The translations under genes and the position numbers were made by a program. This document shows, in pieces, positions 1 to 41,744 of a stretch of DNA of 41,744 nucleotides; the stretch's first letter is position 1, and each line of letters opens with the position of its first letter. This DNA comes from Gloeomargaritaceae cyanobacterium C42_A2020_066 (GTDB lineage: Bacteria; Cyanobacteriota; Cyanobacteriia; Gloeomargaritales; Gloeomargaritaceae). Location: positions 1 to 41,744 of the forward strand of contig JACYLR010000035.1 of NCBI GenBank assembly GCA_015272465.1, in the 5' to 3' direction. The notes beneath the pieces are model-generated. The model had not been told where the DNA came from. It did not search any database and was given only the letters and a program-made list of their open reading frames with translations.

Positions 1-215
1 GATCTGGCGTTGGCAAGCCTGAGATACTTGTAATACCTCAAAAAGGGAAAATGGCGCAGTGAATGATGATTAGAGAGTCAAGGATATAGTCTTCCTAAGC
101 TGGAATGGGACACTTTTTAATTTCATCAGCACCCTTCATATGCCTAGGAGGATGTGTGTCTCCTTGTTAACTCAAGTAGCTACATTCACCTACCTGTATG
201 GTCGGGAAATGCTCA
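1..215. other. Non-coding flank downstream of mutS
   Basis: This stretch is richer in A and T than the rest of the window and has no GGCCGGCC copy. I found no convincing reading frame, RNA gene or Rho-independent terminator for the minus-strand mutS that ends at 216. Confidence 0.5.
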
Positions 216-2801
216 CTAAAGATTGAAGATGCCTAGTTGTTCCGTTGCTGTTCCATGAGCCGGGCCGGCCGGCCGTTGACTGCGGCGCAAGCCCACCGCA
301 ATTCGCGAGTGTTTTTCAATCTGAATCATCACCTCCCGGGCGCGCTCAATCACCGTTGGCGGCAGACCCGCCAACCGGCCGGCCTCAATCCCATAGGATT
401 TATCCGCCCCACCGGGTTGGACTTGATGTAGGAACACAATACGATCCGGTAACTCCTTAACCGTTACCTGGAAGTTGGCCACATTCTCCAGCAAACCAGC
501 CAGCTCATTCAGTTCGTGGTAGTGGGTGGCAAACAGGGTACGGGCCTGCACCTGACTGGCCAAATGCTCGGCCACCGACCAGGCAATGGCCAGGCCATCA
601 AACGTCGCCGTACCCCGGCCAATCTCATCCAGGAGCACGAGGGAACGCGGGGTGGCGTGGTGCAGGATGTTGGCGGTTTCGCACATTTCCACCATGAACG
701 TAGACTGCCCCATAGCTAAGTCATCCACCGCCCCCACCCGTGTAAAAATCCGGTCGCAGAGACCGAGGCGTGCCTGAGCTGCGGGGACAAAGCTGCCCAC
801 TTGGGCCAACAGTTGAATCAGCCCCACTTGGCGCAGGTAACAGCTTTTGCCACTGGCATTGGGGCCGGTGAGCACCACCAAATCTGGGCCGGCCGGGTCA
901 CCCAGGTGGACGTCATTGGGCACAAAACAGCCTGCCGGTAACAGTTGCTCCACCACCGGATGGCGGCCGGCCGTGACCCACAGATCCCGTTCCGCCGTGA
1001 CGGCCGGCCGACTGTAGCCCTGGTAAATCGCCACTTCCGCCAAACTTGCCAAGGCATCCGCCGCCGCCACCGCCAGCGCCACGGTACGAATTGCCTCCCC
1101 GTGGGCCGCCACCTCCACCCGCAGGTCTTGGAACAGGTCGTACTCCAGCCGCTGAATTTCCTCTTGAAGACCGAGGATGCGCACCTCCCGCTCCTTCAGG
1201 TCGGGGGTGATGTAACGCTCCTCATTGCTGAGGGTTTGCTTACGCACGTAATCCTCAGGGGCCTGGCTGGTCTTGGCGCGGGTGAGGCTGATGTAATAGC
1301 CAAAGGTTTTGTTGTAGCCCACCTTCAGGCTGGGAATATTGGTGCGTTGCCGCTCGCGCACCTCTAGGTCGGCGATCCAGGCTTGGTCGGATGCAAGTTC
1401 CTGCCGCAACTGATCCAGGGGCGGATGGACTCCCGGACGAATCAAGCCCCCTTCCCCCAGAGTGGGCGGTGGGGTGGCCACCAACCAGGCCCGCAGTTTT
1501 TCCCCAAGATGCTCCAGTTCCGGGGGCACCTGCTGGAGCCGCACCAGATAAGGAGCCTTCGCCGTTGCGACCACCTGGGCGAGTAGGGGCAACTGGGCCA
1601 GAGAATCCGCCAAGGCCACCAGGTCGCGGGCATGGGCCGACCCCGCCATCACCCGCCCCACCAGCCGTTCCAGGTCGTAGATCGCCCGCAGATGCTGCTG
1701 GAGCTGAGTACGCAATGCCCCCTGATCCACCAATTCCTGAATCGTGTCCTGACGGGCCATGATGCCCCGCAGATCCAGGAGGGGTTGGAGCAACCACCGT
1801 CGCAGGGCACGGCCGCCCATAGCCGTTACCGTCCGATCCAAGGCCCAGAGCAGGGAGCCGTGGAAACTGCCATCCCGCACGGTTTGGGTGAGTTCCAGGT
1901 TGCGACGGGTCTGGTGATCCAGCACCAAGTAGTCGCTGAGGGTGTAGGTGGTCAGGAGTTGCAAGGGCACCGGCCGCAGCCGCTGGGTTTCCTCCAGATA
2001 GGCCACCAGGGCACCGGCCGCCTGGATCGCCAGGGGCAGTTGGGCACAGCCCAGCCCCTCCAAGGAACGCAGCCCAAAGGTCTCCAGCAGTCGTTGGCGG
2101 GCTTCTCCCAGTTGGAAGGTGCTGTGCAGCCGCAGGGTGTAGCCAAATTGGGGCGGTAGGGCCTCCGGCAGCCGGCCGGCCGCTTCCCCCGGGCGCAGCA
2201 GACTCACCAAGTCGGGGTGATCTGTCGGGAAAAGAATCTCTGCGGGTTGGAGACGCAGCAGTTCCTGGGTGAGGGTGTCGGGGTCGGTGGCCTGGGTGGT
2301 GGTGAACTCTCCGGTGGAAATGTCGGCAAAGGCCAAGCCCCAATGTTGCCCCGCCAGGATCACCGCAGCCAGAAAGTTATTTTGCTTGGCCGTCAGCAGG
2401 TTCTCTTCCAGCACGGTACCGGGGGTAAGCACACGGGTGACCGCCCGCCGTACCATGCGTCGCTCTCGCTCCGCAATGGCTGCATCCTCCACCTGGTCGC
2501 AGATGGCCACGGCATAGCCCTTTTGGAGCAACTGGCTGGCATAGCGTTCTAGGGCATGCTGAGGCACCCCCGCCATGGGTACCGGCCCCACGTCCTTGCC
2601 ACCGTGCTTACTGGTCAGGTACAACTCCAGTTCCCGAGCAATGGTCAGGGCGTCCAGAAAAAAGGTCTCGAAGAAATCCCCCACCCGGTAAAGCAACAGG
2701 GCGTGGGGATAGTCATCCTTGACCTCGCAGTAGTGGCGGAGCATATCCACCAGTAGGGCGCGGTCAACCTGGCGATAGTCGGCGTTGGCGGGCGCAGACA
2801 T
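216..2801 (-). CDS. mutS: DNA mismatch repair protein MutS
   Basis: MutS recognises mispairs and small loops and recruits the repair machinery. The 861-residue length is normal. The N-terminal mismatch-binding domain has the Phe-x-Glu motif in GDFFETF (F43, E45). The C-terminal ABC-type ATPase has a Walker [10 protein letters not shown] near 643-651, a Walker B/signature region [12 protein letters not shown] near 722, and the downstream FATHYHEL motif. ASGKS in place of the commoner MGGKS is usual in cyanobacterial MutS. The extreme C-terminus, QLGIFNL, resembles a beta-clamp-binding motif (QLxLF type). The start is the first ATG after the intergenic region; the upstream sequence has no clear Shine-Dalgarno. 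The gene diverges from the thioredoxin-like gene at 2974. It is dense in GGCCGGCC copies. Confidence 0.97.
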
Positions 2802-2889
2802 GGGGGTGAGGGGTGATCAAATCCCCATACTAGCGGCCGGCCGACGGCGGTCTGGGGCAGTGCGGATAGGGACGGTGTGAGGGATATGC

Positions 2890-2918
2890 TCGATACGGCC
2901 GGCCGGCCCGTGTACAAT
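2890..2918 (+). promoter_or_regulatory. Candidate sigma-70 promoter for the thioredoxin-like gene
   Basis: A -35-like TCGATA (2890-2895) and a -10-like TACAAT (2913-2918) are separated by 17 bases. The spacer contains a GGCCGGCC copy. It lies 55 bases before the ATG at 2974. It rests on consensus similarity only. Confidence 0.35.
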
Positions 2919-2973
2919 GGCGACTGCTTTAGAACTGGTACTGGTCTCACCTCTGCATTCATGAGGACTCAGC

Positions 2974-3558
2974 ATGGCTAACGGGTATGGCTGGGCATCA
3001 GGGTTCTGGGCCGGGGGGATCGCCCTGGGTCTCATCGGGTTCAGTCTGGGATCGCTGGCCAAGATCACCCTCGCGTCCGACCCGCCCCCAACAGCCAATC
3101 TGCCGGGTGTTCCCTATGCCCCCAAACTGCCCGTCATCGATCTCAAAGACCCAAGGGGTAAGCCTATCACACCCGCCAGTCTCAAGAATCGCCCGGTTGT
3201 GATTATCTTTTCTATCCCCAATCCCCAGCATGGCAAGCTCCAGGATCTGTGGACTCAGGTTCTGCTCCAAGGCACCTGGCCATCCCAGGCCAGTCTCCTT
3301 CTGATCGAGGATATGAGCCAGTCCTTGGTGGCTGAATTTGCCCGGATCGAAATGGCCCGTAAATTTAAGCCAGGTAGCCGCCCGATGCTCCTCCTGGATG
3401 AGCAGGGAAAGGCGCGTACCGCCCTGGGTGTTCCTAAGAACCAGACGGTGCTACTGGTTTACGATGCCCAAGGGCGTCTGATCCACAGCGATAGCCAACC
3501 CCCCTCCCCCGAGGCGGCGAAACGGGTTCTCACCTTAGTCAATCGTTCCACACCCTAG
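2974..3558 (+). CDS. Membrane-anchored thioredoxin-fold protein
   Basis: This 194-residue protein has one hydrophobic N-terminal segment (about residues 8-33), followed by a domain that reads like a TlpA/AhpC-type redoxin: PVIDLKDPRGKPI, then PVVIIFSIPN, and later LLLDEQGKA and LLVYDAQGRLI. There is no CxxC motif where a redox-active thioredoxin would have one, so disulfide chemistry is doubtful. It probably faces the periplasm or thylakoid lumen. The ATG at 2974 is supported by a GAGGA Shine-Dalgarno at 2963-2967. A single-gene unit is likely, since nrtA converges from the other side. Family assignment is by fold pattern; the function is unknown. Confidence 0.7.
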   Translation: MANGYGWASGFWAGGIALGLIGFSLGSLAKITLASDPPPTANLPGVPYAPKLPVIDLKDPRGKPITPASLKNRPVVIIFSIPNPQHGKLQDLWTQVLLQGTWPSQASLLLIEDMSQSLVAEFARIEMARKFKPGSRPMLLLDEQGKARTALGVPKNQTVLLVYDAQGRLIHSDSQPPSPEAAKRVLTLVNRSTP

Positions 3559-3591
3559 GTACAGCCATTGGGGCAGGACATCGCTAGCCCA

Positions 3592-3626
3592 AGAAAAAGA
3601 GCCAGAGGATACACTCCATCTGGCTC
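3592..3626 (-). terminator. Rho-independent terminator of nrtA
   Basis: Perfect 8-bp inverted repeat GAGCCAGA (3599-3606) / TCTGGCTC (3619-3626) with a 12-base loop. Read on the minus strand it is followed by a T-run (3598-3594), 47 bases after the nrtA stop. The plus-strand side has no T-run, so it serves nrtA, not the upstream gene. Confidence 0.8.
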
Positions 3627-3672
3627 TCGATCACACAAGCTCGTCAGTTGGTATGGAGGTGAAAAGACTGGC

Positions 3673-4986
3673 CTAGACTTTCACCTTTTTGATCTTCAGG
3701 GAACGTAGGTAGGCCGTCGGGTTGGACGGGTCGAACTTCACCCCATCAAAGAAGGTTTCCACGCCGCGGGATGTGCTGGTGGGAATATCCGCAGCCGGAA
3801 CCCCCAACTGGCGGGCCGCATCCTTCCAGATATCTTCCCGGTTGATCTTGTTCACAGCAGCCATGGTGTTTGCCCCTGGTTTGAGGAAGCCCCAGCGCAC
3901 ACTCTCGGTTAAAAACCACAGGTCATGGCTCTTGTAGGGATAGGAGACACTGCCGCGCCCATCCTTCCAGAATAAGGGTCCCATCATTCGGTCGCGAATC
4001 TCCGGCCGGCCGTCCCCCATGATGTATCGTCCAGAGAGAGGCGGGCCCAAGACATCTGCGGGAACATTAATGTACTCCCGACGAGACAAAATCTCCGCGA
4101 ATTCCTGGCGATTCTTGAGGTTATCACACCATTGCTGAGCTTCCATGACCGCGCTCAGGAGGGCGCGAGTCGCCCGGGGGTTCTTATCCACCCAAGCAGC
4201 CCGAATTCCAAGATATTCCTCTGGGTGGAACTTCCACATCTGGGCGGTCAGCGCCGCCAAGAAACCGATGTTGTCGGTTGCGATCCGATAGGGCCAAGGG
4301 TCACCAGTGCTAAACCCATCCATGGTGCCAGTCCGCATATTGGCCACGGTTTGGGCAGGGGGCACAACAATCAGTTTGACGTCATCATCGGGGTCAATCC
4401 CGCCGGCAGCCAGCCAGTAGCGAATCCAAAAATCCTGATTGACCTTGGGAAAGGTAAAGGCAGCAGTGAAGGGGGTATTTGCTTTCTTTAACCCTTCAAT
4501 GTAGCTCCTGGCCCCGGCCATATTCAGGCCGATCTTCTTGCCCAGATGCTTGTTGGCAACGGCGATACCATTCCCCTGGGTTGAGGTTTGCAACAGCACA
4601 TAGGTGGGGATTTTGGTATTCCCTTTGGTAATCAATCCTTCGGAAAATAGATAAGGCATCGGCATTTGCCATTGGCCGCCATCGATGCCGCCCCCGGCCG
4701 ACCCTAGTTCCATGTTGTCCCGTGCTGCGCCCCAGGAGGCTTGCTTGAGCAGCTTAACGTCTGTCATCCCATGCTTTTTGAAAAAGCCCTTGGCCTCCGC
4801 AATGATTAGGGGGGCTGATTCCAAAATGGGGATATACCCCAGTCGAATCGTATTGGTTTCCGGGCCGGCCGCTTGTGCAAGGTAACCCAGAGGGGCCTGA
4901 CTCGCTACAGACTTACTGGCTACCGTTGCCACAGCGGTGATCCCACTAGCCACCAGAAACTTGCGACGACTAATCCGTTGAATCAT
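3673..4986 (-). CDS. nrtA: Nitrate ABC transporter substrate-binding protein NrtA
   Basis: Periplasmic receptor of the NrtABCD nitrate/nitrite importer. I set the start at the ATG at 4986 (437 residues), not further upstream. It has an AGGAG Shine-Dalgarno about 8 bases before it and begins directly with a twin-arginine leader (SRRKFL, R7-R8). Family motifs include [27 protein letters not shown] and FSTGDPWP; the last is the nitrate-receptor form rather than the VGEPWN form I associate with the bicarbonate receptor CmpA. Cyanobacterial NrtA is normally a lipoprotein, but no lipobox cysteine is present here. The gene is divergent from nrtBCD, whereas nrtA usually heads a single nrtABCD operon. 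Confidence 0.92.
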
Positions 4987-5543
4987 GGAGTTCTCCTGAA
5001 CGGTATCGACTAGACATGATCGATCCACAATCCAAAACACCTGCATCACTCCAGAGGAAACTACAGGCGCACACCCAGGGGAGCACACCTAATCAGGGTC
5101 AACTCCCAAGAGAACAGTATGGATTTAGGAGTAGAGGCTTGCGTCCTCACGGAATACGCATCCTCACTATAGAGGTGTGTTTAGATTTCCGTAAGGGTTT
5201 CTGATCCCCATCCACTTTAAGCTTTGTTATCAATGGCATAATCCAGTTCACAATCCAGGTCAATCCGCTGCCTCGACCCGTCCACTCCCGATGTCGGCGC
5301 GCTTGTCAAGCCCTTATTTCAAAAGATCAACTTATGTCTCGACTCAGTCTTTATAAACCGACTGCCGTTCCCACAAGTTTTAGGTTGCGTTAATAATGTG
5401 GGAGACCCCAAGCAGTCCAGGATGGCGAGACCGTTCCTTGAATCCTGGGGCAGGTTTTCGACTTTCCCTATAAGACTCATCAGGTTTTGGCCCCTCGCTC
5501 GGAACCGACTGCTTGCTGTTCCTTTAAACCCTAGGAGAACGCC
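4987..5543. other. 557-bp divergent control region between nrtA and nrtB
   Basis: No gene is supported here. The region must hold promoters for both nitrate-uptake units. I searched by eye for the NtcA consensus GTA-N8-TAC, and for the looser GT-N10-AC, and found no match. Visible elements are a 6-bp inverted repeat ACGGAA (5149-5154) / TTCCGT (5187-5192) enclosing a possible nrtA promoter, and an A/T-rich TAATAAT (5391-5397) that could be a -10 for nrtB. The region has no GGCCGGCC copy. Confidence 0.6.
5166..5194 (-). promoter_or_regulatory. Candidate nrtA promoter
   Basis: Read on the minus strand there is TTACGG (5194-5189), a 17-base spacer, and TATAGT (5171-5166). This would give an nrtA leader of about 180 bases. 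The flanking ACGGAA/TTCCGT repeat could be an operator. Consensus similarity is the only support. Confidence 0.3.
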
Positions 5544-6386
5544 ATGGCTGTCAGCATGCTTCCCCGAAACCGCCAGACCTCCCTGCCCACGGGTATCGTC
5601 CGCCTGTGGCAGAACCTAGGCCCGGACATTGCCCTGCCTCTACTGGGGTTGCTGGGTTTCCTGGGGGCCTGGCAACTTCTGTCCTGGACCAAGATCTTGG
5701 CCCTGCCTGGCCCCATCGACGTGGTGATGGATGAACGCAGCCGCTATCTCATCCTCCATCCCTTCTACTACACCAGCGAACTGGATCAGGGCTTGGCGCG
5801 CCAGACCTTTGCCAGTTTGACCCGAGTTGCCAAGGGTTACTTCCTGGCGGCGGTGGTCGGCATAGGCATGGGGATTCTAGTCGGCCTCAGTCCCAACGTC
5901 AACAAGGCTCTCGACCCCATCTTCCAGTTCTTGCGGATGGTGGCTCCCTTGGCCTGGGTACCCATTGCCCTAGCAGCCCTGCGTCAGAACGAACCGGCAG
6001 CAATTTTCGTGATCTTTATTACCTCAGTCTGGCCGATTTTGATCAACACGGCGGTGGGTGTGCGGGAGATTCCCCAAGACTATCGCAACGTGGCCCGGGT
6101 ATTACAAATTTCCCGTAAGAGTTTCTTCCTCAAAATCCTGATTCCCTCAGCCCTGCCCTATATCTTCACGGGCCTGCGGATTGCCATCGGTCTGGCCTGG
6201 CTAGCCATCATCGCAGCGGAGATCGTCATGTCTGGGGTGGCGGGGATTGGCTTCTTCATATGGGACGCCTATCAACAGAACTACGTCTCCGAAATCATCG
6301 TGGCAGTGGTCTACATCGGTGCCGTTGGCTTGGCCCTCGACCGGCTGGTGGCCTTTATCCAAACCAAGATTGCCCCCGCCAGTTAA
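5544..6386 (+). CDS. nrtB: Nitrate ABC transporter permease NrtB
   Basis: Integral membrane subunit of the nitrate importer. The 280-residue protein has about six hydrophobic segments. It has the permease cytoplasmic loop (EAA-type) around EIPQDYRNVARVL, which contacts the ATPases NrtC and NrtD. The segment ITSVWPILINTAVGV is typical of the NrtB/SsuC/TauC permease family. The ATG follows a clear AGGAGA Shine-Dalgarno (5533-5538). It is first in an nrtB-nrtC-nrtD operon; nrtC starts 51 bases after its stop. It contains no GGCCGGCC copy, unlike most neighbours. Confidence 0.93.
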   Translation: MAVSMLPRNRQTSLPTGIVRLWQNLGPDIALPLLGLLGFLGAWQLLSWTKILALPGPIDVVMDERSRYLILHPFYYTSELDQGLARQTFASLTRVAKGYFLAAVVGIGMGILVGLSPNVNKALDPIFQFLRMVAPLAWVPIALAALRQNEPAAIFVIFITSVWPILINTAVGVREIPQDYRNVARVLQISRKSFFLKILIPSALPYIFTGLRIAIGLAWLAIIAAEIVMSGVAGIGFFIWDAYQQNYVSEIIVAVVYIGAVGLALDRLVAFIQTKIAPAS

Positions 6387-6437
6387 CCCTCGTCTGTTCT
6401 GTGCGTGCTGTCCCCATCCAGTCCTGAGGTCTATCCC

Positions 6438-8441
6438 ATGAGCACATTTGTGACCGTCGACCACCTGGAAAAGGTTTTCCCGCTGACAGGCGGCGGGGAA
6501 TACCTAGCCCTCAAGGGCATTGACTTGGAAATCAAGCGGGGTGAGTTTATCAGTTTGATCGGCCACTCTGGCTGTGGCAAGTCCACACTGCTGAATATGG
6601 TGGCCGGCCTGGATTTGCCCACAGGGGGTGTGGTGCTCCTGGAAGACCAGCCCGTGCGCCGGCCGGGACCTGATCGGATGGTGGTGTTTCAGAACTATTC
6701 CCTGTTGCCTTGGCTGACGGCACGCGAGAACATTGCGATGGCGGTTGCAGAAGTTCTCAGCCATCTTTCCCATGTCGAACGCCGCGGTCTTGTGGAAACC
6801 CACATTGATATGGTGGGTCTGCGGCCCCATGCCGATAAACGGCCGGCGATGCTCTCGGGGGGACAGAAACAACGGGTGGCCATCGCCCGTGCCTTAGCAA
6901 TTCGGCCCAAGTTGCTGTTGCTTGATGAACCCTTTGGAGCGCTGGATGCCCTGACACGGGGCAACCTCCAAGAGCAATTGATGCAGATTTGCGAGGAATC
7001 CCAGGTGACGGCGGTGATGGTCACCCACGATGTGGATGAGGCGGTGCTGCTTTCGGATCGGATTGTGATGCTCACCAATGGGCCGGGATCCAAAATTGGC
7101 GACATTCTGGAGGTCAACATCCCCCGCCCCCGCAAGCGGATGGAGGTGGTGGAACACCCCAGTTACTACAGTCTGCGTAGTGAGGTCATCTATTTTCTCA
7201 ACCAGCAAAAGCGGGTCAAGCAATTGCGGGCGCGCAAGAAACCTGCGGTGGCCCGCCACGGTCTGGAGAAGGTCAACCTAGAGATCGGTTTTGTCCCCCT
7301 CACGAGTTGCGCGCCGGTGGCGGTGGCTCAGGAGCAGGGTCTGTTCGCTAAGCACGGCTTAGAGGAAGTCTCCCTGGTGCGGGAAACCAGTTGGCGGGGG
7401 ATTGTGGATGGTCTGGCTGGGGGCTACCTTGACGCGGCCCAAATGCCGGCGGGGATGCCGGTCTGGTTCACGGTTGGGGGTCATGCCGGCCGGCCGCTGC
7501 CGGTGGTCAGTGCCCTGACGATGAGCCGCAATGGCAACGGCATCACCCTGTCGCGGCGGCTCTACGACCAAGGCATCCACACTTTAAATGACTTCCGGCG
7601 GCTGTTACTGGAGTCGGATGGGCCGCAGCACACCCTGGGCATGGTGCATCCAGCCTCCATGCACAATCTGCTGCTGCGCTACTGGCTGGCGGCCGGCGGC
7701 ATCCGCCCTGACAAAGACATCACCCTGACCACCATCCCCCCAGCCCAGATGGTGGCTAACCTCAAGGATGCCCACATTGATGGCTTCTGCGTTGGCGAAC
7801 CGTGGAACCTACGGGCAGCGATCGAGGGCATTGGCTTTACGGTGGCCACGGATATGGAAATCCTACCCAACCATCCCGGCAAAGTCCTGGGAGTGCGGGA
7901 GGACTGGGCCACCGCCTATCCCAACACCCACATTGCCTTGGTCAAGGCCCTCCTCGATGCCTGCCGCTACTGCGCCGACCCAGCCAACCACGAGGCAATT
8001 CGCGACCTCTTGGCGCGTAAGGAGTACGTGGGTACGGATCGCCGCTACATTCACCTCGGAGATCCCAGCCAAGCGGTCTGCGATCTGGATCAGCCCATGC
8101 GGGAGTACGCCCATCACCTCTTCTTCGGGGATGGGGTGAATCGGCCCTCCCGCACTGAGCACCTCTGGATGCTCACCCAAATGGCCCGTTGGGGAGATGT
8201 GCCCTTTCCTCGCAACTGGATTGAAATCCTGGAGCGGGTCTGTCGAGTTAGTGTATTCAGCACCGCGGCCCGCGAGTTGGGTCTGATGGATATTCGCTAC
8301 CGCACTGGCTCCCTCAAGCTCTTTGACGGCGGTGAGTTCAATGCCGACGACCCAATGGGCTACTTGAATAGTCTGGCGATCAAACACGAGGTTTACATCG
8401 CCGAGGTGCCCCTAGACTTGCCCAGCCGGCCGGCCGCCTGA
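6438..8441 (+). CDS. nrtC: Nitrate ABC transporter ATP-binding protein NrtC with receptor-like C-terminal domain
   Basis: Two-domain protein of 667 residues. Residues 1 to about 260 form an ABC ATPase with Walker A GHSGCGKST, Q-loop VFQNYSLLPW, signature LSGGQKQRV, Walker B LLLLDEPFGALD and the switch histidine in MVTHD. Residues from about 275 to the end resemble NrtA ([31 protein letters not shown]). This fusion is characteristic of NrtC and CmpC, and in NrtC the extra domain is known to mediate regulation of uptake. I chose the ATG at 6438, with TGAGG upstream, over an in-frame GTG at 6405 that adds 11 non-conserved residues. nrtD follows after 29 bases. Confidence 0.93.
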   Translation: MSTFVTVDHLEKVFPLTGGGEYLALKGIDLEIKRGEFISLIGHSGCGKSTLLNMVAGLDLPTGGVVLLEDQPVRRPGPDRMVVFQNYSLLPWLTARENIAMAVAEVLSHLSHVERRGLVETHIDMVGLRPHADKRPAMLSGGQKQRVAIARALAIRPKLLLLDEPFGALDALTRGNLQEQLMQICEESQVTAVMVTHDVDEAVLLSDRIVMLTNGPGSKIGDILEVNIPRPRKRMEVVEHPSYYSLRSEVIYFLNQQKRVKQLRARKKPAVARHGLEKVNLEIGFVPLTSCAPVAVAQEQGLFAKHGLEEVSLVRETSWRGIVDGLAGGYLDAAQMPAGMPVWFTVGGHAGRPLPVVSALTMSRNGNGITLSRRLYDQGIHTLNDFRRLLLESDGPQHTLGMVHPASMHNLLLRYWLAAGGIRPDKDITLTTIPPAQMVANLKDAHIDGFCVGEPWNLRAAIEGIGFTVATDMEILPNHPGKVLGVREDWATAYPNTHIALVKALLDACRYCADPANHEAIRDLLARKEYVGTDRRYIHLGDPSQAVCDLDQPMREYAHHLFFGDGVNRPSRTEHLWMLTQMARWGDVPFPRNWIEILERVCRVSVFSTAARELGLMDIRYRTGSLKLFDGGEFNADDPMGYLNSLAIKHEVYIAEVPLDLPSRPAA

Positions 8442-8470
8442 GTTCCCCGATCTGTCCTCCACCCCCAGTC

Positions 8471-9310
8471 ATGCCCATGGTTACCACCACATCCCAAACC
8501 CTCAGCCAGCCGATGGCCACTGCGAGTGAACCTCTACTGGTAATGGAGGGGATCAGCAAGGTCTACCCCACCTCCAAAGGGCCGTACACCGTACTCGAGG
8601 ACATCGACCTGACGGTCTACAACGGCGAGTTTATCTGCGTCATCGGTCACTCCGGGTGCGGCAAGTCTACCCTGCTGAACATGGTCTCCGGTTTTGTTCA
8701 GCCCAGCAGCGGAGAGGTACGGCTACGTTCCCAACCCATCCGCCGTCCGGGGCCAGACCGGATGATGGTGTTTCAGAACTACGCCCTACTCCCCTGGCTG
8801 ACAGCCTTTGAGAATGTCTACCTGGCGGTGGACTCCGTGTTTCCTCACAAGTCCCGCAGCGAGAAAACCGCCCTTGTCCGGGAACACCTAGCCTTGGTCG
8901 GGCTGAGCGATGCAGCCCACAAAACCCCGCCACGCCTATCGGGGGGGATGAAGCAGCGGGTCGCCATTGCCCGCGCCCTAGCCGTGCGCCCGGAGGTGTT
9001 AATTCTGGATGAACCCTTTGGAGCCTTGGATGCGATCACCAAGGAAGAACTCCAAGAGGAGTTGCTCAAAATCTGGAATGAACACCGCTGTACGGTGCTG
9101 ATGATCACCCATGACATCGACGAGGCCCTGTTCCTGGCTGACCGACTGGTGATGATGACCAATGGGCCGGCCGCCGGCATTGGAGAGATTCTCACAATTC
9201 CCTTCCCCCGCCCGCGGGATCGGGAGCGGATTATGGAAGATCCCACCTATTACGACCTACGCAACCACGCCCTAGACTTCCTCTACAACCGTTTTGCTCA
9301 CGATGAGTAG
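8471..9310 (+). CDS. nrtD: Nitrate ABC transporter ATP-binding protein NrtD
   Basis: Second ATPase of the nitrate importer, which pairs with NrtC on the NrtB dimer. The 279-residue protein has Walker A GHSGCGKST, Q-loop VFQNYALLPW, signature LSGGMKQRV, Walker B LILDEPFGALD and MITHD. It has no C-terminal receptor-like domain, which separates NrtD from NrtC. No Shine-Dalgarno is obvious before the ATG at 8471. In-frame ATGs at 8477 and 8513 are alternatives; the conserved domain begins only at about residue 23, so the true start is uncertain. It is last in the nrtBCD unit and a terminator follows. Confidence 0.93.
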   Translation: MPMVTTTSQTLSQPMATASEPLLVMEGISKVYPTSKGPYTVLEDIDLTVYNGEFICVIGHSGCGKSTLLNMVSGFVQPSSGEVRLRSQPIRRPGPDRMMVFQNYALLPWLTAFENVYLAVDSVFPHKSRSEKTALVREHLALVGLSDAAHKTPPRLSGGMKQRVAIARALAVRPEVLILDEPFGALDAITKEELQEELLKIWNEHRCTVLMITHDIDEALFLADRLVMMTNGPAAGIGEILTIPFPRPRDRERIMEDPTYYDLRNHALDFLYNRFAHDE

Positions 9311-9466
9311 GGGCAGTCGTAGAACCACGGGCTATGCAGGCCGTTGTCTTGCACACCTCACACAGGCTAGCCCGTTGGGTTCAACAGAAAAGTTAGGGGA
9401 ATAGGAGTGGAATATGCGGCCTGGTGTTGAAGACGCGGAACTACACCCCACTGCAACCCAGGCCCA

Positions 9467-9488
9467 CTCCAACCTCAGTGGAGCATTT

Positions 9489-9490
<2 letters not shown>
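9467..9490 (+). terminator. Terminator after nrtD
   Basis: A 5-bp stem CTCCA (9467-9471) / TGGAG (9479-9483) with a 7-base loop is followed by CA and five T (9486-9490). It lies 156 bases after nrtD, and its T-run touches the stop codon of the convergent GAPDH gene. The short stem makes this moderate. Confidence 0.5.
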
Positions 9491-10592
<1,102 letters not shown>

Positions 10593-10718
10593 TTAATCCC
10601 AGAATCATCATGTTTCGTCATGGAGCGAAGAAAAGGTTAAAGTTCCGCAATCTACACCGCCGGCCGGCCTAGAACGGGGGAGATTTCCCGTGCCCTGGAG
10701 TTCTTGGGGGTGTCCTCG

Positions 10719-11624
10719 ATGACGGATTGGAGTTTGGAGAGGCAGCATCGGCCGGCCGCCCCCCTAGCCGCCCTACGGCTCTACCTGGGGGGGTTAACCC
10801 TGGCCACGTGGCTGTTGATGGCCCTGGGCAGTGCCACGCGGGTAATGAACGCGGGCCTCGCCTGCCCCGACTGGCCCCTCTGCTATGGCCAGTTGCTGCC
10901 TGCGAACCAGATGAACCTTCAGGTGTTTCTGGAATGGTTTCACCGTTTGGTGGCCTCCAGTTTAGGCTTTGTGATTCTGGCGCTGGCGCTGTGGACAGTG
11001 CGGGTGCGGGCCTCCCTACCCCGGTGGCTGCCCTGGACCGCAGGGGCAGCGGTAATCCTCGTTGGGGTACAGGGGCTGCTGGGGGGCCTAACGGTCACGG
11101 AACTGCTCCGCTTTGACATTGTCACCGCCCACCTCAGTACGGGGTTATTAGTGTTTAGTGTTCTGCTGGCCATGACCACGGCGCTCCTGCCCCAGGCGTC
11201 GGCCGGCCGGGTGCCCCGCTGGCTCGTGGGAATAGGGGTGCTGGCGACGGTGGCAGTCTACGGCCAGAGTGTGCTGGGGGCACTGGTCGCTTCCCAATGG
11301 GCGGCCCACCAATGCTTTGGCGATCGGGAACTGTGTACGGTCATGAACCGCCATCTTTGGGGCATTCTGCCGGCCACGGTGCTCACCCTCGGCCTAGGGT
11401 TGGCCACCTGGCGGCTACCCCAACTGCCGGATACCCTGCGGCGGTGGGGCCAAATGGCCCTCGCTTGTCTGGGGGCACAACTGGGACTAGGGCTGGCAAC
11501 CTTCCACCTACACCTCCAGGTCGAACCCCTGACGGTGGCCCACCAGGCCGTGGGGGCGCTCCTACTGGCCTGTGTCCTGGGATTGACCCTGACGGCCGGC
11601 CGGGCGACGACAACCCAGGCGTGA
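10719..11624 (+). CDS. ctaA: Heme A synthase (COX15/CtaA)
   Basis: Inner-membrane enzyme that oxidises the C8 methyl of heme O to give heme A for aa3-type oxidases. The 301-residue form has about eight hydrophobic segments. Four histidines are at the spots expected for heme ligands: H75 in EWFHRLVAS, H138 in TAHLSTG, H212 in MNRHLWG and H275 in VAHQAVG. A cysteine pair lies in LACPDWPLC (C49, C55). I take the ATG at 10719; an in-frame TTG at 10704 would add five residues. ctaB follows 15 bases later, so the pair is an operon. Oxidase subunit genes are not in the window. Confidence 0.93.
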   Translation: MTDWSLERQHRPAAPLAALRLYLGGLTLATWLLMALGSATRVMNAGLACPDWPLCYGQLLPANQMNLQVFLEWFHRLVASSLGFVILALALWTVRVRASLPRWLPWTAGAAVILVGVQGLLGGLTVTELLRFDIVTAHLSTGLLVFSVLLAMTTALLPQASAGRVPRWLVGIGVLATVAVYGQSVLGALVASQWAAHQCFGDRELCTVMNRHLWGILPATVLTLGLGLATWRLPQLPDTLRRWGQMALACLGAQLGLGLATFHLHLQVEPLTVAHQAVGALLLACVLGLTLTAGRATTTQA

Positions 11625-11639
11625 GGCAAAAAGGAAACT

Positions 11640-12614
11640 ATGCAACTGCAAAGCCACCTCGGGCAAATGGACAACAGCGGCCTCCTACGGGCCAAACAAG
11701 TCCTCCAGGATTACGTTCAACTCACCAAACCCCGCATCATTTTGTTGCTGCTGATTACCACCGCCGGGGGCCTCTGGTTGGCAGCCGACGGGCACCCAGC
11801 CCCGATCACGGTGGTGATCACCCTGCTCACCGGCACCCTGGCAGCCGGCGCCGCTAACACGATCAACTGCCTCTACGACCAGGATATTGACCGGGTCATG
11901 GTGCGTACCCAACAGCGGCCGATCCCGGCCGGCCGCATCCAGCCTCGTCACGCCTTTGCCTTCGCCCTCAGTCTGGCCGTGAGTGCTCTGCTGCTCCAGG
12001 GGCTTTGGGTCAACTGGCTGAGCGCCGGATTGGAATGGGTGGGTTTAGGCATTTATGTCGGCGTCTACACCTTTTGGCTAAAGCGCTCCAGTCCCCAAAA
12101 CATCGTCATTGGTGGCGCGGCGGGGGCCATTCCCCCCCTGGTAGGTTGGGCAGCAATCACCGGAGACCTCGGGTGGCCAGCCTGGGTGTTGTTCGCCCTG
12201 ATCTGTATTTGGACCCCCCCCCACTTCTGGGCCTTGGCCCTGCTGATTCGGGAGGACTACGCCCAAGTCGGGGTTCCCATGCTGCCGGTGGTAGAAGGGG
12301 AAACCGTGACCGCCCGCCAGATTTTGATCTATACCCTGATCCTGGTACCCCTCTCCCTGGTCTTGGTGTTTCCCTGCCAGGCGGCCGGCCTTTTCTACGG
12401 CATGGCGGCGCTGGTGCTGGGAAGCGTCTTCCTGGCACGGGCTTGGCATCTTTGTCAGGCACCGGGGGATCAGCAGCGGGCACGCACGGTCTTCAAGTAC
12501 TCAATTCTCTACCTGATGCTCCTGTGTGCTGCCCTTGCAGTGGATCACGCCATCCCTAGCCCCGTGTTTGATCCCCTCTTCGCCAGTCTCTCGGCCGGCC
12601 GGCCACTCCCCTAA
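11640..12614 (+). CDS. ctaB: Protoheme IX farnesyltransferase (heme O synthase)
   Basis: UbiA-family membrane prenyltransferase that attaches a farnesyl group to protoheme to make heme O, the substrate of CtaA. The 324 residues start with a short soluble extension, then about nine hydrophobic segments. The first Asp-rich motif is NCLYDQDID (N76 to D84), followed by [19 protein letters not shown] and the downstream EDY motif match CtaB. A good AAGGA Shine-Dalgarno precedes the ATG at 11640. The 3' end runs into tandem GGCCGGCC, which gives the terminal residues SAGRPLP. Confidence 0.95.
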
Positions 12615-12714
12615 TTTGGTGGGTCAGGGGCGGCCAGGGTAAGCTAGACAACATCCGCCCCCACCGCGTTGACCCAACCGGGCGAGGGGTTCTCGTGCTG
12701 GGAGGCGTGCGCCT

Positions 12715-13635
12715 ATGTCCCTTTTTGACTGGTTTGCCGACCGCCGTAAGGAGATCCCGACCAGCTTGGAACGCCAGCCCCGGGAAATCTCCGATGGCCT
12801 GTGGACCAAGTGCAGTGCCTGTGGTGCCCTGACCTACACCAAAGATCTCATTCAAAACCAGCGGGTCTGTCCTGAATGTGGTCACCACCATACGGTGACC
12901 AGCAGCGAGCGGATTCAGCAACTGATCGATGGAGGCACTTGGCGGGGCATGGATGAGGCCCTCGCCCCCAGTGACCCCCTCGAGTTTCGGGATCGCAAGC
13001 CCTATGCTGAGCGGTTACGCGAATCCCAGGCCGAGACCCAACTGCTCGATGCAGTTCAAACTGGCATTGGCCAACTGGAGGCCCTGCCCCTGGCCCTAGG
13101 GGTGATGGACTTCCGTTTCATGGGTGGCAGCATGGGGTCGGTGGTTGGCGAAAAGCTGACTCGGTTGATCGAGCGGGCCACGCGAGAGCGGCTCCCCCTG
13201 GTGATCGTCTGTGCCTCCGGCGGTGCCCGGATGCAGGAGGGCATGCTCAGTCTGATGCAGATGGCCAAAACCGCAGCGGCCCTGCACCGCCATCGGGACG
13301 CACGGCTGCTGTATGTTCCCGTCCTCACCCACCCGACGACCGGTGGGGTCACCGCCAGCTTCGCCATGTTGGGGGATATCATCCTGGCAGAACCAAAGGC
13401 CCTGATTGGCTTTGCCGGGCGGCGGGTGATCGAGCAGACCCTGCGGGAAAAGCTGCCGGAGGATTTTCAAACGGCGGAGTATTTGCTCCAGCACGGGTTT
13501 GTGGATGCGATTGTGCCGCGCACACACCTCAAGAAACACCTGGGCCAACTCCTCCGACTGCATCGCCCCTTGCCAGCCCCCCCTCCCCTGACCTCTCCCT
13601 GGCCCACCCCTGCTTCCGAGGTGTCGGTGCTTTAG
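12715..13635 (+). CDS. accD: Acetyl-CoA carboxylase carboxyltransferase subunit beta
   Basis: Beta subunit of the carboxyltransferase of acetyl-CoA carboxylase; with AccA it transfers carboxyl from biotin to acetyl-CoA in fatty acid synthesis. The 306 residues contain the N-terminal zinc ribbon with four cysteines (C33, C36, C52, C55) and the crotonase-like core with [39 protein letters not shown] and [11 protein letters not shown]. The Pro-rich C-terminal tail is not conserved. A GGGAGG lies about 12 bases before the ATG. No accA is nearby, which is normal in cyanobacteria. Confidence 0.96.
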
Positions 13636-13742
13636 GCGCCTAGCCCCAATCCGGCCGGCCGAGACGGCCCCCAAATCCTGATACGCTGGAGTGGGATTGC
13701 GGCTGAGATCAGTTCGGCCCTGTGCCCTGTCGGCGGCTGCGT

Positions 13743-13772
13743 TTGACATGCTGTGTTGATGCCACCTGTGAT
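13743..13772 (+). promoter_or_regulatory. Candidate psbV promoter
   Basis: A perfect -35 hexamer TTGACA (13743-13748), an 18-base spacer and a weak -10 TGTGAT (13767-13772) place a start site about 15 bases before the psbV ATG at 13794. The leader would contain little more than the GAGGAG Shine-Dalgarno. Confidence 0.4.
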
Positions 13773-13793
13773 GATGTGCCTTAGAGGAGAGTC

Positions 13794-14285
13794 ATGATCG
13801 GAAAACTGATTGGGCCTGTACTCTGTCTGGGAATTTGGCTGTGGACTCTGCTGGCGACCCCAGCCCAAGCGATCACCCTGGATGATGCGACGCGCACCGT
13901 GGCCCTCAACGACCAGGGCGAGACGGTGACCCTCACCCTCCGGGAGGCCGAGCGGGGCAAGCAATTGTTCAATGCCAAGTGCGGCACCTGCCACGTGGGT
14001 GGGATCACCAAAACCAACCCGGTGGTGGGCCTCGATCCCGAATCCCTAGCCCTGGCGACCCCCCCACGTAATACGGTTGAAGCTCTGGTGGATTACATGA
14101 AGAATCCCACCACTTACGATGGTCTCCAGGAGATCGCCGAACTGCATCCCAGTCTGGCCCGCACGGATATTTACCCGAAGATGCGGGACTTGACGGAAGA
14201 TGACCTCTACGCCATTGCCGGTCATATTCTGATCCAGCCCAAGATTCGGGGCATCCAGTGGGGCGGGGGCAAGATTTACTACTAA
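13794..14285 (+). CDS. psbV: Photosystem II cytochrome c550 (PsbV)
   Basis: Extrinsic lumenal c-type cytochrome that stabilises the oxygen-evolving complex. The precursor is 163 residues. A signal peptide ends at AQA (residue 26), leaving a 137-residue mature protein, the length known for PsbV. The heme motif is C63-G-T-C66-H67, and the distal histidine is H118. In mature numbering these are Cys37, Cys40, His41 and His92, matching known PsbV. The C-terminus GGGKIYY is typical. A strong GAGGAG precedes the ATG. The TAA stop overlaps the ATG of the next gene. No GGCCGGCC copy occurs inside it. Confidence 0.98.
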   Translation: MIGKLIGPVLCLGIWLWTLLATPAQAITLDDATRTVALNDQGETVTLTLREAERGKQLFNAKCGTCHVGGITKTNPVVGLDPESLALATPPRNTVEALVDYMKNPTTYDGLQEIAELHPSLARTDIYPKMRDLTEDDLYAIAGHILIQPKIRGIQWGGGKIYY

Positions 14286-14803
14286 TGCCTTCCCTTTCCA
14301 CAGCCCCCTACCGGGAGGGGGGATGCCCGAGAGCGCTCCTCCTCCTGTTGACCTTCCTGCTGACCCTGCTGGCTTGGGTGTCACCGGCTCAGGCGGCAAC
14401 GGGGGACACCTACGTGCGGCGCTACCTACGGGCCGGGGACGGGGTGACCCTACCTGCGGATGCGGCCGGCCGGCCCCAGACCTTTACAGCGGCGGATCTG
14501 TCGGCGGGGAAAAAGTTGTTTGAGGAGACGTGCCTCAACTGCCACGTGGGGGGGGCGACGCTGCCCAATCCCCTCGTCTCCCTATCCCTGACAGATTTGC
14601 AGGGGGCCACACCACCGAGGGATAACATTGCCGCCCTGGCCGCCTTCATCCGCAACCCGCAAACCTATGACGGCTTGGAACCCAGCGCCACCTGTCGGCA
14701 ACTCTCCGCCCGTTGGACAACGGATGGGGAGGTTGAGCAGTTAGCAGCCTTTGTCTTGCGGGCTGCCCAGGTCGCCCCAGGCTGGGGGACTAAAAAGTTT
14801 TAG
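14285..14803 (+). CDS. psbV2: Cytochrome c550-like protein PsbV2
   Basis: Paralogue of PsbV encoded just after it. I place the start at the ATG at 14285, which overlaps the psbV stop as TAATG and suggests coupled translation (172 residues). A signal peptide ends near SPAQA. The heme-binding motif is C83-L-N-C86-H87 followed by VGGATLPNP. Where PsbV has its distal histidine, this protein has cysteine C137 (SATCRQL). The Thermosynechococcus PsbV2 crystal structure is known for a rare His/Cys heme ligation, so the same is predicted here. The physiological role is unsettled; it can partly substitute for PsbV in Thermosynechococcus. Confidence 0.9.
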   Translation: MPSLSTAPYREGGCPRALLLLLTFLLTLLAWVSPAQAATGDTYVRRYLRAGDGVTLPADAAGRPQTFTAADLSAGKKLFEETCLNCHVGGATLPNPLVSLSLTDLQGATPPRDNIAALAAFIRNPQTYDGLEPSATCRQLSARWTTDGEVEQLAAFVLRAAQVAPGWGTKKF

Positions 14804-14887
14804 GGGAGTTAGCCCTCAGCCCGCAGCAGTGTACTACCCTATTCTCGTGAACCCGTTGATTGGGACAACCCATTTCTGAGGAGACTT

Positions 14888-15226
14888 ATGCGCGCACTTC
14901 AACGCCTGTTTGTGACGGTTTTGGTGCTGGTTGGCCTGGGTATGCTGGCCGGCCGGCCGGCGATGGCGGCGGATCTGGCCCACGGTGCCCAAGTGTTTAG
15001 TGCCAACTGTGCCGCCTGCCACATGGGGGGGCGCAACGTGATTGTCGCCACCAAGACCCTGCAAAAGGCTGACCTAGAAAAGTACGGTATGGATCTCGCG
15101 GCGATCACCATGCAGGTGACCAAGGGTAAGAATGCCATGCCTGCCTTTGGGGGACGGCTGAGCACCACAGATATCGACGACGTGGCCAACTACGTCCTGG
15201 CTGAAGCGGAGAAAGGTTGGTCCTAG
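14888..15226 (+). CDS. petJ: Cytochrome c6 (PetJ)
   Basis: Soluble lumenal electron carrier from cytochrome b6f to photosystem I or to oxidases. The 112-residue precursor has a signal peptide ending AMA (residue 27), giving an 85-residue mature protein, the family's usual size. The heme site is C41-A-A-C44-H45, and the axial methionine is M84 in NAMPAF. A GAGGAG Shine-Dalgarno lies 6-7 bases before the ATG. The gene follows psbV2 after 84 bases. A tandem GGCCGGCC copy falls in the signal-peptide codons and encodes AGRP, a place where sequence is free to vary. Confidence 0.97.
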
Positions 15227-15268
15227 GGGATTCAACACACCTGCCCAAGCCAATCTTTGATCCAGTAG

Positions 15269-15292
15269 CCTCTCCTTGGGAGGGGTTTTTTT
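15269..15292 (+). terminator. Strong terminator after petJ, merged with the next gene's ribosome binding site
   Basis: The 5' arm CCTCTCC (15269-15275), a 3-base loop and the 3' arm GGAGGGG (15279-15285) form a 7-bp stem with one G-U pair. Seven T (15286-15292) follow. The next ATG begins at 15293, immediately after the T-run, so the 3' arm is also a GGAGG Shine-Dalgarno at about the right distance. Confidence 0.85.
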
Positions 15293-16222
15293 ATGGCTAC
15301 TGACCGGGAATTTGCCCCTGACCTCGCCCGTGTCCTGGGGCCGGTAGACGCCTGGTGCACGGCCCACGCCTGGCCCCGGCCGGCCGCCGCTGATCTTCAG
15401 CAGGTCTGGCTCCCCCTAGCCCGCTGGATCCGTCAAGAGCAGACCCAACTCGGCCGGCCGCTGGTCGTTGGCATCGGGGGTCTCCAGGGGAGTGGCAAGT
15501 CCACCCTGGCCCAGGTGCTGCGGTTGATTCTCCAAACCCTCGACTGTCCGACTGTTTGCCTATCCCTGGATGATCTCTACCTCACCTACGCCGAGCGCCT
15601 CGCCCTCCTGAGCCACGATCCACGCCTCATCTGGCGGGGACCACCGGGTACCCACGCTGTGGGCCTAGGCTGTCAGGTTCTCGATGCCCTGCGCCGCGGC
15701 GGCCGGCCGGTGGCGGTGCCCCGGTTTGAGAAGGCCCTCCACGGCGGGCAGGGGGATCGACAGGGCTTCGAGACAGTGCTTGCAGCCCAGGTGATTCTGT
15801 TTGAGGGCTGGTTTGTCGGTCTGTACCCCCGCGACCTCACCCAACTGACTGCTTGGCCCGCAGCATTGGCCACCCCGGCCGGCCGGCAGTTTGCCTTGGA
15901 TTGTAACCAGCGCCTCGACCGCTATACCCCCCTGTGGGCGCGGCTGGATCGGCTTGTGGTCTTGCAGATGGAGAACTGGGCCTGTAGCCTCACATGGCGG
16001 GGCCAAGCGGAACCCGCCGGCGGCATGACGCCCACCCAAGTTGCGGCCTTTGTGACCTACTTCTGGCAAGCACTTCACCCCGACCTCTTTCACCATCCCG
16101 TAGCCGCTCGCGGGCCGGCCGACTGGGTGGTGCCGATTAAACCCGACCACAGCTACGGGCAACTCTACCGGCCAGCGCTTAGCTTTCAATCAGCCAAGGC
16201 TTCAGGGCCGGATCCCAACTGA
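15293..16222 (+). CDS. P-loop kinase, probable plant-type D-glycerate 3-kinase
   Basis: A 309-residue P-loop protein with Walker [11 protein letters not shown] (G63 to T71), followed by [10 protein letters not shown] and a region with FDKAL-like FEKALHGG and [10 protein letters not shown]. These features match the glycerate 3-kinase (GLYK) family of plants and some cyanobacteria, which completes photorespiration by making 3-phosphoglycerate. Phosphoribulokinase/uridine-kinase relatives are the alternative. The ATG lies directly after the petJ terminator T-run and uses the hairpin 3' arm as ribosome binding site. The last 44 bases overlap the convergent ndk gene. Several GGCCGGCC copies interrupt it, giving GRP-type residues. 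Confidence 0.8.
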
Positions 16223-16631
16223 ACCGCTCCTCCGGCTTGAACCAGAGGTCAATTTCTCGCTGGGCACTTTCTGGGCCATCGGAGCCGTGGATCAGGTTAC
16301 GGCCCAGGTTGACGCCGAAGTCGCCGCGGATGGTGCCCGGCTCTGCCTTGAGGGGGTCAGTTGCCCCGATCACCTTGCGGGCGCTGGCAATCACGCCTGG
16401 CCCTTCCCAGACCATCGCCACCACAGGCGCAGAGGTGATGAACTGAATCAACCCGTTGAAAAAGGGCTTGCCCTGGTGCTCGGCGTAGTGGGCGGCCGCC
16501 AGTTCTGGACTGACCTGGAGCATCTTCATCGCCACCAGGTTAAAACCCTTGGCTTCCAGCCGCCCGATGATGGTTCCCACCAGCCCCCGATGTACCCCAT
16601 CCGGCTTGATGGCAATAAAAGTCCGCTCCAT
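16179..16631 (-). CDS. ndk: Nucleoside diphosphate kinase
   Basis: Exchanges gamma-phosphates between nucleoside tri- and diphosphates through a phosphohistidine. The 150-residue length is normal. The active histidine is H115 in NLIHGSDG, and the N-terminus [12 protein letters not shown] is diagnostic. A single minus-strand gene; its 3' end overlaps the glycerate kinase gene by 44 bases in the convergent direction. Confidence 0.97.
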
Positions 16632-16689
16632 AGGCCCCCCCTCCTGGGGTTATTACGAAAGGTTACACAGCCGTCAGGCATTGTACCCC

Positions 16690-19389
16690 CTAGGGGGACG
16701 GGGCGGGGCGGGACTTACGCTGCAAGCGGGGGCCTTTGCGACAGAGGGAATCGTAGGCGCAGTAGGTGCAGGCTTCCTCTGCGACATCCGGGGCGACCGG
16801 GTAGCTGCCCGTCTGGAGGTGGGTCTTGACCCGCTGGGCGAGGGCACTCAGGCCGGCCGGATCGACCTCCGCCACCTTGAGCTTCTTGCCCCGGAGTAGG
16901 GAGTAGTAGTAGGCCCCAGCGACGGGTTCGCCCGGAAAAAGGGCCGGGGCCGCGGCCTGCATGTAAAGAGGTAACTGCACGTCCAGACGGGCCTTGCCTT
17001 GGGCATCCTGAGCACCTGTAGGGGCCTTGCTGCTGGTTTTGTAGTCGATGAACACGAGGCCGGCCGGGGTGCGGTCGATCCGATCCACAAACCCCATGAC
17101 CGCCAAGCCGTGCCATTCCCCCCGAAACTCTGTTTCGAGGCCCGCCACGCTGGCACCGGGTTGGAGGAACTCCTCGCCGCGCACGGCCAAGGCCAGACTG
17201 CGCACATGGTCGGGGCGCTGGGCTACCCACTGGGGGAGTTGATCGAGGTGAACCGGGTGGCGGGCATCCTCGGCGAGGGCTTGCTCGGCGGCGGTGAGGC
17301 TGCTGTCCAGGGCGGCGAGGATTGCCTCCCGGTTAAGGGCTGGCCCCGTGGCCTGGAGGGCCAGTTCCAAAACCTTGTGGTAGAGGGTGCCACGGGTGGT
17401 GGCGTCTAGGCCCTCCTCTGGCTCCTCGACCTCGCGCACCCCCAGACCATAGCCCACCCACCAGCGGAAAGGGCACTGGCCGATCTGGGTCAACTGGCTA
17501 GCGCTGAAGGTGCGTTCTAGCGGGTCGAGGGGCAACCCAGGGATACCGTCGTACTCGTCCGGGGGTTGGCTGGATTCTCGTCCCCATTCCACAGCCCAAG
17601 CCTGCCGGGCTAGGGAAAGCACCGCATCAGCGACAGGGCCGGCCGGCCGCCGCAGGTAGACCTGGCGCATTTCCTCCAGACTAGCGGCCGGCCGGGGGGG
17701 GGCTGGTTGGGGTTTAAGGCCCAGATCCGCCAAAAAGGGGCTAGGCAGGCACTCCCGATCCGCCAGCCGAACCGGATAGGTGAGGGTCAGGCTCTGGGTG
17801 GCGACCTTGAGCAGACTCCAGAAACTGAGGGCTTCCCGCGGAGCTTGGTTGCCCGTGCCACAGGGGAGGCCGGCCGCCGCCAGCCGCTTGGCCTCATAGC
17901 TGTCCAGCCAGGGGGTGTCGCTGCTGGGCTGGGGAAAGACGCCTTCGGCCATACCCAGGATGAACACATGGGGACAGCGCGCCCCAAACAGAAAAGGCGG
18001 ACTGTGGAGTTCGATGCCGGCGTGGCCGGGCTGGGTACCCACCTGAAGTAGGTCGAGCACATCCCGCAGTTCGCTGGCCAGTTGCCCAAAGCTGAGGACT
18101 TCCTCGGCAGGGGTCGCCAGGGCACCCAAACTACGGCTCAAGAGGAGCAGGGCCTGGGATTCCCCACCCCAGCGGCCGGCCGTGTCCGGGGCTTGGCGGA
18201 GGGTTTGTTTAAGTAGACCCTCACAGGAGGTCAACTTTTCCTGGAGCCAGTCGATCCAGGCCCGCCGACTCTGGTGCGCGGTACGCGTCGGGCCAGCCCA
18301 AGCCAACCCCAGCTTCGCCCAGGCCTCCCAGGTCGAGGGGCGTTCTTGCCGCACTTGGCACCAGCGGTCGTCCGCCAGGATTTGGCTGAGGCTATGGCGG
18401 TAGAAGCGGCTGGTGGCCTCAAAGCTGCCATCACTGGCGATCATCTCCACCAAACTCAGCAGCCAGTGGCCTACCCGTGTCTGCCCCACAGGAATCTGGT
18501 GCTTGGTGCAGAGGGGAACCTGGTACTCCGCCGCGACAGCCAACACCAGAGGGGCATAGACCGCCTCATCCCGTACCACAAGGGCAACCTGATGGGGTGT
18601 AACCCCCTGACTGAGTAACGCCTTGACCTGGGTCAGCACGCCCCGTACCTCAGCCTCTTGGTGGGGGTAACTGTGGGCCACCACAGCGGCCGGCCGCTTG
18701 CCCTCTCCCACCCAACAGGCCGCCAACTGGGCACCGAGGTAGGTGGGCTGACTACGGTGGGTGCGTACCTGCCAGCCCCGGCTCATCAAAAACCGGGCTG
18801 TCTGTTCATTCTCCTGAAACCGCCAATCCTGGGCGCGCCAGGGCAGGATCAGCAAACTCTCCGGGCCGGCCGCCTGATCCAAAAACGCCTGCTGATCCGG
18901 CCCCAGAAAGGGATAGCCCACCACCAGCAGGGGTTGGGGTTGGACGCCCAGCCGGCCGGCCGCCCAGAACACTTCGGCCCGGTCGATCAGGTTCTCGGCT
19001 TGGAGTAACTGTTGGTAGCGGCGGGTGACGGCCGCCAGTTGTTGCGTGCGGGGCGACCCCAGCGCCTGAAGCCGATCCAGATCAACCCCCTGGCGCAGCA
19101 ACTCCCGCACCGGCAGGGCCAGGGTGCGCGTCGTCCCCACCCCATCCCGCGGGGCGAGGACTTCGGCGACCGCAGTTTGAAGATAGCGGTCGGCCCGCAG
19201 GCGTGACACCCGCCGTACCTCAGTTTGGCGCTCCAGTACCTCCATCGCCAGGGTCTCCAGCTTGAGGGCCGGTACCCCAAACAGGTGCCAGGCCGCCGCC
19301 CGCGCCGGGGTAATCACCCGGTATTTGGCAGGGTCGGGGGGTTTCAGGTCTGACCACAGATCGAGAAAAACGGTACGTTCAGGGGGCAT
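16690..19389 (-). CDS. AddB-like PD-(D/E)XK nuclease with Fe-S cluster motif
   Basis: The 899-residue protein is shaped like AddB/RexB, the second subunit of the AddAB recombination nuclease-helicase. The C-terminal nuclease domain (from about 620) has GTLYHKVLE, GFVDRID (about 766) and FIDYKTSS (about 780). It is framed by the Fe-S staple: one cysteine in GQCPF (about 637) and three in the pattern C-x2-C-x5-C (about 873-883), as in AddB. No Walker A (GxGKT/S) is visible at the N-terminus, so the helicase-like part is probably inactive. The protein is shorter than typical AddB, and no addA is adjacent. It starts 11 bases inside the end of mltA, suggesting coupled translation. Confidence 0.8.
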   Translation of the reverse strand: MPPERTVFLDLWSDLKPPDPAKYRVITPARAAAWHLFGVPALKLETLAMEVLERQTEVRRVSRLRADRYLQTAVAEVLAPRDGVGTTRTLALPVRELLRQGVDLDRLQALGSPRTQQLAAVTRRYQQLLQAENLIDRAEVFWAAGRLGVQPQPLLVVGYPFLGPDQQAFLDQAAGPESLLILPWRAQDWRFQENEQTARFLMSRGWQVRTHRSQPTYLGAQLAACWVGEGKRPAAVVAHSYPHQEAEVRGVLTQVKALLSQGVTPHQVALVVRDEAVYAPLVLAVAAEYQVPLCTKHQIPVGQTRVGHWLLSLVEMIASDGSFEATSRFYRHSLSQILADDRWCQVRQERPSTWEAWAKLGLAWAGPTRTAHQSRRAWIDWLQEKLTSCEGLLKQTLRQAPDTAGRWGGESQALLLLSRSLGALATPAEEVLSFGQLASELRDVLDLLQVGTQPGHAGIELHSPPFLFGARCPHVFILGMAEGVFPQPSSDTPWLDSYEAKRLAAAGLPCGTGNQAPREALSFWSLLKVATQSLTLTYPVRLADRECLPSPFLADLGLKPQPAPPRPAASLEEMRQVYLRRPAGPVADAVLSLARQAWAVEWGRESSQPPDEYDGIPGLPLDPLERTFSASQLTQIGQCPFRWWVGYGLGVREVEEPEEGLDATTRGTLYHKVLELALQATGPALNREAILAALDSSLTAAEQALAEDARHPVHLDQLPQWVAQRPDHVRSLALAVRGEEFLQPGASVAGLETEFRGEWHGLAVMGFVDRIDRTPAGLVFIDYKTSSKAPTGAQDAQGKARLDVQLPLYMQAAAPALFPGEPVAGAYYYSLLRGKKLKVAEVDPAGLSALAQRVKTHLQTGSYPVAPDVAEEACTYCAYDSLCRKGPRLQRKSRPAPSP

Positions 19390-20644
19390 CCGTATCTCCG
19401 GTGAGTAGGGCGGGATCGAGACCGCGGGCCAGATCTTCGAGGGGCGGCCGGCCGGCTAGGGCAGTGCGCCGCGCCACTATCACGAACAGGCGACCCGGGT
19501 GGCGTTGGAACCCAGCCTGCTGTTCCGCCATCGGCCCCTGCCCCCAGAAAATATCCACCCGGCCATGCCCCTGGATTGCGGCCCCCGTATCCTGTATCAG
19601 GACGAACCGCCGCAGCGGCCGGCCGCTATCCGTTCCGTCGGTTTGGACAGTTTCCATCCAGGCCAGACTGCCGCGAGGTACCTGGGTTAAATCCATCGCC
19701 ACCGACCGGCCCGGCGTCAGGGCCACCCCCAGGGCACCGTAGGGACCACCCTGAATCCGCCGGAAAAACACATAGCGAGGGTTCTCATTGAATAAATCCG
19801 TCACCTGTTCCGGGTTCGCAGCCAGGTATTGACGAATCGCCTGGAGGGAAATTTGATCCGCCAAGATCAGGCCCCGATTGACCAGAATGCGCCCAATAGA
19901 CACGTAGGGATGGCCGTTGTGCGCTGCAAATCCTACCCGCTGACGGCGACCGTCGGGCATCTGGAGCACCCCCGATCCCTGGACTTGCAGGAAAAACAAG
20001 TCCACCGGGTTCACGTAGGCCAACACGGGAGCACGACCAGCCAATGCCTGGGCACCGGCTGCCGTAATTTCTCGCCGGGTGGGGTAGGGCTGCCACTGAT
20101 CCCCCTGCCAGCGGCCAATCCGACCGTCCTGCTCGGCCCAATCCCACGGCCGGCCGTGCACAGGGGCTTGGTACCCCCCCTCAGGTTGGAGGCGGGCAGG
20201 GATCAGGGGTTCGTAGTAGCCCGTGAAAAAGGCCCCCCCGTCGGGGTTACGGCTCTCCCACACCTGAAAGCGCTCCTGGAGCAGGCGTTGGCGCTCAGCC
20301 CCCCGAAAGCGGTGGATCGTGTCCCAAAACAAGGCCACCGAGGCTGCCAATTCTGCAGCGGTGTAGGTCTGATCCCCCAGGGTAAAGGTCTGCTGGGGGG
20401 GCAAGCGCTTGTAGTAGCGCAGGGAGCGGGCGAGAGCCGGTGCGAGGCCCTGAAAGTTCAAATCATCGGCCGCCGTCAGCACCGCCGAAGGTTGGACAAC
20501 CCAACCCATATTGGCGGCCGGCCGGCTAGGGGCCTGGTCTACCCCGACTGGCCGCGTCACCCCAGCGGCCGCCGGAGATGGCGCATCCCCCTGAGCTAGG
20601 GTCGCCACACCGCAAGCAAGCAGAAAAGGAATCCACCCAGTCAT
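19379..20644 (-). CDS. mltA: Membrane-bound lytic murein transglycosylase A (MltA)
   Basis: Cleaves peptidoglycan glycan strands to give 1,6-anhydro-muropeptides. The 421 residues carry FTGYYEP, the core VDLFFLQVQGSG and the C-terminal 3D domain QDTGAAIQGHGRVDIFWG, whose aspartates form the active site in the family. The N-terminus has a lipobox-like LLAC (C11), consistent with the outer-membrane lipoprotein nature of MltA. The start is the ATG at 20644; no strong Shine-Dalgarno is visible. Its 3' end overlaps the AddB-like gene by 11 bases, so the two are probably one transcript without an obvious functional link. Confidence 0.93.
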   Translation of the reverse strand: MTGWIPFLLACGVATLAQGDAPSPAAAGVTRPVGVDQAPSRPAANMGWVVQPSAVLTAADDLNFQGLAPALARSLRYYKRLPPQQTFTLGDQTYTAAELAASVALFWDTIHRFRGAERQRLLQERFQVWESRNPDGGAFFTGYYEPLIPARLQPEGGYQAPVHGRPWDWAEQDGRIGRWQGDQWQPYPTRREITAAGAQALAGRAPVLAYVNPVDLFFLQVQGSGVLQMPDGRRQRVGFAAHNGHPYVSIGRILVNRGLILADQISLQAIRQYLAANPEQVTDLFNENPRYVFFRRIQGGPYGALGVALTPGRSVAMDLTQVPRGSLAWMETVQTDGTDSGRPLRRFVLIQDTGAAIQGHGRVDIFWGQGPMAEQQAGFQRHPGRLFVIVARRTALAGRPPLEDLARGLDPALLTGDTDAP

Positions 20645-20747
20645 GGCCTGAGTCGTACCACCGCCCCCAACCTACCACCGAAGTCAGGGACTGGGCAGGT
20701 GTGTCCGACCTGAAGTCTAATAGATTCAGGGGTTGTGGGAGCCAGGT

Positions 20748-21377
20748 ATGGAGACCGGGAATCAAGAAAAACACGGAACGGTTTGGCTGCGGGGCCTGCT
20801 TACGGTGGCCTGGGCCGATGGGGATTTTAGTCCTGAAGAGCAGGCCCTGGTTACGGAATTACTCCACCCGGGTGCGGGCGACAATCTTCACCCCAATCCC
20901 CTTTCTCCGCCGGATCTGGCGGCGGCGTTTGATCCGAACCCAGACCTAGCGGAGGACTTTTTGCGGACAGCGGTGATGGTGGCGGTGGCCGATGGCACCT
21001 ATTCCCAGGAGGAGGATCAGGTGCTGCGGGCCTTTTGTGCCGCCCTCGGCCGGCCGGCCGATATCCTCGACAGCCTCACAGCCACCCTTGTCACTGGCGA
21101 GGGACTCGAAGCCCACGGGGATGGCCCCCTGAACCCAGTGCGCCATTGGCTCGACCATCTCCAAATCCACGACCCCGCCGTGGCCCGTTTTCTCTGTCGG
21201 ATAATCCCGGCCCAATGTCCCTTCGAGCGGGATGTGGTGTTGTTCGGCCGCAAGGTGGTACACATTCCGCCCATGTGCAAACTCAACCCCTTCTACGAGC
21301 AGGTGGTGGGTCTGCGCTTCCGGGCACTCAGCTACCTAGCCGAGCAGGGCGAGGATGTCGCTGGCTACGTCAGTTAG
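20748..21377 (+). CDS. TerB-like protein with Mo-dependent nitrogenase C-terminus domain
   Basis: A 209-residue protein in two parts. Residues 1 to about 110 look like a TerB-type helical, acidic domain (TVAWADGDFSPEE and VAVADGTYSQEED, two related repeats). Residues from about 120 match the cyanobacterial Mo-nitro_C family: HWLDHLQIHDP, RIIPAQCPFERDV, IPPMCKLNPFYEQ and GLRFRALSYLAEQ. Despite its name, that family occurs in cyanobacteria that do not fix nitrogen, and its role is unknown. I start at the ATG at 20748, with GGGAG upstream, rather than a GTG 15 bases earlier. The stop overlaps the convergent Nudix gene by 4 bases. Confidence 0.82.
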   Translation: METGNQEKHGTVWLRGLLTVAWADGDFSPEEQALVTELLHPGAGDNLHPNPLSPPDLAAAFDPNPDLAEDFLRTAVMVAVADGTYSQEEDQVLRAFCAALGRPADILDSLTATLVTGEGLEAHGDGPLNPVRHWLDHLQIHDPAVARFLCRIIPAQCPFERDVVLFGRKVVHIPPMCKLNPFYEQVVGLRFRALSYLAEQGEDVAGYVS

Positions 21378-21928
21378 GGCTGGGGGAGGTGAGGCCGCGC
21401 CAAGAAAAAACTGGTGACGGTTTTGGCATCTACCGGCCGGCCGGCGAGAATGGCTGCTTCCAGTTCCGCTGGGGTCATCAGCACGGGCCGTAGATCCTCA
21501 TCCGCATCCCCGGTTGGCGGGTGATCGAGCAACTCTAGGTCACAGGCCAAAAAGGCATAGATAATTTCATCCGAATAGCCCGGCGCCAGGAAAAACGTAC
21601 CCAGGGAGAGCCAGCGGCCGGCCCGATAGCCGATTTCCTCCTGAATCTCCCGCTCAATGGTTTGTTGGGGGGCCTCCCCTGGTTCGACGGTGCCCGCTGG
21701 AAACTCCAGAAGTCGGCCTTGGGCAGCAAACCGATACTGCTCCACCAAGACCAGCCGTCCATCCGCCAGCACTGGGACGGCTAGCGCCCCCCCCGGGTGG
21801 TAGATGCACTCCCAAGTGCCCTCCGCGCCATTGGGCAGCCGCAGGCGATTGACCTCATAGGCAAACTTGCGCCCCTGGTAGCGCAGCACCGTTTGCAGAC
21901 GTTCGGGCGGTTCCGGGGTAACGTTCAC
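21374..21928 (-). CDS. Nudix hydrolase, ADP-ribose pyrophosphatase-like
   Basis: A 184-residue protein with a complete Nudix box at about residues 79-101 (GTVEPGE, then REIQEEIGY), which binds the catalytic metals. The flanking LVEQYRFAAQGRLLEFPAG and the FLAPGYSDEIIYAFLA segment after the box resemble the NudF/ADP-ribose pyrophosphatase branch. The substrate is inferred from subfamily likeness only. It is a single gene that converges on the TerB-like gene with a 4-base overlap and diverges from the Hpt gene at 22113. Confidence 0.88.
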   Translation of the reverse strand: MNVTPEPPERLQTVLRYQGRKFAYEVNRLRLPNGAEGTWECIYHPGGALAVPVLADGRLVLVEQYRFAAQGRLLEFPAGTVEPGEAPQQTIEREIQEEIGYRAGRWLSLGTFFLAPGYSDEIIYAFLACDLELLDHPPTGDADEDLRPVLMTPAELEAAILAGRPVDAKTVTSFFLARPHLPQP

Positions 21929-22112
21929 GGTAGGGCTAAGAGGAAGGGTGCCTCGCTATTTTAGAGGGGTTGTGAATGAGTTTTGTGGATTCAGATCCTT
22001 GGGAAACCGATGTCGGGAAGAGTAGGATAATAGGCATCTGAGCGGTGGTTACCCCGCGCAGCCGCCGGTTCATTGATGTCGTGGACGCGTCCGCCCCCTT
22101 AAGGAGCCGATC

Positions 22113-23036
22113 ATGCTGTCGGAACAGCAACAGAAGATTTTGGTGTACTTCATCGAAGAATCCCGGGAACACCTCCAGACCTTGGAGCAGGGATTGATGA
22201 ACCTCCAAGTCAATTCCACCGACGGCGAATTGATTAATGAGCTATTCCGGGCCGCCCACTCCATCAAGGGGGGGGCCGCCATGCTCGGCTTTGACAGCAT
22301 CCGCCGCACCGCCCACCGCCTCGAGGATTCCCTCAAGGTGCTGCGGGAACGGTCGATCACGGTTGACCAGCGCCTCGAAAGCCTCTTCCTCCAAGGCTTC
22401 GATTTGCTCCAAGACTTGGTCGATCAACTGCAAAAGCGCGGCAGCCTCGATGAGGAAGCAGCCCAGGCGGTGCTCCAGCGCTCCGAGCCCATTTTTGCGG
22501 AATTGGCGAAGGAATTGAGTGGGGAGGCACCTGCCGAAGCGGTGGCTGCCCCCGCCGCCCTCACCCACGCTGATATCGCGCCTCAGGTGTTGTTGCTGCT
22601 CCGGCAAATGCTGGATTTGTTCCGCCAGGGTGACAGTGCAACCCACCGCCAGCAATTACTGGATATCACTGAGCAACTAGCCCATGTGGGCCAGGGCATT
22701 GATTCTTGGCAAACCCTGGTGGGTCAAGTGCGAACCGCCATCGGCCTGCCTCAGAACAGTTTTGCTGCCCTAGCCAAGGTTTGCCTGCAAGACCTGAAGC
22801 AGGGGGCAGACCTGATCCAGGCCGGCCGGCCGGCCGAGGCGATCGCCAGTGCCCAACTGGCTCGGCTGGCGGCCGGGGCCGGGGGTACTATTCCGCCCCA
22901 AGCGCTGGCAGCAACCATCACCATTCCCACGGATCCCCAAGCGGCAGCAGACGCCCTACTCAAGGCCCTGGATACCCCCCGTCTCACCCAACTGGCCAAA
23001 CTCTTGGTGCAGGCCCTCAAGCAGCGCAGTGTCTAG
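22113..23036 (+). CDS. Hpt (histidine phosphotransfer) domain protein
   Basis: A 307-residue protein whose first 105 residues form an Hpt domain with the phosphoaccepting histidine H49 in AAHSIKGGAAMLG. This matches the P1 domain of CheA and other phosphorelay proteins. The remainder is helical, Ala/Gln/Leu-rich and has no kinase or CheW domain, so it is a stand-alone relay protein or a CheA-like remnant. Part of the tail contains four overlapping GGCCGGCC units (22820-22835) coding AGRPAEA. A strong AAGGAG Shine-Dalgarno precedes the ATG. The partner kinase is unknown; two histidine kinases lie downstream at 25305 and 28856. Confidence 0.88.
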   Translation: MLSEQQQKILVYFIEESREHLQTLEQGLMNLQVNSTDGELINELFRAAHSIKGGAAMLGFDSIRRTAHRLEDSLKVLRERSITVDQRLESLFLQGFDLLQDLVDQLQKRGSLDEEAAQAVLQRSEPIFAELAKELSGEAPAEAVAAPAALTHADIAPQVLLLLRQMLDLFRQGDSATHRQQLLDITEQLAHVGQGIDSWQTLVGQVRTAIGLPQNSFAALAKVCLQDLKQGADLIQAGRPAEAIASAQLARLAAGAGGTIPPQALAATITIPTDPQAAADALLKALDTPRLTQLAKLLVQALKQRSV

Positions 23037-23054
23037 AGCCACGGGCTTGCAAAC

Positions 23055-23078
23055 CGATGTTAAGGCTTGCTAACATCG
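23055..23078 (+). terminator. Hairpin between the Hpt gene and tRNA-Gln
   Basis: A perfect 8-bp inverted repeat CGATGTTA / TAACATCG with an 8-base loop starts 19 bases after the Hpt stop and ends 13 bases before the tRNA. Only TT follows the stem, so it is a weak terminator at best. It could equally be a processing signal. Confidence 0.4.
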
Positions 23079-23091
23079 TTAAGCTGCTCAA

Positions 23092-23163
23092 TGGGGCGTC
23101 GCCAAGCGGTAAGGCAGCTGGTTTTGGTCCAGCCATTCCGAGGTTCGAATCCTTGCGCCCCAG
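23092..23163 (+). tRNA. trnQ: tRNA-Gln(UUG)
   Basis: The gene folds as a complete cloverleaf. The acceptor stem pairs TGGGGCG (23092-23098) with CGCCCCA (23156-23162), and the discriminator is G. The anticodon stem GCTGG/CCAGC encloses the loop TTTTGGT, with anticodon TTG at 23124-23126. The T-arm is CGAGG-TTCGAAT-CCTTG. CCA is not encoded. The HAD gene begins nine bases after it. Confidence 0.96.
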
Positions 23164-23172
23164 TTAATTCCC

Positions 23173-24012
23173 ATGTCCTCTCCAGAACCGGCTCTTCTGG
23201 CCCTTGACTTTGATGGGGTGCTCTGCGACGGCCGGCCGGAGTATTTTGCCACCACCTGTCTGGCCTACCGGGAACTGTGGCCGGAGATTGGCTGCGGTGC
23301 CCATCTGGATGCCTTTCGGGACGCTTTCTATGCCTGGCGGCCGGCCGTAGCCCACGGTTGGGAGATGCCCCTGCTTCTCCACGGCCTAGTGACGGGCGCT
23401 TTGACCGACGCTGAACCCGTATCGACACACACCTGGGGCACCCACCGGCCAACCCTCTTAGCCGAGAGCCGCTCCACACCGGCCGAGTTGGGAGGACTTG
23501 TCGATGGGGTCAGGGATGACTGGATTGAGCGGGACTTGCCCGATTGGCTGGGCCACCACAACTTCTACCCCGGTGTTGTGCCTCGCCTCCAGACCTGGTT
23601 AGCCCAGGGCAGCCCCCAACTGGCCATCCTCACCACCAAGGCCGGCCGGTTTGTCCAGCAACTCTTCGAGGCCGCCGACGTGGATTTTCCCACAACCTGG
23701 ATCTGGGGACGGGAGGCCGGCCGACCCAAAGTCACCCTATTGGCCGAGCTAGTGGCGCAGGGTCATGCTCCCCTGTGGTTTGTGGAGGACTACCGGCCCA
23801 CCCTCGACCGCGTTACCCAGACGCCCGGACTGGAAACGGTATGCCTCTTCCTAGCGACTTGGGGCTACAACACCCCCGCCGCTGCTGCCGAGTTGGGCAC
23901 CATTCAACCCTTAACTCTGAACCACTGGCACCTTGACCTCAAGGATTGGCGGACACCAGCGGCTTCACCTGCATCCGCACCAGCACCACCGTCACATTGT
24001 CGTGGCCGTTGA
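23173..24012 (+). CDS. HAD-family hydrolase
   Basis: A 279-residue haloacid-dehalogenase-like phosphatase. Motif I is LDFDGVLCDG (nucleophile D12, acid/base D14), motif II is in AILTTKAG, the motif III lysine is in GRPK, and motif IV is VEDYRPTLD. A large helical cap domain lies between motifs I and II (about 25-140). The substrate is unknown. The gene starts nine bases after tRNA-Gln and may be transcribed with it. Its last 74 bases overlap the 3' end of the convergent PP2C gene; the tail coded there is Ala/Pro-rich and unlike the conserved fold, so it is probably an overprinted extension. Confidence 0.82.
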   Translation: MSSPEPALLALDFDGVLCDGRPEYFATTCLAYRELWPEIGCGAHLDAFRDAFYAWRPAVAHGWEMPLLLHGLVTGALTDAEPVSTHTWGTHRPTLLAESRSTPAELGGLVDGVRDDWIERDLPDWLGHHNFYPGVVPRLQTWLAQGSPQLAILTTKAGRFVQQLFEAADVDFPTTWIWGREAGRPKVTLLAELVAQGHAPLWFVEDYRPTLDRVTQTPGLETVCLFLATWGYNTPAAAAELGTIQPLTLNHWHLDLKDWRTPAASPASAPAPPSHCRGR

Positions 24013-24859
24013 TCGTATTCGCCACGTCAATCAACTGCTTGCAGCCCTCCTGGAGATAGGCGAGACCAGCCTGGGGTACAAGCAAGGGTTTGAGGTGGGT
24101 CGCACAACAGCTTTCCACCAATTCATTGTCCGTCATGCCATCCGAAGCAAGCAGGAAGAGGGTGTCTTCCACCACCGTCAGGTATTGGATGTGGATGTCT
24201 AAATCCCGCTTGTGGCGAGGGCCGAGGGCCTGGGTCAGTTGGTAGGCGTCGGGACGACTGTAGGCCGTCTTGGGATCAACCCCCTGCTGGATATGCCACT
24301 GCCCCACCTCATGGTCGAGGGTGACCTGCACCAGGCCCTCCGACTCCGTTAACCGATAGAGACGACTATCCCCGATGTGGGTAATCGCCACCCGATTGTC
24401 CTGCACCAAGGCCAGCACCAGGGTCGTGCCCATGCGGGACTTCCCGTGGCGCGCCTCACCCTCATTGCGTTCGTAGATCGCTTGATTAGCCAACTCCACG
24501 CCCGCCTGAATCAGTTCAGGACTAGGCAGATTGGTCTGCTCCTTGTACAGCCATTCCTGCTGTAGAAATGCTCCCAACCGATGGGTGGCTAATTGGCTGG
24601 CCTCATCCCCGCCGGCGTGACCACCCATGCCATCACAGAGAATGTACAACCCCTTTCCCCAAACCTGATCCCCCTGGGGTGTGATCCGCCGCTCGGTACA
24701 GGTTTGCACCAGAAAGTAGTCCTGGTTGTACTCTCGCTGCATCCCCACATCGGTTTGGGCGACAGCTTCCAGGGCTTGAAGCCGCACCGGAGGAATTGTC
24801 GGCGTCAGTTCAACGGTGGGATCAACGGCAGTCACATCAGTGGAAGGGGGAGATTGCAT
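23939..24859 (-). CDS. PP2C-family serine/threonine phosphatase
   Basis: Metal-dependent phosphatase of the PPM/PP2C class, 306 residues. Metal-binding motifs are REYNQD (D47), CDGMGGHAGGDEAS (D76), LLASDGMTD and HDNVTVVL; GTTLVLAL and HIGDSRLYR also match. About 30 N-terminal residues before the domain are Pro/Thr-rich and could be phosphorylated or flexible. It is the last gene of a minus-strand set: histidine kinase, FHA protein (2-base gap), then PP2C (44-base gap). An FHA protein beside a PP2C phosphatase usually points to Ser/Thr phosphorylation signalling, but no Ser/Thr kinase is encoded here. Confidence 0.93.
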   Translation of the reverse strand: MQSPPSTDVTAVDPTVELTPTIPPVRLQALEAVAQTDVGMQREYNQDYFLVQTCTERRITPQGDQVWGKGLYILCDGMGGHAGGDEASQLATHRLGAFLQQEWLYKEQTNLPSPELIQAGVELANQAIYERNEGEARHGKSRMGTTLVLALVQDNRVAITHIGDSRLYRLTESEGLVQVTLDHEVGQWHIQQGVDPKTAYSRPDAYQLTQALGPRHKRDLDIHIQYLTVVEDTLFLLASDGMTDNELVESCCATHLKPLLVPQAGLAYLQEGCKQLIDVANTINGHDNVTVVLVRMQVKPLVSANP

Positions 24860-24903
24860 AGGATTCCTACAAGCATAGCCTGGAGATTTTCCCAGTCCGG
24901 GGG

Positions 24904-25302
24904 TTAACCCGACTGAAATTCAAAAACCACGGGCTGGTCACTGCCCAGGGCAATGGCATCACCAGCGGTCAGGGGTTTGCGCTCACCCGGCCAGAGACGC
25001 TGACCATTGAGGTAAGTGCCGTTGGTACTGCCCATATCCTCAAGGAGGGGGGGGGGTGGCACCAGCAGAATACGAGCGTGCACCCGAGACACAGCGGCGG
25101 CTTCGGGGAACTCCGACAGGTCAATGTCGGGGGGCAGATGGGTATTGGGTTTTCCGAGGAGGACTAGGTTGCGGTGCTCCGGCAGGGGGATAATTCGTCC
25201 GGATGGGCGATGAATCAACCGTGGGTGGGCCGGTGCCGGCCGGTCGGCGGAAGTCACCATGGGACAGACCGCGTTACAGCAGCCGCAGGGAATTGGTTTC
25301 AT
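24904..25302 (-). CDS. FHA-domain protein
   Basis: A 132-residue protein that is mostly one forkhead-associated domain, which binds phosphothreonine peptides. Core motifs are LLGKPN (strand with the GR-type turn), VSRVHARI (S-x-x-H) and GSTNGTYLNGQRL. The N-terminus has a cysteine cluster (CGCC, then C13) that may hold a metal. The ATG at 25302 is two bases beyond the stop of the upstream histidine kinase, so coupled translation supports this start over the ATG at 25260. Its likely job is to recruit a phosphorylated partner, perhaps the PP2C target; this is inference from order. Confidence 0.88.
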   Translation of the reverse strand: MKPIPCGCCNAVCPMVTSADRPAPAHPRLIHRPSGRIIPLPEHRNLVLLGKPNTHLPPDIDLSEFPEAAAVSRVHARILLVPPPPLLEDMGSTNGTYLNGQRLWPGERKPLTAGDAIALGSDQPVVFEFQSG

Positions 25303-25304
25303 TA

Positions 25305-27596
25305 TTACCGGCTGGGTTCAATTTGACCACGGCCGGCCGGGGCGGGAGCGGGCAAATCCGAGGTCATGGGGAGGTGCAGTGAGAAACAGGTTACCTGGTT
25401 GCTGCTGCGGGCCTCAATAGTTCCCCCCAAGTGGGTGACCAGACGACGGACTAGGGCCAAGCCCAAACCCATCCCACTGTATTGCCAGGGATCTCGACGG
25501 GGAATACGGTAGAAACGCTCGAAGATGAGGGGCAACTCTTCTGGGGAAATCTCGACCCCTGTATTGCTGACGGTCAGGGTAAGTTCATCCTGGCCGGCCG
25601 TGGCCTCTAGGGTAATGGCCTGGTCACGGGGAGTGTATTTGCAGGCATTGGTCAGTAGTTCCGTCAGGACGCGTTCCAGACTAAAGGGATGGGTACGCAG
25701 GGGGGGTAAATCCGGGTCAATCTGATAGCGAAGGCGCTGGCTTTGGCGGTCAGCTTGGGTGCGAAAACGCTCCAGCAACGGGGGCAACCAGTCCTGGAGA
25801 ATCACAGTGGTTTGGTGGAGCGGCTCAGCGCCCGTTTCCAGGTGCCGCAGGTTGAGCAAATCCTGGATCAGGTTAGCCTCGCGGTGATATTCCGCCTCCA
25901 AAATGTCCAGGTACTGGCCCAGCCGCTGGCCCGCATCGGCCGCCAAACTCCGGCCGGGACGAATCTGGAGCCGCAGCATTTTGAGGGCCATTTTCATGTT
26001 GGAGAGGGGAGTGCGCAACTCGTGGGACACAGAACTGAGAAAGTCATCCTTGAGCCGACTCAGGCGTTCGAGGGCCACGACCTGGGCCTGGGCCGCCTGG
26101 TACAGTCGGGCTTGCCGAATGGCGATAGCACACTGGCTGGCAACCTGGGGGATCAAGGCCATTAGGAGGGCTCGCCCCGGCCGGCCGGCCGTCACCACCC
26201 CCAGTTCACCCAAAACGCCTTGATCATCTCGAATCGGATGAATCCATAGTTCACCCTCAGGACCCCTAAGGACTTGATAGGCCAGGGGCAGCACCTCGAC
26301 CGGGGGCGCCAACCACGGGGTACCCGCCAGAAGGGGTTGATAAAACGCCGGATAGTCAGCGAGGGTGAGCCGGAGACCCAAGTGGGTGGGGCCGGCCGGC
26401 CCTAGATATTCGTAGGCCACCGTCGCCGCAGTCTGGCGGTCATCGTAGAGGGCAGCCCAGCAGTAGTCAGTGCCCAGGGCTTGCCCCAGTTCTTGGATAG
26501 CAGTCTGGAGGATTTGGGCTTCGTCGAGACTATCCCGCACCCGATCGGTCACTGCCTTCAGCACCTGAGCACAGTCGAGGGCTTCCTGGAGTTCTGCCGT
26601 CCGCTCCCTGACCTGGGCCTCCAAGCTCGTATTGAGGGTCTGAAGCTGGGCATAGAGTTGGGCCTGATCAATAGCAATGCCCAGTTGGAGGGCAAGCTGC
26701 TCTAACAACTCCACATCCTGAAGCTGCCAGGCCCGCAGCCCTTTGCATTGATGGGCCACCAACAGCCCCCACAAATCCTGCTGCTGGAGCACGGGCACCA
26801 CCAGACTGCTGCGCACCCGCCACTCATCCAGTTGCCGCACCTGGCCCGCCTCCAGATCCGACTGAAAAATATCGGGAATTACCTGGGCTTGCCCCTGGCG
26901 CAAGGACTCCAAATGCTGGGGCGCCACACCGAAGTAGCCCATATTCTGTCCCAGGAGCGAAGAGCAGTCCGAGGCGGTGGCCTCTACCACCACTGTGCCC
27001 CCCAGGCCCTCAAAGCGGTGGATCATCACCCGATCCGCGTGCAGAAAGCACCGCACCTCAGTGACCGTGGTTTCCAGAATGGTTTGCAAGTCCAAAGACT
27101 GACGGATGCCGGCAGCCATGCGCCGGACAATCCGTTCCCGTTCCGCCTGTTCCCGCAGACTGTCCTCTAGGCGACGGTGGCGGGTGACATCCCGGCAGGT
27201 GACAATCAGGCCGCGTATTTGAGGTGGATGGCCCAGGGGAGCCAGGGTAGCTGAAAGGTAGTATTCACAGCCCGACCGACTGAGCAGTAACGTATCCCTG
27301 GGTAACCCCGTCACCACGCCCTCCCGCAGCACCCGTCCCAGCAACCCCTCAACAGGCTGATGGGTGCGGGCATTGACAAGGCATAGCACCTGGAAGAGGG
27401 GCTGTCCCACGGCCTCCTCTGCACTCCAGCCAGTCAATTGCTCCGCAGCCTGGTTCATCACCCAAACCCGGCAATTCAGGTCAGTGAGGATCACCCCATC
27501 CCCAATACTGCCCAGCACTGTGTGCAGCCACGCCTGTTCCGTTGGGCTGGTGATCTGGGGGAGGAGGTCGGGAGGAAGCGAATCTGGGGAAACCAT
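25305..27596 (-). CDS. Sensor histidine kinase with PAS and two GAF domains
   Basis: A 763-residue soluble kinase with no membrane segment. Domains in order: PAS (about 20-145), GAF (about 165-320), a short coiled coil, a second GAF-like domain (about 345-500), HisKA with H525 in SSVSHELRTPL, and HATPase. The N box is ELLTNACKYTP. The G1 box is SNTGVEI, a variant like that of CusS, and the G2 box is GMGLGLAL. The first GAF resembles phytochrome/cyanobacteriochrome GAFs (DRVMIHRF, VRSSLVVPVL) but lacks the CH chromophore cysteine, so bilin binding is unlikely. No response regulator is adjacent. It heads the kinase-FHA-PP2C set. Confidence 0.92.
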   Translation of the reverse strand: MVSPDSLPPDLLPQITSPTEQAWLHTVLGSIGDGVILTDLNCRVWVMNQAAEQLTGWSAEEAVGQPLFQVLCLVNARTHQPVEGLLGRVLREGVVTGLPRDTLLLSRSGCEYYLSATLAPLGHPPQIRGLIVTCRDVTRHRRLEDSLREQAERERIVRRMAAGIRQSLDLQTILETTVTEVRCFLHADRVMIHRFEGLGGTVVVEATASDCSSLLGQNMGYFGVAPQHLESLRQGQAQVIPDIFQSDLEAGQVRQLDEWRVRSSLVVPVLQQQDLWGLLVAHQCKGLRAWQLQDVELLEQLALQLGIAIDQAQLYAQLQTLNTSLEAQVRERTAELQEALDCAQVLKAVTDRVRDSLDEAQILQTAIQELGQALGTDYCWAALYDDRQTAATVAYEYLGPAGPTHLGLRLTLADYPAFYQPLLAGTPWLAPPVEVLPLAYQVLRGPEGELWIHPIRDDQGVLGELGVVTAGRPGRALLMALIPQVASQCAIAIRQARLYQAAQAQVVALERLSRLKDDFLSSVSHELRTPLSNMKMALKMLRLQIRPGRSLAADAGQRLGQYLDILEAEYHREANLIQDLLNLRHLETGAEPLHQTTVILQDWLPPLLERFRTQADRQSQRLRYQIDPDLPPLRTHPFSLERVLTELLTNACKYTPRDQAITLEATAGQDELTLTVSNTGVEISPEELPLIFERFYRIPRRDPWQYSGMGLGLALVRRLVTHLGGTIEARSSNQVTCFSLHLPMTSDLPAPAPAGRGQIEPSR

Positions 27597-27622
27597 GGGC
27601 TATCTCCATGCCCTCCAGCCCC

Positions 27623-27663
27623 ATTGTTCCAAAGTTTGTCGAGCAAAGGGTACTAAGTCTTAC
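27623..27663 (-). promoter_or_regulatory. Candidate NtcA-type promoter of the kinase-FHA-PP2C set
   Basis: Bases 27650-27663 match the NtcA consensus GTA-N8-TAC exactly. On the minus strand the -10-like AACAAT (27628-27623) follows after 21 bases, close to the about 22 expected for an NtcA-activated class II promoter. It lies 53 bases upstream of the kinase ATG in non-coding DNA. About ten chance matches to this 6-base consensus are expected in a window this size. Confidence 0.4.
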
Positions 27664-27714
27664 AAAACACACTCAAACGAAACACATCCCAAGGCCAAGG
27701 GGCAGGGGATTTCC

Positions 27715-28008
27715 CTAACTGCCGGCACCGCGTACCTGGCGGGCTTGTTTGAGCAGGTCAATCAGGGTGTGATGGGCGGCACTGGCATCGGGCAACGGGG
27801 GAGTGAAGGGAATCCGCAGGGACACCGAAGTGCCATCGACGGCCGCGTAAAGATCCATACCCTCTAGATCTAGGGCGACCAGGGTAGCGGCGGTTGCGTT
27901 TGGGGTTTGGCCGAGAACCTGGGCGTAGAGGAGAACCGCATCGGCGTGATCTTCGTTCATGTGGCGACAGATGCGCGCACTGACGTCCGAGGGAATAGCT
28001 GCGGTCAT
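27715..28008 (-). CDS. DUF2470-domain protein
   Basis: A small protein of 97 residues. I take the ATG at 28008; a TTG at 28104 would add 32 non-conserved residues. The motif ICRHMNEDHADAVLLYAQ and the later GMDLYAAVDG and AHHTLIDLLKQAR are typical of the DUF2470 family, related to the C-terminal part of heme-utilisation HugZ-like and pyridoxamine-oxidase-like proteins. In cyanobacteria it often occurs as a stand-alone gene of unknown function. The histidines in HMNEDH could bind heme or metal, which is inference only. Confidence 0.8.
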   Translation of the reverse strand: MTAAIPSDVSARICRHMNEDHADAVLLYAQVLGQTPNATAATLVALDLEGMDLYAAVDGTSVSLRIPFTPPLPDASAAHHTLIDLLKQARQVRGAGS

Positions 28009-28143
28009 AGAGCAGGGTTCGGGGTGAGTGGAGAGGATTTTGGCCTGCGGGGGCAACTCTGGGATTTGGGCCAAAGGGGGCTGTAGACAGGTGCTTATGG
28101 CCAACGGCCGGCCGATGGTGCAGTGCCCGGCTGTCGTCTAGGA

Positions 28144-28440
28144 TTAGCTGCCGTAGTAGAAGGCGACTTCCTTAGGTTTGAGGGGGGCAAAGCCCGCCGC
28201 GACCAATTCGGCATCCAACTCAGCCTGGGGTAGATGCTTCGCGCCGATGCGCACAATCCGAGACCGCATCGTGTTACTGACCCCGCTCCGTTGCCGGCCG
28301 GCCTCCAAGCCCATGACTCGCTGGTAAAGGGCCAGCTTGGCCGGGGGGATGGGGCTGCCGTCAAAATCAATACCCTGGGCAATCGCCCCATCGACTGCAT
28401 CGGCGCCTGTGGTGGTGCCAGCGGTTGTTTCACCGACCAT
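28144..28440 (-). CDS. Small conserved cyanobacterial protein (DUF4090-like)
   Basis: A 98-residue protein with segments GADAVDGAIAQGIDFDG, RSGVSNTMRSRIVRIGAKH and a C-terminus ending VAFYYGS. I recognise it as a small family confined to cyanobacteria, annotated as DUF4090 to my memory; no function is known. The start is the ATG at 28440, preceded by GAGGG. A TTG at 28464 is also in frame but less likely. There is no signal peptide or membrane segment. It diverges from the small gene at 28543. Confidence 0.75.
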   Translation of the reverse strand: MVGETTAGTTTGADAVDGAIAQGIDFDGSPIPPAKLALYQRVMGLEAGRQRSGVSNTMRSRIVRIGAKHLPQAELDAELVAAGFAPLKPKEVAFYYGS

Positions 28441-28542
28441 TTCACTGCCCTCAACCCAACACAAGCATTTTACCAGGGGGCTGATCCTGGCCGCCGCCGC
28501 CCTCCATAATGGAATTAGACCCTCCTCGCCTCACCGCCAGCC

Positions 28543-28770
28543 ATGTTGCAGGACAGTCAAACCGTCCGCCACTACCAACGCCTCACCGATGGCTTCCTCG
28601 AGCTGCAAAACCAGGGCTACAGTCTGGATGATCTGCGCCTCTACCTAGACGGCTACTTGGCGGCCCTGCGGCACGCAGACACCTTGGAACCCCATCACGC
28701 CCATCGGCTGGAGCAGGAAGCCCTACGCTTCCTCCACGACCCCAGTAACTTTGCGGGCATCCGTCGCTAG
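28543..28770 (+). CDS. Small conserved cyanobacterial protein
   Basis: A 75-residue protein with YQRLTDGFLELQNQGY, DDLRLYLDGYLAALRH and the C-terminal motif RFLHDPSNF. These match a short protein family seen across cyanobacteria (I recall it as DUF6761, not certain). It is probably all alpha-helical and soluble. It precedes the DICT histidine kinase by 85 bases on the same strand. No clear Shine-Dalgarno is visible. Confidence 0.75.
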   Translation: MLQDSQTVRHYQRLTDGFLELQNQGYSLDDLRLYLDGYLAALRHADTLEPHHAHRLEQEALRFLHDPSNFAGIRR

Positions 28771-28855
28771 GTGAGGTCGGCGCTATGGCCCAGGCCCTGG
28801 GAAGGGTACAGTTACACTTAGGGTTCGCCCCGGCCGTCCCTCCCCTGCGCCTGTG

Positions 28856-30799
28856 ATGCGCGTTTTCCCCTCGCTGCTTCAGGACTTGCTCCAGGTGGTA
28901 CCCCACCTGCGCCCGCAACTATACTTCAAATCCTCCCTGACGGCCCTTTCCCATGCCATGGAGGATCAGGTATTTACCAGCGCCGCGCCGCCGTTGGTAA
29001 TTGCCAACTTTCAGCGGGAGCGCTATTACCGCCAAGAAACCCGCCGCTATCGCCAGATTGCCCGCCACAGCAACCAGGTTTATGTGCTGGCAGCACCGGA
29101 GGCGGAGTTTGGCCAGGTGCCAGAACCCTACGAAACGATTGCATTTACCCCCGACGATGCCCTCGCCCAAGAGTGGCACTTGGTGGTGCTGGGGCCAGGC
29201 ATGGCGGCCTCCCTGGTCTGCCGAGAAAAACCCACCGAACAGCCCCTAATGGATCAGAGCCGGCGCTTTGAGGGCATCTGGACGTTTGATCCCCAAGTGA
29301 GTGCTCAAGTGGCCCTTTTGCTGCTGGCGCGCATCGGCCATTACCGTCCTGACCTTGCTGCAAAACTGACGGCTGCCCAGACAACTTACCAGCTCACCCA
29401 GATGCCGGCGGCCGGCCGGCCGAGCCTCGACCCACAGCCCTTTGTCGAGCGGCTCGTGACCTACCTCCAGGCCAGCCAGTACCGGGTTCTGAAGGGCTAT
29501 CGCGCCCTGAGTGCCAAGGAACGGCGGGAACGGTTGGTAAACCGGATTACGACCGCGATCCGCAGCTCTCTCAATCCCCAAGCGATCCTGACCGTCGCCG
29601 TTCAGGAACTGGGGCAAGCCTTCCCCGAAAGTCGTTGTCTGGTTTACCGCTGCCGGGCTAACTTGGCCAGCACCGTGATTGAGCATGAGTACGTCAACCC
29701 CGGTGTCTCCAGCCTGCGGGGCCAGAGTTGGGACTTGGAACACCACCCCCTGTTTCGCCAAGCGCTCACCCAGGATCAGGTCGCGGCCATCAGTGATGTC
29801 ACCCGGTCACCGGAACTGGCTGGTTTCCAGGCTCAGGTAGGCCAGTGGGGTATTCGCTCCTGGCTCGTAGCACCCGTGGTCTACCAGGACAGCCTGCTGG
29901 GCATGGTGGAACTGCACCACTGCGGCGCGCAGCCCTACCTCTGGCGGGATGAGGATCTGGCCTTGGTCACGGACGTAGTTCTCCAAATTGGGGTGGCCCT
30001 CATCCAGGCCCAAGCCTACACCCAAATTCAGGAGTTGAACCTGCAACTGGAGGCCCTGGACCGTACCCGCACCAACCTAATTGCGATCATCGGCCACGAA
30101 CTGCGCACGCCCCTATCTACGGTTCAGGTCTGTCTGGAGAGTTTCGCCAGTGACCCCGATATGCCCGCCGCCCCGCGCCAAGAGATGCTGGCCACGGCCA
30201 TGCAGGACACGGAACGGCTCCACAAGCTGATCCAGGACTTCCTCACCCTATCGCGCCTAGAAAGTGGGCGAGTCCGTTGGCATCTTGAGCCGATTACACT
30301 TCAGGAATGCGTGGATCTGGCCCTCAGTAGCCTGCGCGCCCGCCGCCACCCCGAAACCCTGCCCAAGCTCAGCCTCCAACTCCCCGAAGGCTTGCCCCTG
30401 ATTCGGACGGATGGGGAGGGCATTGTCGAGGTACTGGCCAAGTTGCTGGACAATGCCTGCAAGTTTACGGGACCGGAGGGGGTGATCACGATCCAGGCCG
30501 GCCGGCGGGAAGCGCAAATGCTAGAGGTGGTGGTCAGCGACACGGGCCGGGGGATTGAACCGAGTCAGTTGGAGGCGGTTTTTGACCGGTTCTACCAAGA
30601 GGAAAATGCCCTGCGGCGCACGGTGGGTGGAACGGGATTGGGGCTGGCCATTTGTCGGCAGATCATCGAAGGCTTAGGGGGGCGAATTTGGGCTTCTTCC
30701 CAGGGGCGCGGGCAGGGCAGCCAGTTTCACTTCACCGTACCCTTGGTGGCTGAAACCCTGGGGGACGGCCGGCCGACTCCCCTAGAGTACTCTGGGTGA
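28856..30799 (+). CDS. Sensor histidine kinase with DICT and GAF domains
   Basis: A 647-residue soluble kinase. The N-terminal 160 residues read as a DICT sensory domain (HAMEDQVF, PLVIANFQRERYYRQE, YVLAAPEAEFG, LVVLGPGMAASLVCRE), a domain mostly found in cyanobacterial diguanylate cyclases and two-component proteins. A GAF domain follows (about 225-390), then HisKA with H414 in IIGHELRTPL, and HATPase with LLDNACKFTG, SDTGRGIEPSQ and GTGLGLAICRQI. All catalytic boxes look intact. The start is the ATG at 28856; a GTG immediately before it is possible. No cognate response regulator is adjacent. The signal sensed is unknown. Confidence 0.9.
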   Translation: MRVFPSLLQDLLQVVPHLRPQLYFKSSLTALSHAMEDQVFTSAAPPLVIANFQRERYYRQETRRYRQIARHSNQVYVLAAPEAEFGQVPEPYETIAFTPDDALAQEWHLVVLGPGMAASLVCREKPTEQPLMDQSRRFEGIWTFDPQVSAQVALLLLARIGHYRPDLAAKLTAAQTTYQLTQMPAAGRPSLDPQPFVERLVTYLQASQYRVLKGYRALSAKERRERLVNRITTAIRSSLNPQAILTVAVQELGQAFPESRCLVYRCRANLASTVIEHEYVNPGVSSLRGQSWDLEHHPLFRQALTQDQVAAISDVTRSPELAGFQAQVGQWGIRSWLVAPVVYQDSLLGMVELHHCGAQPYLWRDEDLALVTDVVLQIGVALIQAQAYTQIQELNLQLEALDRTRTNLIAIIGHELRTPLSTVQVCLESFASDPDMPAAPRQEMLATAMQDTERLHKLIQDFLTLSRLESGRVRWHLEPITLQECVDLALSSLRARRHPETLPKLSLQLPEGLPLIRTDGEGIVEVLAKLLDNACKFTGPEGVITIQAGRREAQMLEVVVSDTGRGIEPSQLEAVFDRFYQEENALRRTVGGTGLGLAICRQIIEGLGGRIWASSQGRGQGSQFHFTVPLVAETLGDGRPTPLEYSG

Positions 30800-30894
30800 T
30801 TTCTGGCTAAGTGTTAAGGTTCTTCACAGCAGATTTCAGGGGGGGCAAGCCCGGTGGTACGATGCCTGCCAGCCATTCTGGGAGAGAAGCGTCC

Positions 30895-31320
30895 ATGACG
30901 GAAACCCTGAATCTGCAAACCCCGACTCCGATTTTTGGGGGCAGCACCGGCGGCCTACTCCGCAAAGCCGAGGTCGAAGAAAAATACGCGATTATCTGGA
31001 CCAGCCCCAAGGAGCAGGTCTTTGAAATGCCCACGGGCGGCGCGGCGACGATGCGAGCAGGGGACAACCTGCTGTACCTGGCTCGTAAGGAACAATGCCT
31101 GGCTCTGGGTACCCAACTGCGTACCAAGTTCAAAATCGACTACAAGATTTACCGGGTGTTTCCCAGCGGTGAAATTGAGTACCTGCATCCCAAGGATGGG
31201 GTCTACCCCGAAAAGGTGAATGCCGGCAGGGTGGCGGTGGGCACCAAGGATCGTTCGATTGGCAAGAACCCTAACCCGATCAAGGTGAAATTCACCGGGC
31301 AGTCCCCCTCGGACGTCTAG
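30895..31320 (+). CDS. psaD: Photosystem I subunit II (PsaD)
   Basis: Stromal-side extrinsic subunit of photosystem I that docks ferredoxin and stabilises PsaC. The 141-residue length is normal for cyanobacteria. The sequence is highly conserved: [50 protein letters not shown] and [22 protein letters not shown] place the start at the ATG at 30895, where the conserved N-terminus begins and GGAGAG lies upstream. An in-frame extension back to 30811 is not conserved. A possible -10 (TACGAT) is at 30858-30863. No GGCCGGCC copy occurs within it. A terminator follows. Confidence 0.98.
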
Positions 31321-31388
31321 TCGTTGCACCCATCGTCCGACTGGGTTCGCACCTGTTTGTGGAAGTTCAGTCACCTTCACACCGAATT

Positions 31389-31417
31389 GCTCCGGGGATG
31401 ACGCCTGGAGCTTTTTT
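31389..31417 (+). terminator. Terminator after psaD
   Basis: The stem GCTCCGGG / CCTGGAGC (31389-31396 / 31404-31411, one G-U pair) has a 7-base loop and is followed by six T (31412-31417). It lies 68 bases after the psaD stop. Confidence 0.85.
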
Positions 31418-31457
31418 ATGGCAGGATGCTCTCGGTTTGGGGTGGTGAGGGTGCAAC

Positions 31458-32306
31458 GTGGTCAGCAGTTGGCAGGTAGTGGGTGTGGGGCTAGCGCTCC
31501 TGCTGTTCCAGGGCTGTGCACCCCGGCCGGCCGGCCCGATGGATCAGTTGACTGTGGTGGGTTTCAATGTCGAGTCGGGGGACGCAGATCCCCAGGCATT
31601 GGCAAAAACCGTGATTCAGGCCACCGCCCCGGCTAACCTCTGGGGGTTTTCTGAGCTCCAAAGTGGGGGATGGTTACGCATCCTTGAAGACGCGTCCGAG
31701 GCCCACGGGGGCAGTAATTACACCGGCATCATCGGCAACACCGGCGGGGAAGACCGACTGGGCATCCTCTACGACACCCAACGGCTGGACTATAGAGGCC
31801 ACTTTGAACTACTCACGGCCCAGGCCGGCCGAGCCAATCGCGCCCCCCTGGTCGCCGAGTTCGTCTTCAAACCCACGGGGCAGCGCTTTTTGTTTGTAGT
31901 CACCCACCTCTATCGAGGCCTAGGCAGTAGACGACAGGATACCCGCTGGCGGCAGGCTGAAGCGCTCAATACCTGGGCCAGGAATCAGTCACTGCCCGTT
32001 ATTGCCGTGGGCGACTTTAACTTCGACTGGGAGGTTAAGTCCCGCGGCCAACTGAGGGATAGGGGCTTTGACATCCTCACTGACCCTAGGGAGGGGGCTT
32101 TTAGGTGGGTCAAGCCTGAGTTCCTAGTCAAGACCACCTGTAGCGAGTTCGATAGCATTCTCGACTTTGTGTTCGTAGCTGGCCCGTCACAAACCTGGCC
32201 GGCCGCTGCGGATATCCTTTTCCCCGAAGATGCCTATTGTGGAGATACCCCCCAGTCGAGTGACCACCGGCCCGTGCGGGCTGTTTTTCAGGTACCCAAA
32301 CCATGA
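31458..32306 (+). CDS. Putative lipoprotein of the endonuclease/exonuclease/phosphatase fold
   Basis: A 282-residue protein. The N-terminus is a lipoprotein-type signal (LALLLFQGC, lipid cysteine C20). The rest is an EEP-family domain like DNase I or inositol-phosphate phosphatases: VVGFNVESG near the start, a metal-binding Glu in GFSELQ, VVTHLYRG, GDFNFDW (about 184) and the catalytic SDHRPV (about 267). It should act outside the cytoplasmic membrane; the substrate, nucleic acid or phospholipid/phosphodiester, is not resolved. It starts with GTG at 31458 after a GAGG. The stop overlaps the plsC start as ATGA, so the two genes are translationally coupled. Confidence 0.8.
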   Translation: MVSSWQVVGVGLALLLFQGCAPRPAGPMDQLTVVGFNVESGDADPQALAKTVIQATAPANLWGFSELQSGGWLRILEDASEAHGGSNYTGIIGNTGGEDRLGILYDTQRLDYRGHFELLTAQAGRANRAPLVAEFVFKPTGQRFLFVVTHLYRGLGSRRQDTRWRQAEALNTWARNQSLPVIAVGDFNFDWEVKSRGQLRDRGFDILTDPREGAFRWVKPEFLVKTTCSEFDSILDFVFVAGPSQTWPAAADILFPEDAYCGDTPQSSDHRPVRAVFQVPKP

Positions 32307-33001
32307 CCCCCGGCCGGCCGCAGTCTGGCCTGCCTGACATCAATCGCCCCCTGCTGGCGAGTTGCTGCACGTTGGCCCGAGCTGTACTGCCCCTCTACTT
32401 CCAATCAATCACCGTCGTTGGGCGAGAACATATTCCCGCGACCGGGCCGTTGCTGATTACCCCCACCCACCGCTCCCGCTGGGACGGCATCCTCGTGAAC
32501 TACCTGCTCGGTTGGCCGGCCGGCCCGCGGCTCCTCCGCTTTATGGTGCTAGAAAACCAATTTGTGGGGATACAGGGTTGGTTGATTCCCCGCATGGGCG
32601 GTTTTCCGGTGAATCGGGATCGCCCCAGTCGCGCCACCCTCAAACTGACCCTCGACATTTTGGGCCAAGGTGAGAGCCTCGTGGTGTTCCCGGAGGGCCA
32701 TATCCACCGTGATCATGACCTACTCCCTGTCAAGCCTGGGATTCTCCGCCTGGCACTCCAGGCCCATCAAGCCCGCCCTGACCTTCAGATTCTGCCGGTC
32801 AGTCTGTTGTACAGCCCCCCAACCATTCCCTGGTGGTCGCGGGTTCAAGTGCACATCGCCCCTCCCATCGACTTAACCCCCTTTCAGACCCAATCCAGCA
32901 AAATGGCCAGCCAGGCCCTTGCCGATCGGTTGACCGCTGCCTTAGCAACCCTGACAGATACCCAACGGAAGCCCTACAATGGGGATGTTACGTTTAGTTA
33001 A
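32303..33001 (+). CDS. plsC: 1-acylglycerol-3-phosphate acyltransferase family protein (PlsC-like)
   Basis: A 232-residue glycerolipid acyltransferase. The catalytic HX4D motif is THRSRWDG (H56, D61). The acceptor-phosphate motif is FPEGHI (about 128), a variant of FPEGTR, and ENQFVGIQGWLIPRMGGFPVNR forms block II. It is inferred to transfer the second acyl chain onto lysophosphatidate; other lysophospholipid acceptors are possible. The ATG overlaps the stop of the preceding EEP gene by four bases. A likely ftsH promoter lies inside the end of this gene. Confidence 0.88.
   Translation: MTPGRPQSGLPDINRPLLASCCTLARAVLPLYFQSITVVGREHIPATGPLLITPTHRSRWDGILVNYLLGWPAGPRLLRFMVLENQFVGIQGWLIPRMGGFPVNRDRPSRATLKLTLDILGQGESLVVFPEGHIHRDHDLLPVKPGILRLALQAHQARPDLQILPVSLLYSPPTIPWWSRVQVHIAPPIDLTPFQTQSSKMASQALADRLTAALATLTDTQRKPYNGDVTFS
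32951..32980 (+). promoter_or_regulatory. Candidate ftsH promoter inside the 3' end of plsC
   Basis: CTGACA (32951-32956; 5 of 6 to the -35 consensus), an 18-base spacer and TACAAT (32975-32980; 5 of 6 to the -10 consensus). The start site would be near 32987, giving a leader of about 100 bases. The leader contains a GCGGG/CCCGC hairpin (33030-33043) followed by C5T5, a possible weak terminator of plsC or an attenuator. Confidence 0.45.
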
Positions 33002-33086
33002 GCGTTTCTTCAGAATCAGTTATTAGCCTGCGGGCGACCCCGCCCCCCTTTTTGTTGGTTCACCCTTCCTAAGCGCGAGGTCTGCA

Positions 33087-34973
33087 ATGAAAATCTCCTG
33101 GAAAACCGCCCTCCTCTGGCTGCTGCCCGTCGCCGTCATCGGCTTCTTTGTCTGGCAAGGCATGCTTGGGCCGGCCGTGATGGATTCTGGCACGAACGCT
33201 GCAACAGCCCGGATGACCTACGGGCGGTTCCTGGAGTACCTGGACAGTGGTCAAGCCCGGCGCGTCGACCTGTATAACGGCGGTCGTACGGCCATTGTCG
33301 ATGTGATCGATCCAGAAGTGGCTAACCGTTACCAGCGCATTCGCGTGGAGCTGCCCTCGGCCGGCCCTGACCTGATCAGTCGCCTACGCACCGCCCATGT
33401 CGACTTCGATATCCATCCCAGCCGCAACACGGGTGCCATCTGGGGACTCCTGGGTAACCTGGTGTTTCCGCTGCTCCTCGTGGGAGGTCTCGTCTTCCTG
33501 TTCCGCCGTTCCAACAACATGACCGGTGGCCCGGGCCAGGCCATGAGCTTTGGCAAGTCCCGGGCCCGCTTCCAAATGGAAGCCAAAACCGGTGTCAAGT
33601 TTGATGATGTGGCTGGTATCGAAGAAGCCAAAGAGGAACTGCAAGAGGTCGTGACCTTCCTGAAAAAGCCGGAGCGGTTTACGGCTGTAGGTGCCCGGAT
33701 TCCCAAGGGAGTGCTGCTGGTGGGGCCTCCCGGTACAGGTAAGACCTTGCTGGCCAAAGCAATTGCCGGGGAAGCAGGCGTGCCCTTCTTCAGCATTTCC
33801 GGCTCTGAGTTTGTCGAAATGTTTGTGGGGGTGGGGGCCTCCCGTGTCCGTGACCTGTTCAAGAAGGCCAAGGAAAACGCACCCTGCATCATTTTCATTG
33901 ATGAAATCGATGCCGTGGGCCGCCAACGGGGTGCCGGTATTGGTGGGGGCAATGACGAGCGGGAGCAGACCCTCAACCAGTTGCTGACGGAGATGGATGG
34001 GTTTGAGGGCAACACAGGGATCATCATCATTGCCGCCACCAACCGCCCCGATGTGCTGGATTCTGCCCTTCTGCGTCCGGGTCGGTTTGACCGCCAGATC
34101 ACCGTGGATATTCCCGACATCAAGGGCCGTCTCGAAGTCCTGAACGTGCATGCCCGGAACAAAAAGTTGGCGGAAGATGTGTCCCTGGAGGCTATTGCCC
34201 GGCGTACCCCTGGCTTCTCCGGGGCCGACCTCGCCAACCTACTTAACGAAGCCGCAATCCTGACAGCCCGCCGCCGCAAGGAGGCCATTACGCTCTCAGA
34301 GATCGACGCAGCGGTGGATCGGGTTGTGGCTGGGATGGAAGGTACACCCTTGGTGGACAGCAAGAGCAAGCGGCTGATTGCCTACCACGAAATTGGACAT
34401 GCCATAGTCGGCACCCTGCTCAAGCACCACGACCCAGTGCAGAAGGTAACGCTGGTACCCAGAGGCCAAGCTCGTGGTCTCACCTGGTTTATGCCCCCTG
34501 ACGATCAAGCCCTGATCTCCCGCGCCCAACTCTTGGCCCGCATCACCGGTGCTCTTGGAGGACGGGCTGCTGAAGAGGAGGTCTTTGGTCGGGATGAGGT
34601 GACGACTGGAGCAGGTAACGACCTGCAACAAGTGACAGGGATGGCCCGCCAGATGGTGACCCGCTTCGGTATGTCTGATCTAGGGCCGCTATCCCTGGAG
34701 GGGCAAATGGGTGAAGTCTTCCTCGGTCGTGACCTCGTCTCCCGTTCCGAGTATTCGAACCAAATCGCCTCACGGGTGGATGTTCAAGTGCGCCAGATTG
34801 TCGATCACTGCTATGCTGAAGCGCGCAAGATCATGCGAGACAATCGGGAAGTTATTGACCGCTTGGTGGACTTGCTGGTGGAAAAGGAAACCATTGATGG
34901 AGAAGAGTTCCGCCAGATTGTCTCTGAGTACGCGGTTGTCCCCCAGAAGGAAGGCTACTTAGCGGCGGTTTAG
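33087..34973 (+). CDS. ftsH2: ATP-dependent zinc metalloprotease FtsH (FtsH2-like)
   Basis: Membrane AAA+ protease that degrades damaged proteins, notably photosystem II D1 during repair. The 628 residues have an N-terminal membrane segment, a lumenal/periplasmic domain, a second membrane segment (about 118-140), the AAA domain with Walker A GPPGTGKT (213-220) and Walker B IIFIDEID, the second region of homology [18 protein letters not shown], and the zinc motif HEIGH (434-438). The N-terminus [11 protein letters not shown] and the [14 protein letters not shown] region closely resemble Synechocystis FtsH2 (Slr0228). Paralogue assignment is by memory of that sequence. GAGG lies upstream of the ATG. 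Confidence 0.97.
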
Positions 34974-35013
34974 TCAATCTCTAGGGGAGCACCCCCTCAT
35001 GTTCTGGAGTCCT

Positions 35014-35036
35014 AGCCCCTGGCTGGGGCTTTTTTT
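35014..35036 (+). terminator. Terminator after ftsH
   Basis: A perfect 6-bp stem AGCCCC (35014-35019) / GGGGCT (35025-35030) with a 5-base loop, running into seven T (35030-35036), 40 bases after the ftsH stop. Confidence 0.88.
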
Positions 35037-35166
35037 GGCCCATTGTGGCATCGGAGGGGAGGCGGGTGTCCCTAGTCAATCTTGGTTTTGGGGTCGGGCG
35101 GATTCATCTGCGATGTCCGGGTGGAAAGCCTGTGCGACAATAGCCGGGCACTGATGGCATACGGGT

Positions 35167-36927
35167 ATGCGGCCTATTGATGGCTGGATCGTCTTTGCAT
35201 ATTTGGTTCTGAGCCTGGTTCTGGGACTTTACCTGTCCCGGCGCGGGTCGCGCAGCCTGGAGGATTTTTTCGTGTCGGGCCGCTCCCTGCCCTGGTGGCT
35301 GGCAGGAGTGAGTATGGCCGCCACTACGTTCTCTATCGATACACCCCTATATGTGGCCGGTCTTGTGGCGACGCGGGGCGTTGCTGGCAATTGGGAGTGG
35401 TGGTGTTTTGGGGTGGCCCACGTCTTCCTAGTCTATGTGTTTGCGCGACTCTGGCAGCGGGCGGGGATCATCACCGATGCCGAGTTGACGGAACTGCGCT
35501 ACGGCGGCCGGTCGGCCGCGTGGCTGCGGGGGGTAAAGGCATTTTTGTTTGCGGTGCCGATCAATGCCATCGGGATTGGCTACGCCATGCTGGCCACGGT
35601 CAAGGTGGTGGAGGCCCTGGAAATCTGGCCTCGTCTAGGGATTGACCCCGGCCCCGGCCTCAAGTTGTGGAGTGTGGTGGGGGTGAGTCTGCTGGTGCTG
35701 GTCTACGCCGGGCTGGCGGGCCTATGGGGGGTGGTGGTGACGGACTTCTTTCAGTTTTTCCTGGCGATGATTGGAGCCATTGTCGTCACTACAGTCGCCG
35801 TGAACCATGTGGGGGGGATGGCAGCCCTGGTGGATCAGGTGCGCGCCCAGTACGGGCCAGAGTTTCTCAGTTTTCTGCCGGTGCAGTTCACGGCCGGCCG
35901 ATGGCTGTGGAGTTCTCTGGCAGGGATTTCGGCCAGTACCTTCTGGGCCTATCTCCTGGTGCAGTGGTGGGCCTTTCGCCGCAGCGATGGGGGCGGGGAG
36001 TTCATCCAGCGGCTAGCCGCCTGCCGCAGTGAATCCGAGGCAGTACAGGCAGCTTGGGGCTTCAACTTCCTCAACTACGTCCTACGCACGTGGCCCTGGG
36101 TGGTGGTGGGCTTGGTGGCCCTCGTGCTCTACCCTGACTTGGCGGATCGGGAGTTGGGGTATCCCAAGCTCATGCTGGATTTCCTGGGGCCGGGGTGGCT
36201 GGGGCTGGTGGTGGCTTCCTTGCTCGCAGCCTTTATGAGCACGGTCTCTACTCAGATTAACTGGGGAGCGTCTTACCTCACCCACGACCTCTACCAGCGG
36301 TTTCTCCGGCCGGCCGCCAGCCAGAGGGAACTGGTGACGGCCGGCCGGGTGGCCTCCGTGATCGTGACTTTGCTGGGGGCGGTGGCCGCGTTCCAGGCCG
36401 AGGATGTAGGAACGGTTTTCCGCTTGGTGATCGCCATTGGGACTGGGCCAGGGCTGGTGCTGATTCTGCGGTGGTTTTGGTGGCGGGTCAATGCAGCGGC
36501 GGAACTAGCGGCGATGGTGGCGGGGTTTGGGGTCGGCTTGGCCACCAGTGTAGTACCGATGGTGCAGATTGAGGACTTTGGGGAGCGCCTCATAGTCACA
36601 ACGCTGCTCACCATGGCCGTTTGGGTGCCAGTCATGTTTCTCACCCCGCCAGAGGATGGCCCAACACTGGCCCGGTTTTACACCCAGGTACGGCCCGGCG
36701 GCCCTGGCTGGCGGGTGCAGCAGCAGTCCACTGGGTTAGCCCCGCGCCAAAACCTCTCCTTGGAATTGCGACGCGTCGCGGCCGGCCTGCTGCTGTTATA
36801 CGGCCTGATGTTCGCCCTGGGGGGATTTCTGCTTTGGCAACCCTGGACAGGGTGGATGGCGCTGATCAGTGCAGCTATTGGTGGTGCATGGTTGCGGCGA
36901 CTCCATCGGGGGTCTGCTTCCCAGTGA
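35167..36927 (+). CDS. Sodium:solute symporter family protein
   Basis: A 586-residue polytopic protein with about 13-14 hydrophobic segments. It belongs to the SSS family: SLEDFFVSGRSLPWWLAGVS, the first-repeat segment ATTFSIDTPLY, TDFFQFFLAM and LLAAFMSTVSTQINWGASYLTHDLYQRF, which holds the sodium-site Ser/Thr residues. The substrate cannot be read; SSS members move sugars, amino acids, urea or organic acids. Conserved tryptophan-rich parts (WLLVQWW-like LLVQWWAFR) suggest a subgroup often annotated only generally. The gene is monocistronic after the ftsH terminator. No strong Shine-Dalgarno is visible. Confidence 0.9.
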   Translation: MRPIDGWIVFAYLVLSLVLGLYLSRRGSRSLEDFFVSGRSLPWWLAGVSMAATTFSIDTPLYVAGLVATRGVAGNWEWWCFGVAHVFLVYVFARLWQRAGIITDAELTELRYGGRSAAWLRGVKAFLFAVPINAIGIGYAMLATVKVVEALEIWPRLGIDPGPGLKLWSVVGVSLLVLVYAGLAGLWGVVVTDFFQFFLAMIGAIVVTTVAVNHVGGMAALVDQVRAQYGPEFLSFLPVQFTAGRWLWSSLAGISASTFWAYLLVQWWAFRRSDGGGEFIQRLAACRSESEAVQAAWGFNFLNYVLRTWPWVVVGLVALVLYPDLADRELGYPKLMLDFLGPGWLGLVVASLLAAFMSTVSTQINWGASYLTHDLYQRFLRPAASQRELVTAGRVASVIVTLLGAVAAFQAEDVGTVFRLVIAIGTGPGLVLILRWFWWRVNAAAELAAMVAGFGVGLATSVVPMVQIEDFGERLIVTTLLTMAVWVPVMFLTPPEDGPTLARFYTQVRPGGPGWRVQQQSTGLAPRQNLSLELRRVAAGLLLLYGLMFALGGFLLWQPWTGWMALISAAIGGAWLRRLHRGSASQ

Positions 36928-36934
36928 GTTGCCC

Positions 36935-37096
36935 GCTAGCCCTTATGAAATCAAGCGCCGCTGTCCAGGATACCGACTGGTTTATGCTGTCGAGGGCGAG
37001 GTCATCATGGTTACAGTGATCGCCGTAGACAAGCACCATCGGAACGGAGTCTCTAGAGTGGCTGTAGCTTGCCTGTATGCCCCCTTCAAGCCCTAA
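36935..37096 (+). pseudogene. Remnant of a RelE/ParE-type toxin gene
   Basis: The frame ending at 37096 encodes YEIKRRCPGYRLVYAVEGEV followed by a hydrophobic strand and AVDKHHRNGVSRVAV. This aligns closely with the C-terminal half of E. coli RelE (YKIKLRSSGYRLVYQV, then VGKRERSEVYSEAV). The first about 45-50 residues of a toxin, and any start codon or antitoxin gene, are missing; the upstream DNA belongs to the symporter. The C-terminal catalytic tyrosine of RelE is a serine here. I read it as a decayed toxin fragment, not an active gene. Confidence 0.6.
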
Positions 37097-37253
37097 GTCT
37101 GCTGAATTTAGGGCCGGCCGGCAAGGAATAGTGCTGTACAGCCGATTTGAATGGGAATGAGACATTTCTTCAGCTCCCTTAACTCTCCCTACCTACCCTA
37201 GAAGTCTTATATGGACGGTGTCTGGCGGACATGGAGAGGTGAGCCTAAGTGTC
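37097..37253. other. Non-coding stretch between the toxin remnant and the truncated barrel gene
   Basis: Together with 36928-37096 this makes a 326-base gap without an intact gene. It holds one tandem GGCCGGCC copy near 37113. I looked in all three minus-strand frames for the missing 3' part of the barrel gene and saw none. Confidence 0.4.
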
Positions 37254-37967
37254 TCAAACCTGAATGAAACGGCTATAGCCTTCGGTTAAAAGTCCGAAGT
37301 TTCCTTTCCAGGCTTCAAACCGACCAGACAGGGGAGGGGTATCTATGGCACTGGTTATTTGACTGAATGTAAGGTTTCTCGATACAGTTCGACGGCTGGT
37401 TGAGAGATCTGCATCGACATTGACCGGTGCCCATAGGTAAGGTGTGAACTCAAACTTCCAAGGAGAGTTGCTGGATTTCGTGTCCTGGGCGCTGCTGGCG
37501 TAGATCCCGGAACCCAGGGGTAAACTTGCATCGGTTAGGTTGGGAACCTCCTGGCCGTTCAAATCTGAACCCTTTTGGGCAGGATACCCAAGGCCCAAAC
37601 TGGCCGGTAGATCCCCGGCGGTCTTCGGAGATTGCTCGTTCGATGCCGCTTGAGGCCGCCGGTCATCCAAGCTCTGACCGACTTCGGCGCGTGATGGCGA
37701 GGACGGGGAATCAGTCACCGACTGGGATTCTGGTGCAATACCTGCCAGGAGGCTAGCTTCGGGTGTCGTAAACAACCCAGCCTGCTTGGCATCCTCAACA
37801 CCATCCGTTAAAAAACTTTCCCTATCCGGGCCTTGAGACGCCCGAGCGGATTGCTTGGCGCCCAAATAGAATGTCCCTACTAAGGATAGGGTGGTAGCAA
37901 GCAGGCTGATCCTTCTGAGAAGGTAACGGGAACGTGGAATCTCGGCTGTCATTAAACTTAATTGCAC
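37254..37967 (-). pseudogene. Truncated outer-membrane beta-barrel-like protein
   Basis: A 237-residue frame. It has a signal-peptide-like N-terminus (hydrophobic at about 17-36, then ARAS), a long Ser/Pro/Asp-rich low-complexity linker, and from about residue 168 the start of a barrel: WKFEFTPYLWAPVNVDADL, LTFSQITSAID, FEAWKGNFGLLTEGYSRF. This pattern matches outer-membrane proteins with PYLWA and a following FEARKG-type strand, but a stop comes after only three or four strands and there is no C-terminal barrel signature. A full barrel would need 100-200 more residues. Loss of the 3' end is more likely than a small functional protein. Codon use is less GC-rich than its neighbours. Confidence 0.5.
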
Positions 37968-38408
37968 CCAATGTCAGAGTCAATACGCAGGCATGGCGTC
38001 GTCATAGCACATAACGGGGTGTGCATCTCCGATCGCAATAGAGCTTTGAGACCTCTGACACTTAAGCAAAGACAGGGGCAGTTTATCAAATTGATTCGGA
38101 GAGATTATGACTTACCTGGTCACTGCCTGTGGTGAATAGCATCATGCCAAAATGGCAGGAGTTTGTCCCCTGCTTTTTAGGGTCGTTCAAGACCCCATGC
38201 TTAGGGGAAGTGTATCTACACCTGTCGGCCGGCCGGCGGGTTGCCGTCATCCATCGATTGCATTCTCATATGGATTGTTAGCCCAGTCCGCAAATCTGCT
38301 GGTTAACAACTTTTGTTCTCAAGTGTTTACCGCTGCTCAGGTTCAATGGTAAAGTTCATAGCTGCCCAATCCCAGTAGTCATCTTAATTCACCCAGGGGC
38401 TATCAGCG
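37968..38408. other. 441-bp gene-poor region
   Basis: It is relatively A/T-rich with one tandem GGCCGGCC near 38227. A short frame at 38152-38352 has no recognisable domain or Shine-Dalgarno. I see no terminal inverted repeats, transposase remnant, RNA gene or clear promoter. A small palindrome GTGTA-TC-TACAC lies near 38210. Confidence 0.5.
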
Positions 38409-39296
38409 GTGAACCTCCCTATCTTACTACTCATCAACCTCTACTCAAAACAGGGATTGGCTCGTTTTGGAGAAGTGGTGGCCAATTTCAATGACTTAGA
38501 TGTGAAGTACATTATCGGCCAAGTTCGTAAGGTTGAAGACTTTGCCCAGTGTATTCGGCGGTATCGTGGGAAGGTTTCAGCCGTTGTCATTGGGGGCGGG
38601 GATGGAACCCTCAATGTAGCTATCGATGCCCTATTGGAAACGGGTTTACCCCTGGGGATTTTACCCCTTGGTACAGCTAATGATCTCGCCCGCACCCTCA
38701 AGATACCCACAGATCTGGCCGCAGCCTGCGCGGTGATCGCCAGGGGGAATCAGCAAGCCATTGATTTAGGGCGAGTGAATGGCAAATATTTTTTCAATGT
38801 GGCAAGTTGTGGCCTCAGTGTACGCATTACCCAGGAACTTTCGGGAGCCAGTAAGCAACGGTTTGGGGTAGTGGCCTATGCCTTGGCGGCCCTGCGAGCC
38901 ATAGTTATGGTGGAGCGCTTCACGGCCACAATTCAGATTGATGGGGGAGAGGTAATCACGCGCAAGTCCCTCCAAATCGCGGTAGGCAATGGCCGCTACT
39001 ACGGGGGAGGGCTAACAGTGGCTAGTGATGCAGCGATTGATGACCAGCGCCTGGATTTATACAGCTTGGAAATTCCACACTGGTGGCACATATTTTTCCT
39101 GTTGCCAGCCTTGCGCTCCGGTCACCTTGGGGAGCATATTGGCATTGCCCACTGGTCGGGCCAACGGATCCAGCTTTGGACTCGCCATCCGAAGCGGGTG
39201 AATACGGATGGGGAAATTACCACGCGTACCCCAGCCCTGTTCGAGATTTATCCGCGGGCGTTACAGGTGTTGGTTCCTGAGCCAGGAGCAAGCTAA
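38409..39296 (+). CDS. Diacylglycerol/lipid kinase family protein (YegS/DgkB-like)
   Basis: A 295-residue protein of the DAGK catalytic family, which phosphorylates diacylglycerol or other lipids. The nucleotide-binding motif is IGGGDGTLN (about 61-69), and GTANDLAR (about 88-95) is also characteristic. FNVASCGLSVRIT and GGLTVASDAAIDDQRLDLY form the C-terminal beta-sandwich part, with DGE near the end as the metal-linked motif. The start is GTG at 38409, right where family homology should begin; no better start exists. The lipid substrate is not resolved. Confidence 0.88.
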   Translation: MNLPILLLINLYSKQGLARFGEVVANFNDLDVKYIIGQVRKVEDFAQCIRRYRGKVSAVVIGGGDGTLNVAIDALLETGLPLGILPLGTANDLARTLKIPTDLAAACAVIARGNQQAIDLGRVNGKYFFNVASCGLSVRITQELSGASKQRFGVVAYALAALRAIVMVERFTATIQIDGGEVITRKSLQIAVGNGRYYGGGLTVASDAAIDDQRLDLYSLEIPHWWHIFFLLPALRSGHLGEHIGIAHWSGQRIQLWTRHPKRVNTDGEITTRTPALFEIYPRALQVLVPEPGAS

Positions 39297-39416
39297 GGGG
39301 TTGAGGCGAGCGGGTCAGAACGACAAGGAAACACTCCCCACTGCTGGTATCCTCGGCGACAGAATCCGGCCGGCCGAATCCCTATTACTTGTTATGACAA
39401 GCACCGGCGGCATGTT

Positions 39417-40823
39417 ATGAACGGGGCCATAGGTATTGATCTGGGATTGGATCGCAGCTTCGATCCGGCATGGCTGCTCACACCTGCACAACAGGAGTTG
39501 CGGGAAAGGCTGATCGAACTATGCCTCACTCACCTGCGGCCCCAGGCCATTGAGTCGGATCGAACTCTGGTTTATCCCCGTAAGAATTTTGAGGCCCTCG
39601 CCTCCCTCGGACTCCTGGGCCTATTTGTCCCCAAAGCTTGGGGGGGACTGGGGGAAAACCACGTCTGTGCCGCCATGGTGGTGGAAACCATCGCCCGTTA
39701 CGGCTGCCCCAGCACGGCCATGTGCTACACCATGCACTTGGGAGCCGTTGCGGCACTGCTGTTTCGCACCCATACGAATCCCAACGTCATTCCCCTGCTC
39801 CAGCGCCTGGATCGGGATGTCCAGATCGGCACCCTCTCCTACTCCGACCCGGAAACCGGCTCTCACTTCTGGTACCCCGTGTCCTCCAGCGCCGTTGCCC
39901 ATCCCCAGGGGTGGCAGGTCTCCAAAAAAGCGTCCTGGACGACCTCCGCCGGGTTTGCCGATTGGTATGTGGTGCAGACCACCAGCCCTGACTTTGCTGG
40001 CAATTACGCCGATCTCTCCTGTTTCCTGATTTTCAGGGATGAAGTCCAGGCCGAACCCCACAAGTGGGATGCCCTGGGGTTGCGGGGCAATCAGTCGGGC
40101 ACGCTCCAAGTAGATCGGGTGGTGATTCCGGAAAACCGGATGATCGGGCCGAAGGGGGACGGGGCCTTTTCCAATGATGAGATTGTCGATCCCTTTTTCC
40201 TGCTCTGCTCTTCAGCCTGCTGGAATGGCATTGCCCTGGGAGCGATTGACATTGCCAAGAAGCACACGACCCGTAAGAAACATGTGGATGTGGGCATGCG
40301 TGTCGCGGACTACCCCACAATCCAGGACTACGTGGGCGAGGCGATCATGGATACGAACGCCTCCCGGATGTTTGTCTACAGCATGGGTCAGTTGATGGAT
40401 CGGGTCACCGAGGATTGCAACTGGTCGATCCATGAGAACCTGGAGGCGCTGCCCCGTTCGGCCTACCTGTCCTGGTACTGGCAAATTAAGTTTACGGCCG
40501 CCAAAAATGTCGCCCATGTCTGCGACAAGATGCTCCACGCCTGTGGGGGAAGTGGCTTTAAGAAAGATATGGAAATTGAGCGCTATTTGCGCGACGGCAA
40601 GGCGGGCTGGGTGATGGGGCCCACCAATGAGGTGCTGCGCCAGTTTGTGGGCAAGCTGGCCTTGCTTGGCCCGGATGCCCTGGACTATTGGAATCAGCGG
40701 GTGAATGAGCGGGTGCTGCACAATGAGGTGAAGAAACTGGATGCAACCGGTAAGCGGCAACTGGCTGCTCAGTTGTTGGCAGAAGCCGAGGCCGCAGAAA
40801 ATCGGGTGCCGATGAGCGTATAA
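39417..40823 (+). CDS. Acyl-CoA dehydrogenase-fold flavoprotein lacking the canonical catalytic Glu
   Basis: A 468-residue member of the acyl-CoA dehydrogenase superfamily. The N-terminal helical domain has GLLGLFVPKAWGGLG, and the middle beta-domain has TLSYSDPETGS, KKASWTTSAGFADWYVV and LGLRGNQSGTLQVDRVVIP. In the C-terminal helical domain HACGGSGFKKDMEIERYLRD is clear. Where typical members have YEGT with the catalytic Glu, this has VMGPTNEVLR (about 399-408), so alpha-proton abstraction at that site is not possible. Some family members use a Glu elsewhere, and others are flavin monooxygenases. Cyanobacteria generally lack beta-oxidation, so the role is open. A MOSC gene follows after 32 bases. 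Confidence 0.85.
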   Translation: MNGAIGIDLGLDRSFDPAWLLTPAQQELRERLIELCLTHLRPQAIESDRTLVYPRKNFEALASLGLLGLFVPKAWGGLGENHVCAAMVVETIARYGCPSTAMCYTMHLGAVAALLFRTHTNPNVIPLLQRLDRDVQIGTLSYSDPETGSHFWYPVSSSAVAHPQGWQVSKKASWTTSAGFADWYVVQTTSPDFAGNYADLSCFLIFRDEVQAEPHKWDALGLRGNQSGTLQVDRVVIPENRMIGPKGDGAFSNDEIVDPFFLLCSSACWNGIALGAIDIAKKHTTRKKHVDVGMRVADYPTIQDYVGEAIMDTNASRMFVYSMGQLMDRVTEDCNWSIHENLEALPRSAYLSWYWQIKFTAAKNVAHVCDKMLHACGGSGFKKDMEIERYLRDGKAGWVMGPTNEVLRQFVGKLALLGPDALDYWNQRVNERVLHNEVKKLDATGKRQLAAQLLAEAEAAENRVPMSV

Positions 40824-40855
40824 CTGGAACAGGCGGCCGGCCGAGAGGTGCGGAC

Positions 40856-41662
40856 ATGGGGATGGGTTTGGTGGGCACCGTGGTTTCCCTATGGCGATAC
40901 CCGGTCAAGTCAATGCTGGGGGAGGCCCTCGATGCAGCCCAGGTGATCGCAGATGGCCTGCTGGGGGATCGGGCCTACGGTTTGGTGGATCAGGCGACGG
41001 GCAAAGTCGTGAGTGCTAAGCATCCCCGCCGCTGGGCCAGCCTATTTGCCTGCCGGGCAACGCTAGAGTCCACCTCCGCAACCGGCGTGCAGGTCACCCT
41101 TCCTGATGGCCAGCAAGTCTACGGCCCCTCGGAGGATGCGGATGCTCATCTCACAGCGCTATTGCAGCGCACCGTGCAGTTGACGGCCACACCGCCGGCT
41201 ACGCCCCGCTATGAGTACCATTGGCCTGATCTGGATCAACTGCCCCACCGAGACCAGGTCACCGACCTGAAAATGCCGGCCGGCCGTTTCTTTGATGCCG
41301 CCCCTTTGCATCTGCTGACCACCGCCACCCTGGATCACCTGCGTACCCTGAGTCCCGGCGCGGATTTCGCGAGCCAGCGCTTTCGCCCCAACCTGCTGAT
41401 TCGGCCGGCCGCCCCGGTGGTGGGGTTTGTAGAACAGGACTGGATTGGGCGCATCCTTGCCCTCGGTGCGGAGGTCAAGCTGCGGATCACAGAAGCCTGC
41501 CCCCGTTGCGTGATGACCACCCTGGCCCAGGAGAGCCTGCCGGACGACCTGACAATCCTCAAAACAGCCCTCCAGCACAACCAGGGTGAGGTGGGGATCT
41601 ACGCCGAGGTAATCCAGGGGGGCACGCTCCAATCTGGCGACTCGGTACGGATCGATGCCTGA
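40856..41662 (+). CDS. MOSC-domain protein (molybdenum cofactor-binding, mARC-like)
   Basis: A 268-residue protein with an N-terminal beta-barrel domain (SLWRYPVKSMLGEAL, GDRAYGLVD) and a C-terminal MOSC domain (FRPNLLI, ITEACPRCVMTTLAQ). The cysteine in EACPRC is at the place where MOSC proteins bind the molybdenum of the cofactor. Relatives include mARC and YcbX, which reduce N-hydroxylated compounds. This form lacks the ferredoxin domain of YcbX, so an external electron donor would be needed. It follows the acyl-CoA dehydrogenase-like gene closely and its stop overlaps the next ATG, suggesting an operon of three. Confidence 0.87.
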   Translation: MGMGLVGTVVSLWRYPVKSMLGEALDAAQVIADGLLGDRAYGLVDQATGKVVSAKHPRRWASLFACRATLESTSATGVQVTLPDGQQVYGPSEDADAHLTALLQRTVQLTATPPATPRYEYHWPDLDQLPHRDQVTDLKMPAGRFFDAAPLHLLTTATLDHLRTLSPGADFASQRFRPNLLIRPAAPVVGFVEQDWIGRILALGAEVKLRITEACPRCVMTTLAQESLPDDLTILKTALQHNQGEVGIYAEVIQGGTLQSGDSVRIDA

Positions 41663-41744
41663 AGCCCTGGTTTCGCTTGCCCATCCCCCCGTTCCTCCCC
41701 CCCTGGGGCGGGTGATCGCCGAATACTGGATTGAACCCGGCACT
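41655..41744 (+). CDS. 5' end of an unidentified gene leaving the window
   Basis: An ATG at 41655 overlaps the MOSC stop codon by eight bases, and its frame stays open for 30 codons to the window edge. The visible residues include GRVIAEYWIEPGT after a Pro-rich start. No family can be named from so short a piece. Overlap with the previous gene and lack of stops support a real coding start. Confidence 0.45.
   Translation, partial: MPEALVSLAHPPVPPPLGRVIAEYWIEPGT

Follow-up and report, generated by a model that had tools for sequence, protein, structure and literature searches.

The window, i.e. the whole stretch of 41,744 nucleotides that was analysed (one contig of Gloeomargaritaceae cyanobacterium C42_A2020_066), carries on its minus strand three co-directional genes, which encode a histidine kinase (HK), an FHA protein and a PP2C phosphatase and are separated by gaps of 2 bases (HK-FHA) and 44 bases (FHA-PP2C). 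This set, with its positions, common direction and spacing, had been described in an earlier note on the same DNA, and both the open reading frames and the Pfam matches agree with that description (Table 1). The domains that make it a two-component sensor joined with a phosphothreonine reader and a Ser/Thr phosphatase all score over the Pfam cut-offs. The further statement that no response regulator or Ser/Thr kinase lies alongside also holds: a Pfam scan of eight proteins (the trio and five neighbours) returned no Response_reg or Pkinase domain, and hence no response regulator beside the HK.

Table 1. Features of the HK-FHA-PP2C cassette and of the region upstream of it (positions in the window; aa, residues of the encoded protein).
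Feature	Position	Strand	Basis
Histidine kinase (HK), cassette gene 1, PAS-GAF-GAF-HisKA-HATPase_c, 763 aa	25305..27596	-	ORF + Pfam
PAS fold of HK (aa 30-142)	27171..27509	-	PF08448 2.7e-11
First GAF of HK (aa 169-309)	26670..27092	-	PF01590 3e-25; GAF_2 reports two stretches
HisKA of HK with SHELRTP (aa 516-589)	25830..26051	-	PF00512 9.3e-12
HATPase_c of HK (aa 639-745), G1 box NTGVEI	25362..25682	-	PF02518 5.2e-24
FHA protein, cassette gene 2, 132 aa	24904..25302	-	ORF + Pfam
FHA domain, S72 R73 H75 and N94 G95 invariant	24943..25131	-	PF00498 1.2e-12, 48.5 bits (cut-off 20.7)
PP2C phosphatase, cassette gene 3, 306 aa	23939..24859	-	ORF + Pfam
GTA-N8-TAC palindrome upstream of HK start, judged a chance match	27650-27663	-	Pattern search

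At its 3′ end the PP2C gene overlaps tail to tail with a HAD-like ORF of the plus strand (23173-24012), the two sharing 74 bases (23939-24012), and an Hpt-domain protein is encoded on the opposite strand at 22113-23036 (+), some 0.9 kb past the cassette's 3′ end. On the other side, a second histidine kinase gene (DICT, CHASE6_C, GAF, HisKA, HATPase) at 28853-30799 (+) is divergent from the cassette, at a distance of about 1.2 kb upstream of its HK.

The cassette HK shows no clear membrane helix by hydropathy (best 19-residue mean 1.51) and is apparently a soluble protein. The G1 box of histidine kinases normally reads DxGxG; in the subfamily of this HK the Asp is found in none of the 59 rows that could be read and is replaced by Asn, rarely by Tyr or Ile (40 of the 99 rows were unread by the pattern). 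In the FHA protein, the phosphothreonine-binding residues S72, H75 and N94 are invariant in an 18-sequence alignment, as is the GK (G50 K51) that replaces the GR motif, and an AlphaFold2 model of the protein has a mean pLDDT of 84.6. The protein does not have the N-terminal double zinc ribbon found in most of its orthologues (the corresponding pattern is present in 40 of the 54 assessed). Four Cys do occur in its first 13 residues (6, 8, 9 and 13, with one CxxC; 25264-25287 on the minus strand), possibly a remnant of the zinc ribbon; in the other genus of the family, FHA proteins start without such Cys.

The third protein matches PP2C_2 (43.4 bits, Pfam cut-off 24) and NCBIfam PRK14559 (404.9 bits, cut-off 374), the latter only over profile positions 360-638 of 642, and its motif residues N45 D47, D76 G77 M78 G79 G80, S239 D240 G241 and D287 N288 are invariant in a 20-sequence alignment. 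What is missing is the N-terminal part of PRK14559, about 350 aa with the double zinc ribbon and a kinase-like region. Upstream of the start codon only 20 aa of open frame were found, with no two-CxxC pattern, and this zinc-ribbon pattern is absent from the PP2Cs of all seven family relatives as well, which like the window PP2C have neither the zinc ribbon nor the kinase-like region. Long proteins prevail in the phylum, of which 244 genomes were sampled: 72 of 82 PP2C orthologues lie in open frames of 534-829 aa (82 of the 92 genomes with a PP2C were used, those with a best place at E <= 3.1e-60, the weaker ones being left out). According to the available excerpt of one survey, PP2Cs with zinc-ribbon and DZR domains occur mainly in three phyla, Cyanobacteriota included (PMC12088040). 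The cyanobacterial GAF-PP2C HltA was considered as a relative and set aside: it is described in the excerpt available as SpoIIE-type Group II (PMC9430166), and the matches of the window PP2C are instead to PP2C_2/PP2C and the structure 2j82. The window genome encodes a second PP2C (G000:C64:826-3663, minus strand; L110), which combines a PP2C_2 domain with CxxC pairs close to the N-terminus and WD40 repeats at the C-terminus.

The extra N-terminal part of the long PP2Cs opens with a double zinc ribbon, matched by PF12773 in L065. For the middle region, neither Pfam, run on 24 members (best E 0.013), nor a PDB profile search (best E 0.079) gave anything significant. A comparison by hhalign against the profile of an FHA-Ser/Thr kinase gave a probability of only 10.8% (E 0.0029), in a register that puts SLLELsNL over the kinase loop HRDIKPANL, with the catalytic Asp missing. 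An AlphaFold2 model of the middle region of Leptolyngbya sp. PCC 6406 (L190:6909-7988; mean pLDDT 77.1, pTM 0.68) aligns to S. aureus PknB with a best Z of 12.1 and an rmsd of 3.9 over 204 residues (VIA-align), and all of the best 50 Foldseek rows obtained with it are kinases, at low TM-scores (0.21-0.38 by query length). Because the predicted fold is kinase-like and the Asp of the HRD motif is missing in the hhalign register, the middle region is likely a pseudokinase.

Conservation of the gene order in relatives had been proposed as a check on the cassette, and order and direction are indeed kept in all eight Gloeomargaritaceae genomes examined (two genera, window included), every one of which has the PP2C. 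Spacing varies among the eight, from 1 to 73 bases between HK and FHA genes and from overlaps up to the 44-base gap between FHA and PP2C genes; the two largest overlaps (76 and 140 bases) arise because the first possible start codon was taken. In the seven relatives the HK orthologues stand in the same place with 51-54% identity to the window HK, and PP2C identity is 61-63%. An alpha/beta-hydrolase gene directly follows the trio in five of the six other-genus relatives with sequence there (Pfam on four), and in the sixth (G241) other ORFs lie in between; a relative of this gene in the window genome sits on another contig. The compared stretches of the family relatives match window ORFs only in the trio and in a general ABC-transporter similarity, and the window and the genus g2 have no gene beside the trio in common there.

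Adjacency of the FHA and PP2C genes is rare in the phylum. They are neighbours in five of the 79 genomes with both (the window genome, G085, G241, G008 and G027) and apart in 74, a count based on 84 of the 99 genomes with an FHA gene, the weaker ones being left out. Outside the family, the adjacency is seen in G008, in G027 (where an IS605-type transposase ORF lies between the two genes) and also in L150, L156 and L166, among 68 assessable named loci. The zinc ribbons of the two proteins are lost in a nested way. Both are kept in 26 and neither in 13 of the 45 genomes assessed for both, while only that of the PP2C is lost in six and only that of the FHA protein in none; the 45 come from 75 genomes, 30 with one partner not retrieved being left out, and the window, added separately, brings the ‘neither’ class to 14. 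Counted by hand at the family level, the three families that lost the FHA ribbon all fall within the six, out of 17, that lost the PP2C ribbon (chance 0.029), ribbons having been called with one regular expression. This pattern suggests that the FHA and PP2C proteins work together even where their genes are apart.

Elsewhere, the usual partner of this PP2C is an FHA-Ser/Thr kinase, whose gene lies within 3 kb of the PP2C gene and on the same strand in 41 of the 46 genomes with both. Among the named loci outside the family, the kinase gene is downstream of the PP2C gene in 62 of the 75 that could be assessed. No close copy of this kinase was found in the eight family genomes: the best match there is 1.5e-37 and covers the kinase domain only, whereas 40 of the 41 genomes in which it neighbours the PP2C have matches of 2.1e-114 or stronger. 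Because the pairing is so regular where both genes exist, the absence of a Ser/Thr kinase beside the window PP2C looks like a derived loss. The kinase may partly survive as a split remnant, as two free-standing FHA frames of the window genome resemble its FHA half (3.1e-17 and 3.1e-15). Compared with the pair of a PRK14559 zinc-ribbon PP2C and an FHA-Ser/Thr kinase, the cassette has an orthologous PP2C domain and likewise an FHA domain, but the neighbouring places are held in the window by the HK and a separate FHA protein. A cyanobacterial-type PP2C and FHA-kinase pair was also seen on a contig titled Tatlockia sp. (L151, a Legionellales MAG), where it is probably a binning contaminant.

Linkage between an HK and this PP2C recurs in cyanobacteria. 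Outside the family, the PP2C gene is preceded within 1 kb by a same-strand HK gene in 25 of the 68 loci with enough upstream sequence (gaps of 135-600 bases); 24 of these 25 belong to Nostocales, for which 35 loci were available. Four upstream HKs that were checked are PAS-HisKA-HATPase proteins with a kinase part 39-48% identical to that of the window HK. A same-strand triad of a PAS-containing HK, a long zinc-ribbon PP2C and an FHA-Ser/Thr kinase is seen in Nostocales (L159, L171, L180, L199 and 21 further loci in the upstream-HK survey), and in Richelia intracellularis (L221:536-2090) the HK that precedes the PP2C is divided between two ORFs. A further case of HK-PP2C linkage is found in G229, and in G008 a GAF-GAF HK is divergent from the FHA-PP2C genes. 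In seven of 45 genomes with both, the best match found to the core of the window HK sits no more than 6 kb from the PP2C (naive binomial 5e-12, a figure that ignores relatedness).

In HK trees, the HKs of the family fall into a single clade and the PP2C-linked HKs of Nostocales, together with one unlinked row, into a second. The two are not joined in a quick 99-row tree or in a careful 63-row tree (36 of the 99 rows were dropped by hand, as long branches or near-duplicates), the separation in the latter resting on weak branches, and a single clade of family and Nostocales HKs was not rejected by the AU test (p 0.849). The search behind the quick tree was incomplete, because the AU test found a tree 29.85 log-likelihood units better. 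The linkage in the two groups may thus go back to one old event or to several.

We read the cassette as a family-conserved signalling operon in which an FHA-PP2C reader-eraser pair receives sensory input from the co-encoded HK, and we consider this reading somewhat better than an even bet (probability about 0.55). The three genes would be transcribed together. The PP2C would remove phosphate from Ser/Thr residues of target proteins, and the FHA protein, by binding phosphothreonine, would either bring the PP2C to these targets or compete for them. The HK would supply the pathway with sensory input, a task that elsewhere may fall to the zinc-ribbon/pseudokinase part of the PP2C and the neighbouring FHA-Ser/Thr kinase. 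Its route into the pathway might be a response regulator encoded elsewhere or direct contact, or the HK might be a substrate.

The main rival takes the three genes as neighbours without a shared pathway, the FHA-PP2C pair acting on Ser/Thr phosphorylation and the HK working with a response regulator encoded elsewhere, their order being kept through a shared promoter or slow rearrangement. We regard both this division of labour and this account of the order as possible but on balance doubtful. Orphan HKs are common in cyanobacteria, many members of the HK subfamily are found away from the PP2C (60 of the 99 tree rows), and an HK-FHA gap that varies from 1 to 73 bases would also suit genes that merely stand side by side. 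However, the order has persisted in eight of eight genomes and two genera despite PP2C identities of 61-63% and no other gene in common with g2 in the compared stretches, and the same PP2C has an HK upstream in 24 of 35 Nostocales loci; the seven of 45 genomes with the best HK-core match close to the PP2C point the same way, although they are related and not independent. A different explanation makes the HK itself the substrate: unlinked Ser/Thr kinases would phosphorylate it, the FHA protein would bind the phosphorylated HK and the PP2C would reset it. The available excerpt of PMC12088040 lists HKs among the targets of Ser/Thr kinases in bacteria, and the window genome has 13 Ser/Thr-kinase-like matches at E <= 1e-20, but we still think this explanation unlikely. 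Rather unlikely, too, is a stronger version of the preferred operon reading, with the HK directly controlling a Ser/Thr phosphatase and no response regulator between them; in Gloeomargaritaceae the HK and an FHA adaptor would then have replaced the zinc-ribbon/pseudokinase part and the partner kinase, and the Nostocales triads would be a second instance.

The earlier note had suggested that nitrogen status may control the set, on the basis of a GTA-N8-TAC site, an NtcA consensus, with a ‘-10-like box’ 21 bases further on, and had called a nitrogen link plausible because PP2C proteins are known to act on PII in cyanobacteria. The palindrome is there and perfect, and an ssr1528-family (DUF4090) gene at 28144-28464 on the minus strand, two genes upstream of the cassette, belongs to a family named NsiR4-regulated by NCBIfam and was the only nitrogen-related neighbour seen. 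However, the palindrome occurs at chance density, with three in the window against 1.88 expected (three or more in 31 of 100 shuffles) and 217 in the 2.73-Mb genome against 466 for the pattern read backwards, which is a rough control. The rest of the promoter does not stand. NtcA-activated promoters have a -10 box TAN3T about 20-24 bases downstream of the operator; the proposed box reads AACAAT, which matches TATAAT at four of six positions and is without the leading T of TAN3T, and no TAN3T box was found at spacings of 18-26 downstream of the palindrome. Nor does GTAN8TAC occur in the 300 bases that precede the HK gene in any of the seven family relatives. As for PII, the window genome has a separate PphA-like gene (G000:C72), whose PP2C (250 aa) matches the solved structure 2j82, which we take to be tPphA, at 2.1e-83; the window PP2C reaches 8.8e-24 with this structure. 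An ABC1-kinase gene (PF03109, 1.7e-85) lies directly upstream of that gene, whereas the window PP2C follows the FHA gene and not a spkI-like ABC1 kinase gene; in Synechocystis, pphA follows spkI, according to the excerpt available (PMC11863333). PphA and the window PP2C have the PP2C fold and motifs in common but fall into different PP2C subfamilies. With a far better 2j82 match encoded after an ABC1-kinase gene, PII dephosphorylation is therefore most likely the job of the G000:C72 PP2C and not of the window PP2C. It is thus highly improbable that the cassette is under NtcA control, reads nitrogen status and acts on PII as a phosphatase; this reading is largely refuted, and no tested feature ties the cassette to nitrogen.

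Likenesses to known systems are partial. The cassette resembles a split version of plant KAPP, an FHA-PP2C fusion for phosphorylation-dependent phosphatase recruitment, but FHA and PP2C are here encoded by two separate genes, in a prokaryote and with no receptor kinase. The mycobacterial FHA/PstP gene cluster includes the Ser/Thr kinases PknA and PknB, whereas the cassette has a histidine kinase. In both, the FHA reader and the phosphatase are encoded together (for the mycobacterial clustering, see the excerpt available of PMC1262709). The same excerpt reports FHA domains in cyanobacterial Ser/Thr kinases and the existence of dual Ser/Thr-histidine kinases (PMC1262709). As described there (PMC1262709), the HstK type also joins histidine-kinase and Ser/Thr signalling, but as one fused protein with a Ser/Thr kinase, while in the cassette the genes are separate, one of them coding for a phosphatase and none for a Ser/Thr kinase. 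Among the open-licence papers listed, none was found on the HK-FHA-PP2C trio or on the HK-PP2C-kinase triad. To our knowledge, the meeting of histidine-kinase and Ser/Thr phospho-signalling in cyanobacteria is poorly understood.

Few phosphatase partners have been assigned in cyanobacterial phospho-signalling, and the comparison gives a concrete module, made up of a double zinc ribbon-pseudokinase-PP2C protein, a zinc-ribbon-FHA protein, an FHA-Ser/Thr kinase and an HK. As it occurs naturally in a reduced form in some lineages and in an extended one in others, partnership and control are genetically testable. One of the lineages with a reduced module, the Gloeomargaritaceae, is the family regarded as nearest to plastids and has a culturable member.
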